This document shows positions 1 to 64,000 of a stretch of 64,000 nt of DNA, piece after piece (position 1 is the stretch's first letter; each line of letters opens with the position of its first letter). Under the pieces are notes generated by a model. The model was not told the DNA's origin. It was given only the letters and a program-made list of their open reading frames with translations, and searched no databases. The translations under genes and the position numbers were made by a program. Where the stretch lies: the NCBI RefSeq assembly GCF_031157375.1, contig NZ_JAVIFV010000001.1, forward strand, positions 744,001-808,000. The letters are read 5' to 3'. The stretch is from Sphingosinicella sp. LHD-64 (GTDB lineage: Bacteria > Pseudomonadota > Alphaproteobacteria > Sphingomonadales > Sphingomonadaceae).

Positions 1-409
1 CGTTGTACCGGGCGAGAATGTAGAACATCATCGGATTGCCGAGCACGCGCTGGGCGATCGTCGACAAGGTCTCCCCGTCGCGCAGCGTGTAGCTGTAGCT
101 TTGTGCGCCGAGCATCTGCCGCGGATCGCCATCGATCTGCGAGAGGAGTTGGCGCGCAATGCCGTCCCCGGCGTCGCGGCGAAGCACTGACATCAGGCGT
201 TCACGCGCGACCGTCACATCGCCGCGATTCAGCAACGCGATCGCCTCCTGCACGCCCTCACGACCGCGCCAGCCGCCCTCCTCCGGCTGCGCAACGGCGC
301 CGGGCCGCGGCGCCGGGGCAGCGCTGCTGCAGGCCGTCAGGACGGCGCTCGCCGCGACGATGCCCAATATCCCACTCCATGGCGGTCGGAGGCGCGTTTT
401 TGGTTTCAT
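1..409 (-). CDS. LysM-domain lipoprotein (3' part missing at window edge)
   Basis: Partial gene: the C-terminus runs off the left edge. The first 136 codons show a basic N-terminus, a hydrophobic stretch and a lipobox (LTAC followed by SSAAP), so an exported lipoprotein is expected. After a Pro/Ala linker there is a helical region (about residues 45-95) resembling a tetratricopeptide unit, and then a LysM-like motif (YSYTLRDGETLSTIAQRVLG), which in that family binds peptidoglycan glycan chains. The ATG lies 5 nt after the stop of the upstream EAL gene, so the two are probably co-transcribed. Function beyond cell-wall anchoring is unknown. Confidence 0.75.
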   Translation of the reverse strand, partial: MKPKTRLRPPWSGILGIVAASAVLTACSSAAPAPRPGAVAQPEEGGWRGREGVQEAIALLNRGDVTVARERLMSVLRRDAGDGIARQLLSQIDGDPRQMLGAQSYSYTLRDGETLSTIAQRVLGNPMMFYILARYN

Positions 410-414
410 TGACG

Positions 415-2037
415 TCATGTCCCGACCCTCTGCTGAAGCTGCCGCTGCCGACCGCGGGCGTCATTGCCGTGGGCGCGTCCATTGGGGTGCTGCGCGTACA
501 GCACGAAATCGTCCGCGCTCAGCGGCTTGGAGAAGTAGAAGCCCTGGAAAAGGCTGCAGCCAAGTTTCTGCAGCGTCTCGACCTCCTCCAGCGTTTCCGC
601 GCCTTCGGCCAGGACCCCGATGCCCAATCCCCGACTGAGCTCGATCAGGCTGCGGCAGATCGCCTGGCTGTCCCGGCGACGGTCGACGTCGTGGACGAAC
701 TCGCGATCGATCTTGAGCTTGTCGAAGGGCAGATTCTTCAGATAGCTCAAGCTCGAATAGCCGCTGCCGAAATCGTCGATCGCAATCGTCACGCCGAGCG
801 TACGCAGCGTGCCGAACAGCTGTCGTGTCCGTCCGGCATCTTCCGCCGCCGCCGTTTCGGTCAGCTCCAGTTCCAGCGCTTCGGGCGGCAGACCATGACG
901 CGCCAGAATGCGCTCGATCGCACTGGCGAGATCGGCGTCGCGCAACTGGCGCGCCGAAAGATTGACCGCGACCTTGAGATCGCCAAGGCGGCGCCTGCGC
1001 CAGCTTCGGGCGGCATGACAGGCCTCGTTCAAGGTCCAGAGGCCGATCTGCCGCGTAAGGTCGCTGTCCTCGAGAATGGGGATGAACCGGATTGGCTCAA
1101 TCATCCCGATGTCGGGATGACGCCAGCGCAGGAGCGCTTCGGCACCGACAAGTAGGCCGCGCGCGATGTCCACCACAGGCTGGAAGTTGAGCTCAAGTTC
1201 ATGCCGCTCGACCGCGAGGCGCAGCCCCTGCTCGATGGTGAAGCGTTCCCGGGCATCATCCGAACTGTGCGGCCGAACGCGGTCCCGGGCGGCAGAACCC
1301 ATTCTGGTCAAGCTGATCAAGGCATGATTGACCAGTGCGGCGGCATTGGTCGCATCCTCCGGATAGACGGCGGCGCCTGCCGCCACTTCGGGAGTGAAGA
1401 CGATGCTGTCGGCATCAATCTCGATCTCCAGGGCATAGCATAACGCCGTCATCTCTCGCTGTGCGGCGGCAGGCTCCACGGCTTCGAACAGGATCGCGAA
1501 GCAATCCCGATCGACATGGGCGAGCATCCGTCCGCGGCCCAGGCTGCACGACAGACGCTCGGCGAAGCGCTTCAGGGCCGTTTCCGCGGCGTCGGGGTCG
1601 AATGCGGCGAGGCGCTTATAGTCGTTGAAACGAATGGCGCCGACCAGGGTCGACCCGGGTTGCGCGGCGAGATACGCCTCGATGCGTTCGACCAGGCTCT
1701 CGCGGATCGGAAGGCCGGTGATCGCGTGGCGTCGCACCCAGCGGTGCTCAAGCGTGTCCAGCTGCCCCAGGAGCCGACGAACTCCGAGCAGAAGCGCGGC
1801 ACCGTCGGAGTCGGCGTTAGGTGAAAGGTCCGCACGGGCGGTTCGTATGAGGTGGGCGGCCTGCGCCACCGGCCGAAGCGTCCTGTAAAGAAGACCGAGC
1901 GCTATCGCGGATACCAGGACACAGCCGGCCACAGGCCACGACAAACCCGTCACCACGACCGCCACGACCCAGGGCACCGCCGCCGCCAGAGCGAGGCCGA
2001 GGCTCTTCCATTGAAGGCTTCGCGCAAAGACGGGCAC
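415..2037 (-). CDS. EAL-domain cyclic-di-GMP phosphodiesterase with degenerate GGDEF domain
   Basis: About 540 aa. Two hydrophobic helices near the N-terminus (roughly residues 8-50) anchor it in the inner membrane. A GGDEF-like domain follows (ITGLP near residue 110), but the catalytic GGDEF motif is replaced by VDRDCF, so it should not make c-di-GMP. The C-terminal EAL domain keeps the expected metal and substrate residues: EAL, NLSARQL, ELTE, DDFGSGYSS, KIDREF, AEGAE and FQGFYFSKP. It should therefore hydrolyse c-di-GMP to pGpG. The start is uncertain: GTG at 2037 has a weak GGGA upstream, while TTG at 2052 gives 5 extra residues. The downstream LysM lipoprotein follows within a few bases. 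Confidence 0.85.
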   Translation of the reverse strand: MPVFARSLQWKSLGLALAAAVPWVVAVVVTGLSWPVAGCVLVSAIALGLLYRTLRPVAQAAHLIRTARADLSPNADSDGAALLLGVRRLLGQLDTLEHRWVRRHAITGLPIRESLVERIEAYLAAQPGSTLVGAIRFNDYKRLAAFDPDAAETALKRFAERLSCSLGRGRMLAHVDRDCFAILFEAVEPAAAQREMTALCYALEIEIDADSIVFTPEVAAGAAVYPEDATNAAALVNHALISLTRMGSAARDRVRPHSSDDARERFTIEQGLRLAVERHELELNFQPVVDIARGLLVGAEALLRWRHPDIGMIEPIRFIPILEDSDLTRQIGLWTLNEACHAARSWRRRRLGDLKVAVNLSARQLRDADLASAIERILARHGLPPEALELELTETAAAEDAGRTRQLFGTLRTLGVTIAIDDFGSGYSSLSYLKNLPFDKLKIDREFVHDVDRRRDSQAICRSLIELSRGLGIGVLAEGAETLEEVETLQKLGCSLFQGFYFSKPLSADDFVLYAQHPNGRAHGNDARGRQRQLQQRVGT

Positions 2038-2052
2038 CCGGATCCCACACAA

Positions 2053-2426
2053 AGTTACACGTGACGGCCGGTCTAATCCGACAGTCTTGTCTTAGGGTTA
2101 AGCTCTTGGCGAAATTAGGCTAACCTACATCAGGCAGGAGCTGCCGCTCTCGATCGCCCGGCGCCTTTTCGAATCTGCAAGATTTGGGATCGCCTGTGAG
2201 CAGTCCGACCGTATCAAGACCAGCTCGCAGCCCCACTTGCCGCGCGGTTCGCGCATCGCTAAAAGCCCGTTTCAATCCGGCATGGCTAGACGCGGCACCG
2301 GTCCCGGGCGGGACGGGGCAGCGGACCCTTGCCCGGAGGCCCGGCCGTCTGCTCTGGCATTCGCCCGGGCAGCGACTATGTAGGCGGCTTCACGGTTTTT
2401 CGGATTTTGAGAGAGGCGAGACGAGC
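2053..2426. other. intergenic region between EAL gene and secE
   Basis: 374 bases with divergent genes on both sides. It must hold the promoters for the minus-strand EAL gene and for secE-nusG. I could not pick a convincing -35/-10 pair. In many alphaproteobacteria a tRNA-Trp gene precedes secE, but no cloverleaf, CCA anticodon arm or T-loop (GTTCRANTC) can be seen here. The part near 2290-2370 is very G+C rich and could fold as a leader. Confidence 0.4.
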
Positions 2427-2624
2427 GTGGCACGAGTGAATCCCGGCGAATTCCTGCGGCAGGTCCGCGCGGAGAGCGCGAAGATCGTCTGGCCGTCGCG
2501 CAAGGAGACGCTGATGACCGGCGTCATGGTCGTGATCATGACCAGCCTGCTCGCGCTCTTCTTCTTCGGGGTCGACAGCGCGTTCAGCGCGATCGTGCAG
2601 CGGCTGCTCGCGCTTTTGGGTTAA
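2427..2624 (+). CDS. secE: preprotein translocase subunit SecE
   Basis: 65 aa, the short single-span form of SecE typical of alphaproteobacteria. It is part of the SecYEG channel in the inner membrane. The conserved cytoplasmic amphipathic segment (RQVRAESAKIVWPSRKET) precedes one transmembrane helix (about residues 31-55). A GTG start at 2427 is chosen because the family N-terminus begins here and a purine-rich GAGAGAGGCGAG lies just upstream; longer in-frame extensions have no family match. nusG follows after a short repeat-bearing gap, the usual secE-nusG order. Confidence 0.92.
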   Translation: MARVNPGEFLRQVRAESAKIVWPSRKETLMTGVMVVIMTSLLALFFFGVDSAFSAIVQRLLALLG

Positions 2625-2632
2625 GGTAGAAC

Positions 2633-2691
2633 ATGCCCCTCACCCTTCCCTCTCCCCCAAGGGGAGACGGTGAAAAAGGCGGACGGGGCAT
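2633..2691. repeat. palindromic repeat element between secE and nusG
   Basis: The segment is bounded by ATGCCCC and GGGGCAT inverted ends and contains CTCTCCCCCAAGGGGAGA, which can form a hairpin. The same CCCTCTCCC/GGGGAGAGGG vocabulary recurs in the rpoB-rpoC gap near 37635-37748, so this looks like one copy of a dispersed intergenic repeat family. It lies inside the secE-nusG transcript. Confidence 0.55.
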
Positions 2692-2709
2692 CAGGAAACA
2701 GGAACAGAC

Positions 2710-3249
2710 ATGTCCCGCTGGTACATCATCCACGCTTATTCGGGCTTCGAGAACAAGGTTCGCGATTCGATCATGGCCGAGGCGACCCGCATGGGGCTCG
2801 ACCGTCTCGTCGAGTCCGTCGAGGTGCCGACCGAGAAGGTCACCGAGGTGCGTCGCGGCAAGAAGGTGACGAGCGACCGCAAGTTCTTCCCGGGCTATGT
2901 GCTCGCCAAGCTCTCGATGAGCGACGACGTCTATCACCTCGTCAAGAACACGCCGAAGGTGACCGGCTTCCTCGGCGCGAGCGGCAAGCCGCAGCCGATC
3001 TCCGACGCGGAGGCGGCGCGCATCCTCAACACCAAGGACGAGGCCGCCAAGGCCGAGCCCAAGACCCGGATCAGTGTCGACTACGAGATCGGCGATGCGA
3101 TCAAGGTGCTGGACGGGCCGTTCGCGTCGTTCAACGGCGTGGTCGAGGAGCTCGACTTCGAAAAGAGCCGCGTCAAGGTGTCGGTCTCGATCTTCGGGCG
3201 CGCAACCCCGGTCGAGCTCGAGTTCGAGCAGGTCGAGCGAGTCAAGTAG
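2710..3249 (+). CDS. nusG: transcription termination/antitermination protein NusG
   Basis: 179 aa, the usual length. The N-terminal NGN domain (WYIIHAYSGFENKV to about residue 120), which binds the beta-prime clamp helices of RNA polymerase, contains the family signature KFFPGYVLAK. A C-terminal KOW domain follows (about residues 127-179; GDAIKVLDGPFASFNGVVEE), which contacts Rho or ribosomal protein S10. The ATG is preceded by GGAAACAGGAACAG. It sits between secE and rplK as in most bacteria. Confidence 0.96.
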   Translation: MSRWYIIHAYSGFENKVRDSIMAEATRMGLDRLVESVEVPTEKVTEVRRGKKVTSDRKFFPGYVLAKLSMSDDVYHLVKNTPKVTGFLGASGKPQPISDAEAARILNTKDEAAKAEPKTRISVDYEIGDAIKVLDGPFASFNGVVEELDFEKSRVKVSVSIFGRATPVELEFEQVERVK

Positions 3250-3443
3250 TTCGGATCGAAGACGCAGCCGCGCTCGGACCCTGCTGAAGGAATTTGCACC
3301 GGCGCGCGTCTTGCGCTAAGGGCGCCGCCTTCCGACCTTCGTTGGAAACATATGCGGGAGACGCGCAGGCGTCGCTTGGACCGCTCGACTTGAAACCGGA
3401 ACGGACCGCTGCGGCGGCCCGGCCCGACAATAGAGAGTGACAC

Positions 3444-3875
3444 ATGGCGAAGAAAATTACGGGCTATATCAAGCTCCAGGTGCCCGCGGGCGCCGCCAAT
3501 CCGTCGCCGCCGATCGGCCCGGCCCTGGGCCAGCGCGGCGTCAACATCATGGAATTCTGCAAGGCGTTCAACGCGGCGACCGGCGATCTCGAGAAGAGCA
3601 TGCCGATCCCGACGATCATCACCGTCTATGCCGACCGCAGCTTCTCGTTCGAGACGAAGACGCCGCCGGCGAGCTTCCTCATCAAGAAGGCGGCGAACAT
3701 CAAGTCGGGCTCCAAGGAGCCGGGCAAGGTCTCGGGCGGCAAGATCAAGCGCTCGCAGCTGCAGGCGATCGCCGAGACCAAGATGAAGGATCTGAACGCC
3801 AACGATATCGAAGCGGCCACCCGCATCATCGAAGGCTCGGCCCGCGCGATGGGCCTCGACGTGGTGGAGGGCTAA
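3444..3875 (+). CDS. rplK: 50S ribosomal protein L11 (uL11)
   Basis: 143 aa. The N-terminal domain ([30 protein letters not shown]) carries the proline-rich segment characteristic of uL11. The C-terminal domain, which binds the 23S rRNA GTPase-centre region, includes the conserved [18 protein letters not shown] helix region. GAGAG precedes the ATG. rplA follows after 4 nt, so the two are co-translated. A 194-base leader separates it from nusG and may carry an additional promoter, which I could not define. Confidence 0.96.
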
Positions 3876-3879
3876 GGAC

Positions 3880-4572
3880 ATGGCACAGACCAAGAAGCAG
3901 AAGGCGCTGGCCGACCTCGATCCGCAGAAGCTCTACGGCGTCGACGAGGCGATCAAGCTCGCCAAGGCCAATGCCACGGCCAAGTTCGACGAGACGATCG
4001 AGATCGCGCTCAACCTCGGCGTCGATCCGCGCCACGCCGACCAGATGGTCCGCGGCGTCGTGACGCTGCCCGCCGGCACCGGCAAGGACGTGCGCGTCGC
4101 CGTGTTCGCCAAGGGCGACAAGGCGGAAGAGGCCAAGAAGGCCGGCGCCGACGTCGTGGGGGCCGAGGACCTGATGGAGACCATCCAGGGCGGCCAGATC
4201 GATTTCGACCGCGTCATCGCGACGCCCGACATGATGGGCATCGTCGGCCGCCTCGGCAAGGTGCTGGGCCCCAAGGGCCTGATGCCGAACCCGAAGCTCG
4301 GCACCGTGACCCCCGATGTCGCCAAGGCCGTGCAGGACGCCAAGGGCGGCCAGGTGGAGTTCCGCGTCGAGAAGGCCGGCATCATCCACTCCGGCATCGG
4401 CAAGGCGAGCTTCACGGAAGCGGACCTCAGGAAGAATTTCGACGCGTTCGTCGATGCGATCGTCAAGGCGAAGCCGTCGGGCGCCAAGGGCAAATATGTC
4501 AAGAAGGTCGCGATCAGCTCCACCATGGGGCCGGGCCTGAAGCTCGACGTCGCCGAGGTGGCGTCGGCCTGA
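3880..4572 (+). CDS. rplA: 50S ribosomal protein L1 (uL1)
   Basis: 230 aa. It matches uL1 across its length, including the signature region around [16 protein letters not shown] and [16 protein letters not shown]. It forms the mobile L1 stalk that guides E-site tRNA release, and in many bacteria it represses its own L11-L1 mRNA. The start ATG follows GGGCTAAGGAC. In most relatives rplJ follows directly. Here a strong terminator follows, and rplJ begins only at 9011. Confidence 0.96.
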
Positions 4573-4595
4573 ACGGGTTCCCGCCGAGTTCGAGG

Positions 4596-4631
4596 AAGGG
4601 CTGGAGCGGCGACGCTTCGGCCCTTTTTCTT
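4596..4631 (+). terminator. rho-independent terminator after rplA
   Basis: AAGGGC and GCCCTT arms enclose AGCG/CGCT pairing with wobble pairs between, giving roughly a 13-bp stem, followed by TTTTTCTTT. It closes the secE-nusG-rplK-rplA transcript. Confidence 0.85.
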
Positions 4632-4688
4632 TGCGTTGCGGGCGGTGTCCTGTTTGGATAGCCCGGTCGCATCAGGAGGGGCTCTGCC

Positions 4689-5087
4689 ATGACCGATGAT
4701 CCGCGCTACCGCCCGTCCGCGCGCGATGAGGAGCGGAGAAGCGACTCGCCGCTTGCGGATGCGATCGAGATGTCGGTGCGGCGGATCGTGACGGCGATCG
4801 TTCTGGCCGGCGGGCTGATCGGGATCGGCGCCTATTTCTCCGGGGAAGACGACGAGGCGCCCAATTACCAGGTGACGACGACGAGCGACGGGCGGATCGT
4901 CCGGCTCAACACCGACAGCGGGTCGATCGTCATCTGCCAGGACAACCGGTGCTGGGTCATGCAGCGCGGCAGCCGGGACCTGGACGACGAGCCGCCGGCG
5001 GCGCTTCCCAAGCAGGAGGCGCGCCCGGCCCTCCCCGCGCCGGCCCAGGCGCCGGACAATGTCGCGGCGGTGCCGGCGGCACGCTGA
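4689..5087 (+). CDS. hypothetical single-span membrane protein
   Basis: 132 aa, not recognised. A charged N-terminus (about 30 residues) is followed by one transmembrane helix ([20 protein letters not shown], about residues 31-50). After it comes a small domain with two cysteines (ICQDNRCW) that could form a disulfide outside the membrane, and then a Pro/Ala-rich tail. The strong ribosome binding site AGGAGGGG and the ATG fix the start. It lies between the rplA terminator and a convergent LysR gene, and probably has its own promoter. Function unknown. Confidence 0.7.
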
Positions 5088-5090
5088 GGC

Positions 5091-6008
5091 TCAGGCGGGT
5101 TCGGCCATCGCGCGGCGCTGAGCGGCGCATTCGTCTGCGAGGAAATCGAGCAGCGCGCGAACCGACGGCAGCAGGCCGCGGCGCGACGGGAAGACGGCGT
5201 GGACGATCTCGCCCGGCAACCGCCAGTCGGGCAGCACCGTGACGAGGCGGCCTTCGCGAAGATCCTTCCAGACCGCCATGGTCGGCAGCCGCACCGCGCC
5301 CGTGCCGGCGACCGCCGCCTCGCGCAGCACCGCCATGTCGTCGGTCACCAGCCGCGGCGCGTGGCGGATCTCGGCGACCGTGCCGTCGGCATGAGTAAGA
5401 CGCCAGCGATGCTCGGCCGTGGCAGGACCGAAATCGAGGCTGGGCAAAGCGGCGAGGTCCGACGGCAGAGTGACCGGCCGGTTGCGCAACAAATCCGGAC
5501 TGGCGACGATCCGCACGCTGCGTTCGTCGAATCGCCGCATGACCAGCTCGCTTTCGGCCAGCGGCGGCGGGCGGACGCGCACGGCGAGGTCGAAACCCTC
5601 GCCGATCACGTCGACGCGGCGGTTGGTGCTTTCGAGGTCGATCTCGACCTTGGGATGATGCGCCAGAAAGCGGGCGAGCAGCGCGCCGAACTGGAAGGCG
5701 AGCAACGCGGTCGGACAGCTCATCCGGATCACGCCCTGCGGCTCGGCGCGGACCCGGTCGATCGCCGCCTGCGCCGCCTCGGCCTCGACCAGCATGGCGA
5801 CGCAGTGGCGGTAATAGTCCTGACCGATCTCGGTCACCGAGAAGCGCCGGCTCGACCGCTGGATCAGACGTACGTTGAGTCGGTCTTCGAGCAAGGCGAT
5901 GCGGCGGCTCAGCTTCGACTTCTGCAGGCCGAGCGCGCGGGCGGCGGGCGCGAAACCGCGATGATCGACGACCTGGACGAAATAATAAAGGTCGTTGAGG
6001 TCCTGCAT
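5091..6008 (-). CDS. LysR-family transcriptional regulator
   Basis: 305 aa, full length. The N-terminal winged helix-turn-helix (about residues 1-60; FVQVVDHRGFAPAARALGLQ then SKLSRRIALLEDRL) and a substrate-binding domain (residues 90-295) are clear. It resembles the group whose members sit beside pirin genes. It is transcribed divergently from the pirin gene at 6123 with 114 bases between, and probably controls that gene. The shared region contains TTATAAC near 6069, a possible -10 box for the pirin promoter. Inducer unknown. Confidence 0.9.
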   Translation of the reverse strand: MQDLNDLYYFVQVVDHRGFAPAARALGLQKSKLSRRIALLEDRLNVRLIQRSSRRFSVTEIGQDYYRHCVAMLVEAEAAQAAIDRVRAEPQGVIRMSCPTALLAFQFGALLARFLAHHPKVEIDLESTNRRVDVIGEGFDLAVRVRPPPLAESELVMRRFDERSVRIVASPDLLRNRPVTLPSDLAALPSLDFGPATAEHRWRLTHADGTVAEIRHAPRLVTDDMAVLREAAVAGTGAVRLPTMAVWKDLREGRLVTVLPDWRLPGEIVHAVFPSRRGLLPSVRALLDFLADECAAQRRAMAEPA

Positions 6009-6122
6009 CGTCCTGTGTGTAGGACGCTAAGTCCGTTTCGGCAAACTTCTCGCCGTATCGTCCCACACTTATAACGAGCATCAAGCGCATCGGCCCTTCG
6101 GCGGGTGCCATGGAGACGGACG

Positions 6123-6992
6123 ATGAAGACGATCCTCGGCGTGTACAGCAACCCCAATCGCCACTGGGTGGGCGACGGCTTTCCGGTGCGCTCGCTCTTC
6201 TCCTACAACAGCCTTGGCGGCCAGGTGAGCCCGTTCCTGCTGCTCGACTATGCGGGCCCATGGGTGTTCGATCCCGCCAAGACCCCGCGCGGCGTCGGCC
6301 AGCATCCGCATCGCGGCTTCGAGACGGTGACCATCGTCTATGACGGCGAGGTCGCGCACCGCGACTCGACCGGCCAGGGCGGCGTCATCGGCCCCGGCGA
6401 CGTGCAGTGGATGACGGCGGGCGGCGGCATCCTCCACGAGGAGTTCCATTCGCCCCATTTCACTGCCGCGGGCGGCCCGTTTCGGATGGTGCAGCTCTGG
6501 GTGAACCTGCCGGCGAAGGACAAGATGACAGCGCCCGGCTACCAGTCGATCACCAATGCCGACATCCCGGTCGTCGAACTGCCCGATGGCGCCGGCAAAG
6601 CGCGGATCATCGCCGGCGACTTCGGCGGCGCGACCGGCCCGGCGCGCACGTTCACGCCGGTCAACGTCTGGGACGTCCGGCTGGATCGCGACGCCGATCT
6701 GACGCTCGACCTGCCCGAAGGGCATACGGCGATGCTGGTCGTGCTCTCGGGCCACATCACGGTGGGCGGCAGCCAGCCGGCCGGCGAGGCGGAGATGGTG
6801 CTGCTCGGCCGCGACGGCGCGGGCATCGACGTCCATGCGGACGGCGATGCGACCATGCTGGTCCTGACCGGCGAGCCGATCGACGAACCGATCGTCGGCT
6901 ACGGCCCGTTCGTGATGAACAGCCGCGCCGAGATCGAGCAGGCGATCGATGACTTCAACAGCGGCCGCTTCGGCCAGATGGCGGCGGCCTGA
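6123..6992 (+). CDS. pirin family protein (first of a pair)
   Basis: 289 aa bicupin. The N-terminal cupin carries the pirin metal-binding residues: QHPHRGFET (two His), and ILHEEF (His and Glu) after GPGDVQWMTAGGG. Pirins bind Fe(II); some bacterial members have quercetin 2,3-dioxygenase activity and others act as redox-sensing regulators. ATG at 6123 is chosen because GGAGACGG precedes it and the family begins with this MKTILGVY region. The divergent LysR gene probably regulates it. A second, dissimilar pirin follows about 100 bases downstream. Confidence 0.9.
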   Translation: MKTILGVYSNPNRHWVGDGFPVRSLFSYNSLGGQVSPFLLLDYAGPWVFDPAKTPRGVGQHPHRGFETVTIVYDGEVAHRDSTGQGGVIGPGDVQWMTAGGGILHEEFHSPHFTAAGGPFRMVQLWVNLPAKDKMTAPGYQSITNADIPVVELPDGAGKARIIAGDFGGATGPARTFTPVNVWDVRLDRDADLTLDLPEGHTAMLVVLSGHITVGGSQPAGEAEMVLLGRDGAGIDVHADGDATMLVLTGEPIDEPIVGYGPFVMNSRAEIEQAIDDFNSGRFGQMAAA

Positions 6993-7093
6993 ACTTCGGG
7001 GCGCCCGGTTTCGGCCGGGCGCCCTTTCCTTTGCGAACCGACGAACGGACAATGGCTGGCGGCGAGTCGGCCCGGCGACATGGAGACGACGAG

Positions 7094-7984
7094 ATGATCG
7101 AGATGGTGATTCCCCAGCGGCGGCGGAGCCTAGGCGGGTTCGAGGTCGGACGGGTGCTGCCCTTCGCCAGGCGGCGGATGGTCGGCCCCTTCGTCTTCTT
7201 CGACCATATGGGGCCGCTCGACATGCCGGCGGGCGTGCCACGCACCGTCGACGTGCGTCCTCACCCGCATATCGGCCTGTCGACCGTCACCTACCTCTTC
7301 TCCGGCGAGATCATGCACCGCGACAGCGTCGGCTCGGAGCAGGCGATCCGCCCCGGCGAAGTCAACTGGATGGTCGCCGGCCGCGGCATCACCCATTCCG
7401 AGCGGTTCGAGCAGGCCCGCGTCCATGGCGATCACCTCCACGGCATCCAGACCTGGGTGGCGCTGCCCGAGGCCGACGAGGAGGCCGAGCCCGCCTTCGC
7501 CCATCATGACGGCGCCGACCTGCCGGTCTGGACCGACGGCGGCGTGCGCGGGCGGCTGATCGCCGGCGACGCCTATGGCCTCCACGCCAACGTGCACATC
7601 CACTCCCCGCTCTTCTATGCGCATCTCGACATGGACGCGGGCGCGCGCGGCACGCTGCCCGAAGGACATGCTGAGCGGGCGCTCTATGTCGCGGACGGCG
7701 CGATCGAGATGGACGGCGTGCGCCGCGAGACCGGCGAGATGCTGGTGATGGCGTCGGGCGCGGGCGACTTCACGGCGCTCGAGCCCGCGCAGGTCATGCT
7801 GCTCGGCGGGGAACCGGTCGGCGAACGCTTCCTCTACTGGAACTTCGTCTCCTCCTCGCAGGCGCGGCTGGAGCAGGCCAAGGCGGACTGGAAGGCGCGG
7901 CGGATGAAGCTGCCCGATCTCGACCATGACGAGTTCATCCCTCTGCCGGACGAGCCCGCCGCGCCCCCCAGTCCGATGTCGTGA
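7094..7984 (+). CDS. pirin family protein (second of a pair)
   Basis: About 296 aa bicupin. It keeps the metal ligands in RPHPHIGLST and GITHSER (His, His, His, Glu) with WMVAGRG between them. Its sequence differs enough from the neighbouring pirin to be another subfamily rather than a recent duplication. ATG 7094 follows GGAGACGACGAG; in-frame codons back to 7031 have no family support. The stop overlaps the start region of the OsmC-like gene, so these three genes are probably one unit. Confidence 0.88.
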   Translation: MIEMVIPQRRRSLGGFEVGRVLPFARRRMVGPFVFFDHMGPLDMPAGVPRTVDVRPHPHIGLSTVTYLFSGEIMHRDSVGSEQAIRPGEVNWMVAGRGITHSERFEQARVHGDHLHGIQTWVALPEADEEAEPAFAHHDGADLPVWTDGGVRGRLIAGDAYGLHANVHIHSPLFYAHLDMDAGARGTLPEGHAERALYVADGAIEMDGVRRETGEMLVMASGAGDFTALEPAQVMLLGGEPVGERFLYWNFVSSSQARLEQAKADWKARRMKLPDLDHDEFIPLPDEPAAPPSPMS

Positions 7985-7998
7985 GGGAGGCCGGCGCC

Positions 7999-8418
7999 AT
8001 GGCGGACACGGAACAGCAGATCGCCTGGGCAAACGCCCATATCGGTGCGGTGCGCTATGTGGTCGAGATCCAGACCGGCCACCACCGGCTTGTCGCCGAC
8101 GAGCATCCGTCACTGGGCGGAAAGGATGCAGGGCCGACGCCCTTCGGCCTGCTCGTCTCGGCGCTCGGCGCCTGCACGTCGGCGACCCTCAAGATGTATG
8201 CGGAGCGCAAGAGCTGGCCGCTGGACTCGCTCGACGTCAGGCTGCGTTATCTCAAGTCGGAGGACGGCGACCATATCGAGCGGGTGCTGATCCCGCACGG
8301 GCCGCTCGATGCCGCGCAGCGCGCCCGCCTCGCCGACATCGCCGAGCGCACCCCGGTGACGCTGGCGATCAGGGGCGGCGTCGCGATCCGGACGCGGCTG
8401 GAGGAAACGGCGGCATGA
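7999..8418 (+). CDS. OsmC/Ohr-family protein lacking the second cysteine
   Basis: 139 aa. The OsmC fold is recognisable from PFGLLVSALGACTSATLKMYAERK, which contains the first redox cysteine. The second family cysteine, usually in a CPV-type motif, is replaced by threonine (ERTPVTLAI), so the usual two-cysteine hydroperoxide reduction should not operate. It may use another chemistry or only bind ligands. The ATG at 7999 has GAGGGAGG at good spacing; GTG at 7981 is an alternative. It lies directly after two pirins, so a stress-related role is possible but inferred. Confidence 0.85.
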   Translation: MADTEQQIAWANAHIGAVRYVVEIQTGHHRLVADEHPSLGGKDAGPTPFGLLVSALGACTSATLKMYAERKSWPLDSLDVRLRYLKSEDGDHIERVLIPHGPLDAAQRARLADIAERTPVTLAIRGGVAIRTRLEETAA

Positions 8419-8439
8419 CCCTGCCGCCCGCAAAGAGTA

Positions 8440-8467
8440 AGCCCCGCCGGTTTGACCCGGCGGGGCT
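8440..8467 (+). terminator. strong hairpin after the OsmC-like gene (possible terminator)
   Basis: AGCCCCGCCGG and CCGGCGGGGCT form a perfect 11-bp stem with a small loop, just after the OsmC-like stop codon. There is no U-run afterwards, so intrinsic termination is uncertain. It may act with Rho or protect the 3' end. Confidence 0.5.
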
Positions 8468-8641
8468 CCCTGAAGGTTCATTCCCGAAGGTTTGAACCGT
8501 TCACATCCATTCGATCTTTCGATCAGATGGACGATGGCAGAACGCGTCCATCCGGTTTCGGTTCCATGGCAAATTCATTTCGGAACAGGCGCGGCATTCG
8601 CGGGTTGGCGAGGACAGACCCGAAACGGAAAGCGAAGCGCC

Positions 8642-8713
8642 ATGAACCGCACCTTCACCTTCAGCCTCGGCGGCCTCATCCTTCTCGTCATCATCGTCGC
8701 CATCCTGTTCTGA
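8642..8713 (+). CDS. 23-aa single-span membrane peptide
   Basis: ATG at 8642 with GGAAAGCGAAG upstream opens a 23-codon frame. After a short MNRTFTFS head it consists almost wholly of one hydrophobic helix (GGLILLVIIVAILF). The compact form, the ribosome binding site and the clean hydrophobic pattern suggest a real small membrane protein rather than chance. Its partner and role are unknown. It stands alone between the hairpin at 8440 and the rplJ promoter. Confidence 0.55.
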   Translation: MNRTFTFSLGGLILLVIIVAILF

Positions 8714-8728
8714 CGGCCGCCAGCCACA

Positions 8729-8756
8729 TTGACTTTTCCGGCCAGGGCTGTAGATG
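8729..8756 (+). promoter_or_regulatory. putative housekeeping promoter of rplJ-rplL
   Basis: TTGACT at 8729-8734, then a 16-base spacer, then TAGATG at 8751-8756. It lies about 250 bases before rplJ, leaving room for a structured leader. Since rplA ends in a terminator, rplJL needs a promoter of its own. Confidence 0.5.
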
Positions 8757-8879
8757 GCCGTCTTCGCCTGGCGCGGCTTCGGCCGTGCCGGCGTTCCGTC
8801 CGAGACAGCTGGCGAGGGGCTTCCCCTCTTAATCTCCAGCCTAGACGGGGAAGAGATTTGTACCGCCGCGGCGTGCGAT

Positions 8880-8995
8880 TGCCGATGCGGATTGCCGGAC
8901 GGTCTCCGGCTGCGAACCCCTCCCCTTCGGACTCGTGACGCGCGGGATGTCCCGCGCGCCGCAAATGCGTCTGCCGGATGGTCCGGCAGGCGGGT
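8880..8995 (+). ncRNA. candidate L10 (rplJ) mRNA leader
   Basis: Upstream of rplJ lie successive hairpins: CCGGACGGTCTCCGG (about 8893-8907), GCGCGGGATGTCCCGCGC (8940-8957) and CTGCCGGATGGTCCGGCAG (8971-8989). Many bacteria have a leader here that binds the L10-L12 complex for autoregulation. The position and structure fit, but I could not match the L10-leader consensus base by base. Confidence 0.4.
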
Positions 8996-9010
8996 GTGAA
9001 GGAAGTAGCT

Positions 9011-9526
9011 ATGGATCGCGCTCAGAAGAAAGAAGCGGTCGCGGCGCTCAAGCAGACGTTCTCCGAGGCGAACGTGGTGGTCATCACCCGTAACCTCGGG
9101 CTGACGGTGGCCCAGTCCACCCAGCTTCGGATCAGGATGCGCGACACCGGGGCCAGCTACAAGGTCGCGAAGAACACGCTCGCCCTCATCGCCGTGGAAG
9201 GCACGCAATACGCGCCGATCAGCGACATGCTGACCGGCCCGACGGCGCTCGCCACCTCCACCGATCCCGTTGCTGCGGCCAAGGCCGTCGTCGAGTTCGC
9301 CAAGACGAACGACAAGCTCGAGATCGTCGGCGGCGCGATGGGCGAGACGCTCCTCGACGTGAACGGCGTGAAGGCGCTGGCCGAGCTTCCGTCGCTCGAT
9401 GAACTGCGTGCCAAGATCGTGGGCCTCATCCAGGCGCCTGCGACCAAGATCGCGCGGACCATCAACGAGCCGGCAAGCAAGCTGGCCCGCGTGCTCGGCG
9501 CTTATGCCGCCAAGGACGCCGCGTAA
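9011..9526 (+). CDS. rplJ: 50S ribosomal protein L10 (uL10)
   Basis: 171 aa, the usual length. The N-terminal rRNA-binding domain (MDRAQKKEAVAALKQTF to GASYKVAKNTL) and the C-terminal helix that binds L7/L12 dimers (residues about 135-171) are both present. It forms the base of the ribosomal stalk. GGAAGTAG precedes the ATG. rplL follows after 131 bases that contain a palindromic repeat. Confidence 0.96.
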   Translation: MDRAQKKEAVAALKQTFSEANVVVITRNLGLTVAQSTQLRIRMRDTGASYKVAKNTLALIAVEGTQYAPISDMLTGPTALATSTDPVAAAKAVVEFAKTNDKLEIVGGAMGETLLDVNGVKALAELPSLDELRAKIVGLIQAPATKIARTINEPASKLARVLGAYAAKDAA

Positions 9527-9544
9527 GAAGACCAACCAACCCAC

Positions 9545-9628
9545 CGTCATGCTGAACTTGTTTCAGCATCCAGCGACGAGCTTCCCAGGAGGCGGAGAAC
9601 TGGACCCTGAAACAAGTTCAGGGTGACG
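9545..9628. repeat. palindromic repeat between rplJ and rplL
   Basis: Long inverted arms, CGTCATGCTGAACTTGTTTC... and the matching ...GAAACAAGTTCAGGGTGACG, lie about 25 bases apart. It is a complete copy of a repeat with terminal CGTCAT/GTGACG ends. It lies inside the rplJL transcript and should fold into a stable stem there. Confidence 0.8.
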
Positions 9629-9657
9629 AAAACGAAGAGACGAAACGGAGACTTAAA

Positions 9658-10035
9658 ATGGCTGATATCAATTCCCTCGTCGAGAAGCTCAGCGAGCTGA
9701 CCGTCCTCGAAGCCGCCGACCTCGCGAAGGCGCTCGAAGAGAAGTGGGGCGTTTCCGCCGCCGCCGCGGTTGCGGTTGCCGGCCCGGCCGGTGGCGGCGC
9801 CGCCGCTCCGGCTGCCGAAGAGCAGACCGAGTTCGACGTGATCCTCACCGGCGACGGTGGCAAGAAGATCAACGTCATCAAGGAAGTCCGCGCGATCACC
9901 CAGCTCGGCCTGGGCGAAGCCAAGGCGCTGGTCGAGAGCGCCCCGAAGGCGATCAAGGAAGGCGTCAACAAGACCGAGGCCGAGGCGATCAAGAAGCAGA
10001 TCGAGGAAGCCGGCGGCACCGTCGAGCTCAAGTAA
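9658..10035 (+). CDS. rplL: 50S ribosomal protein L7/L12 (bL12)
   Basis: 125 aa. The N-terminal dimerisation domain (about residues 1-35), an Ala/Gly-rich flexible hinge (about 36-55) and the C-terminal factor-binding domain ([20 protein letters not shown] to the end) appear in order. The copies on the stalk recruit translation GTPases. The ATG is preceded by AACGGAGAC. In most relatives rpoB follows directly; here a terminator follows and rpoB is 23 kb away. Confidence 0.96.
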
Positions 10036-10064
10036 CCGAGCAGCCCGCGAGGGCTGCGTAGAGT

Positions 10065-10143
10065 TATCCCGGCGAAAGCCGGGATCTCGGGGAGAAGGGC
10101 CGAGCCTTTCCGTCCTGAGATGCCAGCCTTCGCTGGCATGACG
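10065..10143. repeat. palindromic repeat downstream of rplL
   Basis: TATCCCGGCGAAAGCCGGGATC at one end and a GATGCCAGCCTTCGCTGGCATGACG type arm at the other form two hairpins. Between them a CCTTTCCG...TGAGAT core closely resembles the repeat embedded in mtaB near 56395-56520. It belongs to the CCCGGCGAAGGCCGGG family found in several gaps of this window. Confidence 0.75.
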
Positions 10144-10152
10144 AGCCAGAAC

Positions 10153-10187
10153 AAGGGCGGCGCCGCAAGGCGTCGCCCTTTTCGTTT
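10153..10187 (+). terminator. rho-independent terminator of rplJL
   Basis: A 12-bp stem, AAGGGCGGCGCC with GGCGTCGCCCTT, is closed by a GCAA tetraloop and followed by TTCGTTTC. It ends the rplJL transcript just before the convergent LysR gene. Confidence 0.85.
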
Positions 10188-11074
10188 CAGGCGCCGTCGA
10201 CGGCGAGCGCCAGCAGGCGGTCGGCGAGCTCGATCACGGCGGCGCGGGTTTCGCCGGCGCGGAGGCAGGCATAATGGCCGGCGGGATTGGGCTCGGCGCG
10301 GGGGGCCACATAAGCGAGCCGGCCAGCGGCGATCGCAGTTTCGGCGAACGGCGCACGCAGGAGCGCCACGCCGAGGCCGGCCTCTGCTGCGACCAGCACG
10401 GAATCATAGTCCTCGAAGCGGCGGTCCTGCCAGCGCGGGCGGTAGCGGATGCCGGCACCGGTCAGCCAGGCGCGCCAGTGGGAGACGTCGGAATCGTGCA
10501 GGAGCGGCCGGCGGAGCAATGCTTCGGGCGCGGCATCGCTGCCGAGTTCGGCCGCCAGGGCCGGAGCGGCGGCCGGCCGTAGCGTCTCGCCGAACAGCAA
10601 GCGGGCGTCGAGACCCTCCCACCAGCCGCGGCCGTAGCGGACGGCGAGATCGGCCTCCTGCGCGTCGAGATCGGTGGGGCGGTGGTCCATCAGCACCTCG
10701 ACATGGATGTCGCCGCGCTCCAGCCGGGCGAGCCGGGGCAGCAGCCAGAGCCGGGCGAAGGACGGGACGACGGCGAGACGCACCGTCGGCCGGCCGCGGC
10801 GCGGGCGCCACTGGTCCGCGCTGCGCGACAGGGTACCGAGCGCCTGGCGGGCATCGGCCGCGAAGCGCTGTCCGGCAGGGGTGAGGCGGACCCCGCGGCC
10901 ATGACGGTCGAACAGGGATGTGCCGAGCCATGCCTCCAGCACCGCGATCCGGCGGCTGACCGAGCCATGGGTGATGCCGAGCATTTCGGCGGCGCCGGTG
11001 AACGAGCCCGCCTCCGCCGCGGCGAGCAGGGCATTGAGGCCGTCGAGCGGCGGGAGCGGATCTAAGTTGTGCAT
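10187..11074 (-). CDS. LysR-family transcriptional regulator
   Basis: 295 aa. The N-terminal winged helix (LNALLAAAEAGSFTGAAEML, then SVSRRIAVLEAWLG) and a GcvA-type substrate domain (DIHVEVLMDHRPTDLDAQEADLAVRYG region) are clear. ATG at 11074 is chosen; a GTG at 11083 would add three residues. A 15-bp palindrome covers the start. It is divergent from a TonB-dependent receptor gene and probably controls both. GcvA-like members respond to small metabolites; the inducer here is unknown. Confidence 0.9.
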   Translation of the reverse strand: MHNLDPLPPLDGLNALLAAAEAGSFTGAAEMLGITHGSVSRRIAVLEAWLGTSLFDRHGRGVRLTPAGQRFAADARQALGTLSRSADQWRPRRGRPTVRLAVVPSFARLWLLPRLARLERGDIHVEVLMDHRPTDLDAQEADLAVRYGRGWWEGLDARLLFGETLRPAAAPALAAELGSDAAPEALLRRPLLHDSDVSHWRAWLTGAGIRYRPRWQDRRFEDYDSVLVAAEAGLGVALLRAPFAETAIAAGRLAYVAPRAEPNPAGHYACLRAGETRAAVIELADRLLALAVDGA

Positions 11075-11083
11075 ATAGTGCAC
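11069..11083. promoter_or_regulatory. palindromic operator candidate between LysR and TonB receptor genes
   Basis: GTGCATATAGTGCAC is a GTGCA-N5-TGCAC inverted repeat covering the LysR start codon and facing the divergent receptor gene. LysR regulators bind T-N11-A dyads, which this fits. It suggests autorepression plus control of the receptor. Confidence 0.5.
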
Positions 11084-11129
11084 TGAAGGCCTTCAAACGG
11101 TGCGCTATGTCAAGAGTCCAGCCGCTGCC

Positions 11130-13070
11130 ATGTGTCTGGGAATGATCAATACGCGCGCCCTGTGTCGCCGCCTCTTGGCCTCTGCGTGTCTGGCTGTCGT
11201 TGCCACCCCCGCCCTCGCCCAGCGGGTGGACGAGAATGCCGTGTCCGACGCCGAGGACGCGTTCGGATCGAATATCGGTGGCGAGACGCTCGGCATCTAC
11301 AGCCCGTCGGACGTGCGCGGTTTCTCGCCGACCGATGCCGGCAATGTCCGGATCGAGGGGCTCTACATCGATCGCCAGACCGAGCTCACCAGCCGGCTGA
11401 TGGCGGGCAACCGGGTCCGGATCGGACCCTCGGCGCTCGGCTATGCCTTCCCTGCCCCTTCCGGCATCGCCGATTACCGTCTGCGCGCAGCGCAGGACGA
11501 AGCGGTGCTGAGCACGGCGGCCAAGGTCACCAGCTTCGGCGGCTGGGAGGTCGAGGCGGACAGCCTGCTGCCGCTCGATGGGCGACGGCTGGGCCTCGCC
11601 GCCGGCGCGGGATTCTACCGCAACCAGTTCCAGTTCCGGAACAGCAACGACGTGCTGTCGACCGCAGTGTCGCTGGTGTGGCGGCCGAACGACGCGACCG
11701 AGGTCAAGCCGTTCTGGAGCCGGATCCAGGTCGACGACGAGGAGGCCTATCCGATCGTGATCGGCGACGGGCGGAGCCTGCCGGACCAGATGACCCGCCG
11801 TCGTTTCCTCGGTCAGGACTGGGCCGACTTCGAGGTGGAGCGGGTGACCTATGGCGGGCTTGGGCGGACGCGGGTCGGCGGCTTCACGCTGCGGGCTGGC
11901 GCGTTCCGATCGGCGAACATCACTACCGAAGGCTATACGATCCTGCTCGACGCCGCGCCGCGCGGCACGCCGGCCGCGCGCACCGTGATTGCCAATCCGC
12001 GGCGCTCCAACGCCTCGACCAGCGGCGAGGTCAATCTCTCGCGCCAGTTCGGCATCGGGCGCAGCCGGCACGAGCTGCTGTTCGCCGTGCGGGCGCGGCG
12101 GCAGACGCGCTTCTATGGCGGCTCGGACCGCGCCGATCTCGGCCCGGCGCCGTTCGACGAGGAGCTGGCGGTGCCGCGCCCGGCCTTCGCCTTCTCCACG
12201 CGGACCGAGGACCGGGTGCGGCAATGGACCGCGGGGCTGGCCTGGCAGGGGCTGATCGAAGGCGTCGGCCAGCTGAGCCTCGGCATCCAGCGCAGTGACT
12301 ATCGCAAGAACGTGACGACGCCGACCGGCGCCCTGCCGGAATCGCGGGCACGGCCGTGGCTGTTCAACGCCGCGGCGGCGGTCGAGATCACCCCTGCCCT
12401 CGCCCTCTACGGCGGCATGACGCGCGGCCTCGAGGAGAGCGACGTCGCACCCGAGACGGCGGTCAACCGCGACGAGGCGCCGCCGGCGATCCGCACCCGC
12501 CAGATCGATGCGGGCGTGCGCTGGCGGCTGGGGCCGATGACGCTGATTGCGGGCGGCTTCGACATCGAGAAGCCCTATTACGGGCTGGACCGCGGCAACG
12601 TCTTCCGGCGGCTCGGCACCGTCACCCATCGTGGCGTCGAGGCGTCCTTGAGCGGTTCGCCGGTCGAGGGGCTGACCGTGGTTGCCGGCGGCGTGCTGCT
12701 CGACGCGCGATTGAGCGGCGACGAAGTCGCCGACGGCACGATCGGGCGGCGGCCGATCGGCACGCCGTCCCGTACCCTGATCGCCAATCTCGATTACCGC
12801 CTGCCGGAGTTTCCGGCGCTGTCGTTCGACCTTGCGGTCGAGCATGCGGGCCGGCGCTATGGCGACGCCGCCAACGACGTGCGGGTGCCGGCGCGGACCA
12901 TCGTCGACCTCGGCCTGCGCCACCGTTTCCAGCTCGGGCGGGTGCCGGCGGTGCTGCGGGTGCAGGCGACCAACCTGTTCAACACCTATGGCTGGGACGT
13001 CGAGGGCAACAACGCCTTCGTCTACATCCAGAGCCGGCAGGTCATCGCGCGACTTGCCATGGACATCTGA
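11130..13070 (+). CDS. TonB-dependent outer-membrane receptor
   Basis: About 646 aa. A cleavable signal peptide (LLASACLAVVATPALAQ) leads into a plug-like region (SPSDVRGFSPTDAGNVRIEGLYIDRQ) and a beta-barrel ending with a C-terminal aromatic/hydrophobic strand. It has TonB-receptor barrel features such as ATNLFNTYGWD near the end. The plug is short and no clear TonB box is seen. The start could be ATG 11130 or ATG 11142. It is divergent from a LysR regulator and followed after 39 bases by a DoxX-like gene. The transported substrate is not indicated. Confidence 0.85.
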   Translation: MCLGMINTRALCRRLLASACLAVVATPALAQRVDENAVSDAEDAFGSNIGGETLGIYSPSDVRGFSPTDAGNVRIEGLYIDRQTELTSRLMAGNRVRIGPSALGYAFPAPSGIADYRLRAAQDEAVLSTAAKVTSFGGWEVEADSLLPLDGRRLGLAAGAGFYRNQFQFRNSNDVLSTAVSLVWRPNDATEVKPFWSRIQVDDEEAYPIVIGDGRSLPDQMTRRRFLGQDWADFEVERVTYGGLGRTRVGGFTLRAGAFRSANITTEGYTILLDAAPRGTPAARTVIANPRRSNASTSGEVNLSRQFGIGRSRHELLFAVRARRQTRFYGGSDRADLGPAPFDEELAVPRPAFAFSTRTEDRVRQWTAGLAWQGLIEGVGQLSLGIQRSDYRKNVTTPTGALPESRARPWLFNAAAAVEITPALALYGGMTRGLEESDVAPETAVNRDEAPPAIRTRQIDAGVRWRLGPMTLIAGGFDIEKPYYGLDRGNVFRRLGTVTHRGVEASLSGSPVEGLTVVAGGVLLDARLSGDEVADGTIGRRPIGTPSRTLIANLDYRLPEFPALSFDLAVEHAGRRYGDAANDVRVPARTIVDLGLRHRFQLGRVPAVLRVQATNLFNTYGWDVEGNNAFVYIQSRQVIARLAMDI

Positions 13071-13109
13071 ACCCAGCAGGGTGTCGGCAGAATCGAAAGG
13101 GAGGAGCGG

Positions 13110-13508
13110 ATGACCACACCTTCGATGCTGTGGACCGGCCGGGTGCTGACCGGGCTGTTCGCCCTGTTCATGCTGGGCGCCTCGATCGCACCGAAGCTGC
13201 TGCGGCTGCCGGTCGCGGAGGAGACGATGGCTGAGCTGGGCTGGCCGGCCGGCTATGCCTTCATGATCGGGATCATCGAGCTCACCTGCCTCGTCCTCTA
13301 CCTCATCCCGCGCACCGCCGTCTTCGGCGCGGTGCTGATGATGGCCCTGCTCGGCGGCGCGATGGCGACCCAGATCCGCGCCGAAAGCCCGCTCTTCAGC
13401 CACATCCTCTTCAGCCTCTATCTCGGCCTCTTCATGTGGGGCGGCCTGTGGCTGCGCGATGCGAGGGTCCGGGCGCTGTTTCCGCTGCGGCGGGAGGGGG
13501 GTGACTAG
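13110..13508 (+). CDS. DoxX-like family membrane protein
   Basis: 132 aa with four predicted transmembrane helices. The ELGWPAGYAFMIGIIELTCLVLYLIPRTAVFGAVLM region matches the DoxX-like family. Members are small inner-membrane proteins of mostly unknown role, some linked to redox or respiratory functions. GGGAGGAGCGG precedes the ATG. It lies 39 bases after the TonB receptor on the same strand, so it may be co-transcribed. Its stop codon overlaps that of a convergent small gene. Confidence 0.8.
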   Translation: MTTPSMLWTGRVLTGLFALFMLGASIAPKLLRLPVAEETMAELGWPAGYAFMIGIIELTCLVLYLIPRTAVFGAVLMMALLGGAMATQIRAESPLFSHILFSLYLGLFMWGGLWLRDARVRALFPLRREGGD

Positions 13509-13765
13509 GATCGAACCTCCTCGCCCGCTGCGTATCGCGGCAAATCAGCGACCGCGTCGTCGAAGGCTTGTCGTATCTCAGTTTGGCTGAAGCCTTGATC
13601 CCAAAGCTCCGTCATCAGATGCTTCATGACGCTCGGCAAAAGCGGAAGATCTGGCCAAGGGTTGCTCTGATGCAACTCCTTAAGGGCTAGGCCGAATTGG
13701 TAGACCGCGTCCATCGATCGATCTTGCCATTGATCCGCATGGTTTGGTTCGTTCTCGTCGCCCAT
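13505..13765 (-). CDS. hypothetical small protein
   Basis: 86 aa, not recognised. The sequence is soluble, acidic at both ends, with a helical centre (MDAVYQFGLALKELHQSNPWPDLP) and a second helix (SQTEIRQAFDDAVADLPRYA). Codon usage is less G+C rich than the neighbours, which may mean recent acquisition. ATG 13765 is preferred; an in-frame extension to 13801 is possible. The stop overlaps the stop of the convergent DoxX-like gene. Confidence 0.55.
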   Translation of the reverse strand: MGDENEPNHADQWQDRSMDAVYQFGLALKELHQSNPWPDLPLLPSVMKHLMTELWDQGFSQTEIRQAFDDAVADLPRYAAGEEVRS

Positions 13766-13816
13766 ACAACGAAGTGTGCCGCCGAAGGCGGTTGTCCGCA
13801 ACGGTCTAAGGCCGCT

Positions 13817-14620
13817 TCATTGCGGATCGCGATAGTAGACGAGCTGGTGGCTGGTCGCGAGGAGGCGGCCGTCGGCGGTCCAGAGTTCGGCGGACTGGTC
13901 GTGGAAGCCGCGATCGAAGATGCGAGCGTCGGCGAGGCCGAGCACAGGCGCCGCGCCGGCCGCAGCCAGATCGTCGTCGGTCGCATGGAAATACGCCGTC
14001 ATGGTGATCGTGCCGAACGGGACCATGCGGCGGCGGACGTGGATGATGCGGCCGAAGAAGATGTCACAGAGCGCCGCGAGGCCGGGGAAGTCGAGTGGGC
14101 GAGGCGGATCGTTCACGATCCAGAGCAGCGAGCGGGCCGGACCGGGCACCTCGGCCGTTTCGGGACCGCCCTCGGCGAAGCGCATGTCGAAGCGCTCGAC
14201 CCATCCGGAAAAGCCGCCGGCGAAGCGCGACAGTGTCTCGAACGGCGGCGCGATGGGCGGGGTCGCGGGGCGGTGGGCGAAGGTTTCCGGGCGGGCGCCG
14301 AACAAAGCGGTGCCGGTGGCGGCGATGGTGCCGTCGGCCTGGACAAGCTCCATCGTCCAGTGCTGGGTGGAGCGGTTGGTCCGCGCCGGACGGGCGGCGA
14401 TGGTGAAGGCGCCCTTCGCCAGCGTGGCGCAGAAGTTGACGGTGAGCGCCACGGGCTGACCCTCGCGCGCCGGATGATCCAGCGCGGCGCGCAGCAGCAA
14501 TGCGGCGATGGTGCCGCCGAACGGGCCGACCATGTTCCAGTAGGCCTCGCTGGTCGCGCCCTGCCAGCGGTCTTCGCCGAGCCATTCGAGCGCGATCGAG
14601 TCATCGAAAGGGTGCGACAT
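13817..14620 (-). CDS. thioesterase family protein (double hotdog, TesB-like)
   Basis: 267 aa. The N-terminal half (WNMVGPFGGTIAALLLRAAL) and the C-terminal half (HDQSAELWTADGRLLATSHQLVYYRD) match the two hotdog folds of TesB-like acyl-CoA thioesterases. The final AELWTADGRLLATSHQL segment is the typical end motif. Such enzymes hydrolyse acyl-CoA to free acid and CoA; the chain length here is unknown. ATG 14620 follows AAGGAGAC. It is divergent from the methionine operon. Confidence 0.85.
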   Translation of the reverse strand: MSHPFDDSIALEWLGEDRWQGATSEAYWNMVGPFGGTIAALLLRAALDHPAREGQPVALTVNFCATLAKGAFTIAARPARTNRSTQHWTMELVQADGTIAATGTALFGARPETFAHRPATPPIAPPFETLSRFAGGFSGWVERFDMRFAEGGPETAEVPGPARSLLWIVNDPPRPLDFPGLAALCDIFFGRIIHVRRRMVPFGTITMTAYFHATDDDLAAAGAAPVLGLADARIFDRGFHDQSAELWTADGRLLATSHQLVYYRDPQ

Positions 14621-14694
14621 GCATGTCTCCTTACGCCATCACGCTAGAGCCTGACCGTCCCGGCGCCAATGCGGTGGCAGGTCATGAACCCACC

Positions 14695-14723
14695 TTGACG
14701 GCCGGAGCCTCTCGCCGTTAAGG
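14695..14723 (+). promoter_or_regulatory. putative promoter of the methionine operon
   Basis: TTGACG at 14695-14700 and TTAAGG at 14718-14723 with a 17-base spacer, about 45 bases before the structured leader. The -10 match is modest. Confidence 0.35.
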
Positions 14724-14768
14724 AGCTGGTCATCGGATTGCTGTATTTCGCGAGGAACGAAGCAATTC

Positions 14769-14853
14769 GTGCATCAAGAGTGGGCCCTTGGCCCACGCCA
14801 ACCTGCCCTCCCGGGCAAGGTGGCGGTCCCGAAGACGGGACGATGCGGCCGGA
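14769..14853 (+). ncRNA. candidate SAM riboswitch (SAM-I/SAM-IV clan-like) before the methionine operon
   Basis: P1 pairs GCATC (14771-14775) with GATGC (14842-14846) and encloses three hairpins. P2 is GTGGGCC/GGCCCAC (14780-14796). P3 is GCCA-A-CCTGCCC / GGGCA-A-GGTGGC (14797-14824). P4 is GTCCCG-AAGA-CGGGAC (14826-14841). The ATCAAGAG after P1 and the ACCTGCCC...GGGCAAGGTG of P3 are the hallmark S-box sequence pieces, though P2 is shorter than in classic SAM-I. The P3 loop (TCCC) could pair with GGA just after P1, as in SAM-IV-type pseudoknots. The downstream genes make homoserine and cystathionine, as expected for SAM control. Confidence 0.6.
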
Positions 14854-14913
14854 CCGGCAAGTATACGGGGTCTTTCGGCTGTGTCGTCCTTCGAGAGTGA
14901 AGAAGGATTGGTC

Positions 14914-16638
14914 ATGCAGCTGTCGGTGGTCCCCAAGGCCGAACCCGCCCTCAAAGCAGAGGTTGTCGCCACGCCAAGCGCCGCGCTCGCGCCGGTCGCG
15001 GTGCTGAAGTTCGGCAGCTCGGTGCTGCGGACGGTCGACGACCTGCCGCGCGTCGCGGGCGAGATCTACCGGCAGCGGCGCGCGGGCTTCCGGCTCGTCG
15101 TCATCGTCTCGGCATTGGCGGGAGAGACCGACGCCCTGTTCGCGCAGGCCGGCAAGGTGGCGGGCGGTGTCGACTGCGCCGGGATCGCCGAGCTGGTGTC
15201 GCTGGGCGAGGAGCGGACCGCCGCCCTGCTGCGCATCGCCTGCGACCGGATCGGGCTTCCAGCGGACATCTGCCGGCCCGAGGGACTGGGGTTGAAGACC
15301 GAAGGCGATCAGCTCAGCGCCCATCCGATCGCGCTGGAGGGCGACGTGCTGCGCGCGAAGCTCGCGGCCACGGGCGTGGTGATCGCGCCGGGCTTCGTCG
15401 GCACCGATGCCGACGGACGGCGGGCGCTGCTCGGCCGGGGCGGATCGGACCTTTCCGCCGTCTTCCTCGCCGGCGCGCTCGGCGCGGACCGCGTGCGGCT
15501 CTACAAGGACGTGAACGGCGTCTACGACCGCGATCCGTCGGTGCTGAAAGACCCCAAACGCTTCGCCGAGATCAGCTGGCACGATGCGGCCAAGGTCGCC
15601 GGCAAGCTGATCCAGCCGCAGGCGATCGACCATGCCGCCCATCACGGCCTCCCGATCGAGGTCGCCGAGATCGGCGGCGCCTCCCCCACCCATGTCGGCG
15701 CCTGTACCGGCGCGGCGGTGCCGGTCGCGGCCCGCCGCCCCTTGCGCATCGCGCTCGCCGGCTACGGCGTGGTCGGCCAGGCGCTCGCCGCCCGGCTCGC
15801 GAACGAGCCCGGCTTCGAGATCGTGTCGATCCTGGTCCGCGACCTCGGCCGCACCCGCGCCGTTTTGCCCCCCTGCGCCCTCACCGACCAGCCCGACGCC
15901 TTCGTCCGGATCGGGGCCGACATCCTCGTCGACGCCCTCTCCTGCGACGCCACCGGGGAAGCCCTGAGCCGCGTCCTGCTTGGCAGCGGCTCCCATGTCG
16001 TCAGCGCCAGCAAGCGCGTCATCGCCCGATCGGGCCGGCCGCTTGCCGCGCTCGCCGAGGTCAATGGCGGATCGCTGCGCTACTCCGCCGCGGTCGGCGG
16101 CGCCGCGCCGGTGCTGGAAACCGTCGCCGAGGCGCGCCGCGCAGGCGAGATCGCCGAGGTGACCGCTATCCTCAACGGCACCGTCAACTTCATCCTCGAC
16201 CGGCTCGCCGCCGGCACCGATTTCGAGACCGCGCTGGACGAGGCGCGCGCCGCGGGCTTCGCCGAGGAAGACAGCAGCTGCGACCTCGAAGGCGCCGACG
16301 CGGCCGCCAAGCTGCGGCTGATCGCGGCCGAGGCGTTCGGGGTCGACCCTGTTTCGGTGGAGGTCGCGACCGAGGCGCTCGACGGCGCGGCGGCCGAACG
16401 CATCCGGGGGACGCGCTGGCTCCAGGTCGCGCGGCTGACCCAAAGCGGCGCCGAGGTGGCGCTGCGGCCGGCCGGCGAAACCGATCTCCCCGCCCTGCCC
16501 GGCGAATGGAACGGCGCCCGCATCACCCTGACCGACGGCTTCGCCTTCGACTGCGTCGGGCGCGGCGCCGGCGGGGCGGCGACCGCCGAGGCGATCGTCG
16601 CCGACCTGTTCGAGATCCACGAGGCGGCGGCATGCTGA
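14914..16638 (+). CDS. bifunctional aspartokinase-homoserine dehydrogenase fusion without ACT domains
   Basis: 574 aa. The N-terminal aspartate kinase domain (about residues 28-270) has the KFGSS phosphate motif (32-36), GRGGSDLSA (174-182) and KDVNGVYDRDP (198-208). The homoserine dehydrogenase follows directly (about 277-574) with the Rossmann motif GYGVVG, then SASKRVIA, ILNGTVNFIL and a GFAEEDSSCDLEGADAA substrate-site region. E. coli ThrA/MetL carry a regulatory ACT-type domain between the two; here there is no room for one, so allosteric feedback is unlikely. AGAAGGA precedes ATG 14914. The end overlaps metX. It should convert aspartate to aspartyl phosphate and the semialdehyde to homoserine for methionine synthesis. 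Confidence 0.85.
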   Translation: MQLSVVPKAEPALKAEVVATPSAALAPVAVLKFGSSVLRTVDDLPRVAGEIYRQRRAGFRLVVIVSALAGETDALFAQAGKVAGGVDCAGIAELVSLGEERTAALLRIACDRIGLPADICRPEGLGLKTEGDQLSAHPIALEGDVLRAKLAATGVVIAPGFVGTDADGRRALLGRGGSDLSAVFLAGALGADRVRLYKDVNGVYDRDPSVLKDPKRFAEISWHDAAKVAGKLIQPQAIDHAAHHGLPIEVAEIGGASPTHVGACTGAAVPVAARRPLRIALAGYGVVGQALAARLANEPGFEIVSILVRDLGRTRAVLPPCALTDQPDAFVRIGADILVDALSCDATGEALSRVLLGSGSHVVSASKRVIARSGRPLAALAEVNGGSLRYSAAVGGAAPVLETVAEARRAGEIAEVTAILNGTVNFILDRLAAGTDFETALDEARAAGFAEEDSSCDLEGADAAAKLRLIAAEAFGVDPVSVEVATEALDGAAAERIRGTRWLQVARLTQSGAEVALRPAGETDLPALPGEWNGARITLTDGFAFDCVGRGAGGAATAEAIVADLFEIHEAAAC

Positions 16639-17579
16639 TGGAAGCGGACCACGACATCGCGACCGATATCGACGTCGCGATCCCTGTTCATCTGCGCCAT
16701 CTCGGCGCAACGACGCTGGCGCGGCTGACCGGCAACCCGGACGGGCCGTTGATCGTCGCGCTCGGTGGCATCTCCGCCAACCGTTTCGTCGCGAGCGGCG
16801 AATATCGCTCGATCGGCTGGTGGCCGGGTCTGGTCGGCGAAGGCCTCGCCGTCGATCCGGCGCGCCACCGCATCCTCGGCCTCGACTTCGCCGCCGACGA
16901 GACCGGCCTCACCGCCCCCACCACCCACGAGCAGGCCGAGGTGCTGGCCGCCGCGGTCGCACAGGCGGGCGGCGGGCCGGCGGTGGTGATCGGCGCCTCC
17001 TATGGCGCGATGGTGGCGCTGGCGCTGGCCGAGGCACGGCCGGAGCTGGTCGCGAAGCTCGTCATCATCTCCGCGCCGGCCGAACCGCATGCCGCAGCGA
17101 CCGCGATCCGCGAGCTGCAGCGCCGCATCGTCGGGCTCGGCATCGAAACCGGGCGCGCACTCGACGCGCTGTCGATCGCCCGTGGCCTCGCCATGACGAC
17201 CTACCGCACCAGCGAGGAGTTCGCCGAGCGCTTCGTCGGCGGCATCCCGGACGAGGACCCGCTCGGCATCTCGGCGCCGGGCGCCTATCTGAAGGCGCGC
17301 GGCGACGTCTATGGCGACGTCATGTCGCCGCAGCGCTTCCTCAGCCTCTCGGCCTCGATCGACCGGCACCGGGTCGATCCGGCCGCGATCCCGCATCCGA
17401 CCCTGGTGCTCGCCGCCTCGACCGACCGGCTGGTGCCGGCCGGGCAGAGCGCGGCGCTCGCCGCGGCGCTGCCCGATGCGCGGCTCCACATCCTCGATTG
17501 CCTGTTCGGCCACGACATGTTCCTCAAGGACGCGGAGAAGGTCGGCGCGCTGGTCGGCCCGTTTCTGGAGGACAAATGA
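16632..17579 (+). CDS. metX: homoserine O-acyltransferase, MetX-like alpha/beta hydrolase fold
   Basis: About 315 aa, shorter than most MetX proteins. The alpha/beta fold has the catalytic triad: Ser in GASYGAMVAL, Asp in STDRLVP, and His in FGHDMFL near the end. The GGISANRFV region matches the MetX oxyanion loop. It should acylate homoserine with acetyl-CoA or succinyl-CoA; the donor cannot be told by eye. It starts inside the end of the upstream fusion gene (ATG 16632, or 16638 via TGATG) and overlaps metB by ATGA, so all three are translationally coupled. Confidence 0.85.
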   Translation: MLMEADHDIATDIDVAIPVHLRHLGATTLARLTGNPDGPLIVALGGISANRFVASGEYRSIGWWPGLVGEGLAVDPARHRILGLDFAADETGLTAPTTHEQAEVLAAAVAQAGGGPAVVIGASYGAMVALALAEARPELVAKLVIISAPAEPHAAATAIRELQRRIVGLGIETGRALDALSIARGLAMTTYRTSEEFAERFVGGIPDEDPLGISAPGAYLKARGDVYGDVMSPQRFLSLSASIDRHRVDPAAIPHPTLVLAASTDRLVPAGQSAALAAALPDARLHILDCLFGHDMFLKDAEKVGALVGPFLEDK

Positions 17580-18733
17580 CGACCCGCAAGCCCGCCACCA
17601 TCCTCGCCGGCGCCCGGCCCGATGCCGACCCCGGCCTTCACGGCGTCGCACCGCCGCTCTGGGCGTCGGACACCTTCCGCTGGGCGACGGCGGAGGAGAA
17701 GCCGGCCTACGACTATGGTCGCACCGTCAATCCCAACCGCGACATGCTCGCCGATGTGCTTGCCGAACTGGAAGGCGCGGCCGGCGGGGCGATCACCGGG
17801 AGCGGGCAATCGGCGGCGCTGCTCGCCTTGCTGCTCGTGCCGGGCGATGCGCATGTCGTGGCGCCGCACGATTGCTATGGTGGCACCTACCGGCTGATCC
17901 GCGGGCTGGAGGAGCAAGGGCGGCTCTCCGCCACCTTCGTCGACATGACCGACATTGACGCTCTTGGCCGTGCGCTGGAGCGGGAGACCGCTTTGGTATG
18001 GATCGAGACGCCGAGCAACCCGCTGCTGCGGGTGACCGACATCGCGCGGGTCGCCGGGCTGGCGACGGCGGCGGGAGCGCTGTCGATCGCCGACAATACC
18101 CTGCCCACTCCGCTGCGCCAGCAACCGCTGGCGCTTGGCTGCGATCTCGTCTTCCATTCGACCACCAAGGCGATCAACGGCCATGGCGACCTGTTCGGCG
18201 GCGCGCTGCTGGCCAAGAGCCCGGCGCTGGTCGAGAAGCTGCAATGGTGGGCCAATGCGGCCGGTCTCTATGCCGGTGCGCGCGACGCCTGGGAAACGCT
18301 GCGCGGGGCGCGGACGCTGTCATTGCGACTCAACCAGGCGGAGGCGAGCGCGCAGCGGATCGCCGGGTGGCTGGAGGCGCGGCCGGAGATCGAGGTCGTC
18401 AACTATCCGGGCCTGGCCGGCCATCCCGATCACGATCTCGCGGCGCGCCAGCAAGCGGGCCCAGGCTTCATGGCGAGCTTCCGGGTGAAGGGCGGCAACG
18501 CGACGGCCTCGCGCTTCCTGACGGGCCTCAGGCTGATCACCCTCGCCTCTTCCTTGGGTGGCCATTCGACGCTGATCTGCAAGCCCGCCAGCATGACCCA
18601 TCGCGGCATGCCGCCCGAGGCGCAGGCCGAGGCGGGGATCACGCCGGACCTGCTGCGCCTGTCGGTGGGGATCGAGGAGGCCGACGACCTGATCGCCGAC
18701 CTCGAACGCGGCTTCGCGGCGATGGGCGGCTGA
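17576..18733 (+). CDS. metB: cystathionine gamma-synthase (Cys/Met metabolism PLP enzyme)
   Basis: 385 aa, matching MetB over its full length. PLP-binding lysine lies in HSTTKAINGHGD, and the landmarks VAPHDCYGGTYRL, ETPSNPLLRVTDIA, SLGGHSTLICKPASMTH and the C-terminal LLRLSVGIEEADDLIADLE are present. It should join O-acylhomoserine with cysteine to give cystathionine; a direct sulfhydrylase role cannot be excluded. The ATG overlaps the metX stop (ATGA). It ends 4 bases before a convergent membrane-protein gene, with no hairpin between. Confidence 0.9.
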   Translation: MTTRKPATILAGARPDADPGLHGVAPPLWASDTFRWATAEEKPAYDYGRTVNPNRDMLADVLAELEGAAGGAITGSGQSAALLALLLVPGDAHVVAPHDCYGGTYRLIRGLEEQGRLSATFVDMTDIDALGRALERETALVWIETPSNPLLRVTDIARVAGLATAAGALSIADNTLPTPLRQQPLALGCDLVFHSTTKAINGHGDLFGGALLAKSPALVEKLQWWANAAGLYAGARDAWETLRGARTLSLRLNQAEASAQRIAGWLEARPEIEVVNYPGLAGHPDHDLAARQQAGPGFMASFRVKGGNATASRFLTGLRLITLASSLGGHSTLICKPASMTHRGMPPEAQAEAGITPDLLRLSVGIEEADDLIADLERGFAAMGG

Positions 18734-18737
18734 CGCC

Positions 18738-19997
18738 CTAGAGGTAGGACAGCCACCAATCGCGGCGGCGCGCCTTCAGGGCACGCCACCAGACGCAGCA
18801 CGGGTAGAGCAGGACCAGCGTGACGCCCCAGGCCACGAAGGTGGCGGAGATCGGTAAATCCAGCGCGGAGAGCGATGCCGGATCGAGGATTGCCTTCCGG
18901 AGAAAGTCGAACAGCCCGTTCGTCGAACGCCCGGACAAAGCATGGGCGGCTATGCTCAGCAGGTGGATCAGGTAGATGTGGAGCAGATAGGCGAACAGCG
19001 GCACGGCGCCGAAAACTTGCAGCACCCGCCCCGGAGTACCGCTCCAGCGTTCGAGCAGCGGCATGATCAGCAGCATCGGCCCCAGCGTGGCGCAGACGAA
19101 GAGCAGCGAGGGCGGATATTTGGTCACGTCCAGAAAGCGCATGATCGTCGCGGTCCACGAGGCTTCCTCGACCCAGGGGCGCGGATCGCCATAGAAGTTG
19201 AACGCCCGCAGCATCAGGAAGGCGGCGATCATCGCCGCGCCGATCAGGAGCAGGATGCGATCGCGCTTCGCCGACAGGAATGCCGGGCCTGAGCCGTAGC
19301 CGATCGCCATCACGCCGATCCAGGCGAGGACCGGATAGCCGACGAAGGCGACTGGCGCGCCGCCCGCCGACCACATGCCGCCTTCGTGCAGGAACATCCA
19401 GAGCCAGCCCAGCGAGCCGAATTGCTGCGGTGTCAGCGGGTCGAGCAGATTGTGGCCGGCGACGATGGCGATGCCGACAGCGAGGACGACCGGCCGCGGC
19501 AGCCAGACGAGCGCGGCCATGGCGACCATCGCCCAGCCGATCGCCCAGATCACCTGCAGAAAGAGGAAATAGGGCAGGCTGAACGACCAGCCGAAGCTCA
19601 CCGCGGTCACGTCGAGCACGACCAGCCAGAGGCCGCGCTTCAGCAGGAATCCGGAGAGCGTCGGGGTCGTCTTGCCGTTGGCGCCTTGCAGCCATGCCGA
19701 AACGCCGGTCAGGAAGACGAAGGTCGGTGCGCAGAAATGCGTCACCCAGCGGGTGGCGTAGAGCAGCGCATTGGACCGCGCCGGATCGAGCGGATCGAAG
19801 ACGAAGCCGCTGGCGTGGAAATAATGGCGCACATGATCGAGCACCATCAGGACGATCACCAGCCCGCGCAGGATGTCGATGGCGCGCAGGCGGTGATCGA
19901 CAGCGCGCGGCGCAGCGGCCGCCGCCGATCGCGGTTGCGTGCCGGCGGGTTCGCCCGCAGCGCCGGGCTGAAGGAAGGCGAGAGGCTGGACGCGCAT
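18738..19997 (-). CDS. DUF1624/HGSNAT-like membrane protein
   Basis: 419 aa with about ten transmembrane helices. The signature RAIDILRGLVIVLMVLDHVRHYF near residue 37 matches the heparan-alpha-glucosaminide N-acetyltransferase-like (DUF1624) family, which is thought to move acyl groups across the inner membrane. The conserved His is present. The N-terminal 35 residues are an Ala/Pro-rich cytoplasmic tail. It begins 2 bases after the stop of the DUF418 gene, so the two form an operon and perhaps a complex. Substrate unknown. Confidence 0.8.
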   Translation of the reverse strand: MRVQPLAFLQPGAAGEPAGTQPRSAAAAAPRAVDHRLRAIDILRGLVIVLMVLDHVRHYFHASGFVFDPLDPARSNALLYATRWVTHFCAPTFVFLTGVSAWLQGANGKTTPTLSGFLLKRGLWLVVLDVTAVSFGWSFSLPYFLFLQVIWAIGWAMVAMAALVWLPRPVVLAVGIAIVAGHNLLDPLTPQQFGSLGWLWMFLHEGGMWSAGGAPVAFVGYPVLAWIGVMAIGYGSGPAFLSAKRDRILLLIGAAMIAAFLMLRAFNFYGDPRPWVEEASWTATIMRFLDVTKYPPSLLFVCATLGPMLLIMPLLERWSGTPGRVLQVFGAVPLFAYLLHIYLIHLLSIAAHALSGRSTNGLFDFLRKAILDPASLSALDLPISATFVAWGVTLVLLYPCCVWWRALKARRRDWWLSYL

Positions 19998-19999
19998 CT

Positions 20000-21229
20000 T
20001 CAGGCCACCGTCGACGGCACCGCATGTGCCGCCCCCTTCGCCACGCCATAGCTCAACCGGCGCCAGAGCCATTCGACCGGGCCGTAGGGGAAAGCCGACA
20101 GCCAGAGGCGGCTCGCCAGTGCGAGGGCGAGGAACAGGCCGAGGCCGAAGCCGGTGAGCCCGGCAATGCCGAAATCGTCGATCCGGCCGAGGCCGTAGCC
20201 GTAAAAGACCCAGCCGCCGATCGCGCCCGAAGCCAGATAGTTGGTGAGCGCCATCCGCCCGGCCGGCGCGAGGATCGCCTGCAGCCAGGTCGCGCCGTGC
20301 GAGAAGAGCAAGGCGAGCGCGGCGAGATAGCCGAAGGCGAGGATCGGCGCCCCGGCAAAGGCGGCGGTGACCGCCGCGCCGCCAAGCCCTTCGGGGCGGA
20401 TGTTGAGGAACGGCCCCATGTGTATGACGCTCAGCGTCAGGCCCAGCGGAACGCACCACCAGGCGATGCGGCGGAGCAGGCGCCGGTGACTGGCAGGATC
20501 GGTCAGCACCCCGGTGCGCACCGACCAGCTGCCGAGCAGGAACAGGCCGAAGATGCTGAGATCGTAGACCAGCGCGTGCGCTGTGGCGGTCGCGCGGCGG
20601 GTGGCGCCGAGCCAGATGTTCTCGCGCACCGCGTCGAGATAGGACGCACTCGTGTAGGCGGCGAGGCCGTGCGCTGCACGGTCGGCGGCAGTGAGCTCCA
20701 TCAGGTCGGGAATGGGGTGGCCGAGCACCACCTCGACCAGGCCCTGGATGAGCGGCGGCGCGACGGCCAGCACCAGCCCGACCTTCAGCAGCGCCGCATC
20801 GCTCCAGCGCGCGCAGAGCATCAGCAGGAAGCCGAGCAGAGCATAGGTCGCCAGGATGTCGCCCCAGAACAGGAAGATCTGGTTGACCAGGCCGAAGAGG
20901 AGCAGCACGCCAAGGCGCCGCATGTAAAAGCTGCGGAAATCCGCGCCTCTCGCCTCGGCCCGCATCAGCAGAATGGCGAAGCCCGCGCCGAACAGGAAGG
21001 CGAAGCAGGACCGCGCCTTGCCGAGCATGAACAACAGATCCGCGGCGGCGATGCCGATGTCGAGTCCGCCCGCCGCGGCGAAGACTTGGCGCGCGTTGAA
21101 CATCATCACCATCGAGCCGATGTTCATGACGATCACGCCCATCAGCGCGAGACCGCGCAGCGAGTCGATGTGGGTGATGCGCTGGCGCACCGGGCGATGC
21201 CCGGCGGGCCCTGCTTCGATCAAGTCCAT
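20000..21229 (-). CDS. DUF418 family membrane protein
   Basis: 409 aa, about nine transmembrane helices. The start RITHIDSLRGLALMGVIVMNI and the C-terminal half (GRMALTNYLASGAIGGWVFYGYGLG, ending WLSAFPYGPVEWLWRRLSYG) are typical of DUF418, a family related to acyltransferase-like membrane proteins. The final GPVEWLWR motif is a common hallmark. It is directly followed by a DUF1624 gene. No function can be assigned with certainty; surface modification is a reasonable guess. Confidence 0.85.
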   Translation of the reverse strand: MDLIEAGPAGHRPVRQRITHIDSLRGLALMGVIVMNIGSMVMMFNARQVFAAAGGLDIGIAAADLLFMLGKARSCFAFLFGAGFAILLMRAEARGADFRSFYMRRLGVLLLFGLVNQIFLFWGDILATYALLGFLLMLCARWSDAALLKVGLVLAVAPPLIQGLVEVVLGHPIPDLMELTAADRAAHGLAAYTSASYLDAVRENIWLGATRRATATAHALVYDLSIFGLFLLGSWSVRTGVLTDPASHRRLLRRIAWWCVPLGLTLSVIHMGPFLNIRPEGLGGAAVTAAFAGAPILAFGYLAALALLFSHGATWLQAILAPAGRMALTNYLASGAIGGWVFYGYGLGRIDDFGIAGLTGFGLGLFLALALASRLWLSAFPYGPVEWLWRRLSYGVAKGAAHAVPSTVA

Positions 21230-21323
21230 GTGTGGGTGCTCCTCAAACCTGCCGGTTAGGACGGGAGCGCGTGACGGAGCGTTTGAACGTCCGTTTGAAT
21301 CGCGTGGAAAATGATGCCGCCAG

Positions 21324-22718
21324 CTATCCCGCCTCGGCCAGGAAGGCGTGGATCGCAGCGATGATCCGGTCGGTCGCGGGCTCGCGGCTCAGGGGGATGT
21401 GGCTGTCGGTTTCCAGCACGGTCAGCCGGGCATCCGGGATTTCCGCAGCGAGCTGGATGCCCTGATGGAGCGGGACGCGCTGATCGTCGCGGGCGTGGAG
21501 GACAAGAGTTGGGGCGCGAACTTCGGCCAGACGATCGCGCACGTCGATCTCCGCGAAGGCCTCGAGGAAGCGCACCGCGTTCCCGGGCGAAGCGGTGCGG
21601 CGCTGGAAGGCGTTGAACCAGTCGAGCTCGTCATGCGTCGCAGACGGCATGAAGGTCTGGCTGAAAATCTGGCGATAGGCGGGATTGTCCTGCCCCCACC
21701 CGGTGCGCACCAACGTGATGACCGCTTCACGTTGCGCGACCTCCTCCGGAGGTGCGACATGGCGCCAACCGGCGGCATAGCCGCCGAGCAGGATGAGCTT
21801 CGTTACCCGCTCGGGATGGCGCGCAGCATATTCGATCGAGACGGCGCAGCCCTGACTGATGCCGAGCAGCGGGAAGCGTTCGAGGCCGAGCGTGTCGGCC
21901 ACCGTCTCCAGATCGCGCACGAAGGCCTCGAAACCCAGATCGGGCACGTCCCAGTCCGACAGGCCGTTGCCGCGCTCGTCGTAGCGAACGAGGCTGTGTG
22001 TGTTCGAAAGCCCCTGGAACAGACGGCCCCAGACCGGACCGGTCCAGTCGAGCTCGAGATGGTTGAGCCAGTTGGCCGCCTTGACCAGCGGCGGCCCCTC
22101 ACCGGTGCAGGCATAAGCGATGGCGGCGCCATCGGGCGCCTGGCAGTAGCGCACGGCCTGTTCGACGGGCGCCTGCGTCAAGGGCGGCTCAGGGGGCTCG
22201 GCAAAGCCGAGCACTTCAGCTTCGTGCAACAGCAGGCGACGACGCTCCTGCGTCAGGCCGGGGTCGCGGGCCGCGCGCGCGAGATGGGGCGCACGCAGGC
22301 GGTCGATCTCCGCGCGCTCGGCCGCCAGCCAGAGATTCCATTCGTCGAGGCCGGGCAGGTCCAGTCCGGCAAGCGGCGGTTCGAGGGCCGGCTCCGGATC
22401 GACAGTGGTCAGCCGGTCGAGATCCAGAAGGAAGCGGTCCCGGTCGAGCTCGACCCGGTCCCGCGCCGCGACAAGCGCCTCTCCCCACGGACCGAGCATC
22501 GCGCGAATGCGGGAGAGCGACCAGCGCAGCGCGCCGCGGGGATCGGCGGGGATCGGAAAGAACAGCTCGCACAGGCGCTCTCGGCGGGCCGGACGCGCGC
22601 TCAGCAGCAGATAGACGAACAGCGCCCGCGTCTTGCGCGATGCCGGAAGCGTAATCGCACGCGTGCCGTCATGCAGCGCGAGGTCGCCGAGCAGGCGGAC
22701 ATGGAGCCTTCCATCCAT
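21324..22718 (-). CDS. SARP-like DNA-binding domain fused to alpha/beta hydrolase
   Basis: 464 aa. The first 100 residues (HVRLLGDLALHDG, PASRKTRALFVYLLLS, RRERLCELFF, RWSLSRIRAML) match the winged-helix domain of AfsR/SARP-type regulators. Residues about 195-464 are an alpha/beta hydrolase with nucleophile GISQGC, Asp in HARDDQRVP and His in ETDSHIPL. The hydrolase resembles those fused to adenylate cyclases or LuxR regulators. It may sense or process a small ligand and act on transcription. ATG 22718 is chosen from the domain start. It follows the ArsR gene on the same strand. Confidence 0.8.
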   Translation of the reverse strand: MDGRLHVRLLGDLALHDGTRAITLPASRKTRALFVYLLLSARPARRERLCELFFPIPADPRGALRWSLSRIRAMLGPWGEALVAARDRVELDRDRFLLDLDRLTTVDPEPALEPPLAGLDLPGLDEWNLWLAAERAEIDRLRAPHLARAARDPGLTQERRRLLLHEAEVLGFAEPPEPPLTQAPVEQAVRYCQAPDGAAIAYACTGEGPPLVKAANWLNHLELDWTGPVWGRLFQGLSNTHSLVRYDERGNGLSDWDVPDLGFEAFVRDLETVADTLGLERFPLLGISQGCAVSIEYAARHPERVTKLILLGGYAAGWRHVAPPEEVAQREAVITLVRTGWGQDNPAYRQIFSQTFMPSATHDELDWFNAFQRRTASPGNAVRFLEAFAEIDVRDRLAEVRAPTLVLHARDDQRVPLHQGIQLAAEIPDARLTVLETDSHIPLSREPATDRIIAAIHAFLAEAG

Positions 22719-22871
22719 TCCATGCTTCTCCAGAGAGCCCGACCTCCGGCGCGCGCCGTCGTCGAACACGCGACGCATGGCGCCTCGGTGAAGAGCTTCA
22801 TCCGGCTTTCGACATGATAGCCGTTTTGCGCGACAAAAATGCCACCCGCGTCGTGCCTCGCCCGGACGGTC

Positions 22872-23180
22872 TCAGCCTTGGCTCTTCGCGTTCAGCACCG
22901 CGTCGAGCAGGCCGGGGAAGCGGCGGTCGAGCTCTTCGCGGCGGAGCGTGTTCATGTGCTGGACGCCGGCGATGCGGGTGTGGACCAAGCCCGAGCTGCG
23001 CAGGACCCGGAAATGATGTGACATGCTCGATTTCGGGCGGCCGCCATCCAGGGTGGCGCAGCTTGCCTCGCCCTCGCGGACGAGATGGTGGACGATGTCG
23101 AGCCGGATCGGATCGCTGAGCGCATGGAGGACATGCTCGACCGCAACGTCGTCGATATTCGGATGGGGATAAGCACGCAT
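22872..23180 (-). CDS. ArsR-family transcriptional regulator
   Basis: 102 aa. The winged helix-turn-helix (VEHVLHALSDPIRLDIVHHLV, then KSSMSHHFRVLRSSGLVHTR) is a clear ArsR/SmtB type. The classic metal-binding ELCVCDL motif is absent; the matching place reads EASCATLDGG, so it may sense redox state or an organic molecule. ATG 23180 follows AGAGGCTGAGC. It is divergent from an Old Yellow Enzyme gene with two nested palindromes between, so it is its likely repressor. Confidence 0.9.
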   Translation of the reverse strand: MRAYPHPNIDDVAVEHVLHALSDPIRLDIVHHLVREGEASCATLDGGRPKSSMSHHFRVLRSSGLVHTRIAGVQHMNTLRREELDRRFPGLLDAVLNAKSQG

Positions 23181-23219
23181 GCTCAGCCTCTTAGCACAGG
23201 GTTGCAATCAATGCTATTG

Positions 23220-23243
23220 TTCGAGTATATTCGAACTATCGAA
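23220..23243. promoter_or_regulatory. nested palindromes, ArsR operator candidate
   Basis: TTCGAGTATATTCGAA (23220-23235) overlaps TTCGAACTATCGAA (23230-23243). Both are near-perfect inverted repeats of TTCGA and lie in the A+T-rich divergent promoter between the ArsR gene and the Old Yellow Enzyme gene. Confidence 0.55.
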
Positions 23244-23274
23244 TCAGTCTGCACTCCCTGGAGACACTCTGACA

Positions 23275-24371
23275 TGGCTTCCCTGTTCGACCCCTTCACG
23301 CTGAAAGGCGCGACCTTGCGCAACCGCATCGCCGCCTCGCCGATGTGCCAGTATTCGGCCCAAGACGGCCTCGCGAACGGCTGGCATCGCACCCATCTGC
23401 CGACGCTGGCGCGCGGCGGCGCGGGGCTGGTGGTGATCGAAGCAACCGGTGTATCGCCCGAAGGCCGGATCACGCCGGGTGATCTCGGCCTCTGGAACGA
23501 CACGCAGGCCGAAACGCTGGCGCCGATCGTCGCCGAGGTGCAGGCCGCAGGCACGGTGGCGGGCATCCAGCTCGCCCATGCCGGGCGCAAGGCGAGCGCC
23601 AACAAGCCCTGGGAAGGCGACGACCATATCCCGGAGGACGATCCGCGCGGCTGGCAGACGATCGCACCGTCGGCCGTGGCGATGGGCAGGCACCTCCCCA
23701 AAGTGCCGCGGGCGATGAGCAGTGACGACATCGCGCGGGTCCAAGCGGATTTCGTCGCCGCGGCGGAGCGCGCCCGCGATATCGGACTCGAGTGGCTGAC
23801 CCTGCACTTCGCCCATGGCTATCTCGCGCAGAGCTTCTTCTCGGTCCATGCGAACCGGCGCGAGGACGACTATGGCGGCAGCGCGGAGAATCGGGGCCGC
23901 TTCCTGGTCGAGACGCTGGCTGCGGTGCGTAAGGTGTGGCCGGAGGACCGGCCGCTCGCCGCGCGCTTCGGCGTGATCGAATATGACGGACGCGACGAGG
24001 AGACACTGGTGGAGTCGATTGATCTCGTCCGGCGGCTCAAGGCCGAGGGACTCGATTTCATCGACGTCAGCGTCGGGTTCTCGACGCTGGACTCGCGCAT
24101 TCCCTGGGGTCCGAACTTCCTCGCCCCGGTCGCCGAGCGGGTGCGCAAGGAGACCGGCCTCCCGGGCTCGACGAGCTGGTACATCAGCGATCCGGCCGAG
24201 GCGAACGCGCTGGTCGCGGAAGACAAGGTCGATCTGGTGATGCTCGGCCGGCCCCTGCTCGAGAACCCGCACTGGCCCTATGCCGCGGCGCGCGCGCTGG
24301 GCCGCGAGGCGCCGGCCTGGACCCTCCCGGCGCCCTACGCCCACTGGCTGTCGCGCTACCGGGCAGCCTGA
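23275..24371 (+). CDS. Old Yellow Enzyme family NADH:flavin oxidoreductase (YqjM-like)
   Basis: 365 aa FMN-dependent TIM barrel. SPMCQYSAQDG has the redox-tuning cysteine of the YqjM/xenobiotic-reductase class. LAHAGRKAS holds the substrate-binding His pair region, and RREDDYGGSAENRGRF and VMLGRPLLENPHWPYAAA are the FMN-binding landmarks. It should reduce activated C=C bonds of enones or similar electrophiles with NAD(P)H. GGAGACAC precedes the ATG. The divergent ArsR gene likely makes it inducible. A bidirectional terminator follows. Confidence 0.92.
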
Positions 24372-24372
24372 A

Positions 24373-24404
24373 GAAAATGGGGCGGCCGAAGCCGCCCCAT
24401 CCCT
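24373..24404. terminator. bidirectional terminator between convergent genes
   Basis: ATGGGGCGGC and GCCGCCCCAT form a 10-bp perfect stem with a CGAA loop. AAGAAAA on its left gives a U-run for the minus-strand gene, and the plus-strand side has CCCTCTCC. Confidence 0.75.
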
Positions 24405-24420
24405 CTCCAGATCGTGAACG

Positions 24421-25671
24421 TCAGATGCGCTGCGGCTCGCCGTGCAGGCGGGCCTCGACGTCGTCGTGCAGGCCCGACGGCAGGTCGATCGCGAACGGCT
24501 CCAGCCCCTCGCCATTGGGCAAACCGACCGCGAAGGAAGCCGAGGTGCGACCCTCGCTGCCATCCGGCAGGCGGTAGCGGGCATCGGCGACCACCACCGG
24601 CAGCACCTTGCCGCGCAGGCCCTCGGTCGGCACCGAGATAGCCGCCTCGACCTTGGCGCCATCGCCCGCCGGGATGTCGACCTCCGAGCGCTGGGCGTCG
24701 GCCGGCGGCTCGATCAGCGACCGTTCCATCTCGGTCGCCTGATCGGCGGCGACCATCCAGGTCGAGATCCGGACGTCGCGGGCGGGGACGGAGCCGGTAT
24801 TGCCGACGGTAAGCTCGAACTCGACGCGCGCTTCGTCGCCGTCGGTGCCGGCGCGGACCGGGCGCATCAGGAATTCGAGCCACGGACGGTCGGCGACCGG
24901 CGCCGGGCTCGCGTTGAGCGCCTCGACATCGCTGTCGTTCGCCGTGATGATTTCGGTCTCCTCGATGCGCGCGGGCTGGGCCGCGGCGGCGACCGGCGCG
25001 GCCATCACCGGCGCCCCATAGGCCGGAGTCTCGTAGGCCGGCGCCTCGTAGACGGTCTCCTCATAATATTCGTCCTCCGAGCGCCGGCGGCGGAAGGCGA
25101 AGAAGGCGATCAGCGCCAGGATAAGCGCCGCACCGGCCGCGATCCACGGCCAGATCGGCGCGGTCGCCGTGGTTTGGGCCGGCGTCGCCGGCTCGACCGA
25201 AACGGGCTCGGGCGTCGCGGCCGGCGGGAGCGGGGCCGGGGCGATCGCCTCGGGCGGCACGGCCGGTGCAGGCGCCGGCTCGGTCACCGGCTCGGGTGCA
25301 GGCGCCGCGGCGCGGGGTGCGGGCGCCTCGGCGCGCGGACGCGGCGCCGGGCGTTCGGCGCGCTGGGTCGTACGCTGGCGCGCCGGCCGCGCCTCTTCGG
25401 CGGGTGGCGGGGTCGCCGGCTGTTCAGCGACGGGCGGACGCGGCGCCAGCTGCACCGGCGCACGCTGCTGCGGCTGCGGCGCGGGGGGCGTGGCGGTTGC
25501 GGGCGGAGTCGTCGCGACAGGTGGCTGCATGGTCGCGACCGGCGGTGGAGTCACCACGGGAGGCGGCGTCACCGTCGGCGCATCCTGCGCCAGGCCGGGG
25601 GTTGCAGGAAGCACGACCGACGCGAACAGCGCGCCGGCGGCGATACGAAGCTTGGTGTGATTGTGTGTCAT
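24421..25671 (-). CDS. exported Pro/Ala-rich membrane-anchored protein
   Basis: 416 aa, not assigned to a named family. It has a signal peptide (about residues 1-29, ending GLAQD) and a long Pro/Ala/Thr-rich segment (about 30-165) that probably spans the periplasm. A transmembrane helix (PIWPWIAAGAALILALIAFFAF) with a stop-transfer RRRR comes next, followed by a linker and a C-terminal immunoglobulin-like domain (WLEFLMRPVRAGTDGDEARVEFELTVGNTGSVPARDVRI). With the signal peptide cleaved, the last domain would be cytoplasmic. Function unknown. Confidence 0.75.
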   Translation of the reverse strand: MTHNHTKLRIAAGALFASVVLPATPGLAQDAPTVTPPPVVTPPPVATMQPPVATTPPATATPPAPQPQQRAPVQLAPRPPVAEQPATPPPAEEARPARQRTTQRAERPAPRPRAEAPAPRAAAPAPEPVTEPAPAPAVPPEAIAPAPLPPAATPEPVSVEPATPAQTTATAPIWPWIAAGAALILALIAFFAFRRRRSEDEYYEETVYEAPAYETPAYGAPVMAAPVAAAAQPARIEETEIITANDSDVEALNASPAPVADRPWLEFLMRPVRAGTDGDEARVEFELTVGNTGSVPARDVRISTWMVAADQATEMERSLIEPPADAQRSEVDIPAGDGAKVEAAISVPTEGLRGKVLPVVVADARYRLPDGSEGRTSASFAVGLPNGEGLEPFAIDLPSGLHDDVEARLHGEPQRI

Positions 25672-25857
25672 AACAGGGGGGCAACGAATTTCGCGGACGG
25701 ACGGGCTCGGTTCGCCGCGCGATCTGCGCCCGTCCGTGCCGATCGGGCGGCGGAGCGCAAAAGGCTCTTTCAGCGCCGAAACGGCAGAAACGGTGCCAAT
25801 TGTAGGAAAAGCTTCGCGAATCCGTCCTATTTCCGGCATCAACGAAGGGTGCGACGC

Positions 25858-26808
25858 ATGCTCGATATCGGCGAGCCGGTTGCGGAGAAGGAGCTGCACG
25901 CGGGTCATCCGCGGCGGTCGATTCCGACCGACATGACCTTCGCGCCCTGGATCGCGCCGGACGGCTGGCCGCTGCGCAGCTTCGCATGGCCGGCCCAAGA
26001 CCGAACGCGCGGCAGCCTGCTGTTCCTCGCCGGCCGCGGCGACTTCGTCGAGAAATATCTCGAGGCGCTGCGGCACTGGCATGAAGGCGGCTGGCATCTC
26101 GCCGGTTTCGACTGGCGGGGGCAAGGCGGATCGGGACGGCTGCTCGTCGATCGTGCGGTCTGCCACCTCGACAGCTTCGATCCGCCGCTGGACGATCTCG
26201 ACGCCTTCGTCGCGGACTGGAAGGGGCGAACGCCCGCACCGCACGTCATCGTCGCTCATTCGATGGGCGCACACCTGACGCTCCGCCTGCTCGCCGAGCG
26301 GCACGCGCAGGTCGATGCGGCCGCGCTGATGGCGCCGATGGTCGCGATCGCCGCGAGGGGACTGCCCAATGCGGCAGTACGGGCGCTCTCGGGCACGGCG
26401 GTGGCCGCGGGATTGGGGCGGCGGCGGATCTGGGGCAAGGACATCGGCAATTATGGCGGCCGGATGACATCCTGCCCGGATCGGCTCGAGGACAAGCTCT
26501 GGTGGAAGGCGGTGCAGCCCGAGACCGCGTCGGGCGCCCCGAGCTGGGGCTGGCTTTGCGCCGCCGCGCACTCGATCGCGCGGATGCAGCGCGTGCTGCC
26601 GCAATTGCCGAACCATGTTCCGTTACTGATCCTCGCCTCCGAGCTCGATCCGGTGATCGACGTCGCCGCGCTGAAACGGATCGCCGCACGGCTTCCGCAG
26701 AGCGCGCTTCGCCTCTTCCCGGGCCGCAGCCACGAGTTATTGCGCGAGGCCGACGCGCGCCGGCTGGAGGTCTTCGCGGCGATCGACAGCTTTCTGCCGG
26801 GAGGCTGA
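25858..26808 (+). CDS. alpha/beta hydrolase (serine aminopeptidase/lysophospholipase-like)
   Basis: 316 aa. The fold and motifs match the S33/monoacylglycerol-lipase group: GRGDFVEKYLE near the oxyanion loop, nucleophile in AHSMGAHLTLRLL, Asp in SELDPVID and His in GRSHELL. The substrate is probably a lipid ester. ATG 25858 has AAGGGTGCG upstream; an internal start at 25933 is possible. It is divergent from the Pro/Ala-rich membrane protein, with about 190 bases between, in which ACGGACGGGC...GCCCGTCCGT could form a hairpin. Confidence 0.85.
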   Translation: MLDIGEPVAEKELHAGHPRRSIPTDMTFAPWIAPDGWPLRSFAWPAQDRTRGSLLFLAGRGDFVEKYLEALRHWHEGGWHLAGFDWRGQGGSGRLLVDRAVCHLDSFDPPLDDLDAFVADWKGRTPAPHVIVAHSMGAHLTLRLLAERHAQVDAAALMAPMVAIAARGLPNAAVRALSGTAVAAGLGRRRIWGKDIGNYGGRMTSCPDRLEDKLWWKAVQPETASGAPSWGWLCAAAHSIARMQRVLPQLPNHVPLLILASELDPVIDVAALKRIAARLPQSALRLFPGRSHELLREADARRLEVFAAIDSFLPGG

Positions 26809-26877
26809 GGCCAGTTTGCCCGGCCCGTCGGCACGACCTATAACCCGCCGATCCAGTGCGTTTTCCGGGATCGATCC

Positions 26878-27219
26878 ATGTCCGAGAGTCCGGCACCGCC
26901 ACCTCCATCGGGCCCGCCAGGCCCGGGCGCCGGACGGGCGATCGCGCTTGCGTTGGTCGGGCTTGGGGCAGTGGTGCTTGCCTATTTCGGCTTCTTCTTC
27001 GCGATCCTGATCATCGGTTTTTCCTTCGATACCCCCGGCGCCCATTTCACCGACTCCGGTCTGTGGTTCCGCCTGCTGGCGTTGTGGCCGCCCGTCTCGT
27101 TGCTGCTCGTGGCGCTCGCCGCCGTCATCGGCATCTTCACCGGCACGCTGCGTCTGTTGTGGATCGCTCTCGGCCTGTTCGTCGCCAGCATCGTCGTGAT
27201 CGTCATCGGATTCAGATGA
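26878..27219 (+). CDS. small membrane protein, three helices
   Basis: 113 aa, not recognised. A Pro/Gly-rich cytoplasmic head (about 20 residues) is followed by three transmembrane helices (about residues 21-47, 66-88 and 91-111). The ATG follows a possible GGGATCGATCC site. It lies on the same strand as the hydrolase upstream with 69 bases between, so it may belong to the same transcript. No function can be assigned. Confidence 0.65.
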   Translation: MSESPAPPPPSGPPGPGAGRAIALALVGLGAVVLAYFGFFFAILIIGFSFDTPGAHFTDSGLWFRLLALWPPVSLLLVALAAVIGIFTGTLRLLWIALGLFVASIVVIVIGFR

Positions 27220-27377
27220 GCGCGAAGCTCATCGGCTGACCGCTGCGAGACGGATCGGTTCGGAGCGTCAACGATTTGTCAAACCCGGTGGTAGAAGTCG
27301 TCCGCCAACCTGCGGTCATCACCAATTGAGGTGAGCCGCGATCTCGGCCATGGAGAGCCGGGGCAATTGGACACGGA

Positions 27378-28595
27378 ATGGACGGCGAGCGGGATCCCGG
27401 CCCGGTGGGCGCGGACATAGCGGCGGATCTGGAGCGCTATGCGCTGCTCGCGCGCGAGCAGGCGGTGACGATCGCCCACTACAAGAAGATGTACGACCGC
27501 TCCTCGGCGCTGGCACGGATCGGCGTCTGGGAATGCGACCTTGCGACCGAAGCGCTGATCTGGACCGACGGAGTCTACGATCTGTTCGAACTGCCGCGGG
27601 GATCGGCCATTCCGCGTGCGAAGATCGTCGAGATGTACGAGGAGACGTCGCGCGCGGAGATGGAGCGGGCACGCGCCGAGGCGATCCGCGACGGCACCGG
27701 CTTCGCCCTGGACATCCTGATCCGCACGGCGCGCGGGACTATGCGGTGGCTGCGCCTGACGGCCGACATCGAGCAGGATGCGCAGGGTCGATCGGTCCGC
27801 ATCTTCGGCACCAAGCAGGACATCACCCAGGAGAGGGCCGGGCAGGAACAACTGCGCGCGCTGCAGGCCGAGCTCATCCACCTGTCGCGGCGCAGCGCGA
27901 TGAGCGCAATGGCCACGACGCTGGCCCACGAACTCAACCAGCCGCTGACCGCGATCGGCAATTATGTTGCCGGCACGCGGCGCGCCCTCGCCGATCCGGT
28001 CAGGAACGGCGCCCTGCTGGAGCGCGGTCTCGACGCGATCGAGAAGTGCGCGTTCGGCGCGGGCGACATCATCCGCTCGCTGCGCAAAATGACGAGCGAG
28101 AACCTGTCGGGACGGCGCCAGGTGAATCCGAACGCCCTGATCCAGGAGGCAGCCGCGCTCGCCATGGTCGGCGCGGACAACCGGGTCCGGCTGCACTACG
28201 ACCTTGTCGAAGGGCTCGCGATCGAGGCCGATCCGGTCCAGATCCAGCAAGTCTTCGTCAATCTCGTCCGCAACGCGATCGAGGCGATGGAGGGGTGCGA
28301 GCGGCGCGACATCGTCATCACCACCGAAGCGGCGGACGACGAGGTGCACATCCGCGTCGACGACACCGGACACGGCATCGCCCCGGACCTGCTGGCAACG
28401 ATCTTCAATCCCTTCGTCTCGTCGAAGCCCGGGGGGATGGGTGTCGGGCTGTCGGTCAGCCGGACGATCATCGAGGCGCATGGCGGCCGGATGACCGCGG
28501 CCAATCGCGCCAGGGGCGGCGGCGCCAGCTTCGCGCTCGTCCTGCCCCGCACCGGCGATGCCGATGAGGAATCGCAGCCCGCTCCGTCTGCCTAG
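27378..28595 (+). CDS. PAS-domain sensor histidine kinase (FixL/DctB-like)
   Basis: 405 aa, soluble. A PAS/PAC region (about residues 43-155; GVWECDLATEALIWTDGVYDLF, ending FGTKQDITQE) precedes a HisKA domain with phospho-accepting His in TLAHELNQPLTAIGNY and an HATPase domain (NLVRNAIEAM, DDTGHGI, GMGVGLSVSR). The AHELNQPL box is typical of the FixL/DctB class. The PAS shows no certain haem ligand. No response regulator gene is adjacent, so it is an orphan kinase here. Stimulus unknown. Confidence 0.88.
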   Translation: MDGERDPGPVGADIAADLERYALLAREQAVTIAHYKKMYDRSSALARIGVWECDLATEALIWTDGVYDLFELPRGSAIPRAKIVEMYEETSRAEMERARAEAIRDGTGFALDILIRTARGTMRWLRLTADIEQDAQGRSVRIFGTKQDITQERAGQEQLRALQAELIHLSRRSAMSAMATTLAHELNQPLTAIGNYVAGTRRALADPVRNGALLERGLDAIEKCAFGAGDIIRSLRKMTSENLSGRRQVNPNALIQEAAALAMVGADNRVRLHYDLVEGLAIEADPVQIQQVFVNLVRNAIEAMEGCERRDIVITTEAADDEVHIRVDDTGHGIAPDLLATIFNPFVSSKPGGMGVGLSVSRTIIEAHGGRMTAANRARGGGASFALVLPRTGDADEESQPAPSA

Positions 28596-28718
28596 AGCTG
28601 CTCGACGATGCGGTTCGACGCGCATCGTGTCGTCGAACCATCGCCCGACGCCGCGACGAGATTGACGTTGCGCCGGCGAGCCGGGCAGATGGCTGCGTGG
28701 GCATATGGAGAGCGATAT

Positions 28719-29756
28719 ATGAACGTGACTGCCCAATTGATGCTGCTCGGCCTCGCGGCCACCGGAACTGTCGAAGCCGCCCCGGCCCCGGGGATCTCCT
28801 GCCATGACGCACAGGCGGCCGGTGAAGGAATCCTGCCCGCGATCTTCGCGCCCGGGACGATTTCCGGCGGTGCGCACGATGCGGCGCCGACCTTCACGCC
28901 GGACGGCGCCACCGTCTTCTTCTCGCGCAGCAATCCCTCCGGCGCGGCGATCATGATCTCGCACCGGACCGCGGACGGCTGGACGACCCCGGTCGTGGCG
29001 CCCTTCTCCGGCGAATGGAACGACCTCGAGCCGGTGATGGCGCCCGACGGCTCCTACCTGCTCTTCATCTCCAGCCGGCCGACCATGCCGGGGCAGCCGC
29101 AGATCGACGGCTTCTTCAACAACCAGGTCCAGCCCGGCCAGGGCGGCAACATCTGGCGCGTCGACCGCGAAGGTGACGGCTGGAGCGCGGCGCGCCGCCT
29201 GCCCGACATCATCAATGCCGGCACCTCGGTCTTCGCGCCGTCGCTCGCGCGCGATGGCACCCTCTATTTCATGCGCTCCGACCCGGACACGCGCCGGTTC
29301 CGCCTGTACCGGGCCGAAGCGCGCGGCGACGGCTATGACTCGCCGCAGCCGCTGCCGTTCAGCACCGGCGAAGTGACCGACGTCGATCCGGCGGTCGACC
29401 CCGATCAGCGCTTCCTGATCTTCGGATCGGGCCGCTACGCCCAGCGCGGCATCGACCTGTTCATCGTCGAGCGGCAGGGCGACGGCTGGGGCGTGCCGGT
29501 CCATCTCGGCAAGAGCATCAACACCCCCCAGTCCGACGCCGAGCCGCGGCTCAGCGCCGACGGTACCACGCTCTATTTCTCGAGCGAACGCACGATCGCG
29601 CAGTCCTTCCCCCGCGTCCGTGCCGACGCGGAAACCGCGATGGCCGCGGCGGACCAATGGAACAACGGCCAGTACAATGTCTGGAGCGTGCCGATGGCGG
29701 ACGTGTTCGCACGGGTGGTCGGCCGCCGCCCCGAAGGGGCACAGACGCCGCCCTGA
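28719..29756 (+). CDS. exported TolB-like beta-propeller protein
   Basis: 345 aa. A signal peptide (MNVTAQLMLLGLAATGTVEAA) is followed by repeated WD40/PD40-like units of the form DGxTLYFxS (for example APTFTPDGATVFFSRSN, APSLARDGTLYFMRSD, EPRLSADGTTLYFSSER), giving about five or six blades. Such proteins bind partners or ligands in the periplasm. ATG 28719 has GGAGAG upstream. The adjacent downstream receptor has its own promoter. No enzymatic motif is seen. Confidence 0.75.
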   Translation: MNVTAQLMLLGLAATGTVEAAPAPGISCHDAQAAGEGILPAIFAPGTISGGAHDAAPTFTPDGATVFFSRSNPSGAAIMISHRTADGWTTPVVAPFSGEWNDLEPVMAPDGSYLLFISSRPTMPGQPQIDGFFNNQVQPGQGGNIWRVDREGDGWSAARRLPDIINAGTSVFAPSLARDGTLYFMRSDPDTRRFRLYRAEARGDGYDSPQPLPFSTGEVTDVDPAVDPDQRFLIFGSGRYAQRGIDLFIVERQGDGWGVPVHLGKSINTPQSDAEPRLSADGTTLYFSSERTIAQSFPRVRADAETAMAAADQWNNGQYNVWSVPMADVFARVVGRRPEGAQTPP

Positions 29757-29780
29757 GCACGAAAGCAATCGACACGCCTC

Positions 29781-29834
29781 TTGACAGGCTGAGAGCGCCT
29801 CGCATTAGCTCGATTAATGAGAATCGTTCGCATA
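29781..29834 (+). promoter_or_regulatory. promoter and Fur-like box at the start of the siderophore receptor gene
   Basis: TTGACA (29781-29786) and a -10-like TTAG region (about 29804-29810) place the transcription start near 29816, right at the ATG (29817). AATGAGAATCGTTCGCATA (29816-29834) matches the Fur-box pattern AATGAGAATGATTCTCATT at about 15 of 19 positions and covers the start codon. No ribosome binding site is visible. Leaderless, iron-repressed expression is inferred. Confidence 0.55.
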
Positions 29835-31943
29835 AATGCGCGCAAGGCGGCGCTGATCGCCCTGTGCTCCGGCGCCCCGCTCGCGGCCCAGCCGGCCGAA
29901 ACCCCGGCGCCGGACGAGGCGGACGAGATCATCGTGACCGGGCGGGCGAGCCGGCTTTATCGCGCCAACGAGATTTCGAGCGGCAAGCTGCCGGCCGATC
30001 CGCTCGCCTCGCCGCTCGTCATCAACGTGATCACCGAGCAGCTGATCGCCGACCAGGGCGCACGTGATGCGCAGGACCTCTACCGCAACATCCCCGGCGT
30101 CTCCTTCTTCAGCTATGCCGGCGTCACCGCGCGGGGCTTCCGGCAGGAAGAGATCTTCTACGACGGCCTGCGCGGCGATCCCTATGCCGGCTTCTCGGTA
30201 CCGCAGCTGTTCAACATCGAGCGGGTCGAGTTCCTGAAGGGCCCGGCCGGGATGCTCTACGGGCCCGGCGCCCCCGGCGGCCTCTTCAACTACATCACCC
30301 GAAAACCCACCGACCGCTTCTTCGCCCGCGTCTCCGGTTCGCTCGGCAACCGCGACCGCTACGGGGGATCGGCCGAGATCAATGCCCCGCTGGGCGCCGG
30401 CTTCGCCGCCCGCGCCGGCGTCTTCTTCGAGGATCAGGACAGCTTCCGCGTCAATGCCGGCAGCCAGACCTTCATCGCTGACGGCGGCCTGCGCTACGAT
30501 TTCGGGCCGGCCCAGCTGACGCTGCAGGCGAACCATTATGATCAGGACCTCGCCGCCAATCGCCTGCGCGGCATTCCGGCCGACAATGACGGCAATTTCC
30601 TGACCACGATCCGCTGGAACCACAACGAGCCGGGCGACTTCCTGAACCTGCGCTCCGACGTGCTGCAGGCGCGGCTCGAGGCCCAGCCGGTCCAGGGCGT
30701 CACCTTCGACGCCACCTTGCGCTACAACGACGCGCTGGAGACGCAGAATTATCACGAGCCGCAGGGCCTGTTCGATTCCGACGGCGACGGCGTCCTCGAC
30801 GCGACGATCCGCGAGTTCCGCGACCAGGCGCGCAATCAGGAGACCTGGTCGTTCGGCACCAATCTGGTCTGGACCGCCGAGCTCGGCGCCAATGTCCGCA
30901 ACCGCGTCCTCGTCGGCTATGACCGCTACACTGCCGATTTCGTGTTCGACAGCCGCCAGCTGAGGGGTCGCAACCGGGTGACGCCCGGCCTGCCCGACCC
31001 GTTGAGCCTGTTCGATCCGCAATATGGCCAGTCCGATCCGGCGACCTATAACCTGCCCGCGATGACGCGGACGCTGACCGGACAAAGGCGCGAAGGCTTC
31101 TACGTGCTCGACGAGATCACCGTCGGGCCGGTGATCGGCGTCATCGGCATGCGCCACGACCGCTTCCGGGATCGCTCCGGCACGACCAGCTTTTCGGGGA
31201 GCGACGAGACCCTTCGTGCCGGGCTCGTCTACCGCGTGACGCCGGAAATCTCGCTGTTCGGCCAATATGCACAGAGCTTCGAGCCGCAGGCGATCGCATC
31301 GCAGAACCCGCTCGCCGGCGGCCCGTTCGCGCCGACCAGCGGCGACATCTTCGAGGGCGGGGTGCGCACCGGCCTGTGGGGCGGCCGGCTCCAGTCGACG
31401 CTTGCCGTCTACCAGATTCGCCGGCGCAACATCCTCCAGGCCGATCCGCGCGGCGACCCCGGCGGCGACGGGGTGAATGACTTCGTCGCGTTCGGCGAGG
31501 TGACCAGCAAGGGTTTCGAGCTCGATCTCGCCGCCGACATCACCCCGGATTGGGTGACGACGCTCGCCTACGCCTATAACGACACCCGGATCACCGAGAC
31601 GCTGGGCACGACACCGCCGACCAACAGCGTCGGCGACCGCTTCGCCAACGCGCCGCGGCACAAGCTCGGCTTCTGGACCCGTTACCAGTTCCGCGAGCCC
31701 GGCATCGCCATTGCGTTCGGTGGCGACCATGTGTCCGAGCAGCTCAGCCTCGATGGCCAGCGCGTCCGGCCCTACATGGTGTTCGACGCCTCGCTGATCT
31801 GGGAGCGCGGGCCGTGGCGGGCGCTGGTGCGCGTCGACAACCTGTTCGACAAGACCTACGCCGCCTCCGGCTTCATCACCCGCAGCGGCCATTTCCCGGG
31901 CGAACCGCGCACCGTCTTCCTTGAAGTGACCCATCGCTGGTGA
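29817..31943 (+). CDS. TonB-dependent siderophore receptor
   Basis: 708 aa. It has a signal peptide (about residues 1-24), a TonB-box-like segment (DEIIVTG, about 36-42), a plug domain (LIADQGARDAQDLYRNIPGVSF, RGFRQEEIFYDGLRGD, ERVEFLKGPAGMLYGPGAPGG) and a barrel ending EVTHRW. The RGF and KGPA motifs are typical of the FhuE/FoxA ferric-siderophore class. It imports a ferric chelate with ExbBD-TonB energy. A Fur-like box covers the start, and the next gene (PepSY) overlaps by GTGA, so both are likely iron-repressed. Confidence 0.92.
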   Translation: MRIVRINARKAALIALCSGAPLAAQPAETPAPDEADEIIVTGRASRLYRANEISSGKLPADPLASPLVINVITEQLIADQGARDAQDLYRNIPGVSFFSYAGVTARGFRQEEIFYDGLRGDPYAGFSVPQLFNIERVEFLKGPAGMLYGPGAPGGLFNYITRKPTDRFFARVSGSLGNRDRYGGSAEINAPLGAGFAARAGVFFEDQDSFRVNAGSQTFIADGGLRYDFGPAQLTLQANHYDQDLAANRLRGIPADNDGNFLTTIRWNHNEPGDFLNLRSDVLQARLEAQPVQGVTFDATLRYNDALETQNYHEPQGLFDSDGDGVLDATIREFRDQARNQETWSFGTNLVWTAELGANVRNRVLVGYDRYTADFVFDSRQLRGRNRVTPGLPDPLSLFDPQYGQSDPATYNLPAMTRTLTGQRREGFYVLDEITVGPVIGVIGMRHDRFRDRSGTTSFSGSDETLRAGLVYRVTPEISLFGQYAQSFEPQAIASQNPLAGGPFAPTSGDIFEGGVRTGLWGGRLQSTLAVYQIRRRNILQADPRGDPGGDGVNDFVAFGEVTSKGFELDLAADITPDWVTTLAYAYNDTRITETLGTTPPTNSVGDRFANAPRHKLGFWTRYQFREPGIAIAFGGDHVSEQLSLDGQRVRPYMVFDASLIWERGPWRALVRVDNLFDKTYAASGFITRSGHFPGEPRTVFLEVTHRW

Positions 31944-33190
31944 AGGCGATCGCCCTCGATCCGCCCGCGGGCGGCGCGCGAGTGGCGAAGCAGCCGCCGG
32001 CCAAGCAGGCGCGCACCTGGTGGCTGATCCACCAGTGGGTGGGATTGAAGCTCTCGATCCTAATGAGCTTCGTGCTGCTGACCGGTACGCTCGCCGTGTT
32101 CAGCGCGGAGATGGACTGGCTGATGCGCCCGGCGCTGCGGGTCGAGGCCGGCAGCGTCCAGGGGCCGGTCAACTGGTCCGCCATCACCCGCAACTCCGCG
32201 GCCTACTGCCCCGCCTGCCGGATCCAGTCGATCGACGCGCCGGTCGCCGGCCTGTTCGCGGCCAGCGTGACGATGCGGCGGCCGGAGGGTGGCCTCTTCT
32301 TTCTGTACGCGCATCCGACCACCGGCGTGGTCCAGGGCGAGGGCCATTGGGTTGGCGCCGAGCGGGTGCTGCGCAACATGCACCGGCACCTCAACATGCC
32401 GGTCTGGCTCGGCGTGCCGATCGTCTCCGCGCTGGCGCTGCTGCTGCTCGTCAGCTTCGCCACCTCGCTGATCGTCTACAAGAAATGGTGGCGCGGCTTT
32501 AAGCGGCCGATCCGCACCCGCGACGCTCGCACCGGCTGGGGCGATTTCCATCGCCTCGCCGGCGTCTGGAGCCTGTGGTTCCTGGCCATGATCATCGTGA
32601 CGAGCCTCTGGTACCTGGTCGAATCCCTGGGCGGCGAGGCGCCGCTGGCGCCCCGTGCGACGGCACCGATGGTCGCCTTGCCGGCGCCATCGCTTGCCGA
32701 GCGGGTCGCGGCGGGCCTCGCCGCGGCACAGGCGGCGGAGCCCGCGCTGGCGATCGAGCGGGTCCAGTTCCCGACCGACCGCGTCGGCGCCTTCATCTTC
32801 GAGGGCCAGAAGAGCGCCCTCCTCGTCCGGCCGCGCGCCAATGCCGTCTGGACCTCGGCAGCGGATGGCCAGGCCCTGCTGGTGACCGACGCGCTCGACC
32901 TTTCGGTCCACCAGCGCATCTCCGAAGCCGCCGACCCGCTCCATTTCGGCACCTTCGGCGGCTACTGGACCAAGGTCCCCTGGTTCCTGTTCGGCCTGCT
33001 CCTGACCGGCCTCTCGGTCTCCGGTGCGACGCTCTATGCGATGCGCCTGAACCGCAGCAAGCAGCTTAAGGGTCAAAGCGGCGCTGTTCTCGCCCGCGCC
33101 TGGCGGGGCATGAATGTCTGGCGCTGGCCGGCGCTCGCCTTGGTGCTGACCGGCTTCGCGCTCCTGCCCACCCTGTTTTCGATCGACTAG
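31940..33190 (+). CDS. PepSY-associated transmembrane protein (iron-uptake reductase-like)
   Basis: 416 aa with four transmembrane helices (about residues 38-60, 152-175, 206-227 and 350-375) and a possible fifth near the C-terminus. The IHQWVGLKLSILMSFVLLTGTLAVF start, MHRHLNMP and the DPLHFGTFGGYWTKVPWFLFGLLLTGLSVSG region match the PepSY_TM family, often next to siderophore receptors and thought to reduce or release iron. GTG start overlaps the receptor stop (GTGA). It ends just before the rpoB promoter. Confidence 0.85.
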   Translation: MKAIALDPPAGGARVAKQPPAKQARTWWLIHQWVGLKLSILMSFVLLTGTLAVFSAEMDWLMRPALRVEAGSVQGPVNWSAITRNSAAYCPACRIQSIDAPVAGLFAASVTMRRPEGGLFFLYAHPTTGVVQGEGHWVGAERVLRNMHRHLNMPVWLGVPIVSALALLLLVSFATSLIVYKKWWRGFKRPIRTRDARTGWGDFHRLAGVWSLWFLAMIIVTSLWYLVESLGGEAPLAPRATAPMVALPAPSLAERVAAGLAAAQAAEPALAIERVQFPTDRVGAFIFEGQKSALLVRPRANAVWTSAADGQALLVTDALDLSVHQRISEAADPLHFGTFGGYWTKVPWFLFGLLLTGLSVSGATLYAMRLNRSKQLKGQSGAVLARAWRGMNVWRWPALALVLTGFALLPTLFSID

Positions 33191-33195
33191 CCCAC

Positions 33196-33224
33196 TTTAC
33201 AGTGCGTGCCCGTGTCCCTATATC
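33196..33224 (+). promoter_or_regulatory. promoter of rpoB-rpoC
   Basis: TTTACA (33196-33201), a 17-base spacer and TATATC (33219-33224) make a good sigma-70 promoter. It lies 240 bases before rpoB and only 5 bases after the PepSY gene stop codon. It gives rpoBC a start of their own, away from rplJL. Confidence 0.65.
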
Positions 33225-33416
33225 CGCTCCTCACCCCATCCCTTCGGAACAGGACGCGCCGTCGCGCAGCGCATTCAACGCATTGATCGGATTGGGTTTC
33301 TAGGACGCTGAAGCTGCGGTTTCCAGATCAAGGAGACCTGCGGCTTTTTGCGTTTGAGCGCTTCGCGATTCGAAGCTGGGCCCGGCCTTTGAGGCCAGGG
33401 AACAGAAGAAAAATGA

Positions 33417-33443
33417 GATTCCGGCCTGACGCCGGAACGACGG
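33417..33443. repeat. half repeat just before rpoB
   Basis: GATTCCGGCCTGACGCCGGAACGACGG resembles one arm of the CCCGGCC...GCCGGGATGACGG repeat family. The other arm is not seen. It ends a few bases before the AAGAGG ribosome binding site of rpoB. Confidence 0.5.
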
Positions 33444-33463
33444 CTAAGAGGCGAACAACACAC

Positions 33464-37627
<4,164 letters not shown>

Positions 37628-37634
37628 GAACCTT

Positions 37635-37748
37635 AGCCCCTCTCCCCTTGCGGGAGAGGGGTTGGGGAGAGGGGCTGCGGCTCACCTCCCCTCTCCCTCC
37701 CACCGCTGACGCGGTGGGCCCCTCCCTCTCCCGCAAGGGGAGAGGGCG
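37635..37748. repeat. repeat cluster in the rpoB-rpoC gap
   Basis: Three hairpin-forming pieces in a row: CCCCTCTCCCCTTGCGGGAGAGGGG, then CCCACCGC-TGAC-GCGGTGGG (37699-37718), then CCCTCTCCCGCAAGGGGAGAGGG. The outer two are inverted copies of each other. It resembles the secE-nusG gap element and lies inside the rpoBC transcript. Confidence 0.7.
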
Positions 37749-37765
37749 AAAGGAAGAGATAGAAA

Positions 37766-42079
<4,314 letters not shown>

Positions 42080-42103
42080 TCCTCGGGGCGTTCAGACATG
42101 CGA

Positions 42104-42142
42104 AAGCGCCCCATCGTCTAGAACGGCGGGGCGCTTTTTTGC
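42104..42142 (+). terminator. rho-independent terminator of rpoBC
   Basis: AAGCGCCCC pairs with GGGGCGCTT (9 bp) around a 15-base loop, followed by a run of T's (TTTTTTGCTTTT). It starts 25 bases after the rpoC stop codon. Confidence 0.9.
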
Positions 42143-42159
42143 TTTTCCGGAATGCGGTC

Positions 42160-42288
42160 ATGAAAGAAGCCTTCACCCTCTTCCTGCTCGCGCTGCTGAT
42201 CGTCCCGCCCTTGTGGGGAATCCGGCGTGTCCGCCGGGTGCTGCGGATGCAGGCGGCCGAGCGGCAGCGGCAGGAGAGCGACCAGTGA
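42160..42288 (+). CDS. 42-aa membrane peptide overlapping the glycosyltransferase gene
   Basis: ATG 42160 opens a 42-codon frame with one hydrophobic helix (FTLFLLALLIVPPLW, about residues 5-19) followed by a strongly basic tail (RRVRRVLRMQ) and a charged end. The stop overlaps the GTG start of the glycosyltransferase (GTGA), which suggests real translation and coupling. Not recognised as a named family; a small membrane anchor is possible. Confidence 0.5.
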   Translation: MKEAFTLFLLALLIVPPLWGIRRVRRVLRMQAAERQRQESDQ

Positions 42289-43565
42289 ACGCGCCGCGCC
42301 AGGGTCTCGCGCATCTGCACGCGGCCGCCTCGACCGGCAGTGCGGGCTTTTTGCGTTCGGCCGACGAATTTCTTATCGACGACGCGATGGACGTTACCGA
42401 TCTGCGCGTCGCCATCTTCAGCGGCAACTACAATTATGTCCGCGACGGCGCCAATCAGGCGCTGAACCGGCTCGCCGACTATCTGCTGCGTCAGGGCGCG
42501 GCAGTGCGGGTTTATTCGCCGACGACGAAGACGCCGGCCTTCGAGCCCAAGGGCGATCTGGTCTCCGTGCCGGCGCTGCCGATCCCGGGCCGTTCGGAAT
42601 ATCGGATCGGTCTCGCATTGCCGCCAAGCGTCCGGCGCGATCTCAAGGCCTTCCGCCCGACCATCTTCCATGTCGCCAGCCCCGAGTTCACCGGCCATCG
42701 CGCGGTGACATTGGCGCGCGACTGGGACTTGCCGGTCGTGGCATCGGTCCACACCCGTTTCGAGACCTACCCGCGTTATTACGGCCTCGCCTTCCTGGAG
42801 CCGGTCGTGCTGGCGATCCTCAGGCGCTTCTACCGGCGCTGCGACGCGATCTTCGCGCCGTCGGATTCGATGGCGCAGCTGCTGCGCGACCAGCGGATGA
42901 ACTATGACGTCGGCATCTGGACGCGCGGCATCGACCGGGAGGTCTTCAATCCGGGCCGGCGCGACCTGCAATGGCGCCGGAGCCTGGGCATCGCGGATGA
43001 GGATGTGGTGATCGGTTTCACCGGCCGGCTCGTGATGGAGAAAGGCCTCGACGTTTTCTCCGACACGATCGACCGGCTGCGCCGCCGCGAGATTCCCCAC
43101 AAGGTGCTGATCGTCGGCGAAGGGCCGGCGCGCGACTGGTTCGAGCAAAGGCTGCCGGATGCGATCTTCACCGGCTTCCAATCAGGCCCGGACCTCGGCC
43201 GCGCCGTCGCCTCGATGGACATGCTGTTCAATCCGTCCGTCACCGAGACGTTCGGCAACGTGACGCTGGAGGCGATGGCCGCGGGCCTGCCGGTGGTGGC
43301 CGCCCGCGCCACGGGGAGCGAGAGCCTGGTCGAGGACGGCGTCACCGGCCGCCTCGTCCGCCCGGGCGCGATCCACATCTTCTGCGAGGCGCTTGGCCGC
43401 TACTGTCGCGACGCCGATGTCCGCCGTGCGGCCGGTGCCGCCGGCGAGGCGGCCAGCCGCCGCTATGGCTGGGACGAGGTCAACCAGGAACTGGTCGACT
43501 CCTATCTTCGCGTCATCCGCCAGCACAGCCAGGGCGGACGGCAGAGACCAAGCCCGGTGCCTTAA
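42285..43565 (+). CDS. glycosyltransferase family 4 protein
   Basis: 426 aa, GT-B fold. The N-terminal domain begins LRVAIFSGNYNYVRDGANQALNRL; the C-terminal donor domain has GFTGRLVMEKGLDVF, IVGEGPARDWFEQ, and the NDP-sugar motif PSVTETFGNVTLEAMAAGLPVVA with the conserved Glu. Similar proteins transfer mannose or glucuronic/glucosyl residues to lipids. GTG 42285 overlaps the small ORF upstream; ATG 42387 is an alternative that removes 34 residues. The stop overlaps that of the convergent DUF2218 gene. Confidence 0.88.
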   Translation: MNAPRQGLAHLHAAASTGSAGFLRSADEFLIDDAMDVTDLRVAIFSGNYNYVRDGANQALNRLADYLLRQGAAVRVYSPTTKTPAFEPKGDLVSVPALPIPGRSEYRIGLALPPSVRRDLKAFRPTIFHVASPEFTGHRAVTLARDWDLPVVASVHTRFETYPRYYGLAFLEPVVLAILRRFYRRCDAIFAPSDSMAQLLRDQRMNYDVGIWTRGIDREVFNPGRRDLQWRRSLGIADEDVVIGFTGRLVMEKGLDVFSDTIDRLRRREIPHKVLIVGEGPARDWFEQRLPDAIFTGFQSGPDLGRAVASMDMLFNPSVTETFGNVTLEAMAAGLPVVAARATGSESLVEDGVTGRLVRPGAIHIFCEALGRYCRDADVRRAAGAAGEAASRRYGWDEVNQELVDSYLRVIRQHSQGGRQRPSPVP

Positions 43566-43885
43566 GCCACGTCCTTCCAGTCATAGGTCAATGGCGCTTC
43601 GCGGAACGCGAATCTGTCGATGTGGCGCTCGACGGCGCCCTTGAGCGCGTCGAGCTGACCGGGCGCCGACGCCTCGATCCGGCAATCGAGCGCATCCGGT
43701 TCGGCGACCATCGTGAAGACGGCGTCGCCCGGCCAGTTGGCGCCGCGCGCGTTGCGGGGGAAGATCACCTCCCCCCGCTCCGCGTCGAACTCGACCGCCA
43801 TATTGTGCGCCCAGTGCTTGCACAGCTGCTGAAGATAGCGGCTGGCGCTCTTCGTCGGGACGCGCGCAGTGCTGGTCGTCGCCAT
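43562..43885 (-). CDS. DUF2218 domain protein
   Basis: 107 aa. It matches DUF2218 over its full length: RYLQQLCKHWAHNMAVEFDAERGEVIFPRN and the C-terminal LKGAVERHIDRFAFREAPLTYDW. The family is small and soluble, and often sits beside regulators or siderophore-related genes; its function is not known. It starts 2 bases after the stop of the PadR gene, so the two form an operon under PadR control. Confidence 0.85.
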   Translation of the reverse strand: MATTSTARVPTKSASRYLQQLCKHWAHNMAVEFDAERGEVIFPRNARGANWPGDAVFTMVAEPDALDCRIEASAPGQLDALKGAVERHIDRFAFREAPLTYDWKDVA

Positions 43886-43887
43886 CG

Positions 43888-44505
43888 CTACAGCCGCTCG
43901 ATCTTCTGCGCGGCCTCGTCGAGGATTTCCGCGATCTTGTGCAACGTGCCTTCGTCCACGTCGTCGCGGGTGGCGCGGTGCCAGAGCGCGGAGAGCAGGT
44001 TGGCGACCGAGCGCTTGATCGGGGCGCCGCCGGCCTTGCGCTGGTCGCTGCCCAGGCCTTCGAGCCGCGCGAACAGGCTTTCGACCTCGTCCGACTTCTC
44101 GTCGAGATGGGTCGCGCCCTCCATCGTGACCGCGAACGCCTTGCGCGCGCCCTCCGTCTGCTGCTCCTCGATGAGGCCCATATCCTGGAGCATCGTGAGG
44201 GTCGGATAGACGACGCCGGGGCTCGGCGCATAGGCGCCGTGGGTGAGTTCCTCGACCGCGCGGATGAGGTCATAGCCGTGGCGCGGCTGATCGGCGATCA
44301 GCTTCAACAGCACCAGCCGGAGTTCGCCCGAGTCGAACACCCGCCGGCGCCCGCGGCCGCCGCCATGATGGCGCCCGCCCCAGTCACTCCAATCGCCCCA
44401 GCCGCGTCCCCAAGCCCGGCCACCGCCGAAGCCCATGGCGAACAGCCCTGCCGGAATCTCGAAGCCGCGCGGACCGCAATCGCCGCGCATCCTGAATCTG
44501 CCCAT
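43888..44505 (-). CDS. PadR-family transcriptional regulator
   Basis: 205 aa. A Gly/Arg/Trp-rich N-terminus (about residues 1-55) precedes the PadR winged helix (GELRLVLLKLIADQPRHGYDLIRAVEE, then SPGVVYPTLTMLQDMGLIEE). The C-terminal helix (SLFARLEGLG to the end) would mediate dimerisation. The Gly/Arg-rich N-terminal extension is seen in several proteobacterial PadR proteins. Three palindromes lie in its promoter, so it is probably autoregulated. The DUF2218 gene follows in the operon. Confidence 0.9.
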   Translation of the reverse strand: MGRFRMRGDCGPRGFEIPAGLFAMGFGGGRAWGRGWGDWSDWGGRHHGGGRGRRRVFDSGELRLVLLKLIADQPRHGYDLIRAVEELTHGAYAPSPGVVYPTLTMLQDMGLIEEQQTEGARKAFAVTMEGATHLDEKSDEVESLFARLEGLGSDQRKAGGAPIKRSVANLLSALWHRATRDDVDEGTLHKIAEILDEAAQKIERL

Positions 44506-44517
44506 GAGGCTTTCTCC

Positions 44518-44572
44518 TATCTAAGATAGGCTGAGATATATCTTAATGATTGATGCAGTCAAGATATATCTT
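44518..44572. promoter_or_regulatory. triple palindromic PadR operator
   Basis: TATCTAAGATA (44518-44528), AGATATATCTT (44534-44544) and AAGATATATCTT (44561-44572) lie just upstream of the PadR start. The last two are near-identical dyads about 27 bases apart. They fit the ATGT/AT-rich dyads bound by PadR proteins and are A+T rich in a G+C-rich genome. Confidence 0.65.
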
Positions 44573-44605
44573 GCAAATTGTCGGACGTCTCCACCCAAGC
44601 CGGCG

Positions 44606-44692
44606 CGTCGCCCCGGCGCAGGCCGGGGCCTCGTGGGGTGAAAAGCTCTGCGGGTGAGTCTCGCCGAGATCCCGGCCTCCGCCGGGATGACG
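44606..44692. repeat. palindromic repeat downstream of the S9 peptidase gene
   Basis: CGTCGCCCCGGCGCAGGCCGGGG at one end and CCCGGCCTCCGCCGGGATGACG at the other: each arm folds alone and the two arms can also pair with each other. A member of the CCCGGCGAAGGCCGGG family. Confidence 0.75.
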
Positions 44693-44694
44693 AG

Positions 44695-46923
44695 CTACCG
44701 GGCGGGAGGCGTCTCGACCTCCCCATCCCGCACCGTGCGATTGAGGAAGTTCTCGATCGTGCGCCACAGATGGAGCTGGCGGGCTTCGCCGCTGACGCCG
44801 TGGGTGGCGCCGGGATAGACCATCATCTCGAACGGGAAGCTGCGGCCCTGCAGCGCGCCCATCAGCACGGTCGAATTCTCGAACACGACATTGTCGTCGG
44901 CCATGCCGTGGATGAGCAGCAGATTGTCGGTGATGCGGCTCGACGGCGGGACGGCGCCGGCGGCCTGGTAGGGTGCCGGATCGATCGCGGGGTTGCCGAG
45001 ATAGCGCTCGGTATAGTGGGTGTCGTAGAGTTCCCAGCGCGTGACCGGGGCGCCGGAGACGCCGGCGCGGAAGGTGCCCGGCGCGGCCTCCAGGAGCCGC
45101 AGCGTCATGTAGCCGCCATAGGACCAGCCGTTGACCGCGATCCGGTCGCCGTCGACGAAATCCCGAGTCCTGAGCCAGGCGACGCCGGCGAGCTGGTCCT
45201 CGACCTCGACCGTGCCCATCGCATGATAGATCGCGTCCTCGAACGCCTTGCCGCGGTCGGGCGAGCCCCGATTGTCGATCGAGAAGACGATCCAGCCTTG
45301 CTGGACGAGATATTCGTGCAGAGGGTTGACCCAGGCGCGTGTCACCTGCCGTCCCGAGCCCGGGCCGCCATAGACCTGGACGAAGACCGGATAGCGCCGC
45401 CCGGGCTCGCGCGCCGGGGAGAGCATGCGGTAATGGAGCTCGGTGCCGTCGCTCGCGTGGATCGTGCCGAAAGTCGGTGCGACATGGGCGGCACGGAACG
45501 GACCGTAGGGATGCGAATCGTCCAGCCGGTTCTCCTCGATCCAGGCGAGCCGCTCGCCGCGGGCGTCGGCGAGATAGACCTGGGTCGGCTGGGTCGGGCT
45601 GGAGCGGGTGACGAGCGCGCGGGTGGCGCGACCGTCCATCTCCGCCACGTTCCAATAGCCTTGCTCGGTCAGCCGCCGGGGCGTGCCCGGCCGGTTCATG
45701 TCGATGCTGTAGAGATGCTGCTCGAGCGGGGTATCGAGATTGCCGGTGAAGTAGATCCGGCCCGACGTCTCGTCGACGCCCTCGATCGACTTCACAGCCC
45801 AGTCGCCGCGGGTGAGCTGTGTCCAGCGCCCGCTGCGGAACCGGTAGATGTGCGAATAGCCGGAGCGCTCCGAGGTCCAGAGCAGGCTGCCGTCGCGCAG
45901 CGGGCGGAGATTGTCGTGGAGGTTGAGCCAGGTGTTCGACGTCTCGCTGAACAGGATTGTCGAGCGCCCTGTCGCGGGATCGACGCTGAGCAGGTCGAGC
46001 CGCTTCTGGTCGCGGCTCTCGCGCTGGACGAAGAGCGTGCGGCCGTCGGCGCTCCAGTTCACCCGGGCGAGGTAGATGTCGGTGTCGGCGCCGAGATCGA
46101 CCTTCACCCGGCCCGAGCCGTCAGGCGCCATCACGTAGAGCTCGACCAGCGCATTGGGCGTGCCGGCGGCGGGGTAGCGCTGCTCGTAGACGCGGGTGCC
46201 TTCGGTGCCGATCGCGGTGCGGGTGACGGTGCGCACCGGCGCCTCGTCAACCCGGGCGACGGCGAGATAGCGGTCGTCGGGCGACCACCAGTGGCCGGTG
46301 TGGCGGTCCATCTCCTCCTGCGCGACGAACTCGGCCGAGCCCCAGCTCACCGTTCCGGCGCCGTCGGTGGTGAGGCGGCGCTGGTTCTGGCCGGTCGCCT
46401 CGACGACATGGAGATTCTGGTCACGCACGAAGGAGAGGTAGCGGCCGGTGCGCGAGACCTGGGCGTCGAGCTCGGTCTCGGGCGTGGCTGTCACCCGGCG
46501 GACATTGCCGTCGAGGCCAGCGAGATAAAGGTCGCCGTCGAGCGGCACGAGGATGCCGCGGCCGTCCGGCGCCCAGTCGTAGCTCACGATGCCGCGCACT
46601 CCGGAGAGCCGGGCGCGCTCGCGACGCATCATCTCTTCCTCGGAGAGTTGCGCGCCCGTACCGACACGAGCGCTGTCGACCAGCATCCGGGCCTCGCCAG
46701 TGGTCGTGTCGACCGCCCAGAGATCGAACCGGTCGCGGTCGTCGGCGCGGTTGCGCAGCAGCGTGGCGAGCCGGCCGTCGGGCGACAGCTTCAGCAGCCG
46801 CGGGGTCGGGCCGGAGAGCGACGGGCTGGCGAAGATCCGCTCGAGCGTGAGTTGCCCGGCCTGGGCGGCGGTGACGGGGACGGCGGCCGCGATCATCGCG
46901 GCGAGGGGAAGAAGCGTGCGCAT
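44695..46923 (-). CDS. S9B family peptidase (dipeptidyl peptidase IV-like)
   Basis: 742 aa. It has a signal peptide (MRTLLPLAAMIAAAVPVTAAQA), an eight-bladed-type beta-propeller region (about residues 40-470) containing the DPP IV EE signature (SAEFVAQEEMDRHTG), and a C-terminal alpha/beta hydrolase domain with nucleophile in NGWSYGGYMTLRL, Asp in GMADDNVVF and His in GATHGV. It should remove X-Pro or similar dipeptides in the periplasm. ATG 46923 is chosen; an upstream GTG (46932) would add three residues. A terminator of the rplS transcript lies just before it. Confidence 0.9.
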   Translation of the reverse strand: MRTLLPLAAMIAAAVPVTAAQAGQLTLERIFASPSLSGPTPRLLKLSPDGRLATLLRNRADDRDRFDLWAVDTTTGEARMLVDSARVGTGAQLSEEEMMRRERARLSGVRGIVSYDWAPDGRGILVPLDGDLYLAGLDGNVRRVTATPETELDAQVSRTGRYLSFVRDQNLHVVEATGQNQRRLTTDGAGTVSWGSAEFVAQEEMDRHTGHWWSPDDRYLAVARVDEAPVRTVTRTAIGTEGTRVYEQRYPAAGTPNALVELYVMAPDGSGRVKVDLGADTDIYLARVNWSADGRTLFVQRESRDQKRLDLLSVDPATGRSTILFSETSNTWLNLHDNLRPLRDGSLLWTSERSGYSHIYRFRSGRWTQLTRGDWAVKSIEGVDETSGRIYFTGNLDTPLEQHLYSIDMNRPGTPRRLTEQGYWNVAEMDGRATRALVTRSSPTQPTQVYLADARGERLAWIEENRLDDSHPYGPFRAAHVAPTFGTIHASDGTELHYRMLSPAREPGRRYPVFVQVYGGPGSGRQVTRAWVNPLHEYLVQQGWIVFSIDNRGSPDRGKAFEDAIYHAMGTVEVEDQLAGVAWLRTRDFVDGDRIAVNGWSYGGYMTLRLLEAAPGTFRAGVSGAPVTRWELYDTHYTERYLGNPAIDPAPYQAAGAVPPSSRITDNLLLIHGMADDNVVFENSTVLMGALQGRSFPFEMMVYPGATHGVSGEARQLHLWRTIENFLNRTVRDGEVETPPAR

Positions 46924-46950
46924 GGCGCGCACCCTAGCCGGACCCGCGGC

Positions 46951-46989
46951 AAAGAAAAGGGCGGGGAAAGCCAGCGCCCTCCCCGCCCT
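46951..46989 (-). terminator. rho-independent terminator of the rplS transcript
   Basis: On the minus strand AGGGCGGGGA pairs with TCCCCGCCCT (10 bp), followed by TTTTCTTT. It lies about 100 bases after the rplS stop and before the S9 peptidase gene. Confidence 0.85.
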
Positions 46990-46994
46990 CGATC

Positions 46995-47077
46995 CGTCAT
47001 CCCGGCGAAGGCCGGGATCCCAGCGAGACCCGCCGTGACTTCTTGTCCCGAGACCCCGGCCTTCGCCGGCGTGATGG
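46995..47077. repeat. palindromic repeat downstream of rplS
   Basis: CGTCATCCCGGCGAAGGCCGGGATCC at one end and CCCCGGCCTTCGCCGGCGTGATGG at the other. It lies between the rplS stop codon and its terminator. Confidence 0.75.
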
Positions 47078-47085
47078 ACAGAGCC

Positions 47086-47472
47086 TCAGCCCTCGGCGAC
47101 CTCGGTGTGGCGGACGTCGCGGCGCTCGGCGATGCGGGCCGACTTGCCGGTGCGGCCACGCAGATAATAGAGCTTGGCGCGGCGGACGGCGCCGCGGCGG
47201 ACCACCTCGATCGAATCCACGTTCGGCGAATAGAGCGGGAAGACGCGCTCGACGCCCTCGCCGAAGCTGATCTTGCGCACGGTGAAGGAGCTGCCGAGGC
47301 CCTTGTTGGCCCGCGCGATGCAGACGCCTTCGAAATTCTGGATGCGGGTGCGGTCGCCTTCGACGACCTTGACGCCGACCTTCAGCGTGTCGCCCGGACG
47401 GAAGTCCGGGATCGCCTTGGTGGACTTGAACTGCTCGATGGCCTCGGCCTCGAGCGTCTGGATGAGGTTCAT
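47086..47472 (-). CDS. rplS: 50S ribosomal protein L19 (bL19)
   Basis: 128 aa. It begins [15 protein letters not shown] and has the family core [34 protein letters not shown] and the [37 protein letters not shown] end. It sits at the 30S-50S interface. The ATG overlaps the trmD stop (ATGA), so translation is coupled. The conserved trmD-rplS order is kept. Confidence 0.96.
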
Positions 47473-48215
47473 TTCTTCTGACCTTCGTCTTCGCGCTGCG
47501 CGCCAGAGGGCGGTGGCCTTCGTGCGCCCCCGTGGCGCGCGATCAGGTCCGGCCGCCTTAGCCGTGTCTCTTCCTCCGCCCGGCACTGCCGCCATGCGGA
47601 GATTTTCGCATGATCCCCCGACCGCAGCACCTCGGGGATCGTGCGCCCTTCCCATTCATAAGGTCGGGTATAATGCGGATATTCGAGCAGGCCGCTTTCG
47701 AAGCTCTCCTCCTCACCGCTTGAAGCCGCGCCCATTACCCCGGGAAGCAGCCGAACGCAAGCGTCGAGCAGGGTGAGCGCCGCCATCTCGCCGCCGGAGA
47801 GAATATAGTCGCCGATCGAGACCTCGACGAGCGGCCGCGCCTCGAACAGCCGCTCGTCGATCCCCTCGAACCGGCCGCACAGGATCGAGATGCCCGGACC
47901 GGCGGAGAGCTCGCGAACAAAGCCTTGGGTGAGGGGCCTGCCGCGCGGGCTCATGACCAGTATCGGCGCGTCGGGGCGGCGGGCCAGGACGTTGTCGACC
48001 GCGCTGGCGAGTACATCGGCCCGCATCACCATCCCGGCCCCGCCGCCAGCCGGCGTATCGTCGACCGAGCGGTGCTTGTCGGCAGCAAAATCGCGGATCT
48101 GCACCGTTTCCAGCGACCAGATTCCCTGTCCCAGCGCCCGCCCGGCCAGGCTGACGCCCAGCGGCCCGGGAAACATCTCAGGATAGAGAGTGAGAACCGT
48201 CGCGGCCCAGCTCAT
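47469..48215 (-). CDS. trmD: tRNA (guanine-N1)-methyltransferase
   Basis: 248 aa. SPOUT fold with the knotted SAM site ([40 protein letters not shown]) and the [27 protein letters not shown] segment. It methylates G37 of tRNAs next to the anticodon, which prevents frameshifting. ATG 48215 overlaps the stop of the upstream membrane-protein gene by ATGA. In relatives rimM comes directly before trmD; here two other genes lie between. Confidence 0.95.
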
Positions 48216-48553
48216 CGGGAACGAATCCGGCGCAGCCAAAGGTAAGCCGCGAGCGCACCCAGCGTGAGGCTGACGGCGACGCCGATATGTCCGAGCATAT
48301 AGACACCGGCTGCCGCAAGTGCACCGGCATCGCCGTGATCGTCCGTGCTGATGAACAAGGCGATCAACCCCGCACCGATCGCGACGATCAGCAAAGCCGA
48401 GACGAAGCTCGACCCCAATGTCAGCCAGCCGATCGGTGCCGTCGGCCAGCGTCGATGCAGGAGAGAGGCGGCGATCATCGCAAACGGCACCGGCAAGACC
48501 AGCAGGCCCACGACGAGGATGCTGAGGATCGCGTCAAGAATGGGACCGACCAT
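48212..48553 (-). CDS. hypothetical membrane protein between rimM and trmD
   Basis: 113 aa with three predicted transmembrane helices (about residues 5-29, 42-67 and 82-105) and a short basic end (LRRIRSR). Not recognised. ATG 48553 is chosen by the start of the first helix; a longer frame exists upstream but overlaps the previous gene's end and looks non-coding. Its stop overlaps trmD (ATGA), so it is part of the operon. Confidence 0.65.
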
Positions 48554-48697
48554 GACCAACGATCCTACCGGGATGACGCGGAACCTCCAAGTTGCAAGGT
48601 CGGCGCGAGGAGCAGCTGGCCGCGACCATCGTTCCACCAGCGAGGACCAGACCGGAGGCTTGCGATGGCATCCAATGGAGCTGATCCATGACGGCAC

Positions 48698-50227
48698 TCA
48701 CTGTGCCGGGGCGACGCGCAGGCGCAGAGCCTGGATCGTCGGCGGATTGGTCGGGCCGAGCAGGAGCTGGCCCTGCAGGTTGCCGCGTGCGCAGGCCCAG
48801 GTGAAGGTGCCGGCAAGCGCGCCGGTGGCGGTGATCGGCGCATCCGTGCGGCACTCGCCGACCGCGCCTTTGAGACGGGCGAACTCGCGCGCCCAGTTTT
48901 CCGGCGAGCGATCCATCAGGAAGTTCATTGCCAGCCGCGCGCGGCCCGGCTCGATGCTGCCGGCGCCGAACATCGCGGCGGCGGCGGCATAATTGGCGGC
49001 AAGCGCCTCGCTGACCGGAATCGCGCGGCCGACGAGCAATCCGGCCCGGCGCAGCTCGAGTGCGGTCTCCATGACCTGCGCGCCTGGCGCCGTGTAGGTC
49101 CGGCTGGAAAAAGCGAAAACACCCGTCCCGTGCTCCGGCAGCAGCATCATATAGGAGCCGTAGCCGGGATAACCGCCGCTGTGCCGGACGACGAGGCCGA
49201 GATCGCAGTCCTGCGCGGCGATCATGCCCATGCCATAGGCCATGGCAAAGCGGCAGGGCTCGCCACCGCTCAGGCCCGGGCGGGTCTGCGTCGAGACGAA
49301 GTTGAGGCCTTGGGCGAGCTCGCGTACGCTCGATCGGCGCACCGGCCCCTGCTCCGGCCCGTCCCGCGCCGGCCAGGCGGAGAGGAGGAAAGCGACCCAG
49401 CGGGCATAGTCGCTCGCGCTGGTCTGGACCCCGCCCATCGATCCGAACACGCCGTCGCGCATGTCGGGCTCGCGCGCATGCGCCTCATTCTCCCAGCGAT
49501 AGCCGATCGCGCGTCGCTCCCGGGGGAAGGCGGAAATGTCGTAGCCGGTGGAGGCCATGCCGAGCGGGCGCATGACCTCCTCGCGGATATAGTCCTGATA
49601 GGGCCGGCCGGAGACGTTGGTGACGATCCGCCCGAGCAGCGCGTAGCCGAAGTTCGAATATTCGAACCGCGTCTGCGGCGCCCGGGTGAAAGGGACGCCC
49701 GCGCGCAGCATGCGGGTGAACTCGGCTTCGGTAAGGACCTGCTGGCGGTCGCCCCAGGGATCGTCGGTGACGAAGCCGCCGACATGGCTGAGCAGGTCGC
49801 GCACGCGGATGCGGGGCGTATCGGTGGTCGGATACCGCCAGTTCCTGAGTTCTGGAACATACTCTTCCGCGAGCGCGTCGAGCCTCAGGCGCCCGTCGTC
49901 GCGCAGCTTCAGGATGGCGAGCGCAGTAAAGGCCTTGGACATCGAGGCGATACGGAAAAGGCTGTCGACGTCGACCGGCCGATCTGATTCCAGATCGTGC
50001 CGCCCGGCCGCACCGAAATGGACCAGCCGGCCGTCCCGGACGATGCCCCAGACGAGGCCGGGGACGTGCTGTTCCTGCTGATAGCGGCGGAAGGTCTCGT
50101 CCATCCGGGCGGCGACCTGTTCGACAGTTGGGGGCGTTGCGGCAGGCGCCGTTTGCGCCGGTGCGGCCTGCGACCAAGCGGGCGTCGCTGCCCCCAGCAA
50201 CAATGCGGCGATCAATGCGTGGCGCAT
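48698..50227 (-). CDS. serine hydrolase, beta-lactamase class C-like
   Basis: 509 aa. It has a signal peptide (MRHALIAALLLGAATPAWSQA), the catalytic SMSK tetrad (IASMSKAFTALAILKL, about residues 94-97), the YSN motif (FEYSNFGYALLGRI) and an HSGGYPG motif in the KTG position. It belongs to the serine hydrolase/esterase/D-aminopeptidase group rather than true AmpC enzymes. The last ~130 residues form an extra domain. It starts 60 bases after rimM with GGGAGGAAAAGG as ribosome binding site. No terminator lies between, so it is likely read from the ffh-rpsP-rimM transcript. Confidence 0.85.
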   Translation of the reverse strand: MRHALIAALLLGAATPAWSQAAPAQTAPAATPPTVEQVAARMDETFRRYQQEQHVPGLVWGIVRDGRLVHFGAAGRHDLESDRPVDVDSLFRIASMSKAFTALAILKLRDDGRLRLDALAEEYVPELRNWRYPTTDTPRIRVRDLLSHVGGFVTDDPWGDRQQVLTEAEFTRMLRAGVPFTRAPQTRFEYSNFGYALLGRIVTNVSGRPYQDYIREEVMRPLGMASTGYDISAFPRERRAIGYRWENEAHAREPDMRDGVFGSMGGVQTSASDYARWVAFLLSAWPARDGPEQGPVRRSSVRELAQGLNFVSTQTRPGLSGGEPCRFAMAYGMGMIAAQDCDLGLVVRHSGGYPGYGSYMMLLPEHGTGVFAFSSRTYTAPGAQVMETALELRRAGLLVGRAIPVSEALAANYAAAAAMFGAGSIEPGRARLAMNFLMDRSPENWAREFARLKGAVGECRTDAPITATGALAGTFTWACARGNLQGQLLLGPTNPPTIQALRLRVAPAQ

Positions 50228-50287
50228 CCTTTTCCTCCCTCTCCTGCCGGCGGGAGATACAAGGTCCCCGGCCAGCGCGCCAGCGGC

Positions 50288-50773
50288 TCAGGCGAGGAAG
50301 GCGGGGTCGGCGACGATCCCGCCGTCGACGGGGTCGGCGATGCCGGGGCGGAAGGGGATCAGGGCGGACTTACCATCCGGCTTCTCGATCTCGAGCAGAT
50401 CGCCCGCACCGAAATTTTCGACCGCGACAACGACGCCGAGCGGCTTACCGGCCGCGTCGATGCAGGGCCGGCCGATCAGGTCGGCGTGATAATATTCATC
50501 CTCGTCGAGCGGAGGCAATTCGGTTCGCGGGATCGAGAGGGCCTGCCCGCGCAAAGCCTCGGCCGCGCTGCGGTCGGCGATTTCGGCGAAGCGGGCGATG
50601 GCGCCGTTGCTGCCTGGCTTGACCGATTTGAGGGTGAGCGCGCGCTCACCCGCGAACAGCCGTTTGTGCGCCTTCAGGCTGTCGACGCTCTCGGCGAAGA
50701 TCTTCAGGCGCACCTCGCCGCCGATGCCATGCGCTCCGGCGACGGCGGCGAGGATGACCTGTGGTTCCTTCAC
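50288..50773 (-). CDS. rimM: 16S rRNA processing protein RimM
   Basis: 161 aa. The N-terminal RimM domain (VAGAHGIGGEVRLKIFAESV) and the C-terminal PRC-barrel (YYHADLIGRPCIDAAGKPLGVVVAVENFGAGDLLEIE, ALIPF) are present. It binds S19 and helps 16S processing. The start is a GTG directly beside a palindromic repeat, with little ribosome binding site. A three-codon ORF (ATG ACG AAG TGA) from the repeat ends on this GTG (GTGA). A TTG upstream (50800) is an alternative. Confidence 0.9.
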   Translation of the reverse strand: MKEPQVILAAVAGAHGIGGEVRLKIFAESVDSLKAHKRLFAGERALTLKSVKPGSNGAIARFAEIADRSAAEALRGQALSIPRTELPPLDEDEYYHADLIGRPCIDAAGKPLGVVVAVENFGAGDLLEIEKPDGKSALIPFRPGIADPVDGGIVADPAFLA

Positions 50774-50775
50774 TT

Positions 50776-50859
50776 CGTCATTGCGAGCGGAGCGAAGCAA
50801 TCCAGCGCGGCCTCCGACGCAGTCTGGATTGCTTCGTCGCTACGCTCCTCGCAATGACG
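50776..50859. repeat. palindromic repeat between rpsP and rimM
   Basis: CGTCATTGCGAGCGGAGCGAAGCAATCCAG at one end and CTGGATTGCTTCGTCG...CTCGCAATGACG at the other: a long inverted repeat. The same family is seen at 60723-60818. It ends two bases before the rimM start codon. Confidence 0.85.
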
Positions 50860-50869
50860 AGGGAGGGTC

Positions 50870-51565
50870 TCAACCCTCGGCCTTCTCGGCACCTTCCGCC
50901 GGAGCGGCTTCGTCGCTGCCCTCGGCCGGAGCCTCGGCGGAATCGCCCTCGTTGGTGGCTTCGTCGGCCGGGGTGGCTTCCCCAGCGGGCGCGGCCGCCT
51001 CGGCGGCCGGAGCTTCAGCGGCTTCCGGAGCCGAATCTTCCTCGGCGGCAACCTCTTCCGCCGGAGCTTCATTCGCTTCCTCGGCGGGAGCGGCGTCCTC
51101 GGCCGTTTCCGGCGTCACTTCCTCGATCGCCTCGGCGACGACTTCGACGGTCTCGGCCTCGGCTTCGGTCACGGCCTCCTCGGCGGGGGCGGGCGCAGCG
51201 GCCGCCTCGGCGGCGGCTTCCGCGGCGGCGGCTTCCTTGCCGGCCCGCTCCTCGGCGCGCTCCTTGGCCTTCTCGCCCGGCTGGCCCTTGTTCGGGTTGT
51301 TGCGCTGGGCGCGCTCCTTGATGCCGGCGGCGTCCAGGAAGCGGAGCACACGATCGCTCGGCTGGGCGCCGACCGAGAGCCAGTGCTTCGCGCGATCGGC
51401 GTCGATCTTCACGCGCTCGGGATTGTCCTTGGCGAGCAGCGGATTGTAGCTGCCGATCCGCTCGATGAACTTGCCGTCGCGCGCGTTGCGGGCGTCGGCG
51501 ACGACGATCTTGTAATAAGGCCGCTTCTTCGCGCCGCCGCGCGCCAGCCGGATTGCTACTGCCAT
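50870..51565 (-). CDS. rpsP: 30S ribosomal protein S16 (bS16) with a very long acidic tail
   Basis: 231 aa; the core bS16 is only about 80-90 residues. Residues 1-85 match the family ([38 protein letters not shown], and [17 protein letters not shown]). Residues about 86-110 are basic and helical. Residues about 111-231 are almost only Ala, Glu, Pro and Asp, acidic and of low complexity. Alphaproteobacteria often have a short tail, but this one is long. It sits between ffh and rimM as usual. Confidence 0.95.
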
Positions 51566-51589
51566 GTGTTCAGTCCTTTCTTCTCATTT

Positions 51590-51658
51590 CGTCACCCCGG
51601 CGAAGGCCGGGGTCCAGTTTCTTGGTTGGTCTGGATCCCGGCCTGCGCCGGGATGACG
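51590..51658. repeat. palindromic repeat between ffh and rpsP
   Basis: CGTCACCCCGGCGAAGGCCGGGGTCCAG at one end and CTGGATCCCGGCCTGCGCCGGGATGACG at the other. Complete inverted repeat of the CCCGGCGAAGGCCGGG family. Confidence 0.85.
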
Positions 51659-51672
51659 CGATCGGAGTCGCG

Positions 51673-53142
51673 TCATCTTTTGAACTTGCCTGGTAAATTG
51701 AACGGGGCCCCGCCCTGGCCGCCGGGGAGGCCGGGCAAGCCGCCGGGGGGCAGCGCCGGGCCGCCGGGACCGCCGAGACCTCCAAGCCCACTCATGCCGC
51801 CCCCACCGCCGAACATCGCGCCGAGCTTGGCGAGGCCGCCCATCTTGCGAATCTTCTTCATCGCGGTGGACATTTCCTGGTGCATCTTGAGCAGGCGATT
51901 GACCTCCTGCACCGTCGTGCCCGAGCCCTTGGCGACGCGGATCTTGCGCTTGGCGTTCATCAGGTCGGGCTTGGCCCGCTCCTTGGGCGTCATCGAGGTG
52001 ATGATCGCGTCGAGCCGGCCGAGCACATTGCCTTCGAGCACTCCGCTCGCATTCACCTGATTCTTCATCTTGCCCATGCCGGGCATCATCGAGGCGAGCG
52101 CGCCGAGGCCGCCCATGCGCTGCATCTGCTGGAGCTGGGCGCGCAAATCGTTGAGATCGAACTGGCCCTTCGCCATCTTCCTGGCGAGCGCCTCGGCCTC
52201 CTCGACCTGGATCGTCTCCTGCGCGCGCTCGACGAGAGAGACCACGTCGCCCATGCCGAGGATGCGGCCGGCGACGCGCTCCGGGTGGAACGCCTCCAGC
52301 TTGTCGATCGCCTCGCCCACACCGGCGAACTTGATCGGCCGGCCGGTGACCGCGCGCATCGACAGCGCCGCGCCGCCGCGGGCATCGCCGTCCATGCGGG
52401 TGAGGACGACGCCGGTAAGGTCGATCTGGTCGGCGAAGCTCTTCGCGACGTTGACCGCGTCCTGGCCGGTCATCGCGTCGGCGACGAGCAGGACCTCCTG
52501 CGGCTGAGAGACCTGGGCGACGGCCTTCATCTCATCCATGAGGGCCTGATCGACGTGCAGGCGGCCCGCCGTGTCGAGCATCAGCACGTCGTAGCCCTGC
52601 AGCTTCGCCGCATTGAGCGCGCGCCGCGCGATCTCGACCGGCGGCTGGCCGGGAACGATGGGCAGCGTCGCCACCTCGGTCTGGCGGCCGAGCACGGCGA
52701 GCTGCTCCTGCGCCGCCGGGCGATTGACGTCGAGCGACGCCATCAGGACCTTCTTGCGGTCCTTCTCGGTCAGGCGTTTGGCGAGCTTCGCCGTGCTGGT
52801 CGTCTTACCGGAGCCCTGCAGGCCCACCATCATGATGACCGCGGGCGGGGTGACGGCGAGTTCGAGCCCCGCTTCTTCCGCGCCCAGCATCTCGACCAGG
52901 GCGTCGTGAACGATCTTGACGACCTGCTGGCCGGGCGTGACCGAGCGCAGCACCTGCTGGCCCACCGCCTGCTCCGTGGCGCGGTCGACGAACTCGCGGA
53001 CGACGGGAAGCGCGACATCGGCCTCGAGCAGCGCGATGCGAACCTCACGCATCGCGCCGCGGACATCATCCTCGCTGAGCGCGCCGCGGCCACGCAGCCG
53101 GTCGAACACGCCGGACAGGCGATCTCCCAGACTTTCGAACAT
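51673..53142 (-). CDS. ffh: signal recognition particle protein Ffh
   Basis: 489 aa. The N domain, the G domain (Walker A GLQGSGKTTST, about residues 107-117; DTAGRLHVD; TRMDGDARGGA) and the Met-rich M domain (MQRMGGLGALASMMPGMGKMK) that binds 4.5S RNA and signal peptides are present. The last 45 residues are Gly/Pro-rich and low in complexity. It works with FtsY, whose gene lies at 57446 on the other strand. It leads the rpsP-rimM operon. Confidence 0.97.
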   Translation of the reverse strand: MFESLGDRLSGVFDRLRGRGALSEDDVRGAMREVRIALLEADVALPVVREFVDRATEQAVGQQVLRSVTPGQQVVKIVHDALVEMLGAEEAGLELAVTPPAVIMMVGLQGSGKTTSTAKLAKRLTEKDRKKVLMASLDVNRPAAQEQLAVLGRQTEVATLPIVPGQPPVEIARRALNAAKLQGYDVLMLDTAGRLHVDQALMDEMKAVAQVSQPQEVLLVADAMTGQDAVNVAKSFADQIDLTGVVLTRMDGDARGGAALSMRAVTGRPIKFAGVGEAIDKLEAFHPERVAGRILGMGDVVSLVERAQETIQVEEAEALARKMAKGQFDLNDLRAQLQQMQRMGGLGALASMMPGMGKMKNQVNASGVLEGNVLGRLDAIITSMTPKERAKPDLMNAKRKIRVAKGSGTTVQEVNRLLKMHQEMSTAMKKIRKMGGLAKLGAMFGGGGGMSGLGGLGGPGGPALPPGGLPGLPGGQGGAPFNLPGKFKR

Positions 53143-53174
53143 GCGCGCGCTCCTTGTTTCGTTTCGCCGAAGCG

Positions 53175-53212
53175 CAAAACGGAAAACGCCGGCGGGCGAA
53201 ACCTCGCCGGCC
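53175..53212 (-). terminator. terminator between the hybrid kinase and ffh
   Basis: On the minus strand GCCGGCG pairs with CGCCGGC (7 bp) around a 10-base loop, then GTTTTCCGTTTT. It ends the minus-strand hybrid-kinase transcript before ffh. Confidence 0.7.
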
Positions 53213-53297
53213 AGCGTGCGTCCGTGACGCTTCAGCTTTCACCCTTACGGGACGTGGGGCCCATAGCGGCAAGGTCAAGGAAAGGCAAGGCTTGGGG

Positions 53298-55208
53298 CTA
53301 AGCCGTCACATCCTCCGCGGTTACGGTCTCGTCCAGCACCTGCCGGACCTTGCGGGCAAGCTGCTCGACCGTGAATGGCTTGGCGAGCAAGGCGACATCG
53401 GAGTCGAGCATGCCGTTATGGACGATGGCGTTGCGGGTGTAGCCGGTCGTGTAGAGCACCTTGAGGTCGGGTTTGGCTTCCTGCGCCTTCTGCGCGAGCT
53501 GGCGTCCGTTCATGTCCGGCATCACGACATCGGTGAACAGGAGCCCCACCAGCGGCTGCACGGCGAGCACGGCCAGCGCCTGATTGCCGTCCGAGGCTTG
53601 CACCACCGTATAGCCGAGCTCGCGCAGGGCATCGACCGAGACATGGCGGACCCGGTCGTCATCCTCGACCACGAGGATGATCTCATGGTCGCGGGCGCGC
53701 GGCAGATCGGGTACCTCGGCAACCTCGGCCGGCACGTCCTCGTCGCCCCGATAGCGCGGCAGATAGAGCTTCACGGTCGTGCCGTGACCGGCCTCCGAAT
53801 AGATTTTCAGATGGCCCTGCGACTGCCGGACGAAGCCGTAGACCTGGCTGAGCCCCAACCCGGTGCCCCGGCCCGGACCCTTGGTCGTGTAGAAGGGATC
53901 GAAGGCGCGCTCCATGACCTCCGGCGGCATGCCGGCACCGGTGTCGGTCACGGAGATGAGGACATATTGCCCCGCCTCGATGCCCGGATGATCGGCGGCA
54001 TAATCCTCGTCGAGATGGGCATTGGCCGTCTCGATGGTGAGCTTGCCGCCGTCCAGAGTCGCGTCGCGCGCGTTGAGGCAGAGATTGACGATCGCGCTTT
54101 CGAGCTGGTTGGGATCGATATAGGTCCGCCACAGTCCGCCGGCGAGCACGGTTTCCATCCGCAATTGCTCGCCGATCGTCCGGCGGAGCAACTCGGACAT
54201 GCCGCCGACCAGCTTGTTGGCGTCGAGCGGCTGCGGTGCGAGCGGTTGCTGGCGCGAGAAAGCGAGCAGCCGGGCGGTAAGTTGCGCGGCATGCTGGGCG
54301 CCCTCCATCGCATTGCCCATGCATTTCTCGACCTTGGCGAGCTCACCCTTTTCGAGCTTGCGCCGGCCAAGATCGAGCGAGCCGATGACCAGCGTCAGCA
54401 TGTTGTTGAAATCGTGCGCGATGCCGCCGGTCAGCTGCCCGACCGCCTCGATTTTCTGCATCTGGCGGACCTTCGTCTCGGCGACCTCGCGATTTTCCGC
54501 TTCGGCGGTGAGCTGTCGATTGACCTCGGTCAGGGCATCACGCGCCGCGACTGCGTCGGCCAGTCGGCGGCGGTTGCCGCGGAGCGCGAGCAGCCCGAAG
54601 GCAAGGACGAGCACAACACTCGCAACGAGCGACAAGGCCAGCAAGGCGGCGCGGCGGCCGGCGGTGGCGGTGCGCGCCTCGAGCAGCCGCGCCTCCTCCT
54701 CCTTCATCGCGGTGATCGCGTCCCGCGCCTCGTCCATGATCGCCTTGCCGCGCAGGAAATGCTCGGGGGTCGTCGGCGTGCCGCGCCAGTAATTGTCGAC
54801 CGAAATCCGGATGTGACGCAGGCGCTGGCCGGCACGGACTTGCAGCTGGGTCAGCGCCGCCACCTGTCGGGGATTGTCGCCGATCCGCTCCCGCAGCCGG
54901 GCGAGCTCGCGCGGCAAAGCGGCGACCGCCTCGTCATAGGGCTGCAGGAAGTCGCTTCGCCCGGTGAGCAGAAAGCCGCGCCCGCTGGTCTCGGCGTCCT
55001 GCAGCCGGGAAAGGACGATCGACAGCTCGTTCTCGACCTCCAGCGTGTGGGTGACCAGCTCCGAGGCCTGCTGCATGCGGATGGTGAGCCAGATCGTCGC
55101 CAGCACCGCCGCGACCAGCAGTAGAAAGCAGGCCGACAGGCCGATCAGCGACCAATCGCGCGCGGGCCGCCTTTGCGATCCGGCAAATCCGTTGTCGTCC
55201 GCGGCCAT
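53298..55208 (-). CDS. CHASE3 hybrid sensor histidine kinase with receiver domain
   Basis: 636 aa. First transmembrane helix at about residues 21-46; a CHASE3-like extracellular sensor (about 47-185; RLQDAETSGRGFLLTG); second helix at about 190-215; then coiled coil, HisKA with GGIAHDFNNMLTLVIGSLDL (His phosphosite), HATPase (NLCLNARDAT, DTGAGMPPEV, GRGTGLGLSQVYGF) and a C-terminal receiver domain with Asp in LLFTDVVMPDMNG. ATG 55208 fits the first helix. No separate regulator is adjacent. Signal unknown. Confidence 0.9.
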   Translation of the reverse strand: MAADDNGFAGSQRRPARDWSLIGLSACFLLLVAAVLATIWLTIRMQQASELVTHTLEVENELSIVLSRLQDAETSGRGFLLTGRSDFLQPYDEAVAALPRELARLRERIGDNPRQVAALTQLQVRAGQRLRHIRISVDNYWRGTPTTPEHFLRGKAIMDEARDAITAMKEEEARLLEARTATAGRRAALLALSLVASVVLVLAFGLLALRGNRRRLADAVAARDALTEVNRQLTAEAENREVAETKVRQMQKIEAVGQLTGGIAHDFNNMLTLVIGSLDLGRRKLEKGELAKVEKCMGNAMEGAQHAAQLTARLLAFSRQQPLAPQPLDANKLVGGMSELLRRTIGEQLRMETVLAGGLWRTYIDPNQLESAIVNLCLNARDATLDGGKLTIETANAHLDEDYAADHPGIEAGQYVLISVTDTGAGMPPEVMERAFDPFYTTKGPGRGTGLGLSQVYGFVRQSQGHLKIYSEAGHGTTVKLYLPRYRGDEDVPAEVAEVPDLPRARDHEIILVVEDDDRVRHVSVDALRELGYTVVQASDGNQALAVLAVQPLVGLLFTDVVMPDMNGRQLAQKAQEAKPDLKVLYTTGYTRNAIVHNGMLDSDVALLAKPFTVEQLARKVRQVLDETVTAEDVTA

Positions 55209-55320
55209 TGCACCCCTTTTCGGATCGACACTAAGGGGCTCATGGCACCGGCGCAACAAATCGGATCAAAGCCGGACGAGGTGGACTTGGGGGCGCCGCG
55301 ACCCTAGATCGCGCAGCATC

Positions 55321-56112
55321 ATGGCGCTGCGCTTTCACAAGATGCACGGGCTGGGCAACGACTTCGTCGTCATCGACGCGCGCGACGGCGCCGCAGCGGT
55401 CGACGCGGCGCGGGCGCGCGCCATCGCCGATCGGCATACCGGTGTCGGCTGCGATCAGGTGATCGTGCTGGAAGCGTCCAAAAAGGCGGACGTCAGGATG
55501 CGCATCTGGAACGCCGACGGCAGCGAGGTCGAATCCTGCGGCAATGCGACGCGCTGCGTGGTGTTGCTCGAAGGCCGTGACGTCACGATCGAGACCAAGG
55601 GCGGATTGCTCGAAGGCAAGCTCGACGAGGCCGGCGCCAGCGTCGACATGGGGAGCCCACGCTTCGGTTGGGAGGAGATCCCCCTTGCCTATCCGATGGA
55701 CACGGGCGAGATGCCGGTTGCCTGGGAGGAGTTGGACGCGCCGTTCGCGGTCAATGTCGGCAACCCGCATGTCGTCTTCTTCGTCGCCGATGCGGATGCG
55801 GCCGACCTGGCGCGGCTCGGACCGGTCATCGAGCGGGATCCGCTGTTTCCCGAGCGGGTGAACGTCAACGTCGCCAACGTCGAGGATGGCGCGATCCGTC
55901 TCCACGTCTGGGAGCGTGGGGCGGGCCTGACGCGCGCCTGCGGCACCGGCGCTTGCGCGACCGCAGTCGCGGCGATCCGCAAGGGACTGGTGCGGAGCCC
56001 GGTCGAGGTGCGGCTTCCCGGCGGCACGCTGTCCATCGCCTGGGCACCGGGCGGGACGATCCGCATGACCGGCCCCGCAACCCACGTCTTCGCCGGCGAG
56101 ATGACGACGTGA
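55321..56112 (+). CDS. dapF: diaminopimelate epimerase
   Basis: 263 aa. The two catalytic cysteines are in SCGNATRC (first half) and ACGTGACA (second half). FHKMHGLGNDFVVID at the start and NVGNPHVVFFV are family landmarks. It converts LL-diaminopimelate to meso-diaminopimelate for peptidoglycan and lysine. The stop overlaps the GTG start of mtaB (GTGA), opening a chain of coupled genes. Confidence 0.96.
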   Translation: MALRFHKMHGLGNDFVVIDARDGAAAVDAARARAIADRHTGVGCDQVIVLEASKKADVRMRIWNADGSEVESCGNATRCVVLLEGRDVTIETKGGLLEGKLDEAGASVDMGSPRFGWEEIPLAYPMDTGEMPVAWEELDAPFAVNVGNPHVVFFVADADAADLARLGPVIERDPLFPERVNVNVANVEDGAIRLHVWERGAGLTRACGTGACATAVAAIRKGLVRSPVEVRLPGGTLSIAWAPGGTIRMTGPATHVFAGEMTT

Positions 56113-57449
56113 GCGGGCCGGAGGTCATCACGCTCGGCTGCCGCCTCAATGCCGCGGACAGCGCGGCGATGCGCGCGCTCGCCCGTGACGAGGACGATCT
56201 CGTCATCGTCAACAGCTGCGCGGTCACCAACGAGGCGGTGCGTCAGACCCGCCAGGCGATCCGCAAGGCGAAGCGGGCACGGCCCGATGCGCGGATCTTC
56301 GTGACCGGCTGCGCGGCCCAGGTCGAGCCCGAGACCTTCGCGGCGATGCCCGAAGTCAGCCGGGTACTAGGGAATCGGGAGAAGTTCGATCCCTCGTCAT
56401 TCCGGGCGAAGCCTGTCCTGAGCGCCTGCCCTAGCAGGCAGTCGAAGGGGCCGGAATCTCAGGGGGAGTTTGCGCCGGCGCCTTTCCGGTCTGAGATCCC
56501 GGCCTTCGCCGGGATGACGGAAAGGGCCGACATCCGCGTCTCCGACATCATGGCGGTGCGTGAGACCGCCCCGCATCTTCTTGCCGGTTTCGCCGAGCGG
56601 TCGCGAGCGTTCGTCGAGGTGCAGAACGGATGCGATCACCGCTGCACCTTCTGCATCATCCCCTATGGCCGCGGGAACAGCCGTTCCGTTCCGGCCGGGC
56701 TGGTCGTCGAGCGGATCAAGGCGCTTGTGGGCGAAGGCTTCAGGGAGATGGTGCTGACCGGCGTCGATGTGACCAGCTACGGCCCCGACCTGCCCGGCGC
56801 GCCGACGCTGGGCCAGCTCATCGAACGCATCCTCACGCACGTGCCGGACCTTCCGCGTCTGCGCCTTTCCTCGCTCGACTGCATCGAGATGGACGCGCGG
56901 CTGTTCGAGCTGGCCGCCTACGAACCACGATTCATGCCGCACCTCCACATGAGCTTCCAGGCCGGCGACGACATGGTGTTGAAGCGGATGAAGCGCCGCC
57001 ACAGCCGTGCCCAGGCCCTGGAAACGGTGGCGCGGCTGAAGGCCGCGCGGCCCGAGATCGCGATCGGCGCGGACCTGATTGCGGGCTTTCCGACCGAAAC
57101 CGACGAGATGCACTCCAATTCGCTGCGGCTTGTCGAGGAATGCGACGTCGTGATGGGGCACATCTTTCCCTTCTCGCCAAAGAAGGGCACACCGGCCGCC
57201 CGCATGCCGCAGGTGGCACCGGCCGTGGTGAAGGAGCGTGCCCGGCGGCTGCGCGAGGCCAGCGCGCGGCAGCGCAGGATGTGGCTGGAAGGCTTGGTGG
57301 GGACGCGCCAGAAGGTGCTGATGGAGCGCAATGGCCGCGGCCATGCCGAGAATTTCGCGCCGGTGCGAGTCGCCGGTTCGGTCGGAGAGATAGTGGAGAC
57401 GGATATCGTGGGTTGCGTAGCGGACATCTTGATCGGAATTCCTGCGTGA
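56109..57449 (+). CDS. mtaB: tRNA t6A37 methylthiotransferase MtaB with an in-frame repeat insertion
   Basis: 446 aa. The N-terminal MTTase domain has three cysteines (GCRLN, NSCAV, TGCAAQ) for one Fe-S cluster. The radical SAM domain (from about residue 155) has CDHRCTFC for the second, followed by YGRGNSRSVPAG and the rest of the barrel and TRAM-like end. It methylthiolates t6A37 to ms2t6A37. Residues about 96-137 do not fit the family: they are translated from a palindromic repeat (see separate entry). The frame stays open. GTG start overlaps dapF; ftsY overlaps the end (GTGA). Confidence 0.9.
   Translation: MSGPEVITLGCRLNAADSAAMRALARDEDDLVIVNSCAVTNEAVRQTRQAIRKAKRARPDARIFVTGCAAQVEPETFAAMPEVSRVLGNREKFDPSSFRAKPVLSACPSRQSKGPESQGEFAPAPFRSEIPAFAGMTERADIRVSDIMAVRETAPHLLAGFAERSRAFVEVQNGCDHRCTFCIIPYGRGNSRSVPAGLVVERIKALVGEGFREMVLTGVDVTSYGPDLPGAPTLGQLIERILTHVPDLPRLRLSSLDCIEMDARLFELAAYEPRFMPHLHMSFQAGDDMVLKRMKRRHSRAQALETVARLKAARPEIAIGADLIAGFPTETDEMHSNSLRLVEECDVVMGHIFPFSPKKGTPAARMPQVAPAVVKERARRLREASARQRRMWLEGLVGTRQKVLMERNGRGHAENFAPVRVAGSVGEIVETDIVGCVADILIGIPA
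56395..56520. repeat. palindromic repeat inside mtaB, in frame
   Basis: It starts CGTCATTCCGGGCGAAGCCTG and ends CCCGGCCTTCGCCGGGATGACGG, about 126 bases (42 codons). The core CCTTTCCGG...TGAGATCCCGG resembles the repeat at 10065-10143, and the CCTGTCCTGAGCGCCTGCC...CAGTCGAAGGGG piece is a second hairpin. It reads without stop, giving residues such as EIPAFAGMTE. Confidence 0.85.
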
Positions 57450-58372
57450 CCGACACCTCCTGGTTCGAGCGGATGCGGCTCGGCTTTCAGAAAACCTCCG
57501 AACGGCTCGGCGACAATCTCACCGGCCTCGTCACCAAAGCGGCGCTCGACGAGGCGATGCTCGACGAGATCGAGGAGGCGCTGATCGCCTCCGACCTCGG
57601 CCCGTCGACCGCTGCCAAGGTCCGGACGCGCCTGGCCTCCGAACGGTTCGAGAAGGGATTGAACGACCAGGCGGTGCGCATCGTGGTCGCCGAGGAGCTG
57701 GGGAAAATCCTGGCGCCGGTCGCCGAGCCGCTGGAGATCGACGCCTTCCCGCGCCCGCAGGTGATCCTCGTCGTCGGCGTCAACGGCTCCGGCAAGACGA
57801 CCACGATCGCCAAGCTCGCCCACCTGTTCATGGAGCAGGACTATTCGGTTCTCCTGGCTGCCGCGGACACGTTCCGCGCGGCAGCGATCGAGCAGCTCCA
57901 GATCTGGGCCGACCGCGCCGGCGTGCCGGTGATCAAGGGACCGGAGGGTTCGGACAGCTCGGCCATCGTCTTCGATGGCGTGAAGAAGGCGACCGCCGAG
58001 GGCATCGACGTGCTGATCGTCGACACCGCCGGCCGGCTGCAGAACAAGAAGGACCTGATGGACGAGCTCGCCAAGATCCGCCGTGTGCTCGGCCGCCTCA
58101 ATCCGGCGGCGCCGCACAATGTCGTGCTCGTGCTCGACGCGACCACCGGACAGAATGCGCTGTCGCAGATCGAGACGTTCCGCGAGGTGGCGGGCGTGAC
58201 CGGTCTCGTCATGACCAAGCTGGACGGCACCGCCCGCGGCGGCGTGATGGTCGCGGCGGCGGACAGATATGGCCTTCCCATCCATGCCATCGGCATCGGC
58301 GAGGGCATGGGCGACCTGCGCCCCTTCGATGCGGCCGAGGCGGCCCGCGCGATCGCGGGAGTCGCGGCATGA
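57446..58372 (+). CDS. ftsY: signal recognition particle receptor FtsY
   Basis: 308 aa, the short form without a long acidic N-terminal domain. The NG domain has Walker [11 protein letters not shown] (about residues 111-120), the [13 protein letters not shown] motif, [19 protein letters not shown] and the closing [13 protein letters not shown], typical of SRP receptors. It docks SRP-ribosome complexes at the membrane. GTG start overlaps the mtaB stop (GTGA). Confidence 0.96.
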
Positions 58373-59007
58373 GCTACGAGACCGAAGCCAAGAGCCAGCC
58401 CAACGCGCCCGGTGCGGGCGCCCGCCTGCTCATCGATCTCGGCCCGCTGGTCGTCTTCTTCGTGACCAATTTCTTCGCGCCGGTGCCGGACACGATCAAG
58501 ATCTTCGTCGCGACCGGCGCCTTCATGATCGCGATGATGGTCGCGATGCTGATCTCGCAAATCAAATATCGGCACATCTCGCCCCTGCTCTGGTTCTCGG
58601 GGCTGATGGTGGTCGTGCTCGGCGGCCTCACCATCTGGCTGCACAACGAAACGTTCATCAAGATCAAGCCGACCATCTATTACCTGATCGTCGCGGCGCT
58701 GCTGATCTTCGGCATGACGACGGGGCGCAACCTCCTGAAGATGGTGCTCGGCACCGCCTATCCGGGCCTCTCCGATCGCGGCTGGCAGCTGCTCACCCGC
58801 AACTGGGCCGCCTTCTTCATCGTCATGGCCGTGCTCAACGAGGCCATCTGGCGCACCCAGACGACCGATTTCTGGGTCGGCTTCAAGCTCTGGTTCTTCC
58901 TTCCCGCGACCCTCGTCTTCGCCGCCGCCAACGTGCCGATGCTGATGCGTCACGGCCTCGCGCTGGAGGAAGCGGAGACGGACGCGCCGGTGCCGCCAAC
59001 CCAGTGA
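58369..59007 (+). CDS. yciB: septation protein A / inner membrane protein YciB family
   Basis: 212 aa with about five transmembrane helices. [14 protein letters not shown] at the start, [16 protein letters not shown] in the middle and [24 protein letters not shown] near the end are family landmarks (YciB/IspA/IspZ). Linked to cell-envelope or septation maintenance. The ATG overlaps the ftsY stop (ATGA), and the ftsY-yciB pairing is common in alphaproteobacteria. Confidence 0.92.
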
Positions 59008-59021
59008 CAGAAGAGAGGATC

Positions 59022-59954
59022 ATGGACCCGGTCATATCGATCAAGGGCCTCGCCAAGACCTATGCGTCGGGGCTCGAGGCGTTGAAGCCGCTCGATCTCG
59101 ACATCCGGCGCGGCGAGATTTTCGCGCTGTTGGGGCCGAACGGCGCTGGCAAGACGACGATGATCTCGATCGTCTGCGGCATCGTCACGCCCACGGCCGG
59201 GACCGTCACCGTCGACGGCCACGACCACCAGCGCGATTATCGGGCCGTGCGGCGCAGGATCGGGCTGGTGCCGCAGGAGCTCCACACCGACGCCTTCGAA
59301 AGCGTTCTGGGAACGGTGAGCTTCAGTCGCGGCCTGTTCGGCCTTGCGCCGAATCCGACCCATGTCGAGAAGGTGCTGAAGGACCTGTCTCTCTGGGACA
59401 AGCGCAAGTCCAAGATCATGGAGCTTTCGGGGGGCATGAAGCGCCGGGTGATGATCGCCAAAGCGCTCAGCCACGAGCCCGAAATCCTCTTCCTCGACGA
59501 GCCCACCGCCGGCGTCGACGTCGAGCTGAGGCGCGACATGTGGAATCTGGTCCGCCTGCTGCGCGAGAAGGGTGTCACCATCATCCTCACCACCCATTAT
59601 ATCGAGGAGGCGGAGGAGATGGCCGACCGGGTCGGCGTCATCAACAAGGGCGAGCTCGTCGTCGTCGAGGAGAAGTCGGCGCTGATGAAGAAGCTCGGCA
59701 AGAAGGAGCTGACGCTCAACCTCTCCGAGGTGATGGAGACGATTCCCCCTGAGCTGGCGGAATGGAACCTGACCTTGCAGGCCGAGGGCCATGAGCTGCT
59801 CTACGTGTTCGATGCCAATGCCGAGCGGACCGGCGTCCCGTCGCTGCTCCGGCGGATGAGCGACCTCGGCATCGGCTTCAAGGACCTCAACACCAGCCAG
59901 AGCTCGCTCGAGGACATCTTCGTGAGCCTCGTCCACCAGAAGGATGCAGCATGA
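59022..59954 (+). CDS. ABC transporter ATP-binding protein
   Basis: 310 aa. Walker [12 protein letters not shown]-loop VPQE, signature [15 protein letters not shown], Walker B ILFLDEP and switch His in [14 protein letters not shown]. The C-terminal 80 residues form a DrrA/NodI-like regulatory tail. It powers the ABC-2 type exporter whose permease follows (ATGA overlap). AAGAGAGGAT precedes the ATG. Substrate unknown; drug or polymer export is typical. Confidence 0.93.
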
Positions 59955-60718
59955 ACATTCACGGCATCTGGGCGATCTACAAGTTCGAGATGGCCCGCGC
60001 GCTGCGCACGCTCTGGCAGAGCCTGGTGACGCCGGTCATCACCACCTCGCTCTATTTCGTCGTGTTCGGCGCGGCGATCGGCGGGTCGATCCGCCCAGGC
60101 GCGACCGGCGGCGTCGAATATGGCGCGTTCATCGTGCCCGGGCTCATCATGCTCTCCCTGTTCACGCAGAGCATCTTCAACGCGAGCTTCGGCATCTTCT
60201 TCCCGAAGTTCATCGGCACGATCTACGAATTGCTCTCTGCTCCGATCTCGGCCTTCGAGACGGTGATCGGCTATGTCGGCGCGGCGGCGACCAAGTCGAT
60301 CGTGCTGGGGCTGGTGATCCTGGCGACCGCCGCTCTCTTCGTGCCGATCCGGATCGAGCATCCTTTGTGGATGATCGCCTTCCTGGTGCTGATCTCGGTG
60401 ACCTTCTGCCTGTTCGGCTTCATCATCGGCATCTGGGGCAAGAATTTCGAGCAGATCCAGTTCATCCCGATGCTGATCGTGACGCCGCTCACCTTTCTCG
60501 GGGGCGCCTTCTATTCGCTCGACATGCTGGGGGAGCCCTGGCGGACCATCACCCACTTCAACCCGGTCGTGTACCTGATCAGCGGCTTCCGCTGGAGCTT
60601 TTACGGGACGGCGGACGTCGGCGTGGAGCTGAGCCTAGCGGCGACGCTCGGCTTCTTCTTCATCTGCCTCGCGATCGTCACCTGGATGTTCAAGACCGGG
60701 TATCGGTTGAAAACGTAA
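59951..60718 (+). CDS. ABC-2 type transporter permease
   Basis: 255 aa with six transmembrane helices. It has the ABC-2 permease signature: [21 protein letters not shown] at the start, [24 protein letters not shown], and the [29 protein letters not shown] region. It partners the upstream ATPase; the genes overlap by ATGA. The stop is followed by a palindromic repeat and convergent sodB. Confidence 0.93.
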
Positions 60719-60722
60719 CCTT

Positions 60723-60818
60723 CGTCATTGCGAGGACCCCGGCGAAGGCCGGGGGACGAAGCAATCCAGCCTGGGTCCGACGACCCCTCTGGATTGCTTC
60801 GCTTCACCCGCAATGACG
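60723..60818. repeat. palindromic repeat between the ABC permease and sodB
   Basis: CGTCATTGCGAGGACCCC at one end and CTTCACCCGCAATGACG at the other, with GAAGCAATCCAG and CTCTGGATTGCTTCG as inner inverted arms. It also contains CCCCGGCGAAGGCCGGGGG, the core of the other family, so it looks composite. It lies between convergent genes. Confidence 0.85.
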
Positions 60819-60828
60819 GTGTGCAGTT

Positions 60829-61455
60829 CTACTGGTCCTGATCGGCGCGACCGACGCCCTCACCGTCCAGATTCTGCGCCACGAACTCCCAGTTGATGAC
60901 GTTGCCGAGCACCTTCTCGGCGAAGGTCGGGCGGGCGTTGCGATAGTCGATATAATAGGCATGCTCCCATACATCGAGGGTGAGCAGCGGCTTCATGCCG
61001 TCATGGACGACCGGCGTGTCGGCATCGTGCAGCGAGGTGACCTCGAGCTTGCCGCCGTTCAGCACCAGCCAGGCCCAGCCGCTGGCGAAGTGGCCGACCG
61101 CCTCGTCCTTCAGCTTGGCGAGCAGCGCATCGGTGCCGCCGAAAGCCTCGTCGATCAGCTGGGCGAGCCTGCCCTCGGGCTTCTGGCCGTTGGCGGGCGC
61201 GAGGCACTGCCAGAAGAAGCTGTGGTTCCAGATCTGGGCAGCATTGTTGAACAGGCCCTTGTCGCCGCGCTCCTTCGCGACCTGGATGACCTGAGAGAGC
61301 GACGCGCCGCCGAGCTCCTTCTCGTCGATCCAGCCGTTGACCTTGTCGACATAGGCCTTGTGGTGCTTGCCGTGGTGATAGTCGAAGGTCTCGGCCGACA
61401 TGAATTCACCGAGCGCGTCCTTGGGATAGGGGAGATCGGGCAGCCTGAACGCCAT
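60829..61455 (-). CDS. sodB: superoxide dismutase [Fe]
   Basis: 208 aa. The metal ligands are in HHGKHHKAYVDKVN (first His), WNHSFFWQCLAP (second His), and LDVWEHAYYIDYRN (Asp and His). The residues around them, such as AQIWNHSFFW, fit the Fe form; an Mn or cambialistic form cannot be excluded. Cytoplasmic superoxide removal. ATG 61455 follows AGAAGGATTG. A stand-alone gene. Confidence 0.95.
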   Translation of the reverse strand: MAFRLPDLPYPKDALGEFMSAETFDYHHGKHHKAYVDKVNGWIDEKELGGASLSQVIQVAKERGDKGLFNNAAQIWNHSFFWQCLAPANGQKPEGRLAQLIDEAFGGTDALLAKLKDEAVGHFASGWAWLVLNGGKLEVTSLHDADTPVVHDGMKPLLTLDVWEHAYYIDYRNARPTFAEKVLGNVINWEFVAQNLDGEGVGRADQDQ

Positions 61456-61579
61456 GGAAAACAATCCTTCTGGTTGCGGACCGCCGGGGTTGACGGTCCG
61501 TCGGGGAGGAGTGCCCATTAGCCAAGCGCCGCCGGCCGTGGCAACGGCCGGCTCGCCGATCGTACGAGACGGATGACGC

Positions 61580-62134
61580 CTAGCGCCGGACGACCCGGAA
61601 ACGCTGCAATTCGACGCGGGGTTCCTGCCATTCCGGGCTGAGCTCCGCCGCCCGGCGATAGTCGTTATAGGCCTCGCGGACATTGCCGAGCGTCTCGTTG
61701 GCCATCGCCCGCCCGTAATGGGCCAGCTCCGGCCGCATCGTGTTGCGCTCCAGCGAGGCCGTGAACAGCGGCAAGGCGTCGCCGGCATTCTCCTGCCGCA
61801 TCAGCGCGGCGCCCTTGTTGAGATAGGCCTCGGCCTGAGCCGGGTCCATCGCGATCGCCATGTCGAAATCGGCAATCGCACGCTCGGTCAGGCCGCGGCG
61901 CATGAACAGGATCCCGCGGTTGACATGGGTGGCGACCATGTCCGCTCGGCTCAACGCTTCGTCGCGCAGCGCGGTGTTGCAGCGGCCGAGATCGTCGGCG
62001 CTGGGCGTGAGCGCCGAATCCGCGGCCTCGTAGCAGAGCCTGGCGCTGCTGCTGCCGATCACCTGGACGCTCGCGGCGGCGGGAACGGAAATGACCGCAA
62101 GCAAGGCGGCCGCAAGGAGCTTTCGAGCAGTCAC
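61580..62134 (-). CDS. exported tetratricopeptide-repeat protein
   Basis: 184 aa. It has a signal peptide (about residues 1-21; LLAAALLAVISVPAAASV) and three TPR units (about 68-170; ATHVNRGILFMRRGLTERAIADFDMAIAMDP, AEAYLNKGAALMRQENAGDALPLFTASLE). A start at GTG 62134 is chosen because GGGGGAG lies 6 bases before it; a TTG at 62149 would overlap that site. It probably scaffolds a periplasmic complex. Partner unknown. Confidence 0.8.
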   Translation of the reverse strand: MTARKLLAAALLAVISVPAAASVQVIGSSSARLCYEAADSALTPSADDLGRCNTALRDEALSRADMVATHVNRGILFMRRGLTERAIADFDMAIAMDPAQAEAYLNKGAALMRQENAGDALPLFTASLERNTMRPELAHYGRAMANETLGNVREAYNDYRRAAELSPEWQEPRVELQRFRVVRR

Positions 62135-62223
62135 GATCGACTCCCCCAATTGTCAGCCCACGCGCCGGTTATAGCACCGGCGCCCCATTCGTACCATCAT
62201 ATGAACCGCGATCTTCGAGGAGG

Positions 62224-63153
62224 TCAGGCGGCCGGCTGATACGCGCCTTCGATCCAGCCGCGCCCCGCTTCGAGCCGGCCGACTTCGCGCTGCGCCATGC
62301 CGGCGACCAGCAGGCTGCCGCTGTCCGCCGCGTCTTCGAACAGAGCGATCCGCGCGTCGAGCGTCGCTGCCGCCCCGGCACGGGCGTGCAGCGCGCACCA
62401 GCGCACCCGGTCGCTCGGATGGCTGCGCGCGAACTCGGCCAGCAGATCCGTCCCTTCCTCGCCGCCATAATGTGCAGCGAGCGCCAGCATCGGCTCGAGT
62501 GACGTACGCGTCATGATCCGCTCGATCGTGCCGTCCCGGACATTGAAGCCGTACTGGTCGCGGAAGATCGCGGCGTGCGCGGTCTCGAGAATGTTGATCG
62601 AGACCGACATCTCGTCGGCCGGAAGCTGGTCGTGCACGTCGCGATGGGCGCGGTAGAGCATCACCTTGCCGGGATCGAGCTTTGACCGCTCGATGAACCT
62701 CAGGTCCACCTTCTCGCCCGGAATGCCGACGACTTTCTCATAATCATATTCGTAATAGTCGCTCCAATAGCCCGGCCCCAGATAGCCGACGGTCAGGAAC
62801 GAGAAATTGTGGTCGTGCGGCTTGTGGTAGAAAAAGGGGTCGGTGCCGCTGTGGCGGACCATGCTGTCGTTGAGTGCCGGCCAGAAATTGGCGCGGATGA
62901 CGAAGCGTTGCGCGCTCGCATGGAGCAGCACCACCTGGGCGGTATAGTGATTGTCGCGGACCTGGCCGAGGCAGCGCTGCTTCAGTTCGGCGATCATGAG
63001 GTCGGCGAGGAAGCGGCGGTTGTTGGCGAGCTTCTTCAGCTCATGCCCCCAGGCGCAGAACCCGTCCTCGTCCCGGGGATCGAAAGGGCCCGTCTCGAGC
63101 CGCTCGACCAGCTCGCCGAGCTCGCAGCTCTCCTCCGTCGGGCAATCGATCAC
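62224..63153 (-). CDS. hypothetical protein, cupin-like plus HEAT-like repeats
   Basis: About 309 aa, not recognised. The middle (about residues 80-185; HKPHDHNFSFLTVGYLGPGY, LDPGKVMLYRAHRDVHDQLP) has His-rich beta-strand patterns of a cupin or dioxygenase-like fold that could bind a metal. The C-terminal third (from about 215) resembles HEAT or armadillo helices. A GTG at 63153 overlaps the stop of the upstream gene (GTGA); a GTG at 63162 is an alternative. It pairs with the upstream gene, which has similar architecture. Confidence 0.6.
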   Translation of the reverse strand: MIDCPTEESCELGELVERLETGPFDPRDEDGFCAWGHELKKLANNRRFLADLMIAELKQRCLGQVRDNHYTAQVVLLHASAQRFVIRANFWPALNDSMVRHSGTDPFFYHKPHDHNFSFLTVGYLGPGYWSDYYEYDYEKVVGIPGEKVDLRFIERSKLDPGKVMLYRAHRDVHDQLPADEMSVSINILETAHAAIFRDQYGFNVRDGTIERIMTRTSLEPMLALAAHYGGEEGTDLLAEFARSHPSDRVRWCALHARAGAAATLDARIALFEDAADSGSLLVAGMAQREVGRLEAGRGWIEGAYQPAA

Positions 63154-64000
63154 GCGCGGCACAGCAGACCCTCCTGATCGGCGGTCGCCTCCGGAAAGAA
63201 CAGGTCGAGCGTCTGGCCGGCCGCCGCGCGGACCTCCGGGTGCGGATCGCGTGCCGCCAGTCGCCGGAGCGCGGGAAGCGCGGCGTTGGCATCCATCGCG
63301 AGCATCTCGCGCATGATGTGCCAGCGGGTGTAGAACTGGGGCATTGCGCCCAGCAGCTCCTCGAAGAGCGGGAACGCATCCTGACGCTCCATCGTGCGCA
63401 GCAGCGACACCATGAGCTGGATGCGCGAGCTCGCCTCGTCGGTGCTGCTCGTCCCGATGAGCGCGAGCGTCCGGCTGTCATATTCGGCGGCGAGCGGCGC
63501 GGCGCCGGTGCGCACCAGCGCCTGGAAATAGACCATGTCGCTGGTGGCGTGCTCGATGACGAAGCTCTGGCGGCGGCCGTCGATCACGATCTCCTCGCCA
63601 TCCTCGATCCGCCGGCGGCCGACGAGGCGGGCCGTGCCGGCCTCGGACGCGACGAAATTCTCGCCGATCCGTGGCGCCTCCCAGAAGGAGAGCGTGGCGC
63701 CGCCCGCCTTCACGTAGCGAAACAGGGTGACGAGGCCCGAAAAGCCGATCGACGTCGCCCCGCGCGGGCCGGCCTTCTTGGCGGCGAGCATCTCGACGCC
63801 GGTCACGCCCATTGCAAGCGACAGATCGTCATTGTGGAACAGGAGGAGACCGGTGTGGATCTCGCTCGTCGCCGGCTGGAAGGGCGGACGAAAGAAGCCG
63901 TCGGCGCGGCTGGAGGCGATGAGGTCGCGCACCAGCGCCGAAAGATCGTCGCCGCGATCCAGGAAGCGGCGGGCGGCCGCGAGCACCGCCTCGGGCGTGC
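63150..64000 (-). CDS. hypothetical protein, cupin-like plus HEAT-like repeats (5' end cut)
   Basis: Partial: the frame is open to the right edge, and no start can be fixed; a GTG at 63986 is possible. About 280 residues are visible. A beta-rich part (SEIHTGLLLFHNDDLSLAMGVTGVEML; TLSFWEAP; RLVGRRRIEDGEEIVIDGRR) is followed by helical HEAT-like units (TMERQDAFPLFEELLGAM, LPALRRLAARDPHPEVRAAAGQ). Not recognised. The arrangement resembles the downstream gene, which overlaps by 4 bases; the two may form a complex. Confidence 0.6.
   Translation of the reverse strand, partial: TPEAVLAAARRFLDRGDDLSALVRDLIASSRADGFFRPPFQPATSEIHTGLLLFHNDDLSLAMGVTGVEMLAAKKAGPRGATSIGFSGLVTLFRYVKAGGATLSFWEAPRIGENFVASEAGTARLVGRRRIEDGEEIVIDGRRQSFVIEHATSDMVYFQALVRTGAAPLAAEYDSRTLALIGTSSTDEASSRIQLMVSLLRTMERQDAFPLFEELLGAMPQFYTRWHIMREMLAMDANAALPALRRLAARDPHPEVRAAAGQTLDLFFPEATADQEGLLCRA

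Follow-up and report, generated by a model that had tools for sequence, protein, structure and literature searches.

The SAM-I/IV riboswitch is a published variant of SAM-I and SAM-IV; Weinberg et al. described it as lacking the internal loop of P2 and listed it for several phyla and marine samples, and in the available part of that report it appears as typically metagenomic (PMC2864571). The structural account of PMC6890682, in its available sections, defines the class by an undivided P2, the presence of P4 and the absence of PK-1; SAM-IV lacks P4, and its PK-1 strand has five bases. In Xanthomonas, the met operon (metA, metB, hom) is under translational control by a SAM-I switch that holds AUG and Shine-Dalgarno (SD) sequence in one hairpin; without SAM the AUG is released while the SD is still sequestered, and uncharged initiator tRNA opens the SD (accessible part of PMC7270179). 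In Hyphomonadaceae, SAM-II (SAM_alpha) controls hom-metXC, and the accessible table of the same study covers seven Sphingomonadales, credited with SahR and with no riboswitch (PMC4239095). The locus analysed here resembles the Hyphomonadaceae case, as far as the accessible text describes it, in that a SAM riboswitch precedes hom-metX-type genes in alphaproteobacteria, but the aptamer is a different one, SAM-I/IV.

All Rfam models were searched against the window, which is the whole 64-kb stretch of DNA analysed here (C1:744001-808000 of the 3.89-Mb genome). RF01725 (SAM-I-IV) was the only family above its curated cut-off anywhere in the window, with a match at 14766-14875 on the forward strand (61.8 bits vs. 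a cut-off of 41.1, model positions 1-99 of 99, E-value 8.8e-8; 2.2e-9 with cmscan on 1.6 kb), and this was its single match in the genome at E ≤ 0.001. A second, weaker match of the same clan overlapped it in the 1.6-kb Rfam scan (14000-15600) and was omitted from the listing without a name. The anatomy of the element is as follows (evidence in brackets).

14766-14875, + strand: SAM-I/IV riboswitch aptamer (RF01725, 61.8 bits over the full model; covariation)
14771-14775, + strand: 5' strand of P1, GCATC, pairing with 14842-14846 (99.5% of cells paired in 37 sequences, 3/5 pairs invariant)
14776-14780, + strand: J1/2, AAGAG, part of the conserved S-box core (G13, A14 and G15 of the element invariant in alignment A2)
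14781-14795, + strand: P2 hairpin, uninterrupted, TGGGCC/GGCCCA, 14781-14786/14790-14795 (6/6 pairs changed on both sides in some sequences)
14797-14824, + strand: P3 hairpin with an AA internal loop, a bulged A and a CAAGG core, 14797-14807/14814-14824 (100% of cells paired, 6/9 pairs invariant)
14809-14813, + strand: 5' strand of the pseudoknot, TCCCG, in the P3 loop (covaries with 14866-14870)
14826-14841, + strand: P4 hairpin, GTCCC/GGGAC, 14826-14830/14837-14841 (5/5 pairs changed on both sides in some sequences)
14842-14846, + strand: 3' strand of P1, GATGC, forming with the P4 3' strand (14837-14841) a candidate anti-sequestor arm
14848-14858, + strand: P5, a small hairpin 3' of P1, GCCG/CGGC, 14848-14851/14855-14858 (93.9% of cells paired)
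14866-14870, + strand: 3' strand of the pseudoknot, CGGGG, in the tail (covaries with the P3 loop)

The first-pass annotation of this DNA had described a P1-closed junction with three hairpins following S-box logic and had placed it in the SAM-I/IV clan. Both claims agree with the Rfam match, which it had proposed as a check: P1 closes P2, P3 and P4, P2 is undivided (six contiguous pairs around a 3-nt loop), P4 is present (14826-14841), and a pseudoknot joins the P3 loop to the 3' tail after P5 (its pairs picked by eye on the alignment). PK-1 of the SAM-IV type was excluded because it takes a five-base strand, for which the 3-nt loop of P2 leaves no room. Two details of that annotation needed correction. 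The ATCAAGAG strand that it had put after P1 is present but lies only partly there, since ATC ends the 5' strand of P1 and AAGAG forms J1/2; the pairing of a TCCC loop with the tail is confirmed, but the partner of TCCCG (14809-14813) is CGGGG (14866-14870) and not the GGA downstream of P1. Since the uninterrupted P2 is unlike SAM-I and the presence of P4 is unlike SAM-IV, this is an ordinary SAM-I/IV aptamer, a typical copy of an already named family; the word variant, used for it before, applies only in the sense that SAM-I/IV is itself a published variant.

The other members considered were SAM-I (RF00162), rejected as P2 has no kink-turn or internal loop, and SAM-IV (RF00634), which would have PK-1 and no P4, whereas P4 is present and covaries here. 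SAM-II (RF00521, SAM_alpha) was absent among the two matches listed up to E 10 in 14000-15600; a SAM-II search of the genome also gave no match, but its controls were silent too and it therefore says nothing about absence. Compared with the family (RF01725, PDB 4L81), P1, the uninterrupted P2, P3, P4, P5 and the pseudoknot between P3 loop and 3' tail fit the class description in the available sections of PMC6890682, and the 4L81 sequence given in the accessible part of PMC5393176 can be read by eye in the same way. The differences lie in the loop lengths and the expression platform of the window, with no departure seen in the aptamer. When 4L81 and the window were aligned with MAFFT, the 3' half came out of register, and the alignment was left unused. 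The positions lying within 5 Å of SAM in SAM-I, taken from the available part of PMC6890682 and mapped by hand on the SAM-I sequence of PMC5393176, are kept in the window (AUC 14773-14775, GA 14778-14779, CAAC 14799-14802, UG 14821-14822 and A 14843); the equivalent of SAM-I C59 is G14823, which is paired in P3.

Compensatory changes in homologues, the second proposed check, were found in the helices and the pseudoknot. Among 37 elements of the genus and the family, standard pairs filled 95.3% of 1207 cells (29 nested and 4 pseudoknot pairs), and 18/33 pairs had changed on both sides, a number reached by 0/500 shuffles. Pairing fell to 30-51% when the partner was slid by 1-3 columns, a control against which the window is favoured because the structure came from its own row. 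A model built from the 37 elements gave 65 matches in 66 loci (alignment A3) and 89 matches in 91 further sources (A4). The A4 sources comprised 80 loci listed of at least 119 from a pattern scan and all 11 viral loci; the pattern that drew the A4 loci fixes parts of P1, J1/2 and P3, and the two sets overlap in genomes (4/4 A4 loci compared were identical to a genus locus). In A4, 25/34 pairs had changed on both sides (0/500 shuffles as high). The pseudoknot, assessed separately with five pairs that are outside the model and were picked by eye on the alignment, paired in 78.1% (A3) and 79.1% (A4) of cells, and its covariation scores of 0.268 and 0.374 exceeded the shuffled means of 0.122 and 0.154 respectively (0/500 as high in either). 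The number of pseudoknot pairs changed on both sides was not exceptional (67/500 and 212/500 shuffles as high in A3 and A4), and further pair types were exceptional in A4 only (43/500 and 0/500 shuffles as high respectively). That the aptamer binds another ligand, such as SAH, or is a relic is very improbable: SAM as the ligand is here deduced from sequence, which leaves some room for this reading, but the core positions are kept, every helix has pairs changed on both sides, and methionine genes are linked to the element in 16/16 genus loci.

The genes following the element are these.

14914-16638, + strand: aspartokinase-homoserine dehydrogenase (AK-HSD) fusion, 574 aa from ATG 14914 (Pfam AA_kinase 28-231, NAD_binding_3 283-390, Homoserine_dh 399-565)
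16632-17579, + strand: MetX-like homoserine O-acyltransferase, its start overlapping the AK-HSD stop (NCBIfam PRK08775, 278.5 bits, below the cut-off of 296)
17576-18733, + strand: MetB-like cystathionine gamma-synthase, its start overlapping the MetX-like stop (TIGR02080, 443.3 bits, below the cut-off of 504.55; Pfam Cys_Met_Meta_PP, E 1.4e-117)

The earlier reading of an aspartokinase-HSD/metX/metB operon thus holds at the family level, the MetX-like and MetB-like proteins being under the NCBIfam cut-offs for the exact names. The AK-HSD open frame starts further upstream, and ATG 14914 was taken as the start because an SD precedes it and the G186 protein aligns from residue 1; the MetX-like gene has a second in-frame ATG at 16638. 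The fusion contains the motifs KFGSS, GRGGSD, GYGVVG and LNGTVNF, and no ACT domain was among its Pfam matches. In E. coli, MetL (aspartokinase II-homoserine dehydrogenase II) is the second AK-HSD isozyme, which is reserved for methionine and regulated through its expression; it is longer, includes a regulatory-domain region, and has the protein MetJ as its repressor. The fusion of the window differs in being free of ACT domains and in its predicted control by RNA. Elsewhere in the genome there is another AK-HSD fusion (G000:C1:1025124-1026782; L032, L255), 40% identical to the riboswitch-linked one over 562 aligned positions and again with no ACT domain in the Pfam search, which adjoins proteins reading by eye as homoserine kinase and threonine synthase, a threonine-type operon. 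As the two fusions lie in differing operons, the genome seems to carry one methionine copy and one threonine copy. It also has a monofunctional aspartokinase with ACT domains and four strong Cys_Met_Meta_PP genes among 10 matches, so that this operon need not be the sole route.

RF01725 was found in 16/26 genomes of the genus, in 22/199 of the family sample and in 35/385 of the class sample (the present genome counted in each). All 16 genus elements precede met genes, the first downstream gene being AK-HSD in five loci, an HSD without AK in three and MetX in eight; one of these loci is a 100% match over 2655 aligned bases to a contig of Sphingomonas deserti (now Allosphingosinicella deserti). 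In a tree of 22 HSD domains, a long branch parts nine methionine copies from 13 threonine copies. The window, G186 and the AK-less G200 grouped together (support 96), so the AK domain was probably lost in the G200 lineage, as judged from this tree; the deep nodes among the methionine HSDs have support of 41-72 and do not settle the order of AK gain and loss. A protein query of the genome contigs found no relative.

Several other arrangements were observed outside the met loci. The largest group of SAM-I/IV loci has a threonine-aldolase-like gene downstream (27/151 automatically picked first ORFs, same-genome duplicates included; L017, L019-L023, L108, L116, L169 and others); the one locus tested, L017, matched Pfam Beta_elim_lyase, and none of the papers listed in a literature search was, by its title, on a threonine aldolase under a SAM riboswitch. 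On a 37.7-kb IMG/VR contig (L220:541-2072), SAM-I/IV is followed by a GC-rich hairpin and T run resembling by eye an intrinsic terminator, and then by a SAM synthetase gene, which looks like a mobile-element SAM-I/IV of the transcriptional type. In L071, L073, L218 and other class and viral loci, the element stands before small unknown ORFs, with a CCTCC...GGAGG hairpin, a short T run and an ATG (by eye); that hairpin could be SD block and terminator in one. Genome G504 has four SAM-I/IV copies, and L109 has tandem elements (1469-1571 and 1658-1763) before a gene reading by eye as an ATPase. L015 and its longer copy L047 (G126) carry the element before a 90-aa ORF, with a gene that by eye is tyrosine-integrase-like on the opposite strand just downstream. 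Pfam gave no match for a guessed 38-aa stretch of L100.

The leader between promoter and first gene contains the following further features.

14695-14723, + strand: probable promoter, with a -35 box TTGACG (14695-14700), a 17-nt spacer and a -10-like box TTAAGG (14718-14723), assigned by eye
14881-14892, + strand: switching strand GTGTCGTCCTTC, complementary to 14837-14846 and to the initiation region (duplex energies compared with shuffles)
14902-14907, + strand: SD region GAAGGA, complementary to TCCTTC at 14887-14892

The probable promoter is missing from the list of a consensus scanner; by eye, most of the 16 genus loci are preceded by a TTGAC/TTGCC-like box with an A/T-rich box approximately 17 nt later. 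In the window, the switching strand can form one duplex with the arm 14837-14846 (-15.4 kcal/mol, shuffle p 0.012) and another with the initiation region (-11.4 kcal/mol, shuffle p 0.022). Across the genus, the stretch from pseudoknot to start beat its own dinucleotide shuffles against the P4/P1 3' strands in 12/16 loci (p < 0.05; L057, L062, L064 and L066 did not go beyond shuffles) and against the SD/AUG region singly in 6/16 (p < 0.05). Summed over the 16 loci, the SD/AUG complementarity was -172.1 kcal/mol, whereas 500 shuffles averaged -125.9 and went no lower than -149.3; as the loci are related, their p-values are not independent. In none of the 16 loci are the two pairings separate, as 4 to 12 nucleotides of the stretch take part in both. 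Two types of platform were distinguished by eye: in most genus loci a CGTCCTTCG-like strand faces GAAGGA, and in L061, L062, L064 and L066 CATCTCCC faces GGAAGATG and covers the AUG itself. That the double complementarity is kept in both types is the strongest argument for gating of translation, and makes this level of control the most likely one.

The same aptamer could instead gate transcription, through Rho-dependent termination in the leader or because the message, left untranslated, decays. RNA whose translation is blocked is often accessible to Rho, and the leader would measure approximately 180 nt if the promoter is right. We consider this unlikely, given that the switching strand is complementary to SD and AUG beyond 500 shuffles when the 16 genus loci are taken together and that no terminator-like site was found in 14500-15000, the latter being a weak test for intrinsic terminators (shuffles average 0.4). 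Of the two platforms suggested by the first-pass annotation, gating of the ribosome binding site is therefore retained as an inference from SD/AUG complementarity and constrained folds, and the terminator is dropped, none being found in that interval.

Two broader versions of the anti-sequestor were rejected. A genus-wide covarying anti-sequestor did not hold, as the complementarity is conserved without covariation: 0/9 pairs of the helix between arm and strand had changed on both sides in the genus, where the arm hardly varies. A general anti-sequestor in all SAM-I/IV loci was examined by a swap test on 154 elements of all gene classes, of which 19 were dropped (lacking the P1 3' motif or the tail motif looked for, or not long enough) and identical ones merged, giving 129 loci. 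The result was not significant (own mean -13.46 vs. permuted mean -13.18, 362/5000 permutations as good). Swapping the closing base of P1 weakened the pairing in 33/50 C-type loci (15 better, 2 the same) and strengthened it in 46/75 U-type loci (25 worse, 4 the same), and these opposite outcomes give the general anti-sequestor no support.

The final folds were computed with P5 and pseudoknot constraints and with P1 formed or blocked; they replaced a first, less constrained run with P1 alone forced, in which the window fold broke P5 and the SD was paired in both states (1.00 and 0.97). In the window, AUG pairing dropped from 0.71 to 0.09 when P1 was blocked, and SD pairing went from 0.77 to 0.80. 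The means over the 16 genus loci were 0.53 with P1 and 0.52 without it for the SD, and 0.70 and 0.48 respectively for the AUG; locus by locus, SD pairing dropped in 10/16 and AUG pairing in 13/16, several by almost nothing. The fold of the window, with a freed AUG and a paired SD, recalls the Xanthomonas SAM-I switch and would suit a special case of translational gating in which SAM controls the AUG and the anti-SD hairpin persists until a second factor opens it. The Xanthomonas operon (metA, metB, hom), as described in the accessible part of PMC7270179, is close in content to that of the window, with a homoserine acyltransferase, metB and hom, and in both AUG and SD fall within one hairpin, by prediction in the window; the SAM-free fold of the Xanthomonas RNA keeps the SD hairpin, as does the predicted fold here. 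However, the aptamer there is SAM-I and not SAM-I/IV, the HSD of the window is fused to aspartokinase and stands first, and tRNA sensing is reported for Xanthomonas. Moreover, the folds ignore pseudoknot energy, Mg and cotranscriptional order, and G186, which has the first protein closest to that of the window, shows the opposite pattern (SD 0.76 to 0.29, AUG 0.13 to 0.46 when P1 is blocked). Because of this opposite behaviour, the two-step gate is kept as a minor and rather unlikely reading.

Very probably, then, the SAM-I/IV riboswitch represses, most likely at the level of translation, an operon that would lead from aspartate through homoserine to homocysteine. Binding of SAM would hold P1, P4, P5 and the pseudoknot together and leave strand 14881-14892 free to pair with SD and AUG; translation of the first gene would stop, and so, by translational coupling, would that of the overlapping second and third genes. 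Without SAM, the 3' strands of P4 and P1 (14837-14846) would capture part of strand 14881-14892 and at least the AUG would be freed. The TCCTTC/GAAGGA pairing would be the repressing one, and the GGGACGATGC/GTGTCGTCC pairing would be needed to switch the operon on.

The aptamer is of a known kind, and SAM control of an ACT-free AK-HSD is mildly novel; no description of this operon under a SAM-I/IV switch was met among the open-access papers listed, which is weak support as most subscription journals lie outside that coverage. A more far-reaching idea, which we regard as a long shot, is that this genus has shifted methionine feedback on the first committed steps away from the protein and onto RNA. 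An ACT-free methionine AK-HSD would then be governed only by the SAM-I/IV riboswitch, through a two-step platform, with SAM acting on the AUG and another signal opening the SD; the tRNA-sensing SAM-I switch of Xanthomonas would be a convergent case. The element of the window is a clear chromosomal case of SAM-I/IV in Sphingomonadales, and its targets and platform are testable in the relative Allosphingosinicella deserti. An AK-HSD free of feedback domains, with another one like it in a threonine-type operon, offers a way to ask whether the aspartate pathway is regulated through RNA in place of allostery.
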